Source of the DNA: Pelagomonas calceolata
Lineage: Eukaryota; Sar; Pelagophyceae; Pelagomonadales; Pelagomonadaceae
Direction of reading: 5' to 3'
NCBI GenBank assembly: GCA_918797485.1
Contig: CAKKNE010000004.1
Span: 2,790,001 to 2,854,000 of the forward strand
Length of the DNA: 64,000 bases
The notes under the pieces: model-generated
Told to the model about the DNA's origin: nothing
The model's database searches: none
The model's input: the letters and a program-made list of their open reading frames with translations, nothing else
Position numbers and translations under genes: made by a program
Shown here: piece after piece, positions 1 through 64,000 of the stretch
How the letters are laid out: every line of letters begins with the position of its first letter
Numbering within the stretch: position 1 is the first letter of the stretch

Positions 1-1
1 C

Positions 2-1531
2 TGCGGCCATAACGAGGACGCCGGTGTCGTCTGCAGCACGTGCTTTCCGACGTGCTTTGGAGAAACCTGCGACCACTGGACCACGCATGGCGACAGCTGT
101 TCGACGCTGGAAGGTACTTATGACTGCGACTGCTCGGGTTGTGCATGTGCTGCTCCGCCGACGCCGACGCCGACGCCGAGGCCAACACCCTGCGCTGGGT
201 GCGACCAGACGCTTGTGCTGTTCCTGACGACGGACTATTACCCGGGCGAGATCAGCTGGACTGTGAGCACCCAGTCGTCTGCTTGTGCAAGCGTGACGGC
301 GTCAGGAGGGTCGTACAGTAGTCAACACACGCTGTACGAGATCGTGGTCGCCACGGACTTCTGTGCGAGCGAGAACTACATGTTCGAGATATTAGACTCG
401 TATGGCGACGGTCTCTGCTGTGGTGGTGGGTCCTGTTCTTGCACTGGTGGTGGGTCCTATTACCTAGAGCTGAACGGCGTCCAGATCTACAGTTCGAATG
501 GTGCCTATGGCTCTGGCGAGACCTTTTATTTCACCGCAAATATTTCTCCTGCGCCGACGCCGGAGCCCTCGCTGCGCCCAACGCCGAGGCCGACGCCGAC
601 CCCAACAACGCCGAGGCCGACGCCGACTCCGACACCGAAACCCACGCCGGTGCCGACAGAAGCTCCGGTCGTCGCCGGTTCCCTCACGCTGTCCGGCATC
701 TCGGTCGCCGAAGCCAGCGGAGAAGAATCCAAGGCCGTTCTCCAGGGCGCCATCGCCGACGTCGCGGGCGTGTCGAAGGGCGACGTAACGATCCTGGGCG
801 TGGCGGCGGCGCGCCGCCGCCGACTCCAGACCGGCGTCGTCGTCGACTACAAGATCCAGTTGACGGACCACGAGGCGTCGGAGGATGCCGCCGCCAACCT
901 CGCGAGCGCCAGTCCCGCGGATGTTGATGAGGCGATCGACGACGCCGCGAAGAAGGCGTCCACAAGGGCCGTGTTCGCGGGCGTCGCCACCACATCGCTG
1001 ACGTCCACCGTCGTCGCCGCGACCGACGCCCCGACCGCCGCGCCGACGACGTGGTGGGACAACAAGAAGAAGCGGAAGGATGCCATGCCGGTAATCATCG
1101 GCATCGTCGTGGGCTGTGTCGTCGGGTTTTGCTGCTGCATCGCGGGCTTGTGCCTCTGCGTCGCGAGGTGGCAGAAGAAGCAGAAGCAGAAGCCCCGCAA
1201 GCCTCCCACGCCGCCCCTGGTCGGCGACGCACAGCCACCGACGCCGCCGCCGCCGACGCCACCGCCGGCGCTGGCGGCGATCCCTCAGAAGCGAGGCTGG
1301 TACCCCTCGCCGTCGGCGCCGCCCCCGGCCCTGGCGCCCATCAAGGCCCAAGCCGCCGGGTGGTCGACCGAGGAGCCGCCGCCGCCGCCGCCAGCCGTCC
1401 CTGTCGCGGAGGCGGTGTCCGAGGGCTGGGGCGCGCGCGGGCTGCGGCGCCTCGCGTCCTGGCGGTCGTCGCCGAGGGAGGGCGCCGAGAGTGCACCGGA
1501 ACCGGAACCGGAACCAGAACCGGAAGCCTGA
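2..1531 (+). CDS. PTP-rich single-pass surface protein, 3' part (5' end outside window)
   Basis: The frame is open from the first bases of the window, so the start lies upstream; 509 residues are visible. In order: a Cys-rich segment with the pattern CFGETCDHW and CDCSGCAC (about 1-50), a Pro-Thr linker, a domain with SYGDGLCCGGGSC and aromatic strands (about 70-165), a second PTP linker, a module beginning AGSLTLSGI and containing RRRRL (about 223-345), a hydrophobic Cys/Gly/Val-rich membrane segment (about 363-388), then a basic Pro-rich cytosolic tail ending in Glu-Pro dipeptides. The layout is that of an algal cell-surface protein. The module before the membrane recurs in the genes at 5332 and 43080. 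Ligand and function are unknown. Confidence 0.8.
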   Translation, partial: CGHNEDAGVVCSTCFPTCFGETCDHWTTHGDSCSTLEGTYDCDCSGCACAAPPTPTPTPRPTPCAGCDQTLVLFLTTDYYPGEISWTVSTQSSACASVTASGGSYSSQHTLYEIVVATDFCASENYMFEILDSYGDGLCCGGGSCSCTGGGSYYLELNGVQIYSSNGAYGSGETFYFTANISPAPTPEPSLRPTPRPTPTPTTPRPTPTPTPKPTPVPTEAPVVAGSLTLSGISVAEASGEESKAVLQGAIADVAGVSKGDVTILGVAAARRRRLQTGVVVDYKIQLTDHEASEDAAANLASASPADVDEAIDDAAKKASTRAVFAGVATTSLTSTVVAATDAPTAAPTTWWDNKKKRKDAMPVIIGIVVGCVVGFCCCIAGLCLCVARWQKKQKQKPRKPPTPPLVGDAQPPTPPPPTPPPALAAIPQKRGWYPSPSAPPPALAPIKAQAAGWSTEEPPPPPPAVPVAEAVSEGWGARGLRRLASWRSSPREGAESAPEPEPEPEPEA

Positions 1532-1745
1532 AGAAAATTCCCCCCCCCCAAATTCACGAAAAGAAAAACAAATTCGCGATCTCCTCACGACGGACGCCCG
1601 CGGCCTCAAGTTTCCCGCCTGGTGCAGTCCCTTCCCTCTCGCTCGTCCGGTGCTCCATGATGCGAGACCTCCCCTCCTCTACTGCCGTGTTCACAGACAC
1701 GAGCGCATTACTAAAAATCAAACTCTGACTCGGGGGCCCTTTAAC

Positions 1746-3728
1746 TTACTGCGCCGCGTCCTCGCCCGCGACGCCCCGACTCATGTCCACGGAGTAGATG
1801 CGCCTCTGATAAAGGTAGATGAGGAAGACGACGTCGTCGCGGAAGCAAGACACGCGGTGCATCACCGGCATCTTGATCACGAAGGCGAACAGGTCGTCAA
1901 TAAACGTGTTCACAAAGCGGAAGCAGAGGAGCCGCCACGGCAGGTGCGACACGCTCTTGAGGTGGTAGTTGAGCGCCAATTGCGGCGTCATGAGGATGAA
2001 GCCCCCCGTGTAGACGGCGTTCGTCATGGCGCCGAGGCCCCACGAGTACCAGCCCAGATGGGCGTCGTAGATGAGCGTCTTGACCGCGTAGCCGACGACG
2101 AGCGGCCCGAGCGATAGAGATAAGTACAGCGTCGCGAGGCGGTCCACGCGCAGCGTCGCCGCGTCGAGCTGCGCGCCCTTGTCGTCGGCCTTGGCGTTCT
2201 TCGCGGAGAGGGCCACGGCCTCGAGCCGCTCGCACCTTATCCACGGAAACGGCCGCGAGAAGTCCGGCCGCACGCCCGTCGCCTTCTCGACCTTCCAGCA
2301 TTGTATTAATATGGCCCCGGCCGCGGGAATCGATACGAGTAAACTCGACCCCTGGTCCACGAGGTAGGCCAATACAACAATCTGCGAAATGAGGTCGACG
2401 ACCACCGACCGCGCGGACAAGCCCCTGAGTGATTTGTTGTTCTTCCAGAAGTCCACGTCGCTCTTGAAGGCTAAGAATTCAAATAACAAGTGCAAGACGG
2501 ACGCGAGCATTGTGACCGCTAACAACCACGTCTTCGTGTCTGCTATCAATCGCCTGACTTCATCGATGTCGTTCTCGGAGAACCCAAAGTCCTCCTGCTG
2601 CGCTTTCAGACCCTCCTCCATGCGCGCGATGAGCTGCCACCGCGCGAACGATAAGGGCTGGAAGTTTAGCGAGAGCGGCAGCGCGTCCACCGTGCTGTTC
2701 ACCACGAGATATTTGTCGGACGTCAGGCCGATCTCGTCGGCGTACGTCGGCGGCGCGTACTTGTAGACCACGGAGCCGCCCGGCGCCCGATCTCGAAAGC
2801 GCTGCATGCCCGGCACACTCACGTCGGCCGGCCAGTCGCGAAATTCTGCGACGACGCGCACCGCCGCCTCGGGCTTCCACTTGGCGCACATCTCGCCGTC
2901 TTCTCCGGTGTAGGTCGGCGCCCAGGGCGCCGGCGGTCCTAGTGAACCGAGCGTCGGGTGGACGTCGTAGAGCAGCTTCCTCTTTGCCAGCGCCGCTCTT
3001 CCTTTGGGCGCCGCCTCGAATTTTACTAATGCAATAGACGGCACGCGCGCCGTGCGCCGGACATCGTTATCCGCGAGGCCGCGCCACCTGGCTTTTTCGG
3101 TGATACGCGTCACGGCCGAGTGCAAATATAATGTGCCGTTCGCCTGGAGCTGCGCCCAGGCCTTTGGTGGTAGTATAATACGTTGCCGCGGGCCACTGCT
3201 CTCCTCGCCCAAGATCAACCTTGACAAAACACCGGGCTGCGCCGCCCGCTCGGCGGCTGCTAATGCAGCGTCGGAGCACTGTAAAGCGCTTTCCGACGCA
3301 CACAACCTTAAATCAATCTTGCGGTCCTTGGTGTGCGTGTTGAGCTCTATGTTTTGTTCCCGCCAGATGATCACCGTCGAATCGTCGTACAAAGATGCAT
3401 TCCTCATAAAATCGTGCGGGAGCGACGCGTACGTCGACAGCGCGACCTCCACGTCCAGCGTCGAGTTCTCGGGCCACATAGGTGTGACTTGGACACCACC
3501 TCTGTAATCGTCCGGGAGGTTCGCGAGCGGATCGAGCACCCTCGAAAAATTGCGGTAGGCGAACGCGACGTAGGCCACGGCCGCGCACGTCGCGAGCGTG
3601 GACGAGTTGAGGTATGAGGTGAGGCCGCCTTTAGAAGACTTCTTCTTCTGCTTGGGCGCCTCCTCCGGTGCTTTGGTGGCTTTGTCGGGCGTCGGCGCAG
3701 CTTCTCTTTGCTTGCGCGTGCGCACCAT
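1746..3728 (-). CDS. CLPTM1 family transmembrane protein
   Basis: 660 residues, near the usual length for the cleft lip and palate transmembrane protein 1 family, ER/Golgi multipass proteins tied to receptor and GPI-lipid trafficking. A Lys-rich cytosolic start is followed by a membrane anchor (about 38-60), a large lumenal domain with the family blocks GPPAPWAP and KYLVVNSTVDALPLSLNFQP, then membrane segments near 400-420, 445-475, 535-552 and 563-582. The C-terminal block MPVMHRVSCFRDDVVFLIYL is the most diagnostic family signature. The ATG at 3728 is the first in frame. It shares a divergent 594 bp promoter region with the gene at 4323. Identification is secure; the exact role here is inferred from the family. 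Confidence 0.92.
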   Translation of the reverse strand: MVRTRKQREAAPTPDKATKAPEEAPKQKKKSSKGGLTSYLNSSTLATCAAVAYVAFAYRNFSRVLDPLANLPDDYRGGVQVTPMWPENSTLDVEVALSTYASLPHDFMRNASLYDDSTVIIWREQNIELNTHTKDRKIDLRLCASESALQCSDAALAAAERAAQPGVLSRLILGEESSGPRQRIILPPKAWAQLQANGTLYLHSAVTRITEKARWRGLADNDVRRTARVPSIALVKFEAAPKGRAALAKRKLLYDVHPTLGSLGPPAPWAPTYTGEDGEMCAKWKPEAAVRVVAEFRDWPADVSVPGMQRFRDRAPGGSVVYKYAPPTYADEIGLTSDKYLVVNSTVDALPLSLNFQPLSFARWQLIARMEEGLKAQQEDFGFSENDIDEVRRLIADTKTWLLAVTMLASVLHLLFEFLAFKSDVDFWKNNKSLRGLSARSVVVDLISQIVVLAYLVDQGSSLLVSIPAAGAILIQCWKVEKATGVRPDFSRPFPWIRCERLEAVALSAKNAKADDKGAQLDAATLRVDRLATLYLSLSLGPLVVGYAVKTLIYDAHLGWYSWGLGAMTNAVYTGGFILMTPQLALNYHLKSVSHLPWRLLCFRFVNTFIDDLFAFVIKMPVMHRVSCFRDDVVFLIYLYQRRIYSVDMSRGVAGEDAAQ

Positions 3729-4322
3729 CGCTGCCTTGCGTTCGGCTGCAGCAGGGTCACGGGTGCTCGGTGTGGCGGCAGCTGTCGCTGGCTGTTGCTG
3801 CGGTGCTGTGCGTTGCTAACGATGCGCGTTTCAGCAGTCGTCAGTCACCCGCGGGCCACTTGGCAGTCGGGCTGCGCGGCTGCAAATCGGTGCTAGCGGC
3901 CTGTAAGACACTAGCGGGGTACTATACCTATATACGTACAAAAATAAAATTTCCTATATACGAAATAAAATGAGGGAAAGACCCAATAAATAAAACACAT
4001 ACCCTGCGGCCTACTTTTAGAATATAGATGTAAGGTCCTCGGTACTTGCCTAGGTACTGTACGTATCGCGAGCGATAAAACGCAAAAAGAGAGGCCGTCC
4101 CGGGCGCCGACGAGCGGTCGTGGGACGCCGGAGGAGGCGTAGACGTGTGATCGGCCACGGACCGGCAAGCAGCCCCAACTTGGGCAAAGCAAGGCACACA
4201 GACGCACTGCCACTGCTCTCAGGAACCAGCATTTGGAGGGTTTGTGCCCAGCCAGCACATGCAATGCACTAAAATGAGGAGTGACGCGGGCCGAGCGGGC
4301 TGCCCTCAAGGCATGTAGCGCC
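3729..4322. other. divergent intergenic region, partly AT-rich
   Basis: Between the CLPTM1 gene (leftward) and the zinc-ribbon gene (rightward). It holds the palindrome at 3892-3915 followed by an AT-rich tract (about 3930-4035), unusual in this GC-rich DNA. A reading frame on the minus strand crosses it but has no recognisable content. Probably a bidirectional promoter. Confidence 0.5.
3892..3915 (+). promoter_or_regulatory. promoter palindrome, copy 1
   Basis: GCTAGCG, a 10-base spacer with TGTAAG, then CACTAGC. It lies 164 bp upstream of the CLPTM1 ATG in a divergent promoter region. One of eight copies in the window, all in gene-upstream DNA. Confidence 0.6.
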
Positions 4323-5249
4323 ATGTGCCGCGGCCCGCCGAACCCGCTCACCGTGCCGTGCGCGTCGTGCGGCAAGCCCCTAGACGCGGGCGCCAACTTC
4401 TGCACGGCCTGCGGCGCCGCCGCCGGGCGCCCGCCCGCGCCCGTGGCCAGCGGCGCCACAGTACCGCGCCGTACGCCGCGCCCCGAGCCCGTAGCCGTCG
4501 CCGTGAAGGTCGACGACGATGCCAGCGTCGCAACGGCACCGCGCCGGACGCTGCGCGCGCGCGCGTGGCGCGCGCTGTGCTGCGCGCCGCCGGACTGTAG
4601 AGAAAGGACGCGATGGTGCTGCGCGAGGTGGTGCTGCCGCTTGTTCGTTTGGTTTATAGTATTGACAGCGGCCGCCGGCGGCTGCGCCGTACACATCTTA
4701 TCGCAGGAGGCCGCCGAGGAGGCGGCCTCGGCCACGGAGGCCGTCTCCACGGCCGCGCGGGCGCCCGGCGCATCGGCCGGCAACGTCACCTGCACGGCGG
4801 CCGCCGACGAAACGCCCTGCCCGACGCCCGCGCCGACGCCGTGCCGCGCGAGCCTCATCGTCGTCAAAGCCAGAAACTTCAAGAACGACGACGGCGTGGC
4901 GAAGCTCTGGGTCCACAACAACAAAGACGAGTGGAACGCCGACAAGGACGACTGGGACGAAGACGACGGCGCGTTTTTTGTGGGGGAGGCGCTCATCCAC
5001 AACAAAGAAAATACGAATTTTACGGTATACACGACCGTCGTGCCGGCGAACTACGGCGTGCTGGTACTCCACGACAAGGACGCGAACGGCAAGATGAAGA
5101 CCAACGGCGTGGGCAAGCCGCGCGAGGGCGTCGGCGCGTCGCGCGGCGCCGCCGGGTCCTGGACGGGCGGGCCGCGCTGGTCCAAGGCCAAGTTCTGGGT
5201 GCCCGAGTGCTCCGTCGTGACGAGCGAGGTCAAGCTGTGGTACGCGTAA
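4323..5249 (+). CDS. zinc-ribbon membrane protein with DUF2141-like domain
   Basis: 308 residues from the first ATG of the frame; an in-frame GTG at 4281 is upstream. The N-terminus has a double-CxxC zinc ribbon (CASCGKPLDAGANFCTACG), then a basic stretch, one membrane segment (about 108-128, FVWFIVLTAAAGG) and an Asp/Asn-rich domain. The last 110 residues, with NYGVLVLHDKDANGKMKTN and a following GKPREGVGAS, match the DUF2141 pattern known from bacterial exported proteins. The likely topology is ribbon in the cytosol and DUF2141 outside. It is convergent with the next gene, 82 bp away, which carries a similar ribbon at its own cytosolic end. Function is unknown; domain calls are from motif recognition. 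Confidence 0.78.
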   Translation: MCRGPPNPLTVPCASCGKPLDAGANFCTACGAAAGRPPAPVASGATVPRRTPRPEPVAVAVKVDDDASVATAPRRTLRARAWRALCCAPPDCRERTRWCCARWCCRLFVWFIVLTAAAGGCAVHILSQEAAEEAASATEAVSTAARAPGASAGNVTCTAAADETPCPTPAPTPCRASLIVVKARNFKNDDGVAKLWVHNNKDEWNADKDDWDEDDGAFFVGEALIHNKENTNFTVYTTVVPANYGVLVLHDKDANGKMKTNGVGKPREGVGASRGAAGSWTGGPRWSKAKFWVPECSVVTSEVKLWYA

Positions 5250-5331
5250 CGAATGTGGATATATACGAGGGGAACCGGTGAAGCGCCGCGCGAGCGGGGG
5301 GGGGGGTAGAGGGGGAGGGGGGGCGTGGGCG

Positions 5332-8300
5332 TCACACCGTCGCTTCGGCCTTGACAGACTTGAGCTCCAGCGGGCCCTTGGCGGCGGCGCCGCACGCCGC
5401 GCAGAATTTCTCGCCCGCGGCGAGCGGCGCGCCGCACGACGCGCAGACCGCCGGCGGCGCCGCGGCGCCCCCGCGCCGCAGGTAGAGGACGGCCAGCGCC
5501 GTGAGGCCGCACGCGCAAAAGCAGAGGCACGCCGCGGCGATGAGCAGGATCGCGTAGAGCGCGAGGTCCTCGCCGCGCTTCTTCTTCTTCTTGGGCGCGG
5601 ACCGCTCGACGTCGGTGGTGAAGCTCTCCGTCTTGACGCCGGCGAAGAGGGCCACCATCGTCTCGTCGTCGCTGTCCGCGGCGGCCGCCTGGAGGGCCGC
5701 GTCCACGATCGTCGGGTCCGCCTCGGCGGCCAGGAGGTTGGCGCTCACGCTGGCGGCCTCGCGGCCGCGGGGACGGACCTCGAACTCGACGGTCACGGAT
5801 TCCGTCAGGCGCCGCCGCGCGGCCGCGGCGGCGGACACGCTCAGGATGCGCACCTGGTCCTTGTCGACGCCGGCGACGCGCGCGATGGCGTCCCGGAAGA
5901 CGGCGCGGGCCGCGGCCGTGTCCGCGTCGGCGGCCGTGATGCCCGAGAACGTCGCGGCGCCCGCGATCACGTTGTCTGCTTGCTTCTCGGGGCTCGCCAC
6001 GAACAGGCTCAGGTCGAGGTCGACGACGGCGTCGCAGTCGGCGCGGACCAGCGTGCCCTGCGCCGCGTCACCGTCCCAGGTGCTCACGGTGAAGCCCTCG
6101 CTGCCCGCGCCGGTCATCGCCATGGACGCCTCGCTCTCCGCGAGCGGGGCGCCGAACCAGGTGAAGTCGTCGAAGGCCAGGCCCATGCTCATGTCACCGT
6201 ACATGTCCTCGCTGCCGAAGCCGCGCATGTCCGCGTCGAAGGCCGTGTAGAAGCACGTGCGGCCGACGCCCGTGACGTCTTCCGGCGCGTCCGCGGCCCC
6301 CGCGATCGAGAAGACGTCGTCGCCGTCCGCCGCCACGCTCAGCGTCGCCTCCAGCATTCCGCCGCGCGCGGCGCGGCAGCCCCTGCTGTCGTCGAACTGC
6401 AGGCATGCGCCGAGGCCGGCCGCGACGCCAAAAACCTCCTCGAGCGGCTCGCCGGAGCTTTCCGGCGCGCTGAGCTTCATCGTCATCGAGGCCTCGACGG
6501 CGTCGACGCCCGGCTCGTCCTGGTCCTCGGTCCAGTCCCAGCACTTGCCGTCCGCGATCGTGCCGTCGCAGAAGCCGCACGACGACGAGTCCGTGGCGCA
6601 CCAGCGCGGGAAGTCGTAGCCGTACCAATAGTCCCAATTGAAATGGACTGGCGCAAGATCCATCTGGGCATCCGTCGTCACGCGAATGTCGTCCGTAGGG
6701 CCCTGGAAGTCGTTTTCCCAGTACAAGTTGGGCTCATAGGAATAATCGCAATCTCGCGAAAAAAATGACGCGTCGAAGTCCTTGGTGAAGCAGTAGTACT
6801 CCGCGTACTGGTTCTGACTGTTCATGTCTTCGATTGCCGTCGACTCACTGGTGGGTCGCTTACACGAATAATTCCACTGGTCGTAGCTGGTACTGTAGTC
6901 TTTCATGCAATAACATTCGTCGTAGTAGCTGGTGTAGACGGCCATCATCATCCCGGGCGCGTCCGCACACATATCGAGGCACCCTTGAGGGCCGAAGTTT
7001 GGGTCGAAGTAATCCATGTAATAACTCCAGTCTTCTTCGGCGTGAATTTCCGAGATGAACCCGAACCCTTTTGGGTAGCAGTGGTCCTCCCGCAACGTAT
7101 AGTCCTCGTCGTCCTCGGGCTCCTCCCCGGGCGAATAGACCCACTCCTCGTCCGTGCACGTGCAGCCCTGCACCGTAGACTCCTCGGGCGGCGTCCAGGC
7201 CGCGTCGCCCCCAAGTTCCGCCGCGAACGCGTCGTCGCCCTCAACCGCGATGTGGAGTTCCATGGCGCCGGTCAGCCTGCCCTCGTTTCCCTCGCTTAAA
7301 TCGGCCGAGCCTTCCATCGTCGTGGCGAGGGAGAACTCCTGGACGCCGTCGCTCGTGACGCGGACCTCGAGGGCCGCCGAGCCGCTGCCGACGCCGTCGT
7401 CGGCCTCGCCGTTGGCCGTCATGGCCGCGTAGAACGTCTCGGCGCCCGTGTCCTCGGTGACGACGACCTTGAGCTCCACGTCTTCCGCAACGCGCCATTC
7501 GTCGACCTCGGTCCAGCCGTACGACACGGTCCCGTCGAAGGCCTCCCCGCGGTCTCGGAGGTCGAGCGCCACCGATCCGGCGTCGGCGCCCTTGGCGTGA
7601 TCCCACGTGCCCGCGACGTAGAGCAGCTCCTCGGTGGCGCCGCCGAGGCGCTGCGCCGCGCGCGTGACCGTAGCGTCGCCCTCGAACCGGTGCGCCGAGG
7701 CGTCGCCCCACTTCGCGGCCGCGTCGAGCTCGCCGTCGACGCTGTTCTCGCCGTCGACGCGCGCCACGAGCTGCGCCCACAGGGTTTTGTCCTCGTCGCC
7801 GGGTTCGTCGTAGTCGAGCTTCCCGTCGACGAAGAACCGTTCGGCGGCGTCGTCCTCGACGCGCAGCTCCACGTAGAAGTCGTGGTCCGTCCGGATCGCA
7901 CTCGATAGCATGATTTCGAAGACCTGCTCGCCGTCGACGCGCATCGCCAGGGTCGCCGAGCCGCTGAGGCCGCCGCCGCCGCTCGCGGTGCGGGCCGAGG
8001 GCTCGTCCGTGGCGCCTGCCAGCGCCAGGGCGACGGCGAACCGCTCCGCCGCGCCGTCGGTGACCGTGAAGCTCATCTCGACGTCACCCTCGTTAGACTC
8101 CTCGCGCACGTCGAAGACCGTCGCCAGCGTGGCGTTGATCTCGTCGAAGCCGAAGGTCGCGCTCATCGCGAAGTCTTCGTCATGCTCCTTGCCCCACGTC
8201 GCCTCGGCGCCCAGCGTCATGTCGACGGCGTCCTCGTCGCCGACACGCAGCGACATGGTCGTCGCGGCGCTGAGCTCGTCGGTGTCCGGGTTTTCAACCC

Positions 8301-10625
8301 CCCGTTTCGCGGTCCAGTCCCAGCACTTGCCGTCCGCGATCGTGCCGTCGCAGAAGCCGCACGACGACGAGTCCGTGGCGCACCAGCCTGGGAAGCTGTG
8401 GTACAACCAATTAGGATAAGTATAGTCCCAGTCGTAATAGAATGGCGAAAGATCTTGCTGGGCATCCGTCGTCACGCGCCTGCTGTTCGTAGCCCGCTGG
8501 AACTTGCCTTCCAGGTACAAGCTCGACGCGTCGAAGGCCCCCCAGCAATTCTCATACCCCGAAGCGTCGAAGTCCTCGGTGAAGCATGTGTACGACTCGT
8601 AGTCGTCCATCGAAGAGTCCATGTCTTCGATCGCTATCGACGAGCCAGTGGGTCGCTTACACGACACCCACCAATCATATAGGTTGGAACTCTTGCCTGC
8701 GCGCGAATTCCGCTTTCGCCTCCCCCCGGAAACAAGGTTTTTCCACTCTGGTAACTGCAGCCACAGTAGCCTTCGCTGCCGTACCTATAGATGACGACCC
8801 CCATCGTCTCATCCGCACCCACACACGCGTCATAGCACGTTTGGGCCGAAAAGCTTGATACCCAAGACGAATACTCGTCGCTGCGGATTTGCGACATGTC
8901 GTCGTATTTGTAGCAGCGCCCCTCCCGCAACGTGTAGTCCTCCTCGTCCTCGTCCTCTGGCTCCCCGGGCGAATAGACCCACTCCTCGCCCTCGCACGTG
9001 CACCCCTGCACCGTAGACTCCTTGGGCTTCTTCCAGCCCCAGTCGCCTCCGATGTCCACCGCGAGCTCGTTTTTGCCGTCCGCAAGGATAGTGAGCTGCA
9101 CGGCGCCGTCCATGCCGCCCTCGTAGGCGTTGTCGTCGCTTGCCTCGCCGGTCGCCTCCACGACGGCGGAGAACTTCTCGACGCCCTGAAGGTCCGTGGC
9201 GGTGAGCCGCGCGACGGCCGTCGCCGTGTCGCCGGCGCAGCACTCGGCGTCCGCCGACGCGACGACGTCGTAGACGACGCTCGTCGACTTGCGCGTGCGC
9301 TCGAGCGAGGCGCAGAACTCGCCCTCGAAGCCCACGCAGCCGGTGAAGGTGTAGTCCGCGTCCCAGGTCAGCGTCATGCAGTGGTCCGGCACGCAGGACA
9401 CATGGGAGAGGCGCCGCGGCGGCGCCCCTTCCAAAGCGGCGGCGAGGCGCCGCGCCGGCGCGCGGCACCCCCAGAGCCGCTTCTCCGCCGCCCCGTAGTG
9501 CTTGTAGTGGCGGCGGAGCGCGCGCGTGTCGCAGCGGTCCTCCGTGCAGAAGGCGTCGCGGAGGTCCTCATATCTCGCCGCGTAGCAGGCGGCCGACTCG
9601 TCGCGCGTGAACAACTCGGGCGACCAGCGCAGCGCGACGGCGTGCTGCGGCCCGAGGAGCGCACCGAAGAACGCGTCGGCGTCGACCGCCGTCGCGTTCA
9701 GGGCCACGACGCGCGTCGACATGGCGTCGAGCGCCTCGCCGCCGACGACGGCGACGGCGCCGGTCGCGCGGAAGGGCAGGTCCAGGAGCGTCGGAACGTC
9801 GCTCGCGAAGCGGAGGTCCGCGCCCTCGAAGGCGAGGGTGCCCGCGCCGCCGGCGCGGCCCGTCAGGTCGTAGGCGACGCGCGGCAGGCGCAGGGTCACC
9901 GCCTCCACCCCCGCCGGGAGGCGCACCGCGGCCCGCGACTCGGTCCAGCGCGCCGCGAGCGCGCCGTCCGCGCCGACGCTGAGCTCGAGCGAGTCCTTGA
10001 CGAGCGCGGCGACGCCGGCGAGCGCCCGGAGGTCGTGCCACCCCTTCTTGAAGAGCGTTTGCTTCGACGCGAGGCGCGTCGGCTCCCAGGCGGTCCCGAC
10101 GTTGGACTGGGCGGTCGTGGGGAAGAGGCCGCCGTACAGCTGCGTCTCGGCGACGACGTCGCACTTTACGGAGCCGTAGAGCAGTTTCGACGACGCGAGG
10201 CGCCGCGCCACGTCGAAGTCGACGTCGCGGACGCGCGCGACGAGCCTCGCCCGCGCTTCCGTCCTGACGCGGACGGGCCAGCCCGCGCCCGCGGCCTCCG
10301 CGACGACGGTCGCGACGCGCTCCAGCGCCCTGCCCGCGGCCTGGGCCCGGACGTCGCATGTGGCGCGCGTGACGCGCACCTCGTGGAGCCACGCGCGCCC
10401 GGCGCGCGGGCGCGCGTCCACGTCTACGAGGACGTCCTTGCCGTCGAAGCCGATCTCGACGCGCGCGTCGGCCGCGCCGACGTCTGGGAGCGGCAGCAGC
10501 AGCTCGCCGAGCGACAGCAGGACGAGCGCGACGGCGGCCGCGCCGGCGAAGCGCCGGCGGCGGCTGCCCGGCGGCGGCGCCGCCTGGGCCTCGGGGTCGA
10601 GCTTGGTGGCGCTCGCCTTGGACAT
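5332..10625 (-). CDS. giant Cys-rich membrane protein with duplicated WSC-like modules (two exons proposed)
   Basis: Two reading frames, 10625-8756 and 8696-5332, are read here as one gene of 1744 residues; an upstream in-frame GTG at 10655 is not used. The protein starts with a basic stretch and a membrane anchor (RFAGAAAVALVLLSLG), then a beta-rich region, then two copies of a module running TVQGCTC, EEWVYSPGE, YTLRE, a C-x-C motif resembling WSC domains, SCKRP, RVTTDAQ and CATDSSSCGFC. The first copy is cut across 8697-8755, the second is intact at about 6530-7190, so the break must be internal to one gene. After further beta-rich repeats come the RRRL module (ATFSGI to KTESF), a C-terminal membrane segment and a cytosolic zinc ribbon (CASCG, CAACG). 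Probably a wall- or carbohydrate-facing surface protein; function unknown. Confidence 0.7.
6529..6604. repeat. 76-bp direct repeat, copy A
   Basis: By eye identical at all 76 positions to 8311-8386. It encodes the WCATDSSSCGFC to CWDWT block of module 2. Identity at silent positions, against diverged surroundings, suggests recent duplication or gene conversion. Confidence 0.85.
8311..8386. repeat. 76-bp direct repeat, copy B
   Basis: Second copy of the repeat at 6529-6604, encoding the same Cys-rich block in module 1. Confidence 0.85.
8697..8755 (-). other. proposed 59-nt intron
   Basis: Reading leftward, removal from GTTACC at 8755 to CGCGCAG at 8697 joins the two frames in phase and restores a module that aligns with the intact copy (SxxxYDxWxxSCKRP). 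Donors at 8746 (50 nt) or other short combinations also restore phase, and a base error in the G6 run at 8727-8732 cannot be excluded. The joining of frames is well supported; the exact sites are not. Confidence 0.45.
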
Positions 10626-10883
10626 GCTAACGCAGTGCCCTTCGGCAGCGCGCACGCCTCTCTACGCCCTCTCCGGCTGCCCCGACGAAGAGCTGATTCT
10701 AGATCTAGATCGATTTGAGAGCGCGCGGGTCATCCACCGCGCCCCGCCCCCGGTCCGGCAGGACGGGTCTGGCGGGGTTGATCCGTCCGAAGAATAGAGA
10801 GAGGCGCGTGTGTGTAAAAAAATAATGTACCGCGGCGGGTCGTGGCTAGTAATACCATATCTAATAAATTACGAGCGCAAATA

Positions 10884-13800
10884 CTACGTATCGCCCTTCG
10901 CCTCGGCCGCGCCCTCCTCCGGCACCACGCGCGCCGACTGCTCGCTCAGCGAGACGACCGTTCCGCGCCGCGCGAGCGCCGCGGCCCGCCGCTCGCGCCC
11001 CTCGATCCGCGCCTTCGCCTCCTCGGCCTGGCGCTGCGCGGCGTCCTGCTGCCGCTTGATGTCCGCCCGCAGTTCGTCGAGGTCCGCCAACCTTTTATGC
11101 GCCGCCGTCTGCGCGTCGCCCTCGACCTCGACCCACTTGTCGAACTCCTCTCGCGTCACGGCGCAGCCCTCGATGTAGTTCGCCACGACGACGTAGGCCG
11201 CCGCGATGTCATCTAAGGCGTCCCGCGTCAGGTAGAGCGTGTGCGTCACCGCTGTGGTCACGACTCGTACTTTGAGCTTGAAGTCATCAACCAACAACGT
11301 GGGGAAGCCGAACTGGTCTCTCGCATTCAACGTATCCAGAATTTCGCCTCCCGCCTTTTCATCATCAGGAGCGGGCGCCGGCGCCTCGCTTACCTCGGGC
11401 ATGAACGCCGTCGATTCGTTCGCGGGCCCGACCTGCACGAGGACCTCACCCTGCTGGATCATGTGGAACTCGCGACACCTTTTCCGGGGCGAGTTGACCT
11501 CCTGGTTCGCCGCGAAGCCCGCTGCGGACAGTTTGCCGACCACGACCGACAGGGCCCCGCGGATCTCGTGCTCGCAGTATAAGAGAGTGGGCGTCTTGCC
11601 CAGCGTCTCCTTGTGGGCGAACGCATAACATAAGTTGCGCATATGTGGTGTTAAAACGCCAAGTAACATAGGTTCATCAAACACCCCGGAAAACAGCTGG
11701 TTCCAGTGGTGGTTGTGGATGATCGCGTCGGCTAAAGGTTTCGGGAGTTGCCGCTCTTTAATAAAGCCTCTTACTATATCCTTTTCCGCCTGTTGCTGCG
11801 CGCCGATGGGATCCAGGTTCATGATGATGTCCACCACCACGCCGATCACGTACGCGAAGAGCATCGTCCCGAGAACTTGCGCGATGATGCAATAGACCAT
11901 GCCGGCCATGTGTTCTGACGAGGGATACACGTCGCCATAGCCGACCGTCGTCATCGTCGTAAAGGCCCAGTAGATCGACGTGATGTATTGGGTGGTTCGT
12001 CGCGCTTGCCGCACGCTCTTCGCCGGGGCGCAGCCATTACATACGAATTCTGAAGGGTCATTTGAGGATAAGGTAGGCGCGATCGTAGCCGTGGTGGGCG
12101 CCGGCGTCGTATCGTCGGGCCAGCACATGTTCCCGACATCTTCGGGCTTCGGCGTGACCCAGCAGTTGTCCTCGCGCTGCTTCTTGGGCTTGTCGCATCC
12201 ATAGACGGAACACTGCCAGGGGTGCTCCTTCGACCACTTCCGCCTTCCGTAAATTTTGTCGCAATCATCAGGCTTGGCGAACATTTTTTGGTTGCTACAG
12301 TAGTCCTTGTAGACGCACGTCGTGTCGAGCCAGCTCCCGGCCCGTTCCTCGGGCTTCAGGGGGAAGGTGGCCCAGTCCCTACTTTTGCTGTAGGTGCATT
12401 TCACTCTACTGAACGTAGCTCCCGTGTAGAAGAAGCCACAGGCCAGTAAATGGGCCGAGAAGCACACCAACAGTAACGGCATGATCACCTTGAAGATGGT
12501 AGGGTTCACGCCGCAGTTGTCCTCCAAGACGTTCACCACGCCGTCCAATTTGAGTACTCTTGCAATTTTGACCAATCTTATCAATCTTAAAGCTTTGAGC
12601 ATTTTGAGAGCACCTAGACCGGGCACACCGCTCGCCAAATGCCGCAATGGTATCGTAGAAACAAAGTCGATGCCGAACCAGCCTTTAAGGTATGATTTCA
12701 CAATCATCTTTCGGTTGTGGACTATTTTCAATTGCTTGTTCTGGTAGGCCGAATTGAAGCTAAATAGCAAATCCAAGCCGAACAACGCGTCGATGACATC
12801 GTCCAGGAAGGACCACTTGCCCGCGTCGGAACACCCCTTGCCGCCGCCGTCGCAGTCGGAGTAACCCAGCGAGTTCTCGTTGCCGTTGCCCAACTCGACC
12901 TCGAAACCCAACCTATAGGTCGCTATCAATACACTGAGCACGATCAGCATCGCCACAAATAAATCCCAGGCTATTTTATAGGGCGCCTCGGGGTGGAAAA
13001 TTCTTTTGGTCTTCCACAACTCCTTCCACGTGACGTTCGCCGGGAGCAGCTTGGGCTCCTCCTTGTTCCTCCGGGAGAACATGGCGGCGATGGAGTAGGC
13101 CCTTAATGACGCCTTCGGGGATGGCGTTTTCGGCGACGGAGCGGCCTTACCAAATAAACCGCTCAGCTTCTTCATGGCCGGCGACGCCGGCGCCGCGGGC
13201 TTCGAAGCGCCCGCCGCGGCGCCGCCGAACATGCCCTTCAATTTCGACGTGGGCGTCACCGTGGCCGCCGCCGACCCCGCCGCCGCCTGCCGCGCCGACT
13301 TCGCCCGGGCGCCCATGCCCACGAGCCGCCCCGCCGCCCGGAACGCGGCCAACCTTGATTTCTTCTGGGACACGGCGACCTCGTCCTCCTCCTCCTTTTC
13401 CGGCGGCGGCGAGTCGGTCCGATCGTAGCCCTCGGGCGGTTCGAGGGACTGTTCCGAGTACATCGACGAAGAGCGTCGTAGGAACGGCGCCCGCGGCGCG
13501 TCCTTTGCGTCTTGCCCGGCGCTCGCGGCGTCGACCTCGGCCTGCTCGTGCAGGGCCTGGCGATGCAGGCGCCGGTGGATGTCGGGGAACTCGTTCAGCG
13601 CTTCGATCAACAGCTCCTTCGTGCACATGTAGAGCTCCGTGTCATGTGAAGCATACACACATGTCGTTTGGGTGGTCGTTAGTAATAACGCCGCGGGGCC
13701 GATCAAATCGCCCTCCTTGTATGTTCGTACTTCATTGATCTGCTGAGGGTCTTTATCTCCTCTTGTTTTACAGACGAGGCAGGGTGTCGCTTCGTCACCA

Positions 13801-15695
13801 TCATTCGCACCGCCAGAATAGACGCAGAATAAGTGCGTCGCGATCTCGCCCTCAAAGAACAAAAACTCCGCCTCGCTCAACCGCAAAGGCAGCATGTCCG
13901 GCACGAGCATGATCGTGAACCGACGAGTGGCGGTATTTAACCAGGGGATCTTCTTGAGGAGTTTCGCATGTCGTACTTGGATCATGTCCATCCGCGCCCC
14001 GGCAGGCATCATGTCATATAGTCTATGTTGATCAAAATTCGTGTGCTTCGAATAACACCACTTGACGTCCCTCACGATTCTTTTGGAAAGTGCCTCGGGG
14101 TACTGCCTATCATAAACATAGCCCTTGACCTGGTCGACCTTGGCTCGATACAACACGGCGCCCTCGCCATTGACACTTTCCATGAGCGAGGTGATCGTGC
14201 CCATGATATACCCAAAAAAGGCCCCCCCAATAATCATCACGACGATCGCAAAGCCTCGCTCCGCGGCACCGACCACGGGAATGTCGCCGTACCCGACCGT
14301 CGTCATCGTCGTGAAGGCCCAGTACAACGATAGGAGATACGCATGGCTTTTCCTCGCGTACTTTTCGCCGCGCGCCGCCTCCATCTTCGTGCGCCAGTTC
14401 CAGACTTGCCCTTGCGTTGAGTTGTTCAATCTAAAATTCAGGCCCGCCGGCCGCCGTTTACTGAAATGAGGACCTTCAAAGGGCGCGCCGTCGTCGCCCC
14501 CGTACCGATGGTCCCAGTCGTCGTCGATATAATAATTGAGGTGGCCATTTCCACTATCCGCGTCTGGTGACTCGTCGTCCTCCAAGCCAAGAGCACCGGC
14601 GTACGTCGGCGCCAGGGTCTGGAAATGCCTGAAACAAGCCACCCAATGAGCGACATAAAACATCTGCACTAACAGCAAAGCTATCGAGGCCTTCACGGAC
14701 GGTCCCGTGCTGTTCACGGCTGAATCGTCGTCTTTGCCCTTGCTGTTCTTCAGCTTCAGGAGCTTGGCTAATTTTGCGAGCTTGGCCAAGCGCACAATAC
14801 GTAATAGCTTGAAGATTCTAGGAGGCACTCCAATATTAACCGTATCACAGACCTGCTGGCATTTAGCGGTCAGGTTGCAGCCCCCGGACGTCACAATATC
14901 AAACGGGAACGTCGAGAAGAAGTCGATGAGGAATGCTGGTGATTTGCACATGTAGCGGTTAGCTATTTGTTTTTTGTCGTGCACGAGTCGCGTCGTGAGC
15001 GGGTCCCGGTACGCGGTAATAAAGACCATACAAACGTCGATGACGAAAGAAATGTCCACCGTGCTATCGATGAAGAACACTCCAGGGACACATCTTGTAC
15101 TATAAGCCGTCCGGAACCCGATACTGAAGGGTACGGTCAGCGTCGACCAGATAATGCACGCCGAGATCCACAAATCCCAGTAGATCTTCCAGTCCGCCGT
15201 CGGGTGGATCATCGGGAAGGGCAGCTTCGGATCTAATTCATCTTCATCCACTTCTGTGGGAGCAGAGTCGTCCTCCTTTTTGGCACGGGGTTTGCCGCGC
15301 GTGGCTTGGATTTCGGCCATCCTCTCCTCCAGTCCATCGAAGCCGAAGATCTCTCTTTGTGATTGCCTATGCCTTACGACGCATTTTATCGCTTCGTCCG
15401 GGTTGTCGTCATTCGAAGGACCGAGTTCCTTGTTGTGGATTTTGACCACGAAGGTCTTGGCGCTCTCGCGCTTGATGATGGTGCTTCGTCGGGCCGCCTC
15501 CATGGCGCGCTCGGACGCGGAGGTGCGTCTAGACGGCGACGCGGCCTCATCCTTTGATGTGGCCTCATCGCCCTCCGCGGGCAATTCGTTCAGCGGCACG
15601 ACGCGCTTCTTATCCTGGGGCGCCGCCCCCCGCGCGAACCCGCCCGCGGTGTTCTTGCCGGCCTTCATGAGGCCCTGCATCATCGCCGAGGCCAT
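10884..15695 (-). CDS. tandem two-unit voltage-gated / cNMP-binding-type K+ channel
   Basis: 1603 residues holding two complete six-transmembrane channel units. Unit 1: S1 near 172-192, S4 near 293-315 with regularly spaced Arg/Lys, pore filter TTVGYGD at 465-471, then a C-linker and cyclic-nucleotide-binding-like domain (about 600-720, with FFEGE and YKEGDLIGPAALL). A low-complexity Ser/Ala/Pro linker follows. Unit 2: S4 with repeated Arg/Lys near KALRLIRLVKIARVLKL, filter TTVGYGD at 1249-1255, a C-linker and a more degenerate binding domain, then a coiled coil rich in Glu/Arg/Ala. The architecture is EAG/CNG/HCN-like; both filters predict K+ selectivity. Two units per chain predict a dimeric pore. 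Long Cys-containing extracellular loops, especially in unit 2 before the pore, are unusual. Nucleotide binding is inferred, not shown. Confidence 0.9.
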   Translation of the reverse strand: MASAMMQGLMKAGKNTAGGFARGAAPQDKKRVVPLNELPAEGDEATSKDEAASPSRRTSASERAMEAARRSTIIKRESAKTFVVKIHNKELGPSNDDNPDEAIKCVVRHRQSQREIFGFDGLEERMAEIQATRGKPRAKKEDDSAPTEVDEDELDPKLPFPMIHPTADWKIYWDLWISACIIWSTLTVPFSIGFRTAYSTRCVPGVFFIDSTVDISFVIDVCMVFITAYRDPLTTRLVHDKKQIANRYMCKSPAFLIDFFSTFPFDIVTSGGCNLTAKCQQVCDTVNIGVPPRIFKLLRIVRLAKLAKLAKLLKLKNSKGKDDDSAVNSTGPSVKASIALLLVQMFYVAHWVACFRHFQTLAPTYAGALGLEDDESPDADSGNGHLNYYIDDDWDHRYGGDDGAPFEGPHFSKRRPAGLNFRLNNSTQGQVWNWRTKMEAARGEKYARKSHAYLLSLYWAFTTMTTVGYGDIPVVGAAERGFAIVVMIIGGAFFGYIMGTITSLMESVNGEGAVLYRAKVDQVKGYVYDRQYPEALSKRIVRDVKWCYSKHTNFDQHRLYDMMPAGARMDMIQVRHAKLLKKIPWLNTATRRFTIMLVPDMLPLRLSEAEFLFFEGEIATHLFCVYSGGANDGDEATPCLVCKTRGDKDPQQINEVRTYKEGDLIGPAALLLTTTQTTCVYASHDTELYMCTKELLIEALNEFPDIHRRLHRQALHEQAEVDAASAGQDAKDAPRAPFLRRSSSMYSEQSLEPPEGYDRTDSPPPEKEEEDEVAVSQKKSRLAAFRAAGRLVGMGARAKSARQAAAGSAAATVTPTSKLKGMFGGAAAGASKPAAPASPAMKKLSGLFGKAAPSPKTPSPKASLRAYSIAAMFSRRNKEEPKLLPANVTWKELWKTKRIFHPEAPYKIAWDLFVAMLIVLSVLIATYRLGFEVELGNGNENSLGYSDCDGGGKGCSDAGKWSFLDDVIDALFGLDLLFSFNSAYQNKQLKIVHNRKMIVKSYLKGWFGIDFVSTIPLRHLASGVPGLGALKMLKALRLIRLVKIARVLKLDGVVNVLEDNCGVNPTIFKVIMPLLLVCFSAHLLACGFFYTGATFSRVKCTYSKSRDWATFPLKPEERAGSWLDTTCVYKDYCSNQKMFAKPDDCDKIYGRRKWSKEHPWQCSVYGCDKPKKQREDNCWVTPKPEDVGNMCWPDDTTPAPTTATIAPTLSSNDPSEFVCNGCAPAKSVRQARRTTQYITSIYWAFTTMTTVGYGDVYPSSEHMAGMVYCIIAQVLGTMLFAYVIGVVVDIIMNLDPIGAQQQAEKDIVRGFIKERQLPKPLADAIIHNHHWNQLFSGVFDEPMLLGVLTPHMRNLCYAFAHKETLGKTPTLLYCEHEIRGALSVVVGKLSAAGFAANQEVNSPRKRCREFHMIQQGEVLVQVGPANESTAFMPEVSEAPAPAPDDEKAGGEILDTLNARDQFGFPTLLVDDFKLKVRVVTTAVTHTLYLTRDALDDIAAAYVVVANYIEGCAVTREEFDKWVEVEGDAQTAAHKRLADLDELRADIKRQQDAAQRQAEEAKARIEGRERRAAALARRGTVVSLSEQSARVVPEEGAAEAKGDT

Positions 15696-16247
15696 GGCTG
15701 CTCAATGCGACGCCGTCGACGCGTCGACGGCGATCAGTGCCCGCGAGAGCGACGGCGCACGCACGCGCGATGGGCTGCCCCAGCCTGCCCAGCCTCTGGC
15801 TGCCCCAAGGCCTCTCCCGCGGCGCTCCGGCAGCAACAATTTATGCGTGCCGATCCAGCGGTGCGACCGGCAGCTACCAGCGTGCTGGGCTGCCACCAGG
15901 GGGACCGGCCGCGCCCGCTTCGCAGCTCGAGCTTTTGGCCAATGTTGGCGCTGGACGCAGCCCCGCACCATTTTAAAACCCGACGAGAGCCGTCGCCGGA
16001 GCGATGCCGGCCGGCCAGGACTGGCTCGGGCCGGGCGGAGGGAGCGGTCCGTGCTCTGCTCAGCAGGGGGCAGCCTCGCAGCGCTGCCGAGATTCACCTG
16101 CTACACGCGGTTAGGCGTGCATCCGAGCTTCCTCACACAACTACTGAACGCTAACGACGAGAGCTGCTGCGAGTTTGGCCAGCGCTTTGCAAGCCTGCGC
16201 ATCAGTAGAGCCACTCCAGCTTTGTGGTCGAGCCACAGCGGTCGAAA
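15696..16247. other. divergent intergenic region, 552 bp
   Basis: Lies between the K+ channel gene (leftward) and a membrane-protein gene (rightward). No palindrome copy, RNA gene or repeat is visible. Several overlapping frames cross it but lack recognisable protein features. Confidence 0.5.
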
Positions 16248-16985
16248 ATGCGGCGCCACACGTCGTCGCCGACCGACGTGACCGCCCCGCTCCTGCAAGA
16301 CGACAAGGCGAAACCGGCAGAGAAGCCATCAAACCGCTTAGAACCAGCGCCGCCCGCCATTTGCTACCTCGTCGCGGTCGCGTACGTCTACCTCTGCGAC
16401 CAGGGCATTGAACATTGTAGACGCTTGCAGAAGACGGGGCGGACCGACGTCGGCGAGTTGATGATTGAGTGGTGTATACTGTTAGTGGTCTACTCCATTG
16501 AAACGCTACTCGCATACAATGGTATGACAACGTTATACCGATGGAATAAACAAAACTACGTCGAGCACCACCTGCCCCTCGTATTAGGCAGCGTGCTCTG
16601 GGTCCTACTGGGAGTCGATCCAGCAATCCACCGGGAGTGGGCGGCCTTGACGTTAGCGATCTCGTTCATCGAGGCGTCGGCCGCGTTGTTGGTGCACCAT
16701 CCATCAAAAAGGTGGCACGCCTTTCGATTAGGATTGAATGCAATAGTGCAGCTGGACCTGTTGTGCGCGGACCTGTGGTCCTACTGGCGGCACGTTTCTT
16801 CCGATACGTGGACGTGGCCGTCGCTTCTCCTGACGCAGGGCCTCCTCGCCGCCGCGGCGACGCATATTTATTATGGGCAGGGCATCGTCCGCGCGATCTC
16901 TAGACGGGGGCGCCAGGAGCGCGAGCTCGCGGGGCTCGGGTGTCTGGTGATGCTGGGGGTCGGGCTGTGGATCTCGCCTTGGTAA
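16248..16985 (+). CDS. multipass membrane protein, TLC-domain-like
   Basis: 245 residues from the first ATG (the frame also contains an upstream GTG). After a polar, Lys/Pro-rich start come about seven hydrophobic segments (ICYLVAVAYVYLC, WCILLVVYSIETLLAY, LPLVLGSVLWVLLG, ALTLAISFIEASAALLV, IVQLDLLCADLWSYW, LLLTQGLLAAAAT, GLGCLVMLGVGLWIS). The paired His in VEHHLP between segments two and three, a second HH at the end of segment four and the overall layout resemble the TLC (TRAM-LAG1-CLN8) family, whose members handle or sense lipids in the ER. This is a fold-level guess; substrate and function are unknown. Confidence 0.55.
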   Translation: MRRHTSSPTDVTAPLLQDDKAKPAEKPSNRLEPAPPAICYLVAVAYVYLCDQGIEHCRRLQKTGRTDVGELMIEWCILLVVYSIETLLAYNGMTTLYRWNKQNYVEHHLPLVLGSVLWVLLGVDPAIHREWAALTLAISFIEASAALLVHHPSKRWHAFRLGLNAIVQLDLLCADLWSYWRHVSSDTWTWPSLLLTQGLLAAAATHIYYGQGIVRAISRRGRQERELAGLGCLVMLGVGLWISPW

Positions 16986-17401
16986 AGTTATTTTTGTTTT
17001 GCTCGTGATGTTCGTGGGCCCTGAGCGTGAAACCTTGCCCTCGCCCCCGACGGCGTCGAGGCGGGACGTGTTGATCCTCCTGCGGCGTGAGCGCGACTCC
17101 CGCGCCGGGCAGTGCCGAGGCGGAGGGCTGTGTGTGACCTGGTCCTGGGAGGCTGAAGCCGCCCCTCGGTGTCAGGGGCCATACCTCGGCGGAGTTTCGC
17201 TTGCCACGGCAACCAATTAGCTTTACCTGCAAGCTGAAGGAGGGGCAGAGGCCATCGCAGCGATCGAGTTTGAGAACGCAGCGCGACGCGGCCGCGCACG
17301 CATAACACAAACCAACCAACGGAAGCGACTAAGGGTCGCTCACGGATCCCGCGACTCTCGCGAAACCAGCGCCCACGAGCCCGCGCAGCACCCGAAACAC
17401 A
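16986..17401. other. intergenic region, 416 bp
   Basis: Between two rightward genes. GC-rich, with no RNA gene, repeat or palindrome copy seen. Presumably the 3' UTR of the TLC-like gene and the promoter of the PDZ gene. Confidence 0.5.
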
Positions 17402-18562
17402 ATGTCTGCAGCTGAAGGGAAACAGGAAGCTGACGCCGCCGTAGCCGCTGTCGTGGCGCCCGCGCCGGCCGCGGAGGCGCCGGCACCGGCGCCGGCGCCG
17501 GACGCCGCGCCCGCTGTCGAAGCGCAGCCCAAAGAAGAAGAGCTCACCGAGAAGGACCTCCTCGGCAGCGCGACGCTCGTGACCTTCCCGGACCGCGCGC
17601 TCGGCGTCAGCATCGAGGCCGACGAGGAAGGGCCGGTGTACGTGGCGTCGGTCAAGACCTTCTCGGCAGCGAGAGGTCGAGTCCGCGCCGGCGACGTCGT
17701 CGCGCTGGTCGACGGCGTCGCCGTGCCGCAAGCGAGAGACGCGGCGGGCTGGGCGGCCTTCGTCCAGGGCCTCAAGGAGGGCCCGCGGCCCCTGTCGGTG
17801 GCGTTTGGGCGGCCGCCCAAAGAACCCGCGGCGACGGCGACGGCCGCGCGCAAGACGCGGCCCCGCGCGAAACGCGCGAGAGATGATGAGTACGACGACA
17901 ACGAGTCCGACGAGGAGCTCCAGGCCGCGTTACAGGCTTCGAGACGCGACACGGGCCCCGCGCCCGTCGGAAGACTCGCAGCGCCCGTCAAGGCCCAGTC
18001 GACGCGCAAGAAGTACTGGCGCAAGCTCGTGTCTGATGATTTAGCACCGAGAGATGCCCCTCTGAAGTTTGTGTGGCCGAACCCGAAGGCGCACTTAACC
18101 AGCAAGTCGGGAAGAAAGACGGCTATTGCGTATGAGGCCTACTCGCCGGCGACCTCCGTCTCGGAGTTCTTCGCGCTCGGCGGCAGACCTGATGATTTGG
18201 CGTACGATCTCGCGAGGGGCTTCGTGGTCGTGACCGACATGGTCGACGGGCCGCCGCCGCCGAAGAAGGCGCGCGGCGCCGCGGCGCGCGCCGCTGCCGC
18301 TGCTGCGGTGGCGCCGCCGCCGCCGCCAGTGGTCAAGGAGGAGGTCGCGGCCGTCGTCACGGCGACCGAGGACGACAAGGGCCCTACTGTTGCTGATCTC
18401 GCCGCTTATCTGGTGTCTAGAGGAGGCACTGCGACTCAAGTCGACGGCTGGAGCGTGGGCAAGAACCCTCGCGGTGATACCATCTTCACCGATCCTTCTT
18501 CTGGTCGGGTCTTCCGGTCGAAGCCCGAGGTGGCTCGCTTCCTGAACGTGGGCCAGGCCTAG
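17402..18562 (+). CDS. PDZ-UIM-MBD-like protein
   Basis: 386 residues. An Ala/Pro-rich start is followed by a PDZ-like domain (about 55-135: ALGVSIEADEEGPVYVASV, then GRVRAGDVVALVDG). An acidic helix at about 165-180 (SDEELQAALQASRRD) fits the ubiquitin-interacting motif, with the conserved Ala and Ser. A middle region (KKYWRKLVSDDLAPRDAPLKFVWP) is unassigned. The last 45 residues (DGWSVGKNPRGDTIFTDP, then RVFRSKPEVARFL) follow the methyl-CpG-binding domain pattern, including the FRSKxEV helix. The combination suggests a chromatin adaptor that reads ubiquitin, but each domain is called from motifs only and DNA binding is inferred. Repetitive low-complexity segments separate the domains. Confidence 0.65.
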   Translation: MSAAEGKQEADAAVAAVVAPAPAAEAPAPAPAPDAAPAVEAQPKEEELTEKDLLGSATLVTFPDRALGVSIEADEEGPVYVASVKTFSAARGRVRAGDVVALVDGVAVPQARDAAGWAAFVQGLKEGPRPLSVAFGRPPKEPAATATAARKTRPRAKRARDDEYDDNESDEELQAALQASRRDTGPAPVGRLAAPVKAQSTRKKYWRKLVSDDLAPRDAPLKFVWPNPKAHLTSKSGRKTAIAYEAYSPATSVSEFFALGGRPDDLAYDLARGFVVVTDMVDGPPPPKKARGAAARAAAAAAVAPPPPPVVKEEVAAVVTATEDDKGPTVADLAAYLVSRGGTATQVDGWSVGKNPRGDTIFTDPSSGRVFRSKPEVARFLNVGQA

Positions 18563-18812
18563 TTTGGAGAGGGGCTAAGAATTCACCTTTCAGTGCACAC
18601 TTCGTTAATTAGTCGTCTAGGCGCGGCGGTCGGCGCGTCGCCCTCCAGCCGCGGGGCCGTCCCGCGTCGGCCCGCGTACGTACGCCGCCGTCGACGCGGT
18701 ATCGCACGCGTCGGTGGCGTAGGGGGGCGCAAGCACCCTGTCGGCGCGACGCTCGAAAGCAACGTCGCCCGCAACTCGTCGCCCGCGCCAAGACGCCATC
18801 GGCGCGACGCGC

Positions 18813-19460
18813 TCACGCGGCGGCGGGCGGCCGGATCACGGGCCGCTCCTTCTTTTTCCGAGGCCATTCCCGCTTCTTCTTCGGCTTCTTCTTCGCGCCA
18901 TCCTCCGCAACCTTCTTTTTCTTTTTTTTCTTCGGCTTCTTAGCGGTTATACCAGCCTTGCGAAACACGGAGCCGTGCGCGTTCAGGTAGTCGAGGAGCG
19001 CGACGGGCGTGTCGCGCTTCGTCTTCGGGCGAGCTTGGCGCGGGTCATAAGCTTTAAATGCGGCGTATTCCGGCGACTCGAGCCACGTGCCCGCGCGGCG
19101 GTCCGGGCGCGTCGGCGCCCGAAACACGCGGTCGAAGGCCGCGCGTTCGACGACGAGCGGCACGGGCGGCCGTTTTGATGGTGGAGGCGGCGGCTGCGTG
19201 TCGTCTGAAGGTGGCGGCGGCGGCGGCGGCGGCGGCGGCCCCGCCCGGGCGAGTTGCTCGGCGAGCGCCTCATCATTATCGCCCTCCACATACAACGAGC
19301 CGAGGCGGACGCCGCGCTTCGTCTTTGGCTTGCCTCGGCGGTAGTACAGGGTCTCGCAGCGGACCGGCGCGCCGCGCGCTGCGGCTTGAGCTACAAAGGC
19401 CGACGCGTTTTCAGCATCGACGTGTGGCGGGAAGTTACGTATCACGAGGCGGACTGGCAT
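18813..19460 (-). CDS. Upf3 (Smg4)-like nonsense-mediated decay protein
   Basis: 215 residues from ATG 19460; an upstream GTG at 19523 opens the same frame but the RNP-type start MPVRLVIRNFPPHV fits the domain edge. The N-terminal half has the Smg4/Upf3 RRM-like fold pattern, with the diagnostic downstream block VVERAAFDRVFR, then DRRAGTWLESPEYAAF, close to the family consensus in which a DP-E-Y-x-x-F stretch follows R-x-G-T. A poly-Pro insertion interrupts the domain. The C-terminus is a Lys-rich tail, as in Upf3 proteins. The protein is short (human UPF3B is roughly twice as long) and no clear exon-junction-binding motif is visible. Role in mRNA surveillance is inferred from family. Confidence 0.7.
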   Translation of the reverse strand: MPVRLVIRNFPPHVDAENASAFVAQAAARGAPVRCETLYYRRGKPKTKRGVRLGSLYVEGDNDEALAEQLARAGPPPPPPPPPPSDDTQPPPPPSKRPPVPLVVERAAFDRVFRAPTRPDRRAGTWLESPEYAAFKAYDPRQARPKTKRDTPVALLDYLNAHGSVFRKAGITAKKPKKKKKKKVAEDGAKKKPKKKREWPRKKKERPVIRPPAAA

Positions 19461-19904
19461 CGCTGCGGTGCGTCTCGAGAGAGGGCTGTCGCGGCGACGT
19501 CGTGAGAGGTGCTTGAATTCCACGCCTCTGCCCGAACCGCTGGTGCGGCCCCTCCGTGGGCACGAATGGGGCCACTGACGGTCCTCGCGTGCGGCACACT
19601 ACCGTACAAAGCTCGTACGGCCGGGCCGCCTAGCTTGCGCAGCTAGCGTGTGGTAACACACTAGCAAGCAAACTCCCGGCAGTCAATCCTAGTTTTGGGG
19701 CCAATACTCGGCGGCTTTGACCAACTGGGACGTCTCGAGGTCTCCTCAGCTCCTGCCCGACGCACGCTGCCAGTCGTTGGCCTTCGACGCGCGCCCGCGC
19801 CGGCCCAGTCAAGTTCTCATCCAAAGGACCTGCGCACCTTCTTCCGCGCCCGCGGCCCCGATTTTGAAATCCGAGGACACCAGCGGCACGCGCCACCGCC
19901 GACG
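19461..19904. other. divergent promoter region, 444 bp
   Basis: Between the Upf3-like gene (leftward) and the SNARE gene (rightward), with a palindrome copy at 19642-19665. Nothing else recognisable. Confidence 0.5.
19642..19665 (+). promoter_or_regulatory. promoter palindrome, copy 2
   Basis: GCTAGCG, spacer TGTGGTAACA, CACTAGC. It lies 181 bp from the Upf3-like ATG and 239 bp from the SNARE ATG. The spacer has GTAAC rather than GTAAG. Confidence 0.55.
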
Positions 19905-20234
19905 ATGGCGGACGACGACGCCTTCGCCCCGTCCTGGGAGAAGGACGACAAGACGACGTCGCTCCTCGGCGACTCCATCCAAACAAACGACGAGACCGAG
20001 GAGATCGGCAACCTGACGCTCGGCCAGCTGCGGCGCCAGCGCGAGCAGCTCGAGCAGTCCGCCGATTTAGCGGGCGACACGCGCCGCGTGACGCGCGACG
20101 CGCGGCGGACGCTCAAAGCGATCGCCTGGAAGGTGTTTCGTGAGAAATTGACACTGATCGGGACGATCGCGTGTTTGCTGGCGATCGACTTCGCGCTGGC
20201 CTACCGGCTCGTGTCGAACCACGGCCGGCTCTGA
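19905..20234 (+). CDS. short Vti1-like Qb-SNARE
   Basis: 109 residues. A SNARE motif occupies about 25-85 (heptad pattern through SIQTNDETEEIG and TLGQLRRQREQLEQS), with the central Gln in the QRE context typical of Vti1 proteins, and a C-terminal anchor (LTLIGTIACLLAIDFALAY) with only a few residues beyond it. Vti1 proteins act in Golgi, endosome and vacuole fusion. The Habc domain usual in Vti1 (about 100 residues) is absent. An open frame continues upstream of the ATG without a start or recognisable sequence, so a missed upstream exon is possible. Confidence 0.72.
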   Translation: MADDDAFAPSWEKDDKTTSLLGDSIQTNDETEEIGNLTLGQLRRQREQLEQSADLAGDTRRVTRDARRTLKAIAWKVFREKLTLIGTIACLLAIDFALAYRLVSNHGRL

Positions 20235-20322
20235 CGGCCGCGCACTGTACCTTGTAACAATTTAATCTTCTACGCCACCCCCACGCCGTCGATGCGAGCC
20301 CATAGCAACTTGCACTTGAATC

Positions 20323-21381
20323 TTAGTCCGCGAGCAGCCCGTTCTCGCGCGCGAACTCCCAGTACTCCGTGTGCGTCGGCGACGGGTCCGGGAACTCTCT
20401 TGCAAGAGCATCCGTCGAAATGGCGTAGAAGAAGGCGTTCCGGTAGGGCGACGACCCGGAACAGCTCGATAGTCGATTGTCCGTCTTCGACCGCTTTTGC
20501 GCGGCCGCGTACGCGGCCATCCTCTCTTCAAAACCTGATAACAAAGTAACAGCCAAATGACCGCGAAGGCCCCGTTGGATCTCGTAGAGCATGTCGTCGA
20601 CCTCGCCCCCGAAGAACTCGTGGACCTCCGACACAGGAACGTGTTTATGGACGGCACCGACCAGATTATACGTAGACTCAAAGACCACGGCCTCGATCAT
20701 CTGCCGCCGCCAGTCTCGATGGAAGAACTCCGCACAGAAGAAGCCCGCCCGGCGACACCGGTCGGCGACGGCGCCTGCCCACTTTCCGGTGACGCAACTC
20801 TCGGCCGCGAACTTCTGCTGGCCCATGGCGTCCTCGCCAATGCTGCATCGATCGTCCTCGATCTTGCCGAATTCATTTAAGCCGTAGTACAGCACGGCCT
20901 GCGTCTGCCTTTCTCTCGCCAGGCCTCTTTTCTTGAGGGTTGGCTCGATCATGTCTCCTCTCTGTAAAAAAACTAAATCTTCCTTCTTGTCTTCGGGTAT
21001 GGCATCTAAGGCATACTCTAATGACGACGACGCGTCGGGCGACATGCAGATCACATAAATCGGGTACTCGTTTAGATCCCCTTCTTCGTCCGAGCCCTTG
21101 ATCGTCTCCGGCGGCGCGTCCCCAAAATTGATCCGCAGGTCCGGCGTCCCCGGCGCGAGCTTCGCGTAGGCGTCCGCGAAGGCGTCTCCATCTAAACCGA
21201 GCACGACGCCCGGGCCGTCGTCGAGCCGCTCGTTGACGACGCCGCTCAGCATGTTGTGGTAGTCCTTGATGGCGTTGGCGTTGGACCAGACGGCTTGCAG
21301 CTGGGTGCTGTGTTTGGTACGCGTTGGCGGCGCTAGCAGCGCCGCTGCCGAGGCCAGCATGGCGAGGCTGTAGAGAGCCAT
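20323..21381 (-). CDS. reductase-like protein, possibly plastid-targeted
   Basis: 352 residues. The start MALYSLAMLASAAALLAPP resembles a signal-type leader, as used for complex-plastid import. The body has a short Rossmann-like beginning (GPGVVLGLDGDAF) and conserved blocks DLVFLQRGDMIEP, TQAVLYYGLNEFG, VTGKWAGAVADRC and STYNLVGAVH. The pattern recalls uncharacterised plant and algal proteins distantly related to ketopantoate reductase/6-phosphogluconate dehydrogenase, but the canonical GxGxxG is not clear. Substrate unknown. It is divergent from the fibrillin gene, with 285 bp between the starts. Confidence 0.6.
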   Translation of the reverse strand: MALYSLAMLASAAALLAPPTRTKHSTQLQAVWSNANAIKDYHNMLSGVVNERLDDGPGVVLGLDGDAFADAYAKLAPGTPDLRINFGDAPPETIKGSDEEGDLNEYPIYVICMSPDASSSLEYALDAIPEDKKEDLVFLQRGDMIEPTLKKRGLARERQTQAVLYYGLNEFGKIEDDRCSIGEDAMGQQKFAAESCVTGKWAGAVADRCRRAGFFCAEFFHRDWRRQMIEAVVFESTYNLVGAVHKHVPVSEVHEFFGGEVDDMLYEIQRGLRGHLAVTLLSGFEERMAAYAAAQKRSKTDNRLSSCSGSSPYRNAFFYAISTDALAREFPDPSPTHTEYWEFARENGLLAD

Positions 21382-21666
21382 CGCGGTGCAGTTACTTGCA
21401 CGCTGTCGGTTCGACGGGTCTCAGAGATGATCGCTGAGCAGTCCTGTGGAGTGTGAGCGTCTGGCTATGCGTGCTCGCGACGCTAAGACCGTTAAGGTCC
21501 AGCGTGGCACATGAGCAGGAGGGAGAGCTGCAGTGTGTCACCGGCCGCACGTCTGCCCTCGCAGTCCTAGATTAGCATCAACGTGCGGATCGACCTATCT
21601 CAGCAACAGCCAAAGCAATAGCAACTCGATCGCGCGCCGTGCCGCCGCTGCAGACCACCTCAAAAC

Positions 21667-22506
21667 ATGCGCTGCCTCAGACTTGTGCTGCTCGCGCCGC
21701 TGGCCACCGCATGGGTCGTCACTCGACCGACGCGACGACCAACGAACCTCGCGGCCAAGAAGAAGTCGCGCAAACTCGAACGGCTGCAGGAGCTCAAGGA
21801 GGTGTCGGGCGCGGAGCTCGACGCCACGGAGCAGTGGGCCGCGAACCTCGAATCACGGTTAGACGCTGCTATGGACGATGGTGATCGGGACGAGAAAGCT
21901 TCAAAAGTTTTGGAGCTGTGCAAGGAGGAGAACCGGGATTTCGACGCCATCGACGCCGCGGTCAAGGACCTCGCGGCCTTGCCCGCCTACCCGGACATAG
22001 GGTTCCGAGCGCGGGGCGACTGGCGCTTGGTCTGGGCGAAGAGCGACGAGGGCGTCGGCTTCATCGGTACGGGCCTCCACCGCGTGCCTCTCGCTAATTT
22101 GGAAGACCAGTTCTTGTCGCTCGAAGCCGATGGGAGCTGCGCGTTGACCGAGGTGATCCGGGTCATCGGGCCCTTTCCGAACGTGAAGAATCTACTTACT
22201 GGTACTTCGACGGTCGGTCCCTCGACGCTGCGCTTGACCTACACGAAGGTGATTGACGGCACAGGGGCTGAATTAACCTCATCACAAGCGCGGTCCGTCA
22301 AATTAAGGTTGGCCGCTCTCTCAAAAAGCTTGCTCGTCGTCGCGGCCGCGTCGATCGACGCGGACGACTGGCTCGTCTTCGAGCGCGAGGACGACTTCGC
22401 CGACGCGTTGGAAAGGTTACGCGTGCCGCCGAACACTCCCGAGGACGAAGAGGAGGATTCGGGAGGGTTCAAGATGCCGAAGATGCCGTGGGATAAGAAG
22501 GAATAG
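21667..22506 (+). CDS. plastid lipid-associated protein (PAP/fibrillin family)
   Basis: 279 residues. An N-terminal hydrophobic leader (MRCLRLVLLAPLATAWV) followed by a basic Arg/Lys stretch fits a bipartite plastid presequence. The body matches the fibrillin layout: a helix, then GDWRLVWAKSDE, a GTGL turn, beta strands and IGPFPNVKNLLTG, and later LRLTYTKVIDGTG. Members bind plastoglobule or thylakoid lipids and assist carotenoid and quinone storage. The C-terminus is acidic with GGFKMPKMPWDKKE. It converges on the methyltransferase gene, with 94 bp between the stops. Confidence 0.8.
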   Translation: MRCLRLVLLAPLATAWVVTRPTRRPTNLAAKKKSRKLERLQELKEVSGAELDATEQWAANLESRLDAAMDDGDRDEKASKVLELCKEENRDFDAIDAAVKDLAALPAYPDIGFRARGDWRLVWAKSDEGVGFIGTGLHRVPLANLEDQFLSLEADGSCALTEVIRVIGPFPNVKNLLTGTSTVGPSTLRLTYTKVIDGTGAELTSSQARSVKLRLAALSKSLLVVAAASIDADDWLVFEREDDFADALERLRVPPNTPEDEEEDSGGFKMPKMPWDKKE

Positions 22507-22600
22507 TAGTTACCGTGCCAGTGACCTAGTCCAGGGGGCGGCAGTCACGGTCGCTCATCAATATGTGATAGTAGACTTAAACGGGCGGCGGCAAGGGCGC

Positions 22601-23326
22601 TCACTCGTCCAGGGCGCCGCTCGCCGCCGCGAGGAACGCGGCCTCGTCGTCGTCGTCCGAGTCGTCGGACACGACGGGCACGAGCGCCGGCACGGAATCA
22701 AACAGGGACTCCACGCGGCCGGCGCGGCACAGGACGTGCAGGCGCGACGCGTCGACGACGTCTGTGTCGTCGTTCGCAGGCATATCAAACACCAACAGGC
22801 CGTGCGACGCGGCGCTCTTCATCAAAGCCGCCGCGCCGCCGTAAATACGGTGAACGACGCAGAGCACGCACACGCCGTCTTCCGAAAGCTGGTCGGCGAT
22901 GGTCGCCACGAGCGCATCTAGATTGGTGTTGTAGTAGAGCAGCTCCGAGCCCACTACTAAATCGGCAGTACCACTCGGCGCATCAACACAAGGCTCGCCG
23001 AAGCGCAATTGAGCCGCGGCGCCGTGCGCGGACGCCAGCTCCACTATATGTGAAGAGCCGTCCGTCGCGAGCGCGCTTTTCGCGCCGAGTAACACGGAGG
23101 CGCGCGCGAGCGCCGCGTGGGCGCCGCAGCCGAGCTCGACGACGCGCTTGCCACGCACTAACGACGGCGCACTCTCGAGGAACCGCACGACACGTCGCGC
23201 CGGCGCGGCCCACAACCGGAGCCCCGTCCGGTCCTCACCTTGACAAAGTTCGTTGAACGCGCCGTAGGACGGCTGCGCGCCGAGCTCGAGGCATTTCCCG
23301 GCCACGTTTATACTGATAACCTCCAT
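22601..23326 (-). CDS. METTL21-like protein methyltransferase
   Basis: 241 residues. The block GLRLWAAPARRVVRFL followed by motif I (VVELGCGAHAALA, about 62-75) and the SAM-binding acid strand is characteristic of the Methyltransf_16 (METTL21/FAM86) family of protein-lysine methyltransferases. Later blocks are DLVVGSELLYY, in the position of the family's D-x-x-Y motif, and LCVVHRIYGG. The acidic C-terminus (DDSDDDDEAAF) is not conserved. The start is the only upstream ATG, and the N-terminal sequence up to TGLRLW is needed for the family, so 23326 is well supported. It follows SmG by 3 bp on the same strand. The target protein is unknown. Confidence 0.82.
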   Translation of the reverse strand: MEVISINVAGKCLELGAQPSYGAFNELCQGEDRTGLRLWAAPARRVVRFLESAPSLVRGKRVVELGCGAHAALARASVLLGAKSALATDGSSHIVELASAHGAAAQLRFGEPCVDAPSGTADLVVGSELLYYNTNLDALVATIADQLSEDGVCVLCVVHRIYGGAAALMKSAASHGLLVFDMPANDDTDVVDASRLHVLCRAGRVESLFDSVPALVPVVSDDSDDDDEAAFLAAASGALDE

Positions 23327-23329
23327 CGT

Positions 23330-23593
23330 TTAGCCCACTACAGCACCAGTCGCTCTATCAATAACGGCCTCGCTCTCCTGGAGCTCAAAGTTCTCGACGG
23401 AGTTGCCGCGGATCACGACGGTGCCGATCGGCGTCTTCTCCGTGAGGGAAATGAGTTCGACGGCGTCCTCCACCACAAGGTTCATAAATTGATCGTAGCC
23501 TCGCAAGTAACCGGTGAGCTTTCTCTTCCCCACCAAGCGGATCAGCAGCTTCTTCTCCATGTAGCGCTTCAGGTCCGGGCCTTTCGCCGACAT
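23330..23593 (-). CDS. SNRPG: small nuclear ribonucleoprotein G (SmG)
   Basis: 87 residues. Both Sm motifs are present: Sm1 (KKLLIRLVGKRKLTGYLRGY, then DQFMNLVVEDAVEL) and Sm2 (IGTVVIRGNSVENFEL). GYLRGYDQFMNLV and VVIRGNSV identify it as SmG rather than LSm7. It is a core subunit of the Sm ring of spliceosomal snRNPs. Length is near the usual 76 residues with a short C-terminal extension. The neighbouring methyltransferase gene begins 3 bp after its stop codon. The palindrome at 23801 lies 208 bp upstream. Confidence 0.93.
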   Translation of the reverse strand: MSAKGPDLKRYMEKKLLIRLVGKRKLTGYLRGYDQFMNLVVEDAVELISLTEKTPIGTVVIRGNSVENFELQESEAVIDRATGAVVG

Positions 23594-23800
23594 GGTTGTT
23601 TATTTACGCGCGGTTTGCGGGTGCTTTGGTGATATGCCGCGATAGCGATTTTGGCTTTTGGTAGCACGGGACGGCGCGGCGAGGCTGGTTGGTCGTTGTA
23701 GCGGCGGCGAGGCTGCGCGGCGGCAATGTGCTGTCTATTAATGCTTCTGGGGAGCGGCAGCGGCGTCAGCGAGGCGGCGGCTTGGTTGCCAAAAAACGCT

Positions 23801-23824
23801 GCTAGCGTCCTGTAAGACACTAGC
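23801..23824 (+). promoter_or_regulatory. promoter palindrome, copy 3
   Basis: GCTAGCG, spacer TCCTGTAAGA, CACTAGC. 208 bp upstream of the SmG start and 80 bp from the 3' end of the ENT gene. Confidence 0.55.
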
Positions 23825-23903
23825 ACGGTTTTCGGGGCCAAGTTTTCACGCCGACGTGGCGGGGGAGAAGTACTACACTAAACCGAATTTACAAATAAAG
23901 CTG

Positions 23904-25157
23904 CTAGCCCGTCGCCGCCGCGACGAGCCCGAACGATAATAAGCTCCCGCACGACAGCCCCAGGACCAGAAATAACCCCATCAAGTTCCCCGCGAGCTCC
24001 CTATCTGAGGCCGCGACCAAGGGCGGCGCCGCCGTCAGCGCGAGCGCCGCGAGTAGCCCGTTCGACAGCGCGAACGGCGCCATGAGCAGGAACGGCGCCG
24101 CCGTCGTTTGTAATACAGCGGGGCCGGATGGGCCCTTCTCGATGTCGTCGAAGATGAAGCAGGGGACGAACGCGAACCGTAATGACGAGAGCAACACCAG
24201 TGTTCGGGATGAGGGCGCCTCGAAGCATGCCGCACTTGCACGTCCGATCGTATCGAGCGCGTTAAATTCGAGGAACAATAATGGTACAAATAGACGCTTG
24301 TGCAGGGCGTTCGCGTTCGATGGCGCGCGCGTCAATGATGTTAATGCGGGAAACACACTTAGAGTGCACGTGAACACCAGGAAAACACTCAGCGCGGGCA
24401 GCGCGATCGACCTACAAACTTGTGTGATGTCGCCGTCGTTCTCTACGAGGGGTGTATCTAGATTCACCTCAGCCTCTTCCTCGTCCTCTTCAGTAACAAC
24501 CATGGCTTCATTCAACCCGCTCGCGATATACCTCGTCGAACGCTCCAGCACGCCAAAGGCCGCGACGGCGGCGCCGAACAATAGAGCGGAGGCCACGAAA
24601 TAGATAACAGCCGCCTTGTCGATGTGCGGCGCGACGCATGCCTCGTCCGGCGTACCGGAGGAAGACAGCGCAACTAAAACAACAGCTAGGGCCGGCGCGA
24701 CGCCGGCCAAACCCTGGCCGGCCATATTTGCGGCCGTAAAGTTGTCCCTGAGGGCCGCGCAGACGCCGTACGTCGCTGAGCATAGTAGTTGGGATAACCC
24801 CCCGCAGAGGGCCACGCCTATTACTGTTGCTGGAGCGAATACGGAGTCGCGCGGCGCGTCGGCCCAGACAGCTAGCAGCGCGAAGAGGACGAAGATGACG
24901 CCCAAACAGTAGGTCGTCGGCACGATTCTACGTCTTACGGATATTCGTCGTGACAATTTCGGCGCCCAGGCCGCCACCACCAGGGCCGCGGCCTGGTAGG
25001 CTAAGGAGAAGGCCGACTCATGGTAGCGCGCGAGCGGGCTGCCGCAGAAGCGCTGGCGCCAGTACGTCGGGATCGTGATCACGGCGTTCCAGGCAAACAA
25101 CGCCGCCATGCCTATTAACATAACGCAGAGCTCGGGGAGCTTGTCTCGTAGCGTCAT
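23904..25157 (-). CDS. equilibrative nucleoside transporter (ENT/SLC29)
   Basis: 417 residues with about ten or eleven hydrophobic segments. The first, GMAALFAWNAVITIPTYW, matches ENT TM1 (a L-x-W-N-x-F/I-I-T-x-x-x-Y-type motif), and FNALDTIGR matches the second-half signature (F-N-x-x-D-x-x-G-R). An acidic cytosolic loop (EEDEEEAEVNLDTP) sits in the usual TM6-7 position. The family moves nucleosides or nucleobases down their gradient. Substrate choice cannot be read from the sequence. The start ATG is 419 bp from the divergent protease gene. Confidence 0.85.
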   Translation of the reverse strand: MTLRDKLPELCVMLIGMAALFAWNAVITIPTYWRQRFCGSPLARYHESAFSLAYQAAALVVAAWAPKLSRRISVRRRIVPTTYCLGVIFVLFALLAVWADAPRDSVFAPATVIGVALCGGLSQLLCSATYGVCAALRDNFTAANMAGQGLAGVAPALAVVLVALSSSGTPDEACVAPHIDKAAVIYFVASALLFGAAVAAFGVLERSTRYIASGLNEAMVVTEEDEEEAEVNLDTPLVENDGDITQVCRSIALPALSVFLVFTCTLSVFPALTSLTRAPSNANALHKRLFVPLLFLEFNALDTIGRASAACFEAPSSRTLVLLSSLRFAFVPCFIFDDIEKGPSGPAVLQTTAAPFLLMAPFALSNGLLAALALTAAPPLVAASDRELAGNLMGLFLVLGLSCGSLLSFGLVAAATG

Positions 25158-25576
25158 TTTGTTGTTTTTTCTCGCTGCGGCGGCGTGCGTGCGCTGCAGG
25201 TAGGGTTGCTGGTGCTGGGTGCAGGGCTCAAGCGCTCTACGGCGCCGGCGCTGGCACGGCTGGCTTCAGCGTCGCAGAGCTGTGGTTTTTACAGAATTTT
25301 GGCTGGTTGTAGTGGACACAAGCCTGCAAAAACGTCGACAGGCAAAAAATCTGAGCTAGCGGCGTGTAAGACACTAGCATTAGCACCAGGAATGAGCTGG
25401 GGCGGTTTGTGAGCTCACTCGCTACGCAAGCGGTCGTCAGAAACGGCTGATCGCACCTACAGTTGGCTCTGAACACGCCAGAGAAGCGTGCGGAGCGTCG
25501 AGGCCGCACAGACTCATAAGCTCCAGACTGAGTCCAGAGACCTCCGCAGCTCAAGGAACTCGCACAGCTCGCAAAA
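25158..25576. other. divergent promoter region, 419 bp
   Basis: Between the ENT and protease genes; contains the palindrome at 25355-25378 almost exactly midway (198 bp from each start). Nothing else recognisable. Confidence 0.55.
25355..25378 (+). promoter_or_regulatory. promoter palindrome, copy 4
   Basis: GCTAGCG, spacer GCGTGTAAGA, CACTAGC. Centred between the divergent ENT and WLM-protease starts. Confidence 0.6.
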
Positions 25577-27157
25577 ATGGACGCGGAGCAAGCCCACGTC
25601 ACCCTGAGTATCAGCGGCGCAGACCAGCGCATCAACATCACGGAAAACGCCACCGCGGCGCTCCTCTTCGACGCCGTCGCCGGCGCGTTGGACGCGAGCA
25701 CCGTCAAGCTCCTGCACAAAGGGAAACGGCTCGCGCGCGACGACGCCTTGACGCCGGGCATGCGCGTGTTGTGCCTCGGCACGACGACGCAGCAGAAAGA
25801 TAGAATAGCGGCGCAGCGGAGCGACCCGACGATTCGCGGCTTCAAGGAGGAGGCGGCACGCGAGGCCGCGAGGAGAGGCGCTGTCGATGAACTCCAGCAA
25901 CACCCGGAGTACAAGTTTTGTAGGATCGAGGCCGTCAAGCGCTTCGACGGGCGGCGCGGCCCGCACCGGTTCGAGGCCGAGAAATTATTGAGGAGCATGG
26001 CGTCCGAAGTAGCACCGATCATGGTCTCCCACGCCTGGACCGTCGGTGGACTCATAGAGATGGACCCGCGCGACGATCAAATAATGAAGAAGAAGCAGCA
26101 GGAGGGCGGGTGTCTATTGGGCTACAACGAAAACATGGGCGCGAGGATTTACGTGAAACTCAGACAGGACGACGGCACCTTTCACGACCGGGACGCGTTG
26201 ATGAAGACGTTATTGCACGAGCTCTGCCACAACGTCGTGGGGCCGCACAACGCCGTCTTTTTTGCCTTGTATGCGGACGTGCGCGCGGAGCACCTCGCCC
26301 TGACCCGCAAGGCCGCGGGCCGGCATCGGACCTTGGCCGATGCTTCTACGAAGGAGACCGTCGCGCGCGAGCTCGCCTCGGAGGCGGGCAACGGCGCTCT
26401 ACAAGGCGGCGAGCGCGCGTCGGCCGCCTTCGTCGCGAACGCCGTCTCTATGTTACCCGACGCGCCTGTCGCGCCGCCGCCGCCGCCGCCTGCCGTCGAC
26501 GCCGCTGAACAACGCGTCGCGAGCGCCGCCGCAGCCGAGCGCCGCCGCTTGGGTGTGTGCAAGCCCTGTGCTCCGGCTGTGTCTGCTCCTGCGCCATCCG
26601 TGCCCGCCGCTATGGAGCTGGACACCCCGCCCGCTTCGGCCATGGAGGTGGAGACTGCTCCTGCGCCGTCCGTGCCCGAGCCGCCAGCGCCATCGCCGGA
26701 CCCGGGACTCGCGTCGCTCGCCGCGATGGGCTTCGAGGGTCCCGCGGCCGCGGCGGCGCTCAAGGCGACGGCCGGCGACGTCTCCGCCGCGCTCGAGCGG
26801 CTCCTCAACCCTGGAGCGGCCGTATCTGCACCGGAAACCGGGTCGCGCCAGGAGCGCGTCCTCCGTGCCTCGAGCGACCTCCACGCGCTCGGTGCGCCCG
26901 CACAAGAAGCTGCCGCGACGTTGACGGCCATCCTCACGAACGCGGAACGCGGTGAGGAAAAATTCAAGCGCGTGCGCCTCGGCAACAAGAAGTTCCTGCG
27001 AACGGCGGGCAAATTCGCGGCGGCCCTGCGGCTGCTCGAGGCCGTCGGCTTCGAGCGCGAGACCTCGGCCGAGGGCGACGTCTACGCGCTGAAGAGGACG
27101 GATCCAGGGCTGCTCTGGCTCGGGCGGTCGGCGCTCGCTGACCTCGTCGCGCCTTGA
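25577..27157 (+). CDS. UBL-WLM-UBA-PUB protease (WSS1-like)
   Basis: 526 residues, four domains in order: ubiquitin-like (about 5-75, with LLHKGKRLARDDALTPG), WLM metalloprotease (about 100-265), UBA (about 376-415, ASLAAMGFEGPAAAAALKA) and PUB (about 425-520). The WLM active site is H214-E215-x-x-H218 with H224 in a GPH (HELCHNVVGPH), the zinc-binding pattern of WSS1/SPRTN-type enzymes that cleave DNA-protein crosslinks. UBL, UBA and PUB predict binding of ubiquitin and the Cdc48/p97 ATPase. An Ala/Pro-rich hinge separates WLM from UBA. It ends 27 bp from the convergent lumenal-protein gene. Activity is inferred from intact catalytic residues. Confidence 0.88.
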   Translation: MDAEQAHVTLSISGADQRINITENATAALLFDAVAGALDASTVKLLHKGKRLARDDALTPGMRVLCLGTTTQQKDRIAAQRSDPTIRGFKEEAAREAARRGAVDELQQHPEYKFCRIEAVKRFDGRRGPHRFEAEKLLRSMASEVAPIMVSHAWTVGGLIEMDPRDDQIMKKKQQEGGCLLGYNENMGARIYVKLRQDDGTFHDRDALMKTLLHELCHNVVGPHNAVFFALYADVRAEHLALTRKAAGRHRTLADASTKETVARELASEAGNGALQGGERASAAFVANAVSMLPDAPVAPPPPPPAVDAAEQRVASAAAAERRRLGVCKPCAPAVSAPAPSVPAAMELDTPPASAMEVETAPAPSVPEPPAPSPDPGLASLAAMGFEGPAAAAALKATAGDVSAALERLLNPGAAVSAPETGSRQERVLRASSDLHALGAPAQEAAATLTAILTNAERGEEKFKRVRLGNKKFLRTAGKFAAALRLLEAVGFERETSAEGDVYALKRTDPGLLWLGRSALADLVAP

Positions 27158-27184
27158 TTGTTGTTAATTATTACTGGTACTTAC

Positions 27185-27844
27185 TCACAATTCGACGGCC
27201 TTGTCGTCCGCCCCCAGAACGAAGAGCACGGCGTAATCCTGCCTCGCGCAGCCAGTGACGTCCGGCATCGCGGCGCCAGGCGTCACGGGGAAGTCCTTTC
27301 GGTTCGCTTGAGCGGGAGTGCATGTGCCGCCGCCCGGCGTGTAGAGGGCGCTCCGGCACGGGAGGTGGGTCACGTCGAAGAGCTTGCCTTCCTTCAGGGA
27401 CCAGGCGCCGTTCTTCGCGACCGTGAGTTCGGTTGTGACTTTGCGAGCACCGGTAACGACGTAGCGGCCGGGCGGGAGAGGTGCAGGCTCCTCCATGATG
27501 AGCCCGTGTTCCTCGAGCCACCACGCCTTGTCGTTGAATTGCCAGCCCGCGGGAGCCTTGCCGCCCTTCGCGGCGAGGTTTTCGTAGGCGCCCAATTGGA
27601 CGCCGCGCGGGCCCGGATCGAGGCGCCAGAGGCCCCACTCTTGGGCACCCTTGCCCGATGACGCGTCTTTGTCTCCCAATGCAGCAATGAACTGAATGGG
27701 TCTGAGTTTTTTCATTTCCGCCTGTGCAGCGTTCGGTGCGACCAGAGCTGCTGCAGCAATGCCAGTGAGACCTCGGCGTGAGAGGCGCAGTGCGGTGGCA
27801 CCGCTCGCAAAAAGCATCAGCATTCCGTGGGTCGACTGCATCAT
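27185..27844 (-). CDS. thylakoid-lumen protein with Tat-type transit region
   Basis: 219 residues. The N-terminus is bipartite: a short hydrophobic start (MLMLFASGATA), then a twin-Arg signal SRRGLTGIAAAALVAPNAAQA ending in an AxA cleavage site, as in Tat-dependent thylakoid passengers of algae. The mature part is about 175 residues with several Trp and PPGRYVVTGARKVTTELTV in the middle and two Cys near CRSALYTPGGGTC. Function is unknown; location in the thylakoid lumen is inferred from the signal. A palindrome copy begins 67 bp upstream of the ATG. Confidence 0.68.
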   Translation of the reverse strand: MMQSTHGMLMLFASGATALRLSRRGLTGIAAAALVAPNAAQAEMKKLRPIQFIAALGDKDASSGKGAQEWGLWRLDPGPRGVQLGAYENLAAKGGKAPAGWQFNDKAWWLEEHGLIMEEPAPLPPGRYVVTGARKVTTELTVAKNGAWSLKEGKLFDVTHLPCRSALYTPGGGTCTPAQANRKDFPVTPGAAMPDVTGCARQDYAVLFVLGADDKAVEL

Positions 27845-27910
27845 ACCTCAAAGTGATCCTTAACGTAACGTGTATAGCACTGACTCGTGTTTTTGCTCTC
27901 GGATTGGCTG

Positions 27911-27932
27911 GCTAGTGTCTTACGCCGCTAGC
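27911..27932 (-). promoter_or_regulatory. promoter palindrome, copy 5
   Basis: Reverse orientation, 22 bases: GCTAGTG, TCTTACGC, CGCTAGC on the plus strand. 67 bp upstream of the lumenal-protein start. Confidence 0.55.
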
Positions 27933-27999
27933 ATACGTGCGCAGGTAATCGGCGCCACGGACCCCATCACGCCGTCGAAGCATGTCAACAAGCATACAA

Positions 28000-29382
28000 T
28001 TAACCACCGTTACCCTCGCCGCCTTCGTCGCGCGCCTTCGCCGCCGCCGCGCGCCCGCGCGCGACGCAGTCCTGGAGCGCCTTCTTGAGGCCCGAGTTCT
28101 TCTCGTCGAGTTTCAGGGCGTCGAAGTACGCCGCCGCCGCCTCCTCGTAGTCGCCCGTGGCCTCGAGCGCGGCGCCCCTCCTATAGTGCGCCTTCGGCCA
28201 CCGGCCGTCGAGCACGACACAATCATTCGCGTCTTCCAACGCACCAGCCGCGTCGCCAAGCGCTAAACGAGACGCGCACCTGTTCGAGAAGAAGGTCTTC
28301 TGCGTGGCGTCGAGCTCGATAGCTCTCGTGTAGAGCGCGAGCGCCTCAGCATGCTCGCCCTTTAAAGTGTGGGCGTTGCCCTCGTCTTTCAGCCTTCTAG
28401 CCTCGAGCGCGTCCTCGTCCGACGGCGGCGCCGGCAGCGGTTTTGGTGGTGGCTCCTTCTCATCAACAGTTTTGGGCGCGTTCTTCGCGGCCGTCCAGAG
28501 CTCGTCGAAGTCCTCTTCAGTTATCTGACAAGCATACTCGGCGCAACTCCGCCGGCCCGCGACGGCGGCGCAGCCCGCGGCCGTCCTCCCGTCGGCATCG
28601 GCGTGTTTACACGCTTTCCGGCCGTTCGCGCCATTTTCACAAACAGCTTTAAGGGCTGCAAGATCGCCCCGGTCGGCGCACATGTGGGCCACCGTCGCAC
28701 CGCCCGCGACCACCGCGCCGCAGTCCGCGCCCTTTCTCGCTAATCGCTCCACGACGTCCGCGTTGCCGACGGCCGCCGCGAGTAAGATAGGCGCGATGCC
28801 GCGCGCGTCCACGCAATTCGGGTCCGCGCCCAGCTCCAACAAAGTAGCACACGCTTCTGCGGATGCTGGCATCGCTTCAACAGCATCGCAGCCGGCGGAC
28901 CAGTGCAGGGGCGTGCCCGAGCTCTTGGCCTGCGCGTTCACGTCGGCGCCATTTTCAACAAGTACCTTGACGCATTCTTGTGCCTCGGTCGTCGCCTCGG
29001 CCGGCGCGCAGGCTTTATGTAAGGGCGTCGCTCCGGAAGAATCGGCGCCCTTCGCGTCGGCGCCCCACTTCAGCAATAATTCGACGACGGCCGTGCGGCA
29101 GCGCGACGCCGCGAGGTGCAGCGGCGTCGCGCCGTCGTCGTCGGCTTGAGATGATAATTGCGGCGCGAGCTCCAATATCCGCTTCGCGCAATCAACAGAA
29201 CCGCTCGCCGCCGCGAAGTGCAGGCAGGAGCGCCCGCGACCGTCCTTGTACTTGTCGAGGTCCTTCGTGCCTTCGACCGTCTTCGTGTCGCCGCGGCTCG
29301 CCGCCTCGAAGAGCGCCTTGATGTCGCGCTTGGCCGCCGCCATGGTGGCGTACTGCTGCTTCGCTGCTTGCTTGGACGGCAT
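28000..29382 (-). CDS. ankyrin repeat and TPR protein
   Basis: 460 residues. About seven ankyrin units occupy residues 25-275 (SCLHFAAASGSVDCAKRIL, then TPLHLAASRCRTAVVELLL and similar). After a Pro/Lys-rich hinge, three TPR units (about 335-435: ARRLKDEGNAHTLKGEHAEAL and following) resemble the co-chaperone TPR of the SGT/STIP1 type. A Gly/Glu-rich tail ends the protein. Such proteins are adaptors; the partners are not predictable. The start ATG is followed by MxxxQQYATMAAAKRDI. Confidence 0.85.
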   Translation of the reverse strand: MPSKQAAKQQYATMAAAKRDIKALFEAASRGDTKTVEGTKDLDKYKDGRGRSCLHFAAASGSVDCAKRILELAPQLSSQADDDGATPLHLAASRCRTAVVELLLKWGADAKGADSSGATPLHKACAPAEATTEAQECVKVLVENGADVNAQAKSSGTPLHWSAGCDAVEAMPASAEACATLLELGADPNCVDARGIAPILLAAAVGNADVVERLARKGADCGAVVAGGATVAHMCADRGDLAALKAVCENGANGRKACKHADADGRTAAGCAAVAGRRSCAEYACQITEEDFDELWTAAKNAPKTVDEKEPPPKPLPAPPSDEDALEARRLKDEGNAHTLKGEHAEALALYTRAIELDATQKTFFSNRCASRLALGDAAGALEDANDCVVLDGRWPKAHYRRGAALEATGDYEEAAAAYFDALKLDEKNSGLKKALQDCVARGRAAAAKARDEGGEGNGG

Positions 29383-29757
29383 GATGCTGCAGCAGTGCTC
29401 CTTGTGTTGTGCTCACGCGCGCGCGACGAGTGGTGGTCGTTCGCTCGTCGACGTGCGATCAAGACGCGACGATCGGTGTGTAGTTTGCTGCTGCGCGAGC
29501 ACGGCTGCGCCGCGTGGGAGGACAGGCTCTCACTGTCGCCGCCAAGCAGCAGTGCAGCGCTCTCGAGCACAGCTGCAAAGTTGTACCGAGCTAGGCAGGC
29601 GTTTCGCTCTCTGAACGCAGTTCTGAGACACGAGAGCGATCGAAGGTCAGGCAACCGCGCACGACTCGCGGTGAAACGCTCTGAGAGCTCCACTGTCAAG
29701 CACTCGGCCAGGCGCACGCAGCGCGGAGCCAACCAGGCAAACCGACTGCGACACACG
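29383..29757. other. divergent intergenic region, 375 bp
   Basis: Between the ankyrin-TPR gene (leftward) and the J-protein gene (rightward). No palindrome copy, RNA gene or repeat found. Open frames in this stretch lack start codons and family features. Confidence 0.5.
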
Positions 29758-30384
29758 ATGCGTCTCATCGTCATCGCGACGGGCGCACTCGCCTGGCGGC
29801 CGTCACACCGCACGGCGAGACGAGCCGCGCCCGTCGACCACGCGAGCGACGAGGAGGCCTGGTGGCGGGACATGAATATGCAAGGAGACGCACACGTGGC
29901 GCCGCCGCCCGCGCCGCCACAGACACGAAAGGCGCGCCGCCTCGACGCCGGCGATAGTGTAGAGGCCGCGTTTCCCAAATTTGGCCCCGGCGGCGGCGAC
30001 ACGACGTGGTCGCCCGACGTCTGGGAGTTCACGCCGGAGGCGGACCGCGCGCGGGCCGGCGCCGGCGCGAGCGCCGCGCGCGTGCCCCACGAGCAGTTTC
30101 GTGAAGAGGCGCCATCCGCACCGGACGCCGCGCCGCCACTACCGCCCCGGAAACGCAAGACCCCGCGCACGCTCTACGACGACCTCGGCTGCGCGCGGGA
30201 CGCGTCGCCCTCGGCGCTCCGCGCCGCGTGGGCGCGCCTCTGCCGGCGCCACCATCCGGACTCCGGCCGGGACGCGTCGCCGGAGATGTTCGCGCGCGTC
30301 ATGGCCGCCTGGGCGCGGCTCGGGTCGCCGGAGGCGCGCGCGACGTACGATGCGGAGCTGCTGCGCGAGGAGCGGCTTTCCTGA
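29758..30384 (+). CDS. J-domain (DnaJ-like) protein, possibly plastid-targeted
   Basis: 208 residues. A leader (MRLIVIATGALAWRPSHRTARR) with a short hydrophobic core and basic region suggests an organelle or complex-plastid presequence. The J-domain is at the C-terminus (about 140-205: TLYDDLGCARDASPSALRAAW), with the HPD triad in CRRHHPDSG that stimulates Hsp70 ATPase, and YDAELLREE at the end. The middle part is Pro/Ala-rich and variable. It is a candidate Hsp70 co-chaperone; the partner is unknown. The frame is open far upstream, but the ATG at 29758 starts the recognisable protein. Confidence 0.75.
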   Translation: MRLIVIATGALAWRPSHRTARRAAPVDHASDEEAWWRDMNMQGDAHVAPPPAPPQTRKARRLDAGDSVEAAFPKFGPGGGDTTWSPDVWEFTPEADRARAGAGASAARVPHEQFREEAPSAPDAAPPLPPRKRKTPRTLYDDLGCARDASPSALRAAWARLCRRHHPDSGRDASPEMFARVMAAWARLGSPEARATYDAELLREERLS

Positions 30385-30460
30385 GCCTTTGTTTTTTGTT
30401 TGTTAATATGCTTGTATTATACTGTCGCTCCTTCCTTGGTCTCTTGCTAGTTCTCATGTT

Positions 30461-30496
30461 CCGGTGCTAGGACTAGTTTAGACTAGTGGGCGGAGC
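30461..30496 (+). repeat. CTAG-rich interspersed repeat fragment, copy A
   Basis: Reads CCGGTGCTAGGACTAG, then an internal 10-base duplication, then TGGGCGGAGCCCC. The reverse complement of 38036-38075 gives the same sequence without the internal duplication. Lies 76 bp 3' of the J-protein gene. Confidence 0.6.
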
Positions 30497-30663
30497 CCCC
30501 TGCCTAGAAGCCCCTGCCCAGGGCTGAGGGGTGACACCGCGTGTCTCCCCGCGTCCGCGTCATAACCAAAGCAGCTGCTGCCTGATCTTCTTCGTCGTCC
30601 CGCTACCAATGTCGCTGAATCCCACGGCTCGTACGCACGAGCTAAAAACCGCGGGAGCCTTGG

Positions 30664-30686
30664 GCTAGCGGTGTAAGGACACTAGA
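30664..30686 (+). promoter_or_regulatory. promoter palindrome, copy 6
   Basis: GCTAGCG, spacer GTGTAAGGA, CACTAGA (last base differs). 146 bp upstream of the ispD start. Confidence 0.55.
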
Positions 30687-30832
30687 CCTACAAGGCCTTA
30701 GATCGCGGCGTCGCATCTCTGCGTGCTAGCTCTCTGTAGCTGCAGCGCCGCTCGTTGCACCTCTACGCCAATCGCCGCGTCGCTGCTGCACCTCAGTTGG
30801 AGCAACCGCTGCACTATACTCCTTGCACAGTC

Positions 30833-31654
30833 ATGATGCGTGCCCTACTACTCTGCGCAGCGCTCACGCATGCGCTGGTGCCCACGCTGCCGACGCCGCA
30901 GCGAACGCGCCCGGGCGCAGCACTCACGATGATGGCGGAGAACAAAAAAGATGTTGCGGTCGTCATTTTGGCGGGCGGCACCGGCAGCCGCATGAAGGCG
31001 GACCGGCCGAAGCAGTTCTTACCTTTAAGAGGGAAGATGATCATCAAATATTCTTTAGATTTGTTTTTGAACGACATCGAGGGCATCTGCAAGGTCGTCG
31101 TCGTGCTCGCGGAGCAGTACCGGCAAGATTTCAAGGAGTACGCCGATCGCGTGACCTTCGCGGACCCGGGTGCCGAGCGGCAGGACTCCGTGAAGAGCGG
31201 TTTAGATTCTTGCCCCGACGATGCTGCATTAGTGGCAATTCACGACGCCGCGCGACCGCTCGTCACGCCGGATGAGATTTATAGTGTGTTCGGCGACGCG
31301 CGGGAGCACGGCGCCGCCGTATTGGGCGTCCCGGTAAAGGCGACGGTCAAGGAAAGTGGCGACGGCAAATTTGTGTTGAGGACGGTCGACCGGTCGCGGC
31401 TCTGGGAGGTCCACACCCCGCAGGTCATCGAGCCCGCTTTACTGAAAAGGGGCTTCGCGAAGGTCGACTCGGAAAAGCTCGAGATCACGGACGACGTCAG
31501 CGTCGTGGAGCAGCTCGGCGCCCCCGTGCGGCTGACGCTCGGCGAGTACACGAACCTGAAGGTGACGACGCCCGACGACATGGTCGTTGCCGGGCAGATC
31601 TTGGACCAAAGAAGCGGGAAGCGGGGCTGGCGGAAGCTGCTGTTCTGGAAGTAG
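30833..31654 (+). CDS. ispD: 2-C-methyl-D-erythritol 4-phosphate cytidylyltransferase
   Basis: 273 residues, about 40 longer than bacterial IspD because of a leader (MMRALLLCAALTHALVP) fit for plastid import. The enzyme joins CTP and MEP to give CDP-ME in the plastid isoprenoid (MEP) pathway. Signatures: nucleotide-binding loop LAGGTGSRM (about 45-53), KQFLPLRGKMIIKY, ERQDSVKSGL, HDAARPLVT, PVKATVKE, WEVHTPQVI and the C-terminal ITDDVSVVEQLG block, all in the expected order. An ATG at 30836 is an equally good start. Ends 27 bp from the convergent ITPase gene. Confidence 0.93.
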   Translation: MMRALLLCAALTHALVPTLPTPQRTRPGAALTMMAENKKDVAVVILAGGTGSRMKADRPKQFLPLRGKMIIKYSLDLFLNDIEGICKVVVVLAEQYRQDFKEYADRVTFADPGAERQDSVKSGLDSCPDDAALVAIHDAARPLVTPDEIYSVFGDAREHGAAVLGVPVKATVKESGDGKFVLRTVDRSRLWEVHTPQVIEPALLKRGFAKVDSEKLEITDDVSVVEQLGAPVRLTLGEYTNLKVTTPDDMVVAGQILDQRSGKRGWRKLLFWK

Positions 31655-31681
31655 ATCACTCCAAATAACATATTAACAGTC

Positions 31682-32500
31682 CTAAGTCTCCCGGTAGTGC
31701 ACGCGATCCTCGAGGAATACCGGATCGGTCGCGTACTCCAGACACAAGTCCACCAGTAGATCCCTATCTCCTTTCAAATGCTGCGCAAGCAACGCCAGCG
31801 CCCGCGAGCGATGGGAAATGGCGTTCTTCGCCTCGCCGCTCATCTCCGCGAACGTCTCCGCCGAACCTTCCGGCTGGAAGACGGCGTCCCAACCGAAGCC
31901 CGAGCCACCCCTTGGAGATACAATGGTACCATTGCACACGCCCGAAAAAACAAGAGGCACGGCGCCCGGGCCCGGCGAGAAGGCGATGCACGACTGCGCG
32001 AAGGCCGACTTGTCGTCGTAGTCCGTCAACAACCGGTGGAGCTCGACCTTCGACTGCTGGAACCACTTGATGTAGGGTCCCGGCATGCCGCCGATGGCGT
32101 TCAAACACAACGACGTGTCATCCACGATCGCCGGGCCGCCGCAGGCCTCCGCGGCCAAGCGTGCCTTCGCGGCCGCGATTTTCTCGGGTTGCGATTCCTG
32201 CAATTCATCTAAATCAATATCAATCATTTCTAAGGGTAAAGGCAGGCCGTTCATGCCCAGAATTTCTTCCACTTCTCGGAGTTTCATGGCGTTGCCGGTG
32301 ACGAATTTGATGATGACGCACTCGTCGTGGTCGTCTTCGCTTGTGGCGCGCGCCGGCCGCCGCCGTCGTGGCAGCGTCGCTGCGGCTGCGTGCGTGCGCG
32401 GTGACACCAGCGCGTGTCCCGCGCGCGGCTGCAATAGCACCGCGAAGGCCGCCACAGCACCCAGCCACAGCTGCGTGAAAGTAAGCTTGCGGGACCGCAT
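31682..32500 (-). CDS. inosine triphosphate pyrophosphatase (HAM1/ITPA family)
   Basis: 272 residues from ATG 32500; an in-frame GTG at 32566 lies upstream. A signal-like leader (LWLGAVAAFAVLLQPRAGHA) with a following basic region suggests plastid targeting; the enzyme core starts near residue 60. Core motifs: FVTGNAMKLREVEEIL (the usual T-x-N-x-x-K), AIVDDTSLCLNAIGGMPGPY, SGFGWDAVFQPEG, FAEMSGEAKNAISHRSRAL. The enzyme hydrolyses ITP, XTP and dITP to monophosphates, cleansing the nucleotide pool. A plastid location is inferred. The start faces a divergent gene, with the palindrome between. Confidence 0.85.
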   Translation of the reverse strand: MRSRKLTFTQLWLGAVAAFAVLLQPRAGHALVSPRTHAAAATLPRRRRPARATSEDDHDECVIIKFVTGNAMKLREVEEILGMNGLPLPLEMIDIDLDELQESQPEKIAAAKARLAAEACGGPAIVDDTSLCLNAIGGMPGPYIKWFQQSKVELHRLLTDYDDKSAFAQSCIAFSPGPGAVPLVFSGVCNGTIVSPRGGSGFGWDAVFQPEGSAETFAEMSGEAKNAISHRSRALALLAQHLKGDRDLLVDLCLEYATDPVFLEDRVHYRET

Positions 32501-32607
32501 CGCTCTAGAACCCACGCGGGGGAGTGGGAGGACGAAATCCAAGCAAGTTTTAGGCAACGAAGCCACAGCTAGGCCAAAACAAGGAAGTTGGTTGCCCGTC
32601 GATCGGT

Positions 32608-32630
32608 GCTAGCGTCAGTAAGCCACTAGC
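32608..32630 (+). promoter_or_regulatory. promoter palindrome, copy 7
   Basis: GCTAGCG, TCAGTAAGC, CACTAGC (23 bases). Between the divergent ITPase (ATG 32500) and the gene at 32697, 66 bp from the latter. Confidence 0.6.
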
Positions 32631-32696
32631 AAACAAGCTTCGAGGCTGCCGCACGCCACCAAAACGGCCCCGGGCTGCCGAACCGCACTCGCACGG

Positions 32697-34040
32697 ATGC
32701 GATTCATACCACCACTCGTCGTCGCGGCGCTCGTGGCCGCCGCACAACCTGTGGACGAAGCTAAACTAGCCTCGGCCCGGGCGGCGCACGCGGACACGCA
32801 GACATTAAACGACGCCATTGATGCGTTGGAGACGCGGCAGCGGGCGCGCGCCCACGAGCGCCGGCGGCTGGAACAGCGTAAAAACGAGGGCGCGGCCCAC
32901 GCGGCCGCGATCTCGAACAAGACCGAGGCGTTGTGGGCCGAGCTCACGAAGACGAAGGACCTCGGCGACGGCCGGGGCCCCTGCGACCTCGCGAGCGCGG
33001 GCCCCGACGCGCTGACCTGGGCGCGCGACGCGTTAAAAGACGCTGCGGCCGCGTCGAAGCGCTTGCAAGGCGACCGCAAGGCCTACCTCGAGGCGGCCCA
33101 GGCGGATTTGGAGCTCCTGAATAGGACGGTCTACCCGTCGTTACGGGCGGAGCGCGACGCCATCGACCTCAACTTAAACGACGCGCGGGCGCGGCAAAAG
33201 GTGCTGCGCGAGGACCACGCCAAGTCGAAGACCGCCTGGCTGCGCGACCAGGCCAAGAGCTTTCCCCTGTCGTTGGCGCGGTCGGGCGCGGCGAACTGGA
33301 CGGCGTTCCGAGGGGCGTTCAACGCCTGCGCGCCGATCCTGTACGGGTGCCGGTGCCACGACGACTACGACCTGTTTCTTTATCCGTGTCCTGTTTTTTT
33401 TTGTGCCTTCGTGCTCCCTCGCGTCCTGCGGCCTGCCCCGCGGCGTACTTGGACGGCCTCTTGCCGAGCGGCCTCGCGATCGACCTCACGAGGGAACGCC
33501 TACGGCTGTGCCCGAGGGCTAGGCCGCTGGCCGCGCCCACGATCGAGCCTCCGCGAGCCCGCGGTCGCGGCGGCCACCCTTACGCCATCGACGAGAATCG
33601 CACGCAGGTGCCGCGCCGCGCACATGGAGGAGCCGAGCTGGCTCTGGCGCCTCGGCCCCGCGGACGCGCGGGCGCGGTTTGCCGCGTGGGAGGCCGACGC
33701 GCGGAACCGAAGCAAGGCCCTGGCGATCTCCCTCGCGAACGCGTACTTCGACGTCAAGCTCTGGTGGATCGACCAGGTCGACGAGCACTGCGACTGGCGC
33801 GCGCCGGGCCACGAGAACTGCAAAAGGGCCGCGTTCGCGATCCGGAACTTTCTGGAGTTGTGGCCGTGCCTCTGGAAGACGTCGCTGTTTGTGTGGGTGG
33901 TGAAGCGCGCGTGGCGGGCGCGGGCGTGGCGCTGGCGGGACGCGTTTTGTGTGTTGGTGTTGCTGGCGCTGGCGCTCGGGCCAGGGCCGTGGGGGGACCG
34001 GAAGGGGATGCGGCGGATTGGGGTGGGGGTGTATGTTTGA
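32697..34040 (+). CDS. coiled-coil single-pass membrane protein; one intron proposed
   Basis: A signal peptide (MRFIPPLVVAALVAAAQP) is followed by an Ala/Arg/Glu-rich coiled coil (about 20-190), a Cys segment (CAPILYGCRCHDDYD) and, after a break, a conserved-looking domain (HMEEPSWLWRLGP, CDWRAPGHENC) ending in a membrane-proximal Trp-rich stretch and hydrophobic segment. The frame runs open for 447 residues, but 33374-33607 looks non-coding (T9 run, composition change). Removing it from GTTTCT to GCACGCAG joins the flanks in phase (369 residues, YDLCRAAHMEE). A two-intron version with a 39-nt exon (33469-33507) is also in phase. No family recognised. Confidence 0.6.
   Translation: MRFIPPLVVAALVAAAQPVDEAKLASARAAHADTQTLNDAIDALETRQRARAHERRRLEQRKNEGAAHAAAISNKTEALWAELTKTKDLGDGRGPCDLASAGPDALTWARDALKDAAAASKRLQGDRKAYLEAAQADLELLNRTVYPSLRAERDAIDLNLNDARARQKVLREDHAKSKTAWLRDQAKSFPLSLARSGAANWTAFRGAFNACAPILYGCRCHDDYDLFLYPCPVFFCAFVLPRVLRPAPRRTWTASCRAASRSTSRGNAYGCARGLGRWPRPRSSLREPAVAAATLTPSTRIARRCRAAHMEEPSWLWRLGPADARARFAAWEADARNRSKALAISLANAYFDVKLWWIDQVDEHCDWRAPGHENCKRAAFAIRNFLELWPCLWKTSLFVWVVKRAWRARAWRWRDAFCVLVLLALALGPGPWGDRKGMRRIGVGVYV
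33374..33607 (+). other. proposed intron (234 nt, or two of about 95 and 100 nt)
   Basis: GT at 33374 (GTTTCTTTATCC), AG at 33607 (GCACGCAG), with a pyrimidine-rich stretch including T9 in between. Phase is preserved. A micro-exon at 33469-33507 would give two introns of 95 and 100 nt, close to the better-supported 104-nt intron at 45397-45500. Confidence 0.4.
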
Positions 34041-34055
34041 ATGTTACAATTAACT

Positions 34056-34829
34056 TTAGTCACACTCGTGCGGGAACAAAAAGTCGAGGCCGTCAAACGG
34101 GGCCATGAGCTCAAGAACCCACACGTGGGGAGTCTGCCACTCGCTGAGCTCACTTCTGAAATTTTCTGCTGCATCACTCATTGAACATATCCTTTCTTGT
34201 AATTCCCCAAGGAAATAGCACAGCTTGTTAAACTCATCCATCCACCTCGACCATTTAAGCTTCACGGCGCGGCTTGGCGAGTTTTTGTGATCGTCCCGGT
34301 GGCGGCAACTGACTAAATCTAATCGCAGATCGGGGTACATCTTCCTGAAAATGCGCCCAAAATCTTTGCACACCGACCACCACGCTTGATAGCTATCTAT
34401 ATCTTCGAGAAGCTTTCTCACACGAACGTCCCCGTCACGTATCAAATCCAGGGCAAAAGACAGATGCTCATCACTGTTCTCATTGTCTTCATCATCGTCG
34501 GTCGATTCAAGCAAATCGAACACTCCCCGTTGCATCTCCCTCACGTTTTCGAGGAAGCGCTGGGCGATGCCGTCTTGTTTCAAGACGAGGAAGCTGAGCA
34601 CGTTTTGTAGCATGTCCTCCGGCAGCCGCGAGAGCGCTCCCGCGGTCGCGATATTCTCCGCCAGACCGAGGGCCTCGGCCTTCTTGCGCTCGAACTCGTC
34701 CGCGTCGATTTCCCCGTCGTCGAGCAAGCGCTGCAGATTCCGCAGCGCGTCCGCGTCGAAGGGGTCAGGGCCCACCTCAGGGGAAGTGCTGGGCGTGTCC
34801 GCGGCCTGCGGCGGCCCCGCGTCGGCCAT
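34056..34829 (-). CDS. acidic SHOCT-like / F-box-like protein
   Basis: 257 residues. The start resembles a SHOCT-type short helical motif (LQRLLDDGEIDADEFERKK, about 31-49), followed by an F-box-like stretch (LSRLPEDMLQNVLSFLVL, about 65-82). The rest is acidic and helical, with DWDxx-free content and a C-terminal region rich in Trp and Cys (AWWSVCKDFGRIF, ELQERICSM, WVLELMAPFDGLDF). No full-length family recognised. The F-box call would suggest a ubiquitin-ligase adaptor but is weak. Its 3' end lies 15 bp from the convergent gene and its promoter abuts the inverted-repeat arm at 34854. Confidence 0.55.
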   Translation of the reverse strand: MADAGPPQAADTPSTSPEVGPDPFDADALRNLQRLLDDGEIDADEFERKKAEALGLAENIATAGALSRLPEDMLQNVLSFLVLKQDGIAQRFLENVREMQRGVFDLLESTDDDEDNENSDEHLSFALDLIRDGDVRVRKLLEDIDSYQAWWSVCKDFGRIFRKMYPDLRLDLVSCRHRDDHKNSPSRAVKLKWSRWMDEFNKLCYFLGELQERICSMSDAAENFRSELSEWQTPHVWVLELMAPFDGLDFLFPHECD

Positions 34830-34853
34830 TTAGCAGCTCTGGAGAGCACCTTA

Positions 34854-35420
34854 GATTCAAATCCTGAACTTTGGACCGTGCCGCTCGCAGGCCGTCCCGC
34901 TGCTGTCAGAGGGCCGTCGCGGTCGTCTCGTCTCGAGCAAAAAGCCCGCGGCCGGTTCTCTGCCGGTGGGTTGCAGTGGCGGCCTCGAGCGCGCCACTTG
35001 CCTGGCTCTCGGGCTTTGCTGACGATTGCTTCTTATCGCATGCGACCGAGGGCTCCGCAGCTCTCGGCCGATAGCTGAGACGTGAGCTCCCTTTCGAATC
35101 CCTGTAGCGATTTTATCCGTCGCTATGGATGTCCCATAAAAAGGACAGTTGCACCCAATGGATAAGCATCTACAGATGCGCTACAAGGCGCGAGACTACG
35201 GATCTCGAGATTCAGGGTTAAGCTTATTTTTTTTTGCCCGCTGTGCGACGCGTTCCGTTGAGGAAAGTGGATTCCCGGAGTTTGGCGCCACATGCGTACC
35301 CTCGTACCGTACGAGCGCCGCGCGAGACCCGCGAAGTACCACGACGTCCGCGCCAGGTCGCCGAGGGGCCACGAGGTACATCCTTGGGGTCGCGTCGACG
35401 GCGTGCTGCGGGCTAGCTAG
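34854..35420 (+). repeat. long inverted repeat, left arm
   Basis: About 570 bp matching the reverse complement of 37273-37868 with few differences; the outer edge begins GATTCAAATCCTGAAC in both. The core 35078-35275 is identical by eye. It carries the permuted tRNA-like gene at 35093-35219. The flanking gene pair between the arms is unrelated to the repeat. Confidence 0.85.
35093..35219 (+). tRNA. circularly permuted tRNA-Arg(ACG) gene, copy 1
   Basis: The 3' half precedes the 5' half. Upstream: T-loop TTCGAAT (35093-35099), T-stem strand CCCTG (35100-35104), acceptor strand TAGCGAT (35105-35111). After 7 bases: acceptor strand GTCGCTA (35119-35125, 7 pairs incl. one G-U), U8 G9, D-loop CCCAATGGATAAG (35154-35166, with G18 G19 A20), anticodon arm CGAGA-CTACGGA-TCTCG (35191-35207, anticodon ACG), variable AGATT, T-stem CAGGG (35213-35217) then TT. 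A T9 run at 35227-35235 fits a Pol III terminator. The D-arm needs removal of about 25 and 19 extra bases, perhaps introns (GATG/CATC pairing at 35128-35131 and 35167-35170); this part is uncertain. Confidence 0.7.
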
Positions 35421-35645
35421 TCCTCAGCCGTCCGACGACCGGCGCCATTCGTCGATCGCGCGGTTTTTTTATGGGACTAGTCCTCCGCAATTTTGCGTCC
35501 CGGCCAGGCTTCCGACCGCCGGCTAGCTAGTCCTCAGCAGTGAAATATTAAATGCGTTTTTAACGTGCGGGTTTTCAACGGACTAGCCCTTTTGCGTCCC
35601 AGCCGGGCCTCCGACGGCGGGCTAGCTAGTCCTCAGCAGTGAAAC
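35404..35645. repeat. CTAG-rich tandem repeats
   Basis: GGCTAGCTAGTCCTCAGC occurs at about 35410, 35521 and 35619. Two fuller units share GGACTAGYCC, TTTTGCGTCCC and TTCCGAC/CTCCGAC before it (about 35474-35547 and 35579-35645), with a spacing of about 100 bp. At the inner edge of the left inverted-repeat arm. Confidence 0.7.
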
Positions 35646-35662
35646 GTGAAAACCTAAACTTA

Positions 35663-36505
35663 CTAGAGATACCGGACCATGTGCCCGTAGACGTCCTCGG
35701 CGTCGGGGCCGGCCACCGCGCGTATGACGTCGAAGCGCTCGAAGAGGCGCGGCCAAAACGCCCAGCAGGACGAGCTCTCGAGTCGCTTCTTGCTTTCGTA
35801 GAAGCGACGGCGGCAGAGGAGGAACGTGTCCCGCCGCTGGCGCCACTCGCGCAGTAGCCACGGCGGCGGCGGCGGAAGAGGTTCGCCGTTCTCGCGCGCG
35901 GCCCGGACCGCGTTGTAGTAGAGCCGATCCGCGATCGTCCGAGCGACCTCTCGGTCGCCCTCGCGGCGACTCGCGGCCAGCACGTTGACGGCGAGCTCGC
36001 TCATGGCGTGCATGATTTCGCCCTCCTCCTCGGGCGACCGCGGCTCCGTGATGCCGCTCTCGCGCCGCCAGTTGTCGACGCCCGCCCAGAACGCGGCGGA
36101 GCCTGCCTGGCCGCGGGCCAGACGCGGGAGATTGAAGGAGCCCTCCGACTCCGCTTCCGATGCGGAAGACGACGCGGAGGCCAGGTCGGGCAGGCTCGAG
36201 TCCGAGGCGGAGCTCGCCGAGCGCCGGAGCGGCGGCATGCGCGGTGTCAATCTGCGCAGCGCGGCCTCCAGCGACGCGGCCGCCGCCTCCTCGCCATCCG
36301 ATTCCGATTCCGAAGACGACGCAGCGGCGAAGTCAGGCAGGCTCGAGTCCGATTCCGAGTTCTCCGACCGCCGGAGCGGCGGCATGGGCGGCATTCCCGC
36401 AGGCGGCGCCGGACCGCCACCGCCCGCTGGCGCCAAGGGCACGTCGTCATCAGCAGTCAAGTCAATTGTCGCGGCGTGCTCCGTCCGTGCTTCGTTCTGC
36501 TCCAT
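35663..36505 (-). CDS. acidic low-complexity protein between inverted-repeat arms
   Basis: 280 residues. The start has a SUMO-interacting-like motif (TIDLTADDD, about 13-21). Residues 40-130 hold two copies of a repeat (MPPLRRS, SDSSLPD, Ser/Glu stretch) that is also visible as direct DNA repeats at about 36170-36245 and 36330-36395. A helical C-terminal region (AVNVLAASRREGDREVARTI, then PPPPPWLLREWRQRRDTFL and FERFDVIRAVAG) looks folded but matches no family known to me. It may be a host gene caught between the arms or cargo of the element. Not a transposase. Confidence 0.55.
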   Translation of the reverse strand: MEQNEARTEHAATIDLTADDDVPLAPAGGGGPAPPAGMPPMPPLRRSENSESDSSLPDFAAASSSESESDGEEAAAASLEAALRRLTPRMPPLRRSASSASDSSLPDLASASSSASEAESEGSFNLPRLARGQAGSAAFWAGVDNWRRESGITEPRSPEEEGEIMHAMSELAVNVLAASRREGDREVARTIADRLYYNAVRAARENGEPLPPPPPWLLREWRQRRDTFLLCRRRFYESKKRLESSSCWAFWPRLFERFDVIRAVAGPDAEDVYGHMVRYL

Positions 36506-36947
36506 TACCGCGAATCGTCACGCGCGGCGTCCGTCCTCTGCTGTCGCGTCGTCGCCCACCGCTCGTTCGTCCCGCGCAGCAGCTCAAGGAGTTCGGCTGC
36601 CTTTGTGGTGGGTGTGGCAGCGCTGACACACGCGACGCAGGGCACCGAGTGCCTCTCACAGCTCGCGATAGAGGTCAACCAGGTGCAAAAATCGAGTTGT
36701 ACGCAGCCGTGCTGTCGTTTACGCTGCACCAGGCCGCCACTGCGGGAGAGCAAGCGGCAGCAGCAGAGTGCCAGGGCTACGCGCGGTCTAGCGGGGTGCA
36801 ACTTTAGCGCGTTGCAAAGCCCTCTCAAGCACGCACTACCGTGGCACAATAACGCCACGCGTCCGGCTCGTTCACCAGCAGAGCTGCAGCAGAGACAGCA
36901 GAGATTCACACAAGAGCAGCACGCCGTCGACGCGCCATACGAGAACA
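36506..36947. other. divergent intergenic region, 442 bp
   Basis: Between the acidic-protein gene and the small membrane-protein gene, inside the inverted repeat. No palindrome copy or RNA gene seen. Confidence 0.5.
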
Positions 36948-37238
36948 ATGTCGCGCGCCGCATTGGCGATGCAGTCGGCGGGCTGGGGCGGCCATGCGCC
37001 GACTCCTAGCGACCTCGACGCCACGGGCGGATTGGTCGCGGTGGCGCTTGCGGCCGCATGGGCGTTACTGATTGGGAAGGTGTTCACGTTGGACGCGTAT
37101 ACGGGCGTGCAGATGTTGTCGTTGTGGTTGGTGAGTGTTGCGTGTATTCTGAGGGGTGTCGGGCGGTTGCAGGAGCGACGGCGCGGGAGTTCTTCTGGAG
37201 CGGCGGCGGCGTCTACTGAGACAAAGAAGACGAAGTGA
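36948..37238 (+). CDS. small two-TM protein
   Basis: 96 residues with two hydrophobic stretches (GLVAVALAAAWALLIGKVF, about 27-46, and GVQMLSLWLVSVACILRGV, about 53-71) joined by a short loop, then a basic, Ser/Thr/Lys-rich tail ending in KKTK. The size and layout suit a small membrane subunit; no family is recognised. It is supported by an ATG, sensible composition and a stop, but by no homology. Confidence 0.45.
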   Translation: MSRAALAMQSAGWGGHAPTPSDLDATGGLVAVALAAAWALLIGKVFTLDAYTGVQMLSLWLVSVACILRGVGRLQERRRGSSSGAAAASTETKKTK

Positions 37239-37272
37239 TGATTGTGATGGTTTGACGGTCGACTTGACCGTG

Positions 37273-37868
37273 CGTCGCGGCTAGCCAGCCCGCCGCACGC
37301 CGTCGACGCAACCCCCGTAGCTCCACCGCAACTGCGCAGCATGTACCTCGGGGCCCCTCGGCGACCTGGTGCGGACGTCGCTGTACCTCGCGGGCCTCGC
37401 GCGGCGCTCGTACGGTACGAGGGTACGCATGTGTCGCCAAACTCCGGGAATCCACTTTCCTCAACGGAACGCGTCGCACAGCGGGCAAAAAAAAATAAGC
37501 TTAACCCTGAATCTCGAGATCCGTAGTCTCGCGCCTTGTAGCGCATCTGTAGATGCTTATCCATTGGGTGCAACTGTCCTTTTTATGGGACATCCATAGC
37601 GACGGATAAAATCGCTACAGGGATTCGAAAGGGAGCTCACGTCTCAGCTATCGGCCGAGAGCTGCGGAGCCCTCGGTCGCATGCGATAAGAAGCAATCGT
37701 CAGCAAAGCCCGAGAGCCAGGCAAGTGGCGCGCTCGAGGCCGCCACTGCAACCCACCGGCAGAAAATAGACTACAGGCTTTTTGCTCGAGACGACACGAC
37801 CGCGACGGCCCTCTGACAGCAGCAAGACGGCCTGCGAGCGGCACGGTCCAAAGTTCAGGATTTGAATC
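37273..37868 (-). repeat. long inverted repeat, right arm
   Basis: Reverse complement of the left arm (34854-35420). Slightly longer because of an insertion of about 22 bp near 37318-37342. Contains the second permuted tRNA-like gene. Confidence 0.85.
37503..37629 (-). tRNA. circularly permuted tRNA-Arg(ACG) gene, copy 2
   Basis: Same sequence as 35093-35219 on the opposite strand, including every stem, the ACG anticodon loop and the downstream T run (A9 on the plus strand at 37487-37495). Both copies being intact argues against decay, though the arms may be kept alike by gene conversion. Confidence 0.68.
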
Positions 37869-38035
37869 CCAGGTGCCCCCGCCGCTGCCTCTACGCGGCG
37901 CGGCGGGACCCGCGTGGTCGAAGCGACGCGCGTTCGGCGCGGAGCACGACGACGACGGCCGCGTAAGGCGTCCCGTAAACAAAATCTGAACTCGGACGGC
38001 GCGACGGCGACTCGTGCCAGATGATGAATCGGTCC

Positions 38036-38075
38036 CAGGGGCTCCGCCCACTAGTCCTAGCACCCGGGGTGCCGC
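38036..38075 (-). repeat. CTAG-rich interspersed repeat fragment, copy B
   Basis: Reverse complement reads GGTGCTAGGACTAG followed by TGGGCGGAGCCCC, as at 30461-30496 without its internal duplication. Lies just 3' of the eL24 gene. Confidence 0.6.
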
Positions 38076-38138
38076 GGGCGCGTAACTGAATAGGAGTTGA
38101 ACCGCCCCCACGACGACACAGAATAAATACGAGGCATT

Positions 38139-38606
38139 TTACAAGCGCTTCCCGCCCCGCGCGTTCTTGTTGCCCCCCTTGGGCTGCTTCATCTGCTTCG
38201 ACTGCTTCGGTTGGGAGGCTTTGGCCTTCTGCTTGGCCGCCTTCTTCTCCTTGGCGCGCTCCTTGACCTCGCGCATGGCCGCTTCCCGCTGCGCCGACCG
38301 GATCTCGGGCTTCTGCGTGCGCAGCTTCTTGATGTCCTCGGCACTGGTCCCGACGATCGCGCGCTGGACCTTGACGACGCGCCGCGTGCGCTTCTTGGCG
38401 ACGCCCTCGTTGAGGCCCTTCTTGTTCATGATGCGCCACCGCTGCGTCCAGACGAGCTTGGCGGGTTTTTTGCGCTGGTTCATGAGCGACTTGCACTTCC
38501 GCGTGATGACCATGAGCGGCGTGCCGTCCCGCCGCACCATCTTCATGCCGTGGCCGGGAAAGATGTTGAACTCGCTGAACGCGCACTTGTCGTACTTGAC
38601 GACCAT
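38139..38606 (-). CDS. RPL24: ribosomal protein eL24
   Basis: 155 residues, typical for cytosolic eL24. The N-terminal domain has FNIFPGHGMKMVRRDG and the conserved RKCKSL block, followed by LVWTQRWRIMNKKG, RRVVKVQRAIVG and the basic Lys/Ala/Gln-rich tail (KAKASQPKQSKQMKQPKGG). The usual N-terminal Cys cluster is reduced, as in many eukaryotes. Component of the 60S subunit near the intersubunit bridge. A GA/CT tract lies just upstream of the ATG. Confidence 0.93.
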   Translation of the reverse strand: MVVKYDKCAFSEFNIFPGHGMKMVRRDGTPLMVITRKCKSLMNQRKKPAKLVWTQRWRIMNKKGLNEGVAKKRTRRVVKVQRAIVGTSAEDIKKLRTQKPEIRSAQREAAMREVKERAKEKKAAKQKAKASQPKQSKQMKQPKGGNKNARGGKRL

Positions 38607-38643
38607 CCTGCGCGGGTTGTTGGGTGAGTTGCCCCGTCTCTCG

Positions 38644-38679
<36 letters not shown>

Positions 38680-39475
38680 GGCGGCGTCGAGCGGTGGTGA
38701 GCCGGCTCGCCGCCGCCGCCGACTCGCCGCAGCGTGCGGCGGCGGCGTGGGCCGTGGCTAGCGCGGTCGCGGCGCCGGGCCCGCCACCGTCGCGCCGCGC
38801 CCTCGCCGCTGGCGGCTTAAGCGTGCCACGACTGATCTATGCGTGCGCCGGCGTCCTCTCCGGCCGTCGCTCGCCGCAGAGGCCCGCAGCGGCTCGCGTG
38901 CGGCTGTGCTGAGTGAGTGCTGCAAAGACAGCCCTCAGCTCGCTAAGGCCGGCACGGCAGCGCAATCGGCTCGGCGTGAGCATCCGTAGCGTTCAAATGA
39001 GCATTTCTATCGACTCCGTATCGCACTTGCTGGACCAAAGGCGCCGCGCTGGGCCCACCTTTGCCACTCGCTGTCCTCGCAAAATGCAAAAAATGAAATT
39101 GCGGAGCCTCCTTTTACGCCTCGGCGCGCGCCTACGATGTCTCTCGTGAGCCTCTGGAGTCCTCAGGAACCCAAAAGTCGACCGCTTCGCAATAAATGAG
39201 CAGCCGCACGCGGTCTACTGGCAGACGAGTCCGCGACCGGGCCGGCGCGCGCGGTACGCGACCGTGAACAGACGACTCCTAGGAGCCACGAAGGCGCCGC
39301 GACGCCGCGCTATCTTGCGGGCCGCTGGGAGGGGCCTCCTTGCCGGCCCGGCCCAAAAAAGCCGCGCGCGAGGCGCAAAACCGACGCATCGCCGGCCCGA
39401 GGCAGCCACCGCACCGCCAGCTATCCATCGGACAAAAGCGCCGCAGCCCCAGCCCCCAGAAAACGACGAGCGCTC
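38607..39475. other. intergenic region, 869 bp
   Basis: The longest gap. It contains the CT tract at 38637-38679 near the eL24 start; the rest has frames without recognisable content and no tRNA or palindrome copy. A divergent promoter is expected here. Confidence 0.5.
38637..38679. repeat. (CT)n / (GA)n tract
   Basis: Nearly perfect CT dinucleotides on the plus strand, i.e. GA on the coding strand of eL24, 31-73 bp upstream of its ATG. GA-rich tracts are common in ribosomal-protein promoters and 5' UTRs; a role here is inferred. Confidence 0.85.
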
Positions 39476-40438
39476 ATGGGCCAGCAGACATCATCACACA
39501 ACGACGCGCCGCCGCCGCCATCAATACCGTTAACGCCGCGCTGCGGGCGCGCCGTCCGCCAAGTGAACGACGTTTTAGAAAGGGGCGGCTGGCGCGTCTT
39601 CGAGAGCTGCGACGACGACTTCACCGGCGTCGTTGCAATAGAAGAAATAAGGGCCAAGTTCATTGAAGTATTACGGTCGTCCACGACGGCGTCGTCGCTA
39701 TCATTGCCTGCTTTAAACGCCTTCCTCGCCTGTTGCGATCGGGGCGACGGGTTTGTGGACCACGGCGGGTGGAACGTGTTAAGGGAGAACGTCGCTCGCA
39801 TAGCAAAGCGGGAAACAATTGAGGCGCCGCCGGGCCATCCGCAAGGTGCGCTGGTCGTGCTGCCGCCCGGCGCTCTGGTACGGGAGGGTGTTCAACGGGA
39901 CGCGCCTAGAAAGGCCAAGCTCAAAACGGGCACGCAACTGTTGGCGATGGGCGACGAGGAGGTGCTGGGCGACGGCACACGTCGAACGCGAGTGACGTGG
40001 TCCCTGGCCGACGAAGGTTGCGTCGGCTGGGTCTCGTCGAAGAACTGCGCGCCGCTCGCCGCGCCGCCCATAGTAATCGACGCCGCGCCGCCGCGGACGC
40101 CGCCGCGCCGTTCTACGACGTGGCTCGACCGCGCGGCCGCCGCGTCGAGCGGGAGCCCCACGCGCACGCGGCCCGACGCGCTCCTGCTCGAAGGCAACGC
40201 GCGCTTCCTCGAGCGCTTCTCGCCGGAAAGACGCGCCTACCTCGACCTCAAGCTGCGCGTCGCGGCGTCTCGTAGAGTGGCCTTCCTCTCGACAACGGCG
40301 TCGCCTCGATGGCGTCAAGTGGACGTACACACAGGCGCCGCGTCCTCACGCCGCGGACGCCGAGCCGCGACTCGCTCGACGAGGCGGCGGAGACGTCGCC
40401 GCGGCCCAGGGCGGACTGGACGCCAAGAAGACGACTGA
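39476..40438 (+). CDS. SH3-like / EF-hand-like protein
   Basis: 320 residues. The start MGQQTSSHN may be N-myristoylated (Gly at 2). A helical region (about 20-110) with DDDFTGVVAIEEIRAKF and DRGDGFVDHGGW recalls degenerate EF-hands. A beta region (about 115-200, LKTGTQLLAMGDEEV, EGCVGWVSSKNCAPL) looks SH3-like. The last part becomes Arg-rich and overlaps the next gene by 130 bp in another frame, so the true 3' end may differ (missed intron or fused gene). Function unknown. Confidence 0.55.
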   Translation: MGQQTSSHNDAPPPPSIPLTPRCGRAVRQVNDVLERGGWRVFESCDDDFTGVVAIEEIRAKFIEVLRSSTTASSLSLPALNAFLACCDRGDGFVDHGGWNVLRENVARIAKRETIEAPPGHPQGALVVLPPGALVREGVQRDAPRKAKLKTGTQLLAMGDEEVLGDGTRRTRVTWSLADEGCVGWVSSKNCAPLAAPPIVIDAAPPRTPPRRSTTWLDRAAAASSGSPTRTRPDALLLEGNARFLERFSPERRAYLDLKLRVAASRRVAFLSTTASPRWRQVDVHTGAASSRRGRRAATRSTRRRRRRRGPGRTGRQEDD

Positions 40439-41799
40439 AATTCTACGGCCGGCGCCTCGCCGACGACTCGCTGTCGGATAATCAAATCAAACGGCTGCGC
40501 GAGGGCCTGCTCGGCGAGTACGGCCTCAATTGGAGGCGCGACCGCGAGCGCGACGTGGCCGCCGCGCTCGCAAAGGCCGCTTCAGATTTGAGGGAGGGCG
40601 CCATGGGCGAGATCTGGCGGAGCGGCCGCGCGGGCCGGCCGACGCGGCGCCACGTCCTCGCGCGGCTCCTCCACGCCGTTTCTGTGATCGCGGCGCCGGA
40701 CCCCGCGCTCGTGACGCCGAGCCGCGTCGAGCGCGTCGCGCGCGGCCTGTCGTCGGCGTCGACGCGCGACTTGTTGTTGCTGTCGCGCTGGGCGTCTTCC
40801 GAATTTGTACGCGCGTCGGAAGCCGTTAAAAGGTGGAGCGAGAATGTCACGTCGCCGCGGCCCATGCTGCGGCCCAAGTTTTTGGAGCGACAAGCTTTAG
40901 ATGCGCTCGTGTCCGTGGCCATGACATCGTGCGGCGCGGACGCGTCACCGAACGATATGAAACATGCGATCGCGACGCGCTTCGATCGGATCACGCGAAG
41001 TCGCTTGCTGGCGGAGATGCCCGCGCCGTCCCGAATCTGGTGCGTCTCGGACCTGCATATCGACGTGCCCCTGAACCTGGAGCGGTGCCTCGCGTTCGAG
41101 GCAAGACCGGACGATGCACTAATCGTGGCCGGCGACGTCTGCTCCGAGCCGTTGTTGTTTGAAAAGTTCTTTGGGGACGTCGTGAAGAAGTTCAAGTATG
41201 TGTTTTATGTGCCGGGCAACCATGATTTGTGGTGTTTGAGCGAAGGCGACCTCGCGTCGGATTCCCTCACGAAGATGTTCCGGCAGCTACTCGTTTGTGA
41301 TCGCCTGGGCGTGATCACGCATTCAGTACGCTTTTCGAACAACGTGTGTCTGGTGCCTTTACTAGGATGGTACGACCCTTCATTTGTCGACGGCGACGCC
41401 GAGGACTGGATTTCTGGATTCGACCCGTTTTGTCGGTGGCCCGATTGTTTGGGGGACGACGCGAGCGTGGCGCAATTCCTAGCTTCGCTGAACGAGGCCT
41501 CCGTGCGCTCTGTGAGACAGTTAGAAAACGCCGTCGTGCTCTCGTTCTCGCACTTTCTACCTCGATCGTCTCTCTTCGAGGGCGCGGGCGGCTGCCGGAG
41601 CCTAGGCAAGGTCATGGGCGACGCCCGGTTGGAAGATCAGATCCAGCGCCTCTGTTCCTCGGTCCACGTCTTTGGGCACTCGCACATCGACGTCGACTGC
41701 GTTTTGGACGGCGTGCGCTACGTGCAGCACGCTTTGGGTCATCCCGAGGATGGTGTGAGTGAGGCGTACCAGCCCGTCGTCGTCTGGGACGCGTACTAG
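40309..41799 (+). CDS. calcineurin-like metallophosphoesterase
   Basis: 496 residues. The catalytic domain is in the C-terminal half, with all family motifs in order: D248-x-H250 in CVSDLHID, GD in VAGDVCSEP, GNHD (about 303-306), SHFLP and the final GHSH in HVFGHSHID. These residues bind two metals and cleave phosphoesters. The first 240 residues are Arg- and Ala-rich and of unknown role. The ATG overlaps the previous gene; an upstream exon shared with that gene is possible. The substrate is unknown. Ends 20 bp from the convergent gene. Confidence 0.85.
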   Translation: MASSGRTHRRRVLTPRTPSRDSLDEAAETSPRPRADWTPRRRLKFYGRRLADDSLSDNQIKRLREGLLGEYGLNWRRDRERDVAAALAKAASDLREGAMGEIWRSGRAGRPTRRHVLARLLHAVSVIAAPDPALVTPSRVERVARGLSSASTRDLLLLSRWASSEFVRASEAVKRWSENVTSPRPMLRPKFLERQALDALVSVAMTSCGADASPNDMKHAIATRFDRITRSRLLAEMPAPSRIWCVSDLHIDVPLNLERCLAFEARPDDALIVAGDVCSEPLLFEKFFGDVVKKFKYVFYVPGNHDLWCLSEGDLASDSLTKMFRQLLVCDRLGVITHSVRFSNNVCLVPLLGWYDPSFVDGDAEDWISGFDPFCRWPDCLGDDASVAQFLASLNEASVRSVRQLENAVVLSFSHFLPRSSLFEGAGGCRSLGKVMGDARLEDQIQRLCSSVHVFGHSHIDVDCVLDGVRYVQHALGHPEDGVSEAYQPVVVWDAY

Positions 41800-41819
41800 G
41801 CGTGTAATGCTCTTGGTTT

Positions 41820-42950
41820 TTAGGCGCTCCCCGCGCGTGCGCGGAGCAAGGCTTTCGCGTTTCGCAAGTCACTCTCAATCGTCCCTACCAGCGGGTGTGC
41901 GCCGCCGAGTACGCGCCGCGCCGTCGGTTCTGTCTCCTCGAGCGTCGTCACACCCTCGCGGAGATCGTCGAGCGTGGCGCTGTGGTCCGCGCAGAGCGCC
42001 TCCGCGTAGACTGACTTCATCTGGAGCGTGAAGATATGCGACTCCCCGAGAACGCGCCGCGCCACGGGAATCGTTTTGCGGAGCACTGACCTAGCTTCTT
42101 CGAAGTGTCCTAGACGTTTTAGTGTCATTGCGTAGTTGGTGGCTGCCGACATGGTACGGTTATGTTCCGCGCCCAACAGCTTCAACCGTCCGGAGTGTAC
42201 GTCTCGTTGCATCCGCAAGGCATCTTCGTACCGTCCCAGATTTCCATACGTGGCCGCAAGATTGTTCTGCATGGCGAGAATGTTGTTCTCTGACATCTCT
42301 GTATCGGTAAAGTGCCGCAGCGTCGATAACTGAGCCTCTTGCACGGAGCACGCGTCCTCGTGGTGGTCTGCTTCGAGTAAACCGTTCCCAAGCTGGTTCA
42401 TCGCCATGCTCCGAATCTGGTCCGTCTCCGGCCGCCCTAAGTACGTCTTCCAGCACCCCCACCCGAGCGCGCAGTACACGAGGCCATGGTATTGTTGCTC
42501 GCACAGGCCGCACGCGTGCCATCGCCAGAATCTCGCATTCCTCGCGTCCCAGTCCAAATTGTTCGCCTCGGCCTCGTCCATCAAAATCTTCGCCTGCTCC
42601 GCCAAGCACGACACGTGCGCGAATCCCGCCGTCCCGCGGCACGCGCACATGCGCACGAGGCCCTCCTTCGTTTTCCAATGGAGGGCCTGCGTGCAGATGT
42701 AGCACGTCTGGCCCTTGGTGTCGTCCGCGCACGCCTCGACGGCCTCCGCGACGGCCTCCTTGTATTTCTTGTCTGCATTATACTGTTCTGCGTTGCCGCC
42801 GCGGTGTATTTTCTTACACATCTGCTTGTGGCCGCGGCGCCAGTGGTCATGCTGGCAAGTGGCGTTGCAGTACCTCAATTTACATCTAACGCATCGCGGC
42901 GCGTTGTGGGCCAGTGGGGCGGCGCAGGCGGCGCATGTTGTGAGGATCAT
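41820..42950 (-). CDS. MYND/RING-CH/TPR protein
   Basis: 376 residues. A MYND zinc finger (about 6-45, CAACAAPLA, CVRCKLRYCNATCQ, HDHWRRGHKQMC) is followed by a RING-CH-like (C4HC3) finger (about 83-160: CYICTQ, CACRG, HVSC, CGLC), and then kinesin-light-chain-type TPR units (NNLAATYGNLGRYEDALRMQ and following). MYND binds peptides; RING-CH is typical of membrane-type E3 ligases but no membrane segment is visible. The combination suggests a protein-interaction or ubiquitin adaptor. Partners unknown. Confidence 0.75.
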   Translation of the reverse strand: MILTTCAACAAPLAHNAPRCVRCKLRYCNATCQHDHWRRGHKQMCKKIHRGGNAEQYNADKKYKEAVAEAVEACADDTKGQTCYICTQALHWKTKEGLVRMCACRGTAGFAHVSCLAEQAKILMDEAEANNLDWDARNARFWRWHACGLCEQQYHGLVYCALGWGCWKTYLGRPETDQIRSMAMNQLGNGLLEADHHEDACSVQEAQLSTLRHFTDTEMSENNILAMQNNLAATYGNLGRYEDALRMQRDVHSGRLKLLGAEHNRTMSAATNYAMTLKRLGHFEEARSVLRKTIPVARRVLGESHIFTLQMKSVYAEALCADHSATLDDLREGVTTLEETEPTARRVLGGAHPLVGTIESDLRNAKALLRARAGSA

Positions 42951-43079
42951 CTTGCGTTTTGCGGTGCGTTATTGGCTTGCGCGGCGGCTTGACTCGGCTT
43001 GAAAAACCCGTTTTTATTGCGCCACGCGCACGCGTGCGGGCACAGGATATTGCTAGCTTAAAATATGTATACTTATGTA

Positions 43080-46000
43080 CTACGTAACGTCGTAACTGAA
43101 CAACGCGTCCTCCTCAGCCGCGTCCGCGTCGGCGGCGCGCGGTGGTGAGAACATGTTCCACAGGGACGGCCGGCCCCGTAGTGCCGGCCGCGCCGCGTCG
43201 GTGGCCGGCGGCGACATCCTGAGGCCCCACATGGACCGAGCACGCTGGCCGAGTGCCGGCCTCGCCGCGTCGGGGGCAGCCGGAGGCGAGAGCAGGTTCC
43301 ACATCGACGCGCCGGCACCGCGGAGAGCGGCCCGCGGATTCTCGATCGCCGGAGGACTCACGCAGCCACACACCGGGTAGTCGTAGTCGTCGACCGTGTC
43401 GGACCGCACGACGTTCCGGCGTTCGTCGAAGCTCAGGAACTCGTCCCGCAACAGCTGCCAGCGGCGCTGGGGTTCGGTTAAAACATCGTCGCATCCCATA
43501 TCGACGGCCGTGACGTCGACCGTCTCGACGGGTGGCCGGACGTCGACCGTCTCGACGCCGGTGAGGTGATCGACGAGCGGCGTCTGCACGCTCGGCGTTA
43601 TAGGTTCTTCGGGGAGAGATTCTTCGCCGTCCGAAGCGTCGCTCTCGTCGTCGTCGTCGTCCTGGCGCACGCGCGGGAACAGCGGCGAGGGCGAGGACGG
43701 CGTCAGCGGCGGCACGGTCGTGTCCTTCCACGACTCGAGGCGCTTCCGCTTGATCAAGAGGATGTTCGCCGCGGCGCAGGCGCAGAGCAGCAGAAAGATA
43801 AAGCAGAGGAGAAGGATGACGTCGCGCACCGGCATCTCGTCCGCCGCCTTCTTCTTCGACGGCGGCGCGCGCGTCGGCGCGGCCGTCGGCGGCGCGAGGT
43901 CGACGCCAAAGCTCTCCGTCTTGATGGTGGCAAATAGTCCCACCATCGTGGGATCGGCGCTCGCCGCCGCGGCCGCCCGGAGGGCCGCGTCGAGGAGGCT
44001 CGGGTCGTCCATGGCCGCGCGCAGGTCGCCCTCGACGGCGGCCCTCTCGGCGGGCGTCACGCTAATCTCGAAGTCGATCGCGACGCCGTCCGCGAGGCGC
44101 CGGCGCGCCGACGCCGCCACGCGCGTGAGAGCCACGCGGTCGTCGGTGATCGCGGCCGACAGGCGACTGAGCCCGTCCCGAAAGACGGCCCTGGCCGAGG
44201 CTCCGTTCGCGTCGTCGTACGAGATGCCCGAGAACGTGGCGGAGCCGGAGATCACCGCGTAGGTCGGCTCGGCCGTCGGCGCGGGCGTCGGTACGGCGCT
44301 CGGATTGAACGGGGGGCCGGTCGGACGCGGGCTCGGCGCGGGGCTCGGCCGCGGCGTCGGCTGTGGCGTAGGCTTGGCCGACGGCGCGGGCGACGGCTCC
44401 CCGGTGGGCCGCGGCGTCGGGATCGGTGTAGGCCTGGCCGACGGTGAGGACGTCGGCACAGGCGTCGGCCGCGGCGTCGGCATCGACGTCGGTTTCGGGG
44501 TCGGCGCAAAGACGGGAGCCGCCGTCGGGTTGCCAGCTTCGGGAGTTGGCCACGGCGACGGCTCAGGCGTCGGAGCAGGAGTAGGCGCTAGCGTCGGCGC
44601 TGGCGTCGGGCGCGGACTGGGCAGCGGCGTCGGTCGTGCCGTAGGATCGAGCGACGGCACCGGCGTCGGCCGCCGAGTAGGCAGCGGCGTTGGCCGATGC
44701 GTAGGATCGGGCGACGGCTCCGGCGTTGGCCGGGGACTGGGCAGCGGCGTAGGTCGTGCAGAGGGCTCGGCCGTAGGCATCGGCGAAGGATCGGGCCAGC
44801 AGTGTTCCGGCAGGCCCGCGTCGCCGTCCTGGCACTCCTCGCCCGTCCACTGGTAGTTGAAGTCGTATCTGCAGCCCGAGCCCTTACAAGGCTCCTCGAC
44901 GCCACAGAGGACCTTGCCCTCGGCCGCACACACGTTCGTGGCCTCGTACCAGGTTTTCGGCGCAAAGTTAGCCAGGTCGGACAGGTGGCCCGCGTAGCAC
45001 TCGCCGTCTTCGTCCTTCCGCGAGCAGGTATCGGCGCCGCAGCACGCGAAGGCGATCTTCTTGCCGTCGTGCTCCGTCGCCGAGGGATCCGTCACGCACT
45101 GGAAGTCGTTCGGATCTTGGTCGCGGCCCAAGGTGATCCGCACGCCGCACACGGGGAACTCGTTCGTCGGTGCTGGGCTGGGCACGGCACTAGGGTGCAG
45201 CGTCGGTTCCATCGTCGGCGCGGTTGTCGGCACCGGCGATGGCAAGGGCGTGGGCTCTCTTGAGGGCTTCGGCGTCGGGTCTGGCGTCGGCTTGTGGCTC
45301 GGGGCTGGCGACGGCTCGGGCGAGGGCTGGGGCACCGGTACCGGCGTCGGTTCTCGCGACGGCATAGACGTCGGCGCTGGCGTCGGTCGCGGCGTCCTGC
45401 GGTGGGATGACGCTCGCGCCCCGACGACGCGAATGTGCTGACCCGACGACGCGAATGCGCTGACCCGACGACGCAAATGTGCTTCGGACGCCGCGACAAC
45501 GGTACAGGCGTCGGCGCCGGCGACGGTGCCCCTGACGGCTCCGGGGTGGGTCGCGGCGTCGGCACCGGGGAAGGGCGCGGCGTGGGCGCAAATACAGGCG
45601 CCGCAGTCGGATTTCCAGGCGTAGCCGTGGGTGCGGGCGTCGGCCTCAGCGTTGGCGCCGGAGCTGGCGCTGGCGACGGCTCCGGCGTTGGCTGGGGACT
45701 AGGCAGCGGCGTCGGTCGAGCGCTCGGCTCGGACGTCGGCAGATTAGAGGGGCGAGGCGTCGGCGCCGGCGTCGGCGAGGGCGTAGGTTCCACGGAGGGA
45801 ACCGGCGTCGGCCGAGCCGAAGGCTTTGGCGTCGGCCTGAACGAAGGTCCGGGAGACGGCACTGCTGTGGAAGGCACGTTGGTCGGCGACGACGTCGTCG
45901 GCATGGACGTCGGCACCGACGTGGGCACCATCGTCGGCATCGGCGACGGGCCCAGCGGCGCGGAGTAGGGGAACGCGTCGCCGGCGTATCGGCCGCCCTT

Positions 46001-49000
46001 GACGCAGTCGTGGCAGCCCGGCACCCACAGCTCGTCGTCCGGCGCGTAGGCGCCCGCGTACGAGTCCCACGTCGTCCACTTCGGCGCCTTGTCGATGTAG
46101 TTATAAGTGCTCCCGTCGCCGTCGCAGTCATCGTCACAGTCCCACACGAGCCGGCCGTCGGGCTTCGGGCGAAAGTCCATGTCCTCAGCCGTAGGCGTCC
46201 CGATTTCGCGCGGCTCGAAGAGGCCCAGTAACGCGACGCCGTCCGTCACGCCGGCTTCGTTCCAGTCGGTCGGCAGCGGCGTCGGCGTCTCCGTCGGCAG
46301 CGGCGTCGGCGCCGGCGACGGCTGGGGCGTCGGCTTATGCGTGGGCAACGGCGTCGGTTTGTGCGACGGGGCCGGCGTGGGCTCCTCGGACGGCCGAGGC
46401 GTCGGCACGGGCGTCGGCGCCGGGCTCGGAGCCGGCGTCGGCACAGGCGTCGGTTTCGGCGTTGGGACCGGGGAAGGCCGCGGCGTCGGGCTGAAGACCG
46501 GAGCCGCCGTCGGATGGCCAGGCGTAGTCGTCGGAGCAGGCGTGGGTCGAACTGTCGGGGCCGGTGTGGGCTCCAGCGTGGGGTCGTGAGACGGCCGCGG
46601 CGTCGGCTCAGGTGTAGGACGAGCGCTCGGTTCGACGGTAGGCTCCGGCGACGGCCGCGGCGTCGGCCGGGGCGTGGGCTTCGCTGAGGGCTCCGGCGTG
46701 GGCGCCGGCGAGGGTCCGGGCGTCGGCTCGAGCGACGGAGCAGGCGTCGGCTCGGGCGTAGGAGTAGCGCTCGGCGAAGGCGTCGCCGGCGCGCACGACG
46801 TGCAGTTTGTGGAAATCCGGCGTCGTCCTCGATGAAGAGGGCTGCCCGACGTGTCGCGGGCTGGCCACTCCACCGAAGTCAGCCGCCGGCGCTCGTCGCT
46901 AATGCCGGGCGCGTAGATGGTCCCCTCGCCCGTGCCCGACGTGTCGAGCGCCGGCCAGTTCGCGTTGATGAGCTCGGCCATGACGCCGTCCTCGAGGGGT
47001 CGGAGCTGCCGCGCGAGGAAGTGCTCGGCGGTCAAGTTCTGGTAGTTGCACACCCGCAAGTCCCCGCATGCATTAAGCGACGCCAGGCCCGGGATCGCGC
47101 CGAAGGGCCGCGTCGACGCCCTCGCTGCCACCTCGGTATGCGCGTTGTAGCGCGCCACGGACGCGTAGTTGTTGTTTGTCACCTGTGTGGAAATCAAATT
47201 TTACGGCGCGTTCGTGCTGAATCATCGCGTCGTCCTCCACGCCATCGACGCGACGCCTGCTCGATGGCGTGGCGATGCCGGTTCCTCGCCGCTCGACCGA
47301 GCCAGGTCAGCCGCGTCATTGCCGAGAAATGAGCACCCGACGCACTGGTTGATTTCCACACAGCTCGTCACGAGCTTCCAGGACTCGACGGCCAGGAACC
47401 GCGAGCCCGTGTTGTGCTCGACGGTGTGGTTGTAGCCCTTGGTCGTGATGCCGAGGCCGAGGTGCACGTTCCTTCTAATAATGGCGTGGCTCCCCGCCTC
47501 GTCGGGCGTCGTCTTCGAGGCCGTGTCCAGGCGCGTGAACGAGACGAGAGACGGCCCGAGGACCCAGTTGTACTCCACCACGAGCCCTTCTTGGGCACCG
47601 GTCAGCGCGTGGAAGACCGCAGCATCGAAGCGCGGCCCCAAAAAATCCTGGGCAATAACTAAGTTGTGGTGGCAGTGGTGGCCCCGCGCCCAGCTGAAAT
47701 GCCCCGCCTTGTCGCCGTTGTATAATAAAGTGTTGTACGCGACCACAGTCCGCTGGGCCTGGTTGTCGAGCGTGTAGGGGCTCCGCGCCTCGAAGCTGTT
47801 GAAGGCGAAGTAATTTCCGATAAGTCTGGAGCCGGTGCCCTTGTAGAACAGGGCTGCCTCGCCGAACTCGGCCGTGTTGTTTTCGAAATTGACGTAGGGC
47901 GTGCCGCCCCGCGAGGTGCGCCGCGTCGTCTTGAGGCGGATGCCCGTTGACGGGGCATACAAGAATCTAGACCGCGTGATCCGCAGGTCGGCCGAGTCCA
48001 TTTCTGACGTCGGTCCGTCGCCGCAGCAACTCGTGCCGTAGAAGAGCATGTCCCTGACATGAATTCTATGGGATGCGTTGCCTATACTAAATGCGTCCTG
48101 GCGGCTCGCGTTCTTGACGCGCACCAGAATGCCCTCGTGGCCGGCCGCCTCCGGCGGCGCCCGGGCCAGGTCCACATGGATCTGGTGAAGTCGCTCGTCG
48201 ACCCAGAACCACGGGAGATTGAGCCCTTCGACATCGACAGCTTCGCCCCGTTCGTAAAAGGCGACGGCGTCCTCCAAACCAAAGGCCGTTTCACCAGCGA
48301 CCCAGGCCTCGTCGGGCGCCCAGTAAAAACAAGGCGGACTCATAGTGCCGTAGCCGGCCTTCGGGTCGTGGTTCCCGTCCACAATCGCGCTCTCATTCGC
48401 GCACATGAGGCCGCTCCCGCCCACGATGACCTCCGGACGTCTCGTGAAGGGTGCCTCTGCAATAACCACCGTCTCCAGCGTCGCGTGCTTCGTCCAGGTT
48501 AAACCCCACAGCGGATCCGTGCCGTCGAAGACCACGACGCCGCCATCATTCAAAGGCTTGACCAATAAGTGGTCGACGCCGTCCAGCGGCGTCGACGCCT
48601 CGTCCCGGTAGACGCCGTCGCGCAGCGCGCACACGAGTTGCGTATAATCGTCGTCCGGCAGCTTCCTCGTCGCCGAGTGGTCCTCGCCGAAGCGTGTTAT
48701 GCAGGCCCGCAGCGTCCTCAGTGGAGACTCCGCCGTGCCGTCGTTGAGGTCGTTCCCTTCTACAGGATCGACGACGACGGTCGTGGCGAGGCACTCCCAG
48801 GTGCCGGCCGGCTTGTCGTCGGCGTCGCACGCGTCGTCCGCGAGGACGACGTCGTCGTCCACGCAGAGCACGTCGAGCTGGCGCAGCCCGCCGCCCTCGG
48901 CCTCCGAACTTTCGTCGACGATACAGTCCGCATCGTCGGCCCACCTCGTAATCCACTCCTGCCCGCGCGCCTGGCGGCCCAGCGCGCCCAGGACGACCCC

Positions 49001-49078
49001 GACTCGCGCAGCGTTCGACGCCTGGGCAACGGAGCACGCCGGCAGCACGAGGAGCAGCAGCAGCCCCGCGGCGCGCAT
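43080..49078 (-). CDS. secreted beta-helix, PTP-rich single-pass surface protein (3 exons)
   Basis: Exons on the minus strand: 49078-47372, 47182-45501, 45396-43080; total 1901 residues. The first exon has a signal peptide ([20 protein letters not shown]) and a right-handed parallel beta-helix-like region with N-rich turns ([33 protein letters not shown]). Exon 2 continues after the introner and gives long PTP repeats ([12 protein letters not shown] type) with embedded Asp/Cys domains. Exon 3 holds further PTP repeats, a Cys domain with CCGADTC, the RRRL membrane-proximal module (ATFSGI, RRRLADG, KTESF), a TM segment (about 1656-1678) and an acidic cytosolic tail. Exon joins keep the frame and the repeat pattern. 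Likely a cell-surface carbohydrate-active or adhesive protein; function unknown. Confidence 0.82.
45397..45500 (-). other. 104-nt intron with internal tandem repeats
   Basis: GTTGTC at 45500, CCGCAG at 45397. Excision joins PAPTPVP to TPRPTPAPT, an unbroken PTP repeat, in phase. It contains three 22-bp copies of a GACGACGC-containing unit (45420-45485). The preceding and following reading frames otherwise lose the repeat, so the intron is well supported. Confidence 0.8.
45420..45485. repeat. three 22-bp tandem repeats
   Basis: Units at 45420-45441, 45442-45463 and 45464-45485 (CCCGACGACGC, then G/A AATG, then T/C GCT). Copies 1 and 2 differ at one position; copy 3 at a few. Confidence 0.8.
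47183..47371 (-). mobile_element. introner: intron with terminal inverted repeats and target duplication
   Basis: Terminal inverted repeats of 15 bp: CTGTGTGGAAATCAA at 47183-47197 and its complement at 47349-47363. Outside them, on the minus strand, GTGACGAG (47371-47364) and GTGACAAA (47182-47175) look like an 8-bp target-site duplication (6 of 8). The donor GT lies in the first duplicate and the acceptor AG in the repeat end, so splicing restores the pre-insertion sequence in phase 0: SWKL then VTNNNYASV. Total intron 189 nt. This is the layout of introner elements described in Aureococcus and Micromonas. Confidence 0.8.
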
Positions 49079-49450
49079 CGCTACCGAGCGGTGCCCATTC
49101 GTTGCTACCTATTGAGAAGTCATTCGTGCGCCCATCCCCGGCCCATCCCGGGTCGCGAACGGGCTGCCCCCCGCGCGAGAGCGCCCAGTGTCAAATCATC
49201 ATGATGAGTGAGAAAAGTGCGGGTTCCCTCCCCCCACGTGTCCCGGCGGGAGTGGTCGGGCGGCGTATAGACCGCGTGAATGGGGTCCCACGGCTCGGAG
49301 AGCTGCAAGCCGCAAGTCGACTCGAGCGCTGCGATCTGCGTTGCAGAGCGCCGCGCCGGCGCCACTCGGTGGGCACCACCGCGAAGAACGGTGACGCGGC
49401 GACGCCCGCGAAGGGCAGCCCATCGCGCACCAACGGTGACGACAACAACC
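49079..49450. other. divergent intergenic region, 372 bp
   Basis: Between the surface-protein gene (leftward) and the DUF4116-type gene (rightward). No palindrome copy. An open frame precedes the latter start but has no recognisable content. Confidence 0.5.
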
Positions 49451-50275
49451 ATGTTCCACATGCAGCTCTCCAAGCTCGTGGGCATCGCGCAGGCGGCAAA
49501 AAAGGACGGGAGCCTCGCGGCCGGCAAACCGTCGGCGAAGACGATGAGCATGATGGAGCGCTGCGAGAAGCCGGCGCTCTGGTACCGCATGGAGCGCCTG
49601 AAGCGCCACGGGCTGGCGCTGGCCGCGGTGCAGCAGGACGGCATGGCCCTGAAGCTGCAGAACAAATTGATTAGAAGGGACCGAGGCATCGTCTTGGCGG
49701 CCGTGAAGCAGAACGGCATGGCGCTGCAGTTCGCGGATCCTGATAATCAAGAAAAATTGAATCGAGATCGGGAGATCGTGATGACTGCAGTTGGTAGTAA
49801 TGGTTTAGCACTGGAGTTTGTCGACTATTCGTTGAGGCGAGACCGCGACGTCGTGTTGCTGGCCGTGCGCTCGCACGGCGGTGCTTTAGAATTTGCGTCG
49901 GCGAAGCTGAAGCGGGACAAGATTCTTGTGTTGTATGCGTGTCGGGAACACATCGACGCGCTGCAATTCGCTGGTCCGGAACTCCAAGACGACGCGGCGT
50001 TCGTCCATCGGGCGGTGCGCGAGAACAAGCGCAAGCTGCGGTTCATGGACCAGAAAGCTCGAGCGTCGGTGCGGAAAAAATGGAACGATTACATCGAGGA
50101 CGAAGGCGCGCGGGCCGCCGCGTGGAACCAGCCGGATCCCATCCAGAAGATCCACGTGGAACACTGGGCGCGTCAATTAGATGATCGCGTGCGCGACGCG
50201 CGCGAAAAGGGCATTCCCGTGCCGTCGCGAGAGCTAGGCAGGCGATTCGTGAAGGGGCAGTATATAATTTGTTGA
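49451..50275 (+). CDS. DUF4116-type repeat protein
   Basis: 274 residues from ATG 49451; the frame continues upstream with no ATG candidate that is obviously better. About five copies of the 45-50 residue repeat of the DUF4116 type: DRGIVLAAVKQNGMALQFA, DREIVMTAVGSNGLALEFV, DRDVVLLAVRSHGGALEFA and so on, each with the D-R-x-[IV]-V-x-x-A-V core. The C-terminal part is basic and helical. Function of these repeats is not established. Convergent with the following gene, only 8 bp apart. Confidence 0.75.
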   Translation: MFHMQLSKLVGIAQAAKKDGSLAAGKPSAKTMSMMERCEKPALWYRMERLKRHGLALAAVQQDGMALKLQNKLIRRDRGIVLAAVKQNGMALQFADPDNQEKLNRDREIVMTAVGSNGLALEFVDYSLRRDRDVVLLAVRSHGGALEFASAKLKRDKILVLYACREHIDALQFAGPELQDDAAFVHRAVRENKRKLRFMDQKARASVRKKWNDYIEDEGARAAAWNQPDPIQKIHVEHWARQLDDRVRDAREKGIPVPSRELGRRFVKGQYIIC

Positions 50276-50283
50276 TGTGATTC

Positions 50284-51060
50284 TTACGGAGGCGTGTCTG
50301 TCTCTTCCGTACTATTCGCCGCCCCAGGCGTGGGTCCAGGCGCAGGCTCGGCCGCGGGCTCCGACGCAGGCGTGGCCGGCTCTTCGCGGGCCGGAGCCGG
50401 TTCTTGCGCGACGGGCGTAGGTCGAGGCTCAGGTGCGGTCGCGGGCTCCGACGCAGGCGTAGCCGGCTCTTCAGTTGGCGCGGGCGGCACTTCTGGCGCG
50501 ACGGGCGTAGGCAGCGCGACCGTGACGGTTGGTGCCGTCGGCTCTGACGCGGGCGCCGCGCCCCCCGTCGTGACCGTCGACGTGATCGCGAGCGGCGGCA
50601 GTTTCACGATCGGTAGCTTGACGTGCGGCAGTGGCCCGTGATATTCGAGGTCGCCCCCTCCCCCACCACCGCCGCCGCCGCCGCCGACCAGCGAGACGTC
50701 GTCGCCGTTCGTGGTAGGCGCGAGGTCCTCGACGTGCTTCTTCCCGGGGCACCAGGTATAGCCGCAGTCGGCGCAGTTTTCGTCCGACTGCGCGCAGTAG
50801 TTGTAGGGGCCCGTCGCGTTCGTCACGGCGAAGACGGGCGCGCAGGCGCACTCGTCGGGCCCCGACGAGTAGTCGTCGTTGCCGAATTTTGGCATCATAC
50901 AACAAAACGGGCCGTCGGGCATTTGTTCAGTGTTCGCAAGATATATGCCGTCGCGCGTGTCCTCGGCGCGCCGGAGAGACGCTACGAGAATCAGGGCCGC
51001 GCCCGCGACCGCGGCCGCGAGGGTGAGCGCCGCGCTCCGGCGTCGCCGAGACGTCATCAT
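50284..51060 (-). CDS. type II membrane protein with Cys domain and Pro/Ala tail
   Basis: 258 residues. Basic cytosolic start (MMTSRRRRSA), membrane anchor (ALTLAAAVAGAALILVASL), then a Cys-rich domain (CCMMPKFGN, CACAPVF, CAQSDENCADCGYTWCPG, about 50-105). A Gly11 run follows, then a Val/Pro region and a long Ala/Pro/Thr/Glu repeat tail (EPATPASEP units). No homology recognised. Probably a cell-surface or lumenal protein. It is also plausible that the tail is extended and glycosylated. Confidence 0.62.
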   Translation of the reverse strand: MMTSRRRRSAALTLAAAVAGAALILVASLRRAEDTRDGIYLANTEQMPDGPFCCMMPKFGNDDYSSGPDECACAPVFAVTNATGPYNYCAQSDENCADCGYTWCPGKKHVEDLAPTTNGDDVSLVGGGGGGGGGGGDLEYHGPLPHVKLPIVKLPPLAITSTVTTGGAAPASEPTAPTVTVALPTPVAPEVPPAPTEEPATPASEPATAPEPRPTPVAQEPAPAREEPATPASEPAAEPAPGPTPGAANSTEETDTPP

Positions 51061-51537
51061 TGCCTCTATCGCGAGAGAGTAGTTAAGCGGTCACGGACGC
51101 TAGACTATCCCTTGCGGCGAAGCTGCGTACGCAGAGAAACGCTCCAAGGGGATCACCGCGGCGGCGTAATGTGGACCACTGATTGGTTATGGTCTACTAA
51201 GTCTAATTGAGGGACTCAGGGTTCATCCGACAAAAGTTTGAGATATACGTACTCGCGGTGTGGCCGTGAGTCCCCGGGAACGTCTACAAAAAGCCCACGC
51301 GCGGCGCCGCATCAAAACCTGTTTTGGCCCTCGGAGCTCACGCCTTGCCGGGCGGAGTCTGCTGGAGCCGCGCCTTGTAAATGCGCAAGAAGTGTCGTCA
51401 AAAAAGGTGTCTGTGACGCACGAATCTCGCTGTGGCGTCACGGCGTCACTCTGGCAGCGCACCACCAGGAGGCCCAATTGAATTATTTAATTCATCCACA
51501 GTCGGCCCCCCAAGGCTCCGCGATACGAGCGTCAATT
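51061..51537. other. divergent intergenic region, 477 bp
   Basis: Between the type II membrane protein and the ankyrin gene. A half copy (GACGCTAGAC) at about 51098 is not a full palindrome. Nothing else recognisable. Confidence 0.5.
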
Positions 51538-52371
51538 ATGGCTCAATCAGTGCTCCCAAAAGAGATTGGTGACGCGGCTCAGGATGGCGAAATGAGTCAG
51601 GTCTGCGCGTGGCTCGACGCGGGCGGCTCCGTCGACGCGCGGGACGACGACGGCTTCACGCTTGTAAATTGCTGCGCGTATGGACCTGGACCCCTCTTTA
51701 TGGTTGGAGACGAGCAGTTGGCTTTGGCGCGCCATCTCGTGTCTCGTGGAGCAAACGTTAATATATGCCCCTACGACGGCGTTGGGTGGTCCCCGTTACA
51801 CCATGCCTGTGGCAATATTCGCACAGATTGTGCAGCGTCGTCCATGGTTTCACTTCTATTGGCCGCAGGGGCGAACGTAAACGCCAGAAATCAAGACGGC
51901 GATACGCCGCTCGCGATTGGCCTTAACGACTTCAATGCTCAGCGAGGGACGGACCATTGGCTGGACGTTGTGACGTTACTTTTGAAAGGAGGGGCGTCGT
52001 TAGACGAGTGCAGAAGTGGAAGGTCGGCCGAGGACATATTAGTGAATGGATTCCGAGCGGACCGAACCTCCTCTGCAGTGCCCTCCGAGCCTGAGCAGGA
52101 AAATGTAAATCGGCTCGCCGATAACTTCCTCGCTGTTAAAGCTCTCATAGACAATGTGCGAAAACACGGGTCGTACAAACGCTACATGAGAGCGCCGCAT
52201 CGAGACGTCCTTGCCTGCCGCAGCCTCGCGATGCGGGGTTACCTCGCGCCGAAGGGGACGCGTCGCACGCGCGGGGCTCAGAAATGGAAGGCGGCCGTCG
52301 CCTTCCTCGCCAAGCAGGGCGACAACGGCATCGTCTGGACCGTCCTCAGCTACTGGCGCGCGACTGAATAA
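51538..52371 (+). CDS. ankyrin repeat protein
   Basis: 277 residues. Four ankyrin units (about 10-165: DAAQDGEMSQVCAWLDAGGSV, LARHLVSRGANVNICPYDG, SMVSLLLAAGANVNARNQDG, LDVVTLLLKGGASLD) and a basic C-terminal domain (RGAQKWKAAVAFLAKQGDN, TVLSYWRATE) resembling the tail common in pelagophyte ankyrin paralogues. Adaptor role inferred. Its 3' end is 16 bp from the convergent GT61 gene. Confidence 0.8.
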   Translation: MAQSVLPKEIGDAAQDGEMSQVCAWLDAGGSVDARDDDGFTLVNCCAYGPGPLFMVGDEQLALARHLVSRGANVNICPYDGVGWSPLHHACGNIRTDCAASSMVSLLLAAGANVNARNQDGDTPLAIGLNDFNAQRGTDHWLDVVTLLLKGGASLDECRSGRSAEDILVNGFRADRTSSAVPSEPEQENVNRLADNFLAVKALIDNVRKHGSYKRYMRAPHRDVLACRSLAMRGYLAPKGTRRTRGAQKWKAAVAFLAKQGDNGIVWTVLSYWRATE

Positions 52372-52387
52372 AAGACAAATGAATTAC

Positions 52388-54664
52388 TTAGGCCACGACT
52401 TCCGACACGACCTCGACGTCGTCGTCCTCGTCGCCGTACGGCGATAAAGGAGGCGGCGGCTCGTCGGGGAAGAGCGCGCCCCAGGCCTCGTTCGCGACCG
52501 CGCGCACCGCGCTTTGGTCGAACTTCGAGTAGTTGTGGAACATGAGCGGCGGCTCGGCCATCCGGAAGAAGCGCAGATCTAAACCCAGCGCCACCGCTAG
52601 ATGAGCGAAGACCTCGTCCGACGCCGACGGCGCGCCCGCCGCGTCGCCCGCCGGTAATACCAAGACCACGGTCCCCGGCGCGCAGTGCACCATGTTGGCT
52701 AAACCAGCACCGTGCGGCCCGACGACCAGCGCCGCCCGCGACCACGCTGCTGCCGCCCTTTTAGCGTCCGGCGTCGCGCCGCCCGCCCAGCTCACGACGT
52801 CCAACCGGCCCTTGAACCGCGTCCGTAGGGCGTCGATGACCTCGTCCTCGGATTTCACGTGGCGCTTGTCGCAGTCCCGCCTCGAATACCAGAGCACCGT
52901 CGGCTTCGCGTCCCGGTCCGGCGGGAAGGCCCTCCGCAGAAACGCCGCTTGGGTCCTTAAGATACCGGGCGGCACGAAGTGCAATCTAAATAATGACTCC
53001 TTGTACCGTCGCCCGTAGGGCGCCGCGGCTTTGGACGCTAATTCCGCGATCCAGTTCTCCTCATTCCTTCGAGAACGCGGCTCCCAGCGCGGCGCGCCGC
53101 CCGAGGGCGGCCCGCCAGGCGCGTCGGCCGTGCCGGCGAAGGCCGCCGGCGGCCAGTCGAGCACGAACGCCGCTCTTATGGAGTACACGCGGCCGGCGGA
53201 CCAGTCGTAGGCCCTTAGTCTACGTTGTCGCTCCAGAGCCTTGGTGGTGGCGTGGCCCCGCTGCAAAAGCGCGGTGATCGTCGCCGTCAGGGCCTGGGGG
53301 AACAGTATGACCGCGCGACTCAACATGTTCCGCGTCTGCTCCGGTAGGTCCGAAGCGGCCTTCCCGTCGCGATCGAAGAGGCGGCAGAGCGCCAGGGCTA
53401 ACCGAGACACGCTTTCTGTTTGATGGTGCCAGAACATCTTGTGCCCTTCCCTCGCGTCAAACAGCAACAACGCCGACTCGATTGTTATCGTGTCCTCGGG
53501 CTCGGACTGGAGCACGACGTCTTTATCGGTCAACCCAGAATTCGCCGCGGCGTCGCCCCAGTCCGGCGGCGGCGCTCCACTACTGGTAACTTCGCCCGCA
53601 AAAAACACGCAGTGCGGCGCGCGCTGCCAGAGGGCCGAGCCGTCCTTGCCTCCCAGAAACGCGTTGGGGATCTCCACCAACCTTGCCAGTCCGGGAGATA
53701 AACTCGGCTCGGACGCGCCGCACCAGCCGGGGCCCGCTCCTGGTCTATCTTTCGCGCCGAAGCGCCTTCGTACCGCACAGATCGGGGCCACGACGTTCCC
53801 AAATCTTAATATAGGCGCCTTCACCGCTAAAGGATGGACTGTCCACGACCTTTCTGGCGTGAGCCAGCCGTCCTGGACGCGCCAACGCGGCAAAGTGCAT
53901 CCTGATGCGTCTCTAGGTAACGCTAGGGCCGCCCCGACGGCGTGTGCGTCCGACGCGCCCGTCCAGTCCCGCCGAAAGGCTCGACTCCATCCGACGTAGG
54001 TCGCGGCTTCTTGTAATAAAGCCCGCTTCTCCACATTGGGACCCGTAAAGAGGCCGTGCTCGCTGCTTCCGGTGGTGTTCGTGAGGGCGTGCCTTAATAA
54101 AGGCCCCAATGTACTTTCAGCCTCATTTAACTCACCATGTAGCACTAACAAGTATCCGAGGCGCACCCGAACGTTGCCATCTAGGTTCAGCAAGGCCGCC
54201 TCGTCCAGCCCGCGCTCGTCGATAGCCCTTTTCGCCGAAGCTAAACCTTCACGCAAGTAGTCAATAGCTAAACCTCGCCTCCGTAAAGTGCGATGCACCA
54301 ATTCGTGCAAGTTATCGTACACCTTGTTGAGGCACTCATTGAAGCCCTCCCGCAACGCACTATCGCAGGACCGCGCCGACGCCTCGTAGTGCCGCAAGGC
54401 TCTTTCATGATCACCTAGCTTGAAAGCCGCCCAGGCCACGTTGTTCGTCAATTGACTTTCGGCGGCGACGTTTATCTGCAGCTTATGATGCTTCATGAGG
54501 TGAAGCGCGCGCTCGTACGCGTCGGACGAGGCCCGCCACCTAGAAGCTTGCAATGCGGCCTCGCCGGTAGCGAGGGCGCTTCGTATCTGTTCGTGGACCG
54601 TGGTTTCTGGTGCGGCCACGGCAACTGCGATTAGGACGAGGTGGCTCGGCAGCCCCATCATCAT
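52388..54664 (-). CDS. glycosyltransferase family 61 protein with TPR-like N-terminus
   Basis: 758 residues. A signal or anchor sequence (LPSHLVLIAVAVAAPE) is followed by TPR-like helices (about 20-200: GEAALQASRWRASSDAYERAL) and a middle domain, then the GT61 catalytic domain. Diagnostic blocks are WYSRRDCDKRHVKSEDEVIDAL (about 595-617) and VVGPHGAGLANMVHCAPGTVVL (about 645-667), where the GPHGAGL signature is typical of GT61 (xylosyl/arabinosyl and EOGT types). A Golgi-lumenal or secretory location is inferred. The donor sugar is unknown. Acidic C-terminus. Confidence 0.8.
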   Translation of the reverse strand: MMMGLPSHLVLIAVAVAAPETTVHEQIRSALATGEAALQASRWRASSDAYERALHLMKHHKLQINVAAESQLTNNVAWAAFKLGDHERALRHYEASARSCDSALREGFNECLNKVYDNLHELVHRTLRRRGLAIDYLREGLASAKRAIDERGLDEAALLNLDGNVRVRLGYLLVLHGELNEAESTLGPLLRHALTNTTGSSEHGLFTGPNVEKRALLQEAATYVGWSRAFRRDWTGASDAHAVGAALALPRDASGCTLPRWRVQDGWLTPERSWTVHPLAVKAPILRFGNVVAPICAVRRRFGAKDRPGAGPGWCGASEPSLSPGLARLVEIPNAFLGGKDGSALWQRAPHCVFFAGEVTSSGAPPPDWGDAAANSGLTDKDVVLQSEPEDTITIESALLLFDAREGHKMFWHHQTESVSRLALALCRLFDRDGKAASDLPEQTRNMLSRAVILFPQALTATITALLQRGHATTKALERQRRLRAYDWSAGRVYSIRAAFVLDWPPAAFAGTADAPGGPPSGGAPRWEPRSRRNEENWIAELASKAAAPYGRRYKESLFRLHFVPPGILRTQAAFLRRAFPPDRDAKPTVLWYSRRDCDKRHVKSEDEVIDALRTRFKGRLDVVSWAGGATPDAKRAAAAWSRAALVVGPHGAGLANMVHCAPGTVVLVLPAGDAAGAPSASDEVFAHLAVALGLDLRFFRMAEPPLMFHNYSKFDQSAVRAVANEAWGALFPDEPPPPLSPYGDEDDDVEVVSEVVA

Positions 54665-54983
54665 GGGATGGCGGCGGCGAGCAACCTTCGGCCAGACCGC
54701 TTCGGCGGCGCCGCGGCGGCGTATTGCACGCGCGCAGCAGCCGCGGAGGCAGCCTCGTGCGCGGAGAAACGCGGCAGTTGTCGAAGCGGTTCGGGCCTCT
54801 TGCTAGTGCCTTACAGACGCTAGCCCTCGAACCTCGGCGCGGCGCTTTGGCTGCCTTAGCGTACCACAGAGATAGTTTAGAGGGACGCAGGAGTCGGCAG
54901 ACGATCGTGCGAAGCGACAGCAGTCGATTCCTTGCACCTGTGCCAGCGCGCCACGCCGCCCAGGTCGGCTTTTGACCCGAGTC
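54665..54983. other. divergent promoter region, 319 bp
   Basis: Between the GT61 gene and the ankyrin gene; contains the palindrome at 54802-54824. Nothing else recognisable. Confidence 0.55.
54802..54824 (-). promoter_or_regulatory. promoter palindrome, copy 8
   Basis: Reverse orientation: GCTAGTG, CCTTACAGA, CGCTAGC. 137 bp from the GT61 start and 159 bp from the ankyrin start. Confidence 0.6.
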
Positions 54984-55823
54984 ATGGCTCCCGGCGCTCC
55001 TATGCCGTCGTGCCTCCCGCCGCAGCTAATAATCGCTTGGTTACCGACGCGCGACGTCGCCGCCGCTCTGCGCGTGTCGAAGGATTGGTGCAGTACGGCG
55101 GAGCCGATCTTCCAAGCGATCGCGGGCCGCCATGGGCTGCGACGCGTGGATCCTTCGTGGAGGGAAACGGTGCGGCGCTATAGAACCCGATTGGGTCGTA
55201 TGGAGACGCAAAATCCACTTGCAATTCGTCTACACCAGGCGGCACAGCGCGACGACGCCCCGGCTATCCAAAGACTTGTTTCCGGAGATTGGGATGCAGA
55301 CCGTCAGATGTTTCCCGAACCTGTAGATGTAGACTATGCGGGCGGTTTTGGTCAGACGGCCCTCCACATCGCGGCGATGTGGGGGAATTTGAATGCTGTA
55401 AACGCCTTGATTGCCGCGGGGGCGGACCTGAATCCACAGAATTGGATTGAACGAAATTATTTGGGTTACATTGGGGGGACTCCGCTCCACGTCGCTGCGA
55501 ATTCAACTAAGGCGCCCCTAGCCAAGCGATGCCGTTGTGCCGAGCGGCTGATCGAAGCCGGCGCCAACGCGCGGCTTTTGAACGGAGAGGAGGATGCGCC
55601 GTACCAGAGCCCTCTTCCAGAACACGAGTCGGACTTGATAAATATGCGGGGCCTCGCCGAGAGCCGCGTGAGGTTCCGCAAGCTCCTGACGTTCGCCTTC
55701 CGAGCCCAGCGATGCTGCGATGAAGACAACGTGACAGAGAAGTCACCCGGCAATTTGGCGTCGGCACCGAAGGTCAGCTCTCCGCTCGGCGACGTGGGGA
55801 CGAGCGACGTTTTCGATATATGA
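54984..55823 (+). CDS. F-box-like ankyrin protein
   Basis: 279 residues from ATG 54984; an in-frame TTG at 54972 is not used. The N-terminal segment (LPPQLIIAWLPTRDVAAALRVSKDW, about 8-32) resembles an F-box/WD-type start. Two or three ankyrin units follow (about 120-215: TALHIAAMWGNLNAVNALIAAGADL, TPLHVAANSTKAPLAKRC). The C-terminal part is basic and Ser-rich. It may recruit substrates to an SCF ligase; this is inference. Ends 63 bp from HYDIN. Confidence 0.72.
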   Translation: MAPGAPMPSCLPPQLIIAWLPTRDVAAALRVSKDWCSTAEPIFQAIAGRHGLRRVDPSWRETVRRYRTRLGRMETQNPLAIRLHQAAQRDDAPAIQRLVSGDWDADRQMFPEPVDVDYAGGFGQTALHIAAMWGNLNAVNALIAAGADLNPQNWIERNYLGYIGGTPLHVAANSTKAPLAKRCRCAERLIEAGANARLLNGEEDAPYQSPLPEHESDLINMRGLAESRVRFRKLLTFAFRAQRCCDEDNVTEKSPGNLASAPKVSSPLGDVGTSDVFDI

Positions 55824-55886
55824 TGTGTAAGTTCACTAATGATTGACTTATTCGAACTAGCTAGGAGTCTTGGGGCCTCCAATAGT

Positions 55887-58800
55887 TCAGTCTTTCCGCA
55901 GGCCCTTCAGGTAGAAGACCCACGTGATCTTCTCGCCGTTGTGCTCGACGTCCACCAATAAACGGCCGGACACGACGGGCTGCAGCGGCTCCGTCGAATC
56001 CTCGGGCGGCGGCTGCGGGTTGAACGACACCGCGCATGTTGTGGGCGACCGCGCGTTGACCGACGCCTTCGCGGCACCAACAGAAAAGTCGGGGTGGTCG
56101 ACGGCGAAGGAGAACTCCCGCGTATCGCCGAAGACGTTTCTAAACTCCACCGTGGCGCTCGAGCCCTGCTCCACCGTGAAGGGCCCGCGCGGCTCGGGCC
56201 GGCGACAGACGCCCTTGAGGAGGCACTTGTACTCTCCTTGTGGGCCACCATCAATCACCAACGTATCACTGATCGCACCAAGCGCCTCCGGCTCGAACTT
56301 GACTTGGACCTCGACCATCTCGCCCTCCCAGTCGTCAGAACCCGTCGTGCCGCAGTCGCCACTCACCTCGAAGAACTGCGCGTTCTGGACCGAACACGAG
56401 AACTTGCCCGACGCTCCAGCCGCGGGATACGCCCTAAATCGGAACGTCTCGACCTGCGCCCCACCCAACGGCGCCTCAAATCGTAGTTGAGGGATCGCCG
56501 GCGGCTCCGTCGCACCTAATGTAAGTTTGTACTTGAACTCGCCCAGTTCATCAATGCTGAATACTAATTCAGTGTCCTTCTTTTCATGTGGTACTAACGG
56601 CCTAAACTCCAACTCAAAGACACCTTCTGGTGAACCTTGCATACTACCAACCCGAGACAACCGAACGTGCGGGTCGTCGCACGACCACCAGGTGTCCGGG
56701 AACGTGACCGGCGCGTCCGCCGGCAGCGGGTTGTCGATGGTGATCAATCGTCTAGCTGTTTGCCTGATCGGAGCCTCGAGATTGTACGTCTGCACGACGC
56801 CCGCTTCTGTGACTTCCACACTAAGTTCATACGTAATATATTCTCCTGACCCAGGATTCGTGAAGGTCGCCGTGGCCGTGACCGTTCCTACTTTATAAGA
56901 GTAGAAGCGCAGGACATAGTTCCGCGTCTCCGCGCCCGCGACGTCGAACGTCGAGGTGCCTTCGAGGAAGGTCGAATCATCCGAACCTTCGCCCAACTCG
57001 AACGCGACGTCCAGGTGTTGTGGGGTCGAGAGCCAGTTCTGGACTGGTAGAGTGATGGGTAGAGAGGCCTTGGCAGGTGTGGTCAACGGGTCAATGACAA
57101 GCGTCTCGGGCGGACCAGCTTTACCTTGCAAATTATATAACACTGCAGAACCATCCGGCAACGCAACAAACAGCTCCGCGGAGTGATACCCCTCCTCCGA
57201 CGTCATGGTCAGCGGGAAGTACTGGACGTCCACAGACGCCTCGCCGCCCGCAGGAATACTGACTTCGGCCGGCGCGCGGAAGTGCTCGAGCAACTCGGAA
57301 TGCTTGAGCGTCGGCGCCACGAAGATCGGCTTCTGCGTCGGGTTCTTGATCGACACCTGCTCGATGCACTCTTTTCTCGCAACACTTTCAAAGGAGACGG
57401 TCTGCTTGGACTCGTCCGGTTGTGGCACGCAAGCCCCGACGCAGGACAACCGTAGCGGAGCCGCGCCTTCCACGAACAACTGCATGCCGTCGATTCGTAC
57501 GTCATTGTTCACCGCTTTGGGGGAGAAGGTCACGTCAAACGCAATTTCCGTCTCCGGCCGTAGAGCACCCTCCAACGGTGAAACGGTAAACAAGTCGCCG
57601 ATCGTGCGCTGATTCCACTGGAACCGCGTCGCGATGTCGCCCGCGTTCTCTAACATCAACTTTCGCGTTCTTCTTGAGCCTTCGCAGACCGCTCCAAAAG
57701 CTAACGTATCCGTCGACAGGACGACGTCCATGCCCGTGGCTCGGCCCGAAACCTTGGCCAAGGGCCTCAGACCACCGGCGTACGACAGCACGAGAGGATG
57801 GTCGAAGTCCCGGTTCCGCTTCTGCGGCGCGAACCTCACTTCGATGCTCTGAACTTGTTTCGGCTTCAAGCCAGCAACGCGCCTCGGGTTCACGGAGACG
57901 TCGTGCGCCGCTAAGACACCGCCCTCATCCAGTAATTCAAAGTCTAGCGGTCTAGCACTTCGATTCACCACTTGGATGTGCTTGGTCACGTCTTCACCCT
58001 CCCGCACCCGTCCGAACGAGCAGTCCGCCTGCTGCGGTTGTACTAACTCCAAGCGCGCGGCGACGCCCTTTCCTTCTACTTTAACATGCACCGTCGACAC
58101 GCCATTCACTAAAAAGGGCACCTGGAAGGCGTAGTCCTGAATCTCTCGAGGCGTGAAGTGGATCGGGACCTCGACGTGCTCGCCCGGCGCTAATACTCGA
58201 GGACCACATTCTACCTGTAAAATCTTGTTTCGCGGTAGCGTGCAATCCAAGGATAAGTTTTGACTAGGGTCCTGGTTGCTGACACGCAACACAACGGTCT
58301 CTTTATGAGGTGGTTGACCGGGCGTCACCGTAAAGCAGCTCGCGAAGTCGTGCTCGAGGAACGAGAACCGCAGGTTCGGAGCCGCACCGGTCCCAGCCAA
58401 CTTGAGGATGTATTCGTACTTGCCCGCTATGGAGACCGTATACACCCCACCATCTAGCTGACAAGGTGTCACCGGATGGAACGTGAGAGAAGCCTGCACG
58501 CGGCCATTTTTCCGAACAGCCCCAGCCTGTCGCGCCCCGGTCATCACGAGCATCGGGTTCGGCGAATCGCCCCGATCCAAAACATAGTCGAAGTTGAACT
58601 TGCCCGTGTTCGCGATGGCCAGAATCTTCGAGGCCGACTGGTTCAGGTGTACTAAGCCAAAGTCGACGACATTGATATGAGGCGCCGGCTTGAGGTCCGT
58701 GATGCCCTCGCCACCCAGCGGGATGCCCGCTCCACTATCTAGGACGGCGCCATCGGTGCCCTCCTGCTCTTCTCTGGCGCGTGCGGCCGCGGTGCCTTCC

Positions 58801-61800
58801 AGCAGTAGTAACTTGGAGTGTACGGCGTAGCCCTCGCCCTTGACATTCAAGCTGAGTTTCATCTTCTTCTTTCTTATAGAACAGTTCAGGTTCGCATTGA
58901 GGACCGCCTCTTCCGTCGGTCGGAAGCTGAGCTCGACCGCGGCCCGGCCGTTCGGCGGCACCAAGCCAGATAATGGCGTGATCTCGAGCGTGGGGCCCTT
59001 GTTCGCTTTTTTGACGGCGGATTCATCATCTAACGCGGGCTTCTCAAAATTGAACGCGAAGGGTAAATGTTCGCTATTTACTAAGTGCACGGTCTCCGTA
59101 CAACGACTACCGAGCATGATCGCGCCGAAGTCGACTCTGGTAATATCAAAGGCCACCCGAGGCTCCAAGACAGTGCCCACAAATAAAAACAGCTCCGAAA
59201 TGCCGTGCTCGGGCACCTCAAACCTATAAAACGCTTCCGCCGTATCTGTCGACGAGGGCGTAAATTCAAAGATCATCTCGCCGCGCTTCCCGGCCAAGAT
59301 CATGCCCCGCGGCGTCGGCGTCTTCCACGACGCGTGGGGCTGGCCGCAGGGCTCCCAGTGGAAGTCGTACGCGCTCGCGGTCGGGTTCGTCACGAGAAAT
59401 CGTCGCCGGTTCTGCACCCTCAACCCCTTGGACTTCACTTCCACGATCCGCACGTTCTGACTCTCGATCTGGTCCTTCTGGCCGTGCTCATTTAGGAGGT
59501 TCGGGGCTCGTCGCGACAAGTAATCAGAATCCGACTCAAGGTCGATATGACAGGCCGGTCGCGTCGCTCGACCTCGCATCGTGATTCTTATTGGTGCTTG
59601 GGGCTCCTCCTCGCCGGGCGACGCCGTCAGCGTCGGCATCACACAATCTAACACATATTGATAATCGTCGACCTCGATTGGTGAGAAGTGCACCACAAAC
59701 GTCTGGGACGACGACGGCGTCACGCTGCCTTCCTCCGGTTCGATCTCAAAGGGGCAGGGGATGGGCTCATACACAGCACCGCCGGTCTGCGGTCGCCTTT
59801 GCGACGCCGCGGTCATCGGGCTCCCATCATTGGTCATGAGCATTTTATACGGTAGCGGGATGGTACTCGTATTTTCGACTTGGAAGGTCGCTCTCAAAGA
59901 TTGGTACATGGGGATGGCGTTGAATTGGAGAGACGTAGTCTCGCAGGCATAGGAAGGCTTGTCGGCCGTCGCGACACATCTCATCGTTTGCGTTTGCTCC
60001 TTTATTACCTCATATTCCGGTTCCGGTACTTGTACGAGTACGAGTCGCCGTCCGTCTAGTGACGTGCCTCCATCCGTGAGGCCTTCTGGCGTTTCTTCAC
60101 CGTCTAACAATGCAATCTCGTCCTCCGTGGCCTCCCGTTCGATCTTCGCGTCGTCGGACCAGATGCCGTCCGGTAATTTCGGTATAGTTAATACCGATTC
60201 TTTGGAGGGCGACGCCGGCGGCTCCTCTTCCGTACCCTCTTCAGCAGGTTCCTCGGGCTCAGGCTGTTTGACGTCGAAGCTGATCTGCTGCGTCTGTAAT
60301 ACAAGTTCCTCATCCACCGAAGCCGGTTCCGGCGCGTTGAACGAAGCCACTACGGTCCTAGCGCCGCCCGCCGGGATGTGGCCAATTTGGGGCACAAATG
60401 TAACACTGTCGTGGTCCGGCCATGAAAAACGAACAGTAGATGACCGCACGTTCCGCAACGTGAACTCCGCCCTCAGGGACGTAGGACCGTCGCCCAATGC
60501 TAAATTGCCAAATTTCAGGTCGTCCTCCTCGCCGTCCGGCAGGTCTTCGATCGAAAGGTCCGTCTCGAACGTCGCCCCTCGCAACTCAATGCTGGACGCC
60601 TCGTAGCGGTTGTCTATGACTTTAATGGCTAATTTCGCTGACACATCTCTATCCGTGCCGTCGCCATCCTTCTGCGGCAGGGCTCGGAAGAGTATCGGTA
60701 CGTCTTGTGACGCCCCGGGCTTGAGTGAGACCGAGGTACCCGCATGCTTGCAGACGAAGTGCTTGTCTTCTGCACTAAAGTTGATCAATGCCGTAGCATC
60801 CAGAACACCGTCATTCCGGACGGTGATCGTTCTAGATCTAGTACGTCCCACTTGCAACCGCCCGAACGGCACGCACTCGCCCGTTTCTTCGTGACTGACA
60901 CCCTCGACAGATACCGAAGGGAGGGTGCCCTTGCCGGCGAGCTCAAACTCCAACGCACCAATGGCATCTTCACTTTGTTCCGCCACCGTCGCCAGGAACA
61001 CCGCTCGGTACTCCCTCAATTCCCGGGCATGAAAATATACAGTAACATAGCGATGCTCGTGCGGCGGCACCTCCCACTGCGTCGGTTGGACCACGAAACA
61101 ATCGGAAGCATTCTGCGCTCTAGGATCATCTCCTTCTTTAGCATTAATGGAGAAGCTTACATTGGAAGTGACTTTGCTCGTGTTCGTAATTTTGAATCTT
61201 TCTCCTATTCCTTTCCCATCATCCATCAACGTAGTAGTCCCGAACGAGAACACCTTCTCGGCGACGGCGAAGCAGGCGTTCATGGGCAGGCCGCCGCCGG
61301 GCGCGTCGTCCTCGAGCGCGCCAATGACGGCCTGCTCCTCGAAGATCTGGTAGTAGTTGTCGTAGTCTATCGTAGGAGATCTGCTTTCAGCTAACAACTC
61401 GTAGTTCAAAGCTGACTGGATGTACTTATCCTCAGCATCGCAGCCGGCTACTAAGATTTTCAGTATATCACGATGGTGCTGCAAACCCTCTGGGGTGAAG
61501 GTCACGGTCACTGGCAAAGTTTGGCCCGGCTCGACGACACCACCGGATGGTGTTATAGAGAACTGTTTTGTGGTCAAGGAACCGGCGTCCGGTGGTGCGG
61601 CGTCGTCGACGGACGTCGCCGCGGCGAAGAAGTTTCTCCTTTCAACAGACTGCTCCTTGTCATGAAGAGCCAACCGTTGTCTATAGCTCTTGTCGTCTTC
61701 ATCTTCCTCTTGTGCAGGCGGTTCCACGACAGGTGGCAACAAGCCTAATTCACGAGCTTGGTCCTCATGAGCACTCCCAAGGAGCAACGACGGCGGCGTC

Positions 61801-64000
61801 GCGCCGAGCAACTTCGCAAAGCCTTCGGCCTCCTCATCTTGAGTACCAATGCAGAACGCGAAGGAAAATAACCCCTCGTTCCGCACCTCGAAGGTCCTTT
61901 CCCTCGGTTCGTCGTTATAGCGGCAGCACCCAAAAGCAATACCCCGCTGCGGTCCCACTCGGAACCGCGGGTATAAGGACGACGCCGCCACGGTCACGGG
62001 GAAGGATTCCACCGCTTCGCCCGTGTGCGGCTCCGAAATAGTGCATATTATATCTTTATTGGCTTGCAATCGTACTTCTGATGCTGCGCAGAACGTCACG
62101 ACAATTCTCTCTGACGCATCGGCTGCCAGTGTACCTTGTTCAGGGAACACACTGAATACGTTCGAGTAGGCCTCGCGCTTGAACCCGAAGGAGTAGGAAA
62201 TGTCGTACTTGCCTCGGTTGCGCAATGAAAACCCGAGCTGCGCCGTCACCCCAACTCGTTGCTGGCCAAAGTCCAGCACCCCAGGCTTGGCCTTCTCGTC
62301 CTGATCACCTTCTTCGTCGATGGCCACGGCCTTGATGAAGTAGGCTTCGGCCTTGACCGGGAGTTCCAGCGTCTTGACCCTATCCTCCAAACCTCCTTCG
62401 TCGTCCGAGTAGTTGATCAAAATAGTAGGTGCGACCTCGATGGCTTCGACAGCGGTAAACGACACCACGATGCGCTGACTCCCGTGGATCTTCATCACGC
62501 CCTCGGTCGGCGTCACGCGCAGCTCCCGGTCGAACTCTTCCAATTGAGACAAATCAAGCTTCCACGCGACGGCACACAACGACGTGTTTTTCAGGACGAA
62601 CTCCCTCGTTTCACTTCTACCTAATAATAACCGGTCGAAGTCTAGCAACACCGATGATTCCTCTTCCGAAACACCGTCTTGATCAGACCAGGGCCCTTCC
62701 ATCTCGACCAGAGGTTCCACACCCGTACAGGTCAACGCGAACGCGTAGGGCTCCGGGTTCTGCGCTACCGAAGCGTAGAGCGTGTCCTTCACTTCTCCTA
62801 CCTCAGAAGGAAAGGCCCACACTGCTAAGTCTTTCGTGTCACCTGGCTCGAGTTCCATCACCTCCTCATCGACGGAGAAGACCGTGTCTTCCCGTCCGAA
62901 ATCCAGGTTGATGGTCGTAGCGAAGGGCCCGTTGTTCGACATTCTCAAAATGTCACAATTGCTCTTTACCTTGTCTCCTTCGTCGTCTTTCATGGAGGCC
63001 GTCTTCCAGGTCAGCAAGGGCCCGAAGTCGTACTCGTTCTGACTCAGGACGAACCTCTTGGATACGGGAGGCTTCGGCGGTCGGGACGGGTTCTTGACTC
63101 TCGACATGAAAACATTTCTTGGATCGGCATTAAGAGTGGGCACGGCACAGCTACCAGCACAAGGTAATGCTACCTCTGATGAGGGTGCACCAACAACTTC
63201 AAAGCATAGTGAAGCGTTCGTCAGTCCCACGCGCTTGGAATCGAACTTGACGGCGAATCTCACGGAACCGCGGGCGGGGATGACCCACCTGCTTCGAGTC
63301 TCGGGGTCGTACTCCGGCAACGGCTCTTCGTCCTCTGGTGAAGGTGCGGGCGCCGGGGCAGCGGCCTCTTCATCGGTAGGTTCGGCCTCGGGCCGCGGCG
63401 GCTCGGGCACGAGGATGAACTGCGTCTGCGGGGCCCTCGAAGGACGTTCTCGAGGTCTCCTGACGAGCTGCTGCGTCACGGGCTCCGGGATTTTGAGGTA
63501 ACCGGGCTCGGGGAGCGGCTCCAAAGGTTGAGGTGCCGCATTCACAAGATTGTCCAGCGGCGCTTCACTGTCAAGGTCGATGACGAGCTCCTCGTTGATG
63601 GGCTCCAGAGGCGCGGGCTCCTCCTCCTTCGGCTGCTGCTGGTCTTCCGTAGCGACCGTCGAGTCGTCCGCCGCCTCCACGACCGCCGCGGTAATATCAG
63701 AAGCCTCGAGCGGCGCGGGCGCCGGCGCGGCGGCCTCCTCGACGGCTGCTTCTACTATAATAGGTTCCAGCACGCCGAACTGGACGAGGCGCTCCTCCGG
63801 CGCGAGCGACGGCGGCGGCGCCGGCGCGTCCTCTTCACCGTCGGCTTCGGGCGCCGGCGGCTCCGGTAACGCGTCGACGGCCGCCCTGAACGCCGCGCGC
63901 GCCTTCACAAGTGCTTCCTGGAACTCCTTGTGCGGCGCGGCCGCGTCCTCCGCTTCCGCGGGAGGCGCCGCCGGCTCCTCGGGCTCCGCGGCCTCCGGCT
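55887..64000 (-). CDS. HYDIN: HYDIN, central-pair protein (3' part; start outside window)
   Basis: The frame is open to the window edge, so the gene continues beyond 64000; about 2703 residues are visible. Many ASH/MSP-like beta-sandwich repeats have the recurring pattern of a hydrophobic strand, a turn with F-x-F-x-P or similar, and GSRxxxxVxLxN. The block DFGPLLTWKTASM, then NNGPFATTIN and EPGDTKDLAVWAFPSEVG, and FDRLLLGRSETREFVLKNTSLCAVAWKL match the HYDIN core. The C-terminus ends VFYLKGLRKD. HYDIN is a C2b projection protein of motile 9+2 axonemes, so the organism or its gametes have flagella. Internal Pro/Glu-rich linkers are as expected. Confidence 0.86.
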   Translation of the reverse strand, partial: PEAAEPEEPAAPPAEAEDAAAPHKEFQEALVKARAAFRAAVDALPEPPAPEADGEEDAPAPPPSLAPEERLVQFGVLEPIIVEAAVEEAAAPAPAPLEASDITAAVVEAADDSTVATEDQQQPKEEEPAPLEPINEELVIDLDSEAPLDNLVNAAPQPLEPLPEPGYLKIPEPVTQQLVRRPRERPSRAPQTQFILVPEPPRPEAEPTDEEAAAPAPAPSPEDEEPLPEYDPETRSRWVIPARGSVRFAVKFDSKRVGLTNASLCFEVVGAPSSEVALPCAGSCAVPTLNADPRNVFMSRVKNPSRPPKPPVSKRFVLSQNEYDFGPLLTWKTASMKDDEGDKVKSNCDILRMSNNGPFATTINLDFGREDTVFSVDEEVMELEPGDTKDLAVWAFPSEVGEVKDTLYASVAQNPEPYAFALTCTGVEPLVEMEGPWSDQDGVSEEESSVLLDFDRLLLGRSETREFVLKNTSLCAVAWKLDLSQLEEFDRELRVTPTEGVMKIHGSQRIVVSFTAVEAIEVAPTILINYSDDEGGLEDRVKTLELPVKAEAYFIKAVAIDEEGDQDEKAKPGVLDFGQQRVGVTAQLGFSLRNRGKYDISYSFGFKREAYSNVFSVFPEQGTLAADASERIVVTFCAASEVRLQANKDIICTISEPHTGEAVESFPVTVAASSLYPRFRVGPQRGIAFGCCRYNDEPRERTFEVRNEGLFSFAFCIGTQDEEAEGFAKLLGATPPSLLLGSAHEDQARELGLLPPVVEPPAQEEDEDDKSYRQRLALHDKEQSVERRNFFAAATSVDDAAPPDAGSLTTKQFSITPSGGVVEPGQTLPVTVTFTPEGLQHHRDILKILVAGCDAEDKYIQSALNYELLAESRSPTIDYDNYYQIFEEQAVIGALEDDAPGGGLPMNACFAVAEKVFSFGTTTLMDDGKGIGERFKITNTSKVTSNVSFSINAKEGDDPRAQNASDCFVVQPTQWEVPPHEHRYVTVYFHARELREYRAVFLATVAEQSEDAIGALEFELAGKGTLPSVSVEGVSHEETGECVPFGRLQVGRTRSRTITVRNDGVLDATALINFSAEDKHFVCKHAGTSVSLKPGASQDVPILFRALPQKDGDGTDRDVSAKLAIKVIDNRYEASSIELRGATFETDLSIEDLPDGEEDDLKFGNLALGDGPTSLRAEFTLRNVRSSTVRFSWPDHDSVTFVPQIGHIPAGGARTVVASFNAPEPASVDEELVLQTQQISFDVKQPEPEEPAEEGTEEEPPASPSKESVLTIPKLPDGIWSDDAKIEREATEDEIALLDGEETPEGLTDGGTSLDGRRLVLVQVPEPEYEVIKEQTQTMRCVATADKPSYACETTSLQFNAIPMYQSLRATFQVENTSTIPLPYKMLMTNDGSPMTAASQRRPQTGGAVYEPIPCPFEIEPEEGSVTPSSSQTFVVHFSPIEVDDYQYVLDCVMPTLTASPGEEEPQAPIRITMRGRATRPACHIDLESDSDYLSRRAPNLLNEHGQKDQIESQNVRIVEVKSKGLRVQNRRRFLVTNPTASAYDFHWEPCGQPHASWKTPTPRGMILAGKRGEMIFEFTPSSTDTAEAFYRFEVPEHGISELFLFVGTVLEPRVAFDITRVDFGAIMLGSRCTETVHLVNSEHLPFAFNFEKPALDDESAVKKANKGPTLEITPLSGLVPPNGRAAVELSFRPTEEAVLNANLNCSIRKKKMKLSLNVKGEGYAVHSKLLLLEGTAAARAREEQEGTDGAVLDSGAGIPLGGEGITDLKPAPHINVVDFGLVHLNQSASKILAIANTGKFNFDYVLDRGDSPNPMLVMTGARQAGAVRKNGRVQASLTFHPVTPCQLDGGVYTVSIAGKYEYILKLAGTGAAPNLRFSFLEHDFASCFTVTPGQPPHKETVVLRVSNQDPSQNLSLDCTLPRNKILQVECGPRVLAPGEHVEVPIHFTPREIQDYAFQVPFLVNGVSTVHVKVEGKGVAARLELVQPQQADCSFGRVREGEDVTKHIQVVNRSARPLDFELLDEGGVLAAHDVSVNPRRVAGLKPKQVQSIEVRFAPQKRNRDFDHPLVLSYAGGLRPLAKVSGRATGMDVVLSTDTLAFGAVCEGSRRTRKLMLENAGDIATRFQWNQRTIGDLFTVSPLEGALRPETEIAFDVTFSPKAVNNDVRIDGMQLFVEGAAPLRLSCVGACVPQPDESKQTVSFESVARKECIEQVSIKNPTQKPIFVAPTLKHSELLEHFRAPAEVSIPAGGEASVDVQYFPLTMTSEEGYHSAELFVALPDGSAVLYNLQGKAGPPETLVIDPLTTPAKASLPITLPVQNWLSTPQHLDVAFELGEGSDDSTFLEGTSTFDVAGAETRNYVLRFYSYKVGTVTATATFTNPGSGEYITYELSVEVTEAGVVQTYNLEAPIRQTARRLITIDNPLPADAPVTFPDTWWSCDDPHVRLSRVGSMQGSPEGVFELEFRPLVPHEKKDTELVFSIDELGEFKYKLTLGATEPPAIPQLRFEAPLGGAQVETFRFRAYPAAGASGKFSCSVQNAQFFEVSGDCGTTGSDDWEGEMVEVQVKFEPEALGAISDTLVIDGGPQGEYKCLLKGVCRRPEPRGPFTVEQGSSATVEFRNVFGDTREFSFAVDHPDFSVGAAKASVNARSPTTCAVSFNPQPPPEDSTEPLQPVVSGRLLVDVEHNGEKITWVFYLKGLRKD

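Follow-up and report, generated by a model that had tools for sequence, protein, structure and literature searches.

Circularly permuted tRNA genes were catalogued in a 2014 review, which lists 34 such genes from four green algae, one red alga, one nucleomorph and one archaeon (PMC3978253). In its table the junctions fall at tRNA positions 15/16, 20/21, 37/38, 50/51 and 59/60, with at most one intron per gene (PMC3978253). Type IV genes of the red alga Cyanidioschyzon merolae are exemplified by tRNA-Arg(CCT), with a junction at 59/60 and a D-arm intron at 14/15 (PMC3978253); tRNA-Gly(CCC) of the same alga also has a splice site at 55/56, the position of interest here, but as an intron, its permutation being at 37/38 (PMC3978253). 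The archaeon Thermofilum pendens likewise has a T-loop junction, but at 59/60 (PMC3978253). The tRNA genes of prasinophytes and of the Bigelowiella nucleomorph share the permuted order with the gene described below and differ from it in having mostly an anticodon-loop junction at 37/38, an hBH motif and almost no atypical introns (PMC3978253). For Auxenochlorella, a green alga reported later, a standard scan yielded an incomplete set of tRNAs and permuted genes were found afterwards, much as with the gene described below (PMC12633428).

The locus considered here lies in a window of 64,000 nucleotides of DNA, the whole stretch that was analysed, and an earlier note had read it as a circularly permuted tRNA-Arg(ACG) gene of a stramenopile. 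Both parts of that reading held: the permuted gene order is present, and the source is Pelagomonas calceolata, a pelagophyte. The nuclear part of the P. calceolata RCC100 assembly is in six contigs (32.4 Mb), alongside a plastid of 90 kb and a mitochondrion of 39 kb (PMC9481584), and the word tRNA is absent from the main text of the genome paper (PMC9481584). No permuted tRNA of a stramenopile was found in the titles and abstracts of the open-access literature searched, although this search was limited and priority is unproven.

Results

Gene order and the joined tRNA

The gene occupies positions 35095-35219 of the forward strand, and its segments, whose tRNA positions were numbered by hand, are listed in Table 1. 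Two features expected of a permuted gene are present: the 3' half lies upstream of the 5' half, with a 6-nt linker joining the acceptor ends, and a terminator-like run of nine T follows the 5' half. The segments, their order and the T run named in the earlier note were all found where it had placed them; its estimate of about 25 and 19 extra bases in the D-arm held only in part, the lengths being 25 and 21 nt. Four T also stand at the 3' half, between the two halves (35111-35114), and it is conceivable that they halt RNA polymerase III early.

Table 1. Features of the permuted tRNA-Arg(ACG) locus, in window positions, and of other permuted tRNA genes of the genome, in contig (C) positions.
Feature	Position	Strand	Remarks
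Permuted tRNA-Arg(ACG) gene	35095-35219	+	
Leader (BHB outer strand and central strand)	35082-35092	+	sequence
BHB outer helix h', leader strand GTGAGCT	35082-35088	+	pairs 7/7 with 35221-35227
BHB central helix H, leader strand CCCT	35089-35092	+	pairs 4/4 with AGGG 35214-35217
3' half, tRNA positions 56-73 (CGAAT CCCTG TAGCGAT T)	35095-35112	+	
T-loop 3' part CGAAT	35095-35099	+	
T-stem strand CCCTG	35100-35104	+	
Acceptor strand TAGCGAT	35105-35111	+	
Linker between acceptor-stem ends, TTATCC	35113-35118	+	6 nt after N73
5' half exon 1, positions 1-10 (GTCGCTATGG)	35119-35128	+	
Acceptor strand GTCGCTA	35119-35125	+	
D-arm intron 1 at 10/11, 25 nt	35129-35153	+	1 nt + 5-bp hairpin TGTCC/GGACA + 6 nt
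5' half exon 2, positions 11-21 (CCCAATGGATA)	35154-35164	+	
D-loop intron 2 at ~21/22, 21 nt	35165-35185	+	ends ambiguous by up to 3 nt, 4 registers
5' half exon 3, positions 22-55	35186-35219	+	anticodon ACG at 34-36
Anticodon arm CGAGA-CTACGGA-TCTCG	35191-35207	+	
Variable loop AGATT	35208-35212	+	
Partner T-stem strand CAGGG	35213-35217	+	
T-loop 5' part TT	35218-35219	+	
Trailer	from 35220	+	
BHB outer helix h', trailer strand AGCTTAT	35221-35227	+	
Run of nine T, RNA polymerase III terminator-like (role inferred)	35227-35235	+	sequence
Second identical gene copy, same internal order	37503-37627	-	architecture scan, sequence search, alignment
Inverted duplication, first arm	34846-35384		539 nt, 96%
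Inverted duplication, other arm	37338-37876	-	
329-bp block identical to inverted copy	34959-35287	+	whole gene and 123 bp upstream of BHB leader
Permuted tRNA-Arg(CCG), L023	C1:73.7 kb	-	break 30/31; anticodon-loop and T-stem inserts
Permuted tRNA-Arg(CCG) duplicate, L090	C5:73.8 kb		break 30/31; anticodon-loop and T-stem inserts
Permuted tRNA-Ile(TAT), L050	C2:4253350-4254460	-	break 29/30, anticodon stem
Permuted tRNA-Ser(CGA), L055	C2:5473920-5474430	-	break 37/38; D-arm and T-stem inserts

In tRNA order the exons read GTCGCTA TG GCC CAATGGATAA GGC G CGAGA CTACGGA TCTCG AGATT CAGGG TTCGAAT CCCTG TAGCGAT T. With the 25- and 21-nt inserts taken out and the T-loop rejoined, they form a full cloverleaf that ARAGORN calls tRNA-Arg(acg) and that has U8, G18G19, U33 and U54U55C56 (residues assigned by hand on the ARAGORN drawing). 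All stems pair once the exons are joined, as had been claimed of the stems across the permuted order, and the acceptor pair G1-U72 is a wobble. With the inserts retained ARAGORN reports no tRNA-Arg. The joined tRNA is Arg-like in its anticodon loop, in A20, in the variable loop AGATT and in the D-loop, and the last two also resemble those of Arg(CCT) genes in the same genome.

An ordinary gene would be expected to appear in standard scans. Neither ARAGORN nor Rfam (gathering threshold) reported a tRNA in the window, which is the expected outcome because the gene is permuted. A strict architecture scan of both strands, requiring a T-loop motif, a 7-bp acceptor hairpin, T8-R9, an anticodon arm and a matching T-stem, returned two matches, the gene and its second copy, and none in 60 dinucleotide shuffles. 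Nothing was found by a scan for sigma-type promoters and terminators, which is irrelevant to RNA polymerase III.

The T-loop junction

Because TT stands on both sides of the break, as the earlier note had pointed out, the join could lie at 53/54, 54/55 or 55/56. Only the register 55/56 gives a strict hBHBh' bulge-helix-bulge (BHB), with helix h ATTC/GAAT (4/4), central helix H AGGG/CCCT (4/4), an h' of 7 bp (AGCTTAT/GTGAGCT) and bulges TT^A and TT^C; at 53/54 and at 54/55 the central pairs number 2/4 and h' only 0-1 bp. Since the BHB geometry fits solely there, the junction is assigned to 55/56. A type IV junction at 59/60 is excluded, the canonical T-loop permitting only the three registers considered. 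Strict BHB motifs, counted over register pairs in permuted order and 60-200 nt apart, numbered 17 in 17,696,000 register pairs of the window, therefore about one in a million per register, and two of the 17 are those of the two gene copies.

The stretch 35082-35227 is more stable than expected (z = -3.74; none of 200 shuffles equally stable), and in unconstrained folds of four stretch lengths the pair probabilities are 0.74-1.0 for h' and 0.67-0.96 for H. In the unspliced fold helix h reaches a probability of only 0.24 and the T-stem 0.0, because the leader holds AGGG, and the anticodon stem reaches 0.12-0.24; given these low values, the precursor RNA must refold during processing. One centroid of 35082-35227 was the complete BHB. 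A repeat on the same stretch was not, having h', H and the TTA bulge only, with the leader-side TTT paired elsewhere, and the complete-BHB centroid is not relied on. The BHB is, in these model predictions, a permitted and partly favoured fold of the precursor and not an exclusive one.

The D-arm inserts

Both D-arm inserts have the spacing seen at the 55/56 junction, 1 nt, a 5-bp hairpin and 6 nt to the 3' cut. A BHB intron should also have an outer helix and a 4-bp central helix; the spacing and outer helix are present, and the central helix has 3/4 pairs at both inserts. For intron 2 only one of the equivalent registers (register a) yields 1 nt, helix and 6 nt, and its helix is taken as 5 bp rather than 6 because the sixth pair has a probability of 0.0. 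In spacing and outer helix the inserts agree with the suggestion that they are introns, whereas in the central helix each falls one pair short of the BHB pattern.

The positions of the inserts recur elsewhere in the genome. Position 10/11 is common to intron 1 and the D-arm insert of a Tyr(GTA) gene (L071), and position ~21/22 to intron 2 and the Leu-type genes of L001, L007 and L016, labelled Leu(TAG) from an anticodon read by eye. L003 contains both Leu(TAA) genes that have a D-loop insert and Leu(TAA) genes that lack one, and therefore such inserts interrupt otherwise identical exons. Of 20 parsed splice sites 15 combine 3/4 or better central pairing with an outer helix of 4 or more; if the window gene is set aside the count is 12 of 17. 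Five sites fail: the 37/38 and T-stem sites of Arg(CCG) in L023, the junction of L090, the junction of Ile(TAT) and the 37/38 site of Tyr. This parse used one chosen register per site, dropped other registers and wrong cross-pairings, and leaves out two other sites of L090, the Ala(CGC) insert (L096) and Glu-like genes (L065, L066). The registers were picked by hand, guided by the tRNA exons; in two cases with equivalent registers, intron 2 and Leu(TAG), the choice was made by the rule itself.

A second, identical copy

The earlier note had missed a second copy of the gene on the opposite strand, in the other arm of an inverted duplication (Table 1). The 539-bp arms differ at no position within the 329-bp block, against 20 mismatches in the remaining 210 aligned bp (9.5%). 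A genome search with the joined sequence found two places only, both in the window, namely the gene and its minus-strand copy. The identity of the copies may reflect selection or gene conversion, and the data do not separate the two. Between the arms lie two 62-nt direct repeats, 87% alike (35491-35651).

Search for an ordinary tRNA-Arg(ACG)

A normal set of tRNA-Arg(ACG) genes would have counted against the permuted gene. None was found by motif searches of the genome (32,445,274 bases in 8 contigs, of which C7 and C8 look like organelles) and by ARAGORN on selected loci, searches that have gaps. The Rfam tRNA search gave 64 matches and is no census, because only 63 of 492 candidates were scored; ARAGORN on the extracted tRNA loci gave no Arg(acg). 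A D-arm pattern with up to 3 mismatches occurred at 25 places (reversed-pattern control, 5), comprising 10 Arg(CCT)-type and 6 Ser-type D-arms, the 2 permuted Arg(CCG) genes and 7 others, of which two were inspected and are not tRNA-like and five were not inspected. This pattern is blind to the window gene because its D-arm is split. An 11-mer from the anticodon arm matched 9 places (control, 7): both gene copies, and seven others without a tRNA by ARAGORN. The T-arm motif GGTTCRANTCC occurred at 185 places, 37 in C7 or C8 and 148 nuclear; all 148 were passed through ARAGORN without an Arg(acg), and a gene with a different T-arm could escape. Two intron-mode calls of Arg(gcg) were judged misreadings, one coinciding with a Leu-type gene having a D-loop insert (L016) and one overlapping a Leu(TAA) gene interrupted in the same way (L005).

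In a sample of five reading frames (RtcB, a Sen2-like protein and three window frames with Pfam domains), 73 of the 259 Arg codons are CGC or CGT. It is inferred that the permuted Arg(ACG) would be essential if no other gene reads CGC and CGT.

Other scrambled or interrupted tRNA genes

A permuted order is also apparent in three other isoacceptors, Arg(CCG) (two copies), Ile(TAT) and Ser(CGA), whose exons were joined by hand and then identified by ARAGORN. The two Arg(CCG) genes have identical exons and different leaders and lie in duplicated chromosome ends; stretches of C1 and C5 equally far from the contig ends are near-identical, and duplicated ends are described for contigs 1 and 5 of RCC100 (PMC9481584). 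The Ile(TAT) junction lacks strict BHB geometry; a leader-trailer helix of 7 bp (AGACTAC/GTAGTCT) can be made out by eye at a greater distance from it. Ser(TGA), Tyr(GTA), Leu(TAA) and Ala(CGC) are interrupted yet not permuted (ARAGORN on joined exons). No proof was drawn from a covariance model built on the permuted core: good scores went to L050 and L023 but also to tandem ordinary tRNAs, L050 had been used for training, and the matches up to E = 10 do not include the window gene.

Several side observations were made. Further broken tRNA-like genes (the minus strand of L027, L086 and L132/L024) are unresolved and left out of the count; one of them is perhaps permuted, and the L027 gene has a possible acceptor-stem insert. 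L041, L080, L082 and L097 hold similar tRNA-like sequences, that of L041 with a 7-nt insertion, and the anticodons CTA (L080) and TTA (L082, L097) would read stop codons. By eye, the copies in L041, L080, L082, L097 and L101 and the second T-arm of L050 stand shortly before a GCGCAG|G-like splice acceptor, and the copy in L101 has flanking inverted repeats; such copies may be tRNA-derived introner elements. In L001-L007, multiple copies of Ala(TGC), Arg(TCG), Leu(TAA), Trp(CCA) and Arg(TCT) genes are clustered, several of the Leu genes with D-loop inserts, and in L095 (C5:5024750-5025870) two calls of selenocysteine tRNA(TCA) adjoin Trp tRNAs.

Splicing machinery

The catalytic domain of the tRNA-splicing endonuclease occurs in two genes, one (L083) also having the N-terminal domain and matching Sen2 and archaeal endonucleases in the PDB, the other (L084) matching archaeal endonucleases and Sen34 there. 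A separate Sen54-type domain lies on C3, and one RtcB match on C5. The Sen15 family had no match in the genome, a null that is uninformative because no control genome matched either. C. merolae has Sen2, Sen34 and Sen54 and no clear Sen15 (PMC3978253), and P. calceolata resembles it in that Sen2-, Sen34- and Sen54-like genes were found.

Discussion

The locus very likely represents a nuclear tRNA-Arg(ACG) gene that is circularly permuted, functional and present in two identical copies, with a rough probability of 0.88. The gene order, the possible pairings, the BHB geometry, the duplicate and the presence of the enzyme genes are shown. Transcription, every processing step, the circular intermediate, charging and essentiality are inferred from sequence and not from RNA. 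The gene is also inferred from sequence to be one of several scrambled nuclear tRNA genes of P. calceolata.

Given that a fold of the kind cleaved by RNA-splicing enzymes flanks the gene, it is probable that a working tRNA can be restored via a circular RNA. The transcript would run through the 3' half, the 6-nt linker and the 5' half and end at the T run. Its leader and trailer, each pairing to the other as well as to the exons, would form the bulge-helix-bulge, which the tRNA-splicing endonuclease would cut at TT^A and TT^C; a ligase, probably RtcB, would then join T55 to C56, placing ...CAGGGTT next to CGAATCCCTG and closing the circle. Both D-arm introns would be removed by the same splicing enzymes, and RNase P and tRNase Z would cut out the linker, followed by CCA addition. 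In eukaryotes A34 is deaminated to inosine, and the tRNA so modified would read CGU, CGC and CGA.

It is possible that the locus is instead a dead relic, a tandem tRNA-Arg duplication that lost its outer halves and is no longer processed. Permuted genes could arise from tandem copies, and duplications do occur in this genome. However, this is unlikely: the joined stems all pair and a strict BHB is present in the one fitting register, two copies are identical against a flank divergence of 9.5%, the inserts share the intron spacing of other tRNAs in the genome, and searches of the genome by sequence and motif found no replacement gene. A tRNA-derived mobile element (SINE or introner), permuted in appearance by chance of assembly, has in its favour the isolated tRNA-like copies that by eye seem to lie inside repeated elements of this genome. 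It is nevertheless very improbable, given only two copies by DNA search, in one local inverted duplication, and a splicing-type junction in place of element ends. A non-coding RNA, regulatory or circular, that has taken on the tRNA fold without being charged has the unusually stable precursor fold in its favour but can be all but dismissed, given the Arg-like anticodon loop, A20, AGATT and D-loop and the frequent use of CGC in the sampled genes.

With the functional permuted gene preferred, a bolder joint reading is also likely, namely that the nuclear tRNA set of this stramenopile is scrambled on the scale of Cyanidioschyzon. At least four isoacceptors would be permuted (Arg ACG, Arg CCG, Ile TAT and Ser CGA), some with two more introns in the D, anticodon or T arm; CGC and CGU would be read only through permuted, twice-interrupted genes; and an endonuclease of broad specificity would act at many sites of the cloverleaf, in a lineage only distantly related to the red and the green algae. 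If true, the condition would either have originated separately or have been inherited in connection with the red-algal endosymbiont. A stramenopile with several permuted tRNAs would mean a wider origin or spread than the 2014 list (PMC3978253). P. calceolata, a cultured and globally abundant alga, would suit tests of why tRNA genes become scrambled, for which its Leu(TAA) paralogues with and without introns are material. A further consequence is that a standard tRNA scan can overlook genes that may be essential.

Compared with the systems already described, the 2014 table contains neither a permuted gene with its junction at 55/56 nor one that has two introns as well (PMC3978253). The Arg(ACG) gene shares with the type IV genes of C. 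merolae a 3' half that comes first, a short linker, a break in the T-loop, a BHB at the junction and, in putative form, interruption of the D-arm by an intron. It differs from C. merolae tRNA-Arg(CCT) in that the break lies at 55/56 and not at 59/60, the D-arm carries two putative introns and not one, and the host is a stramenopile and not a red alga.
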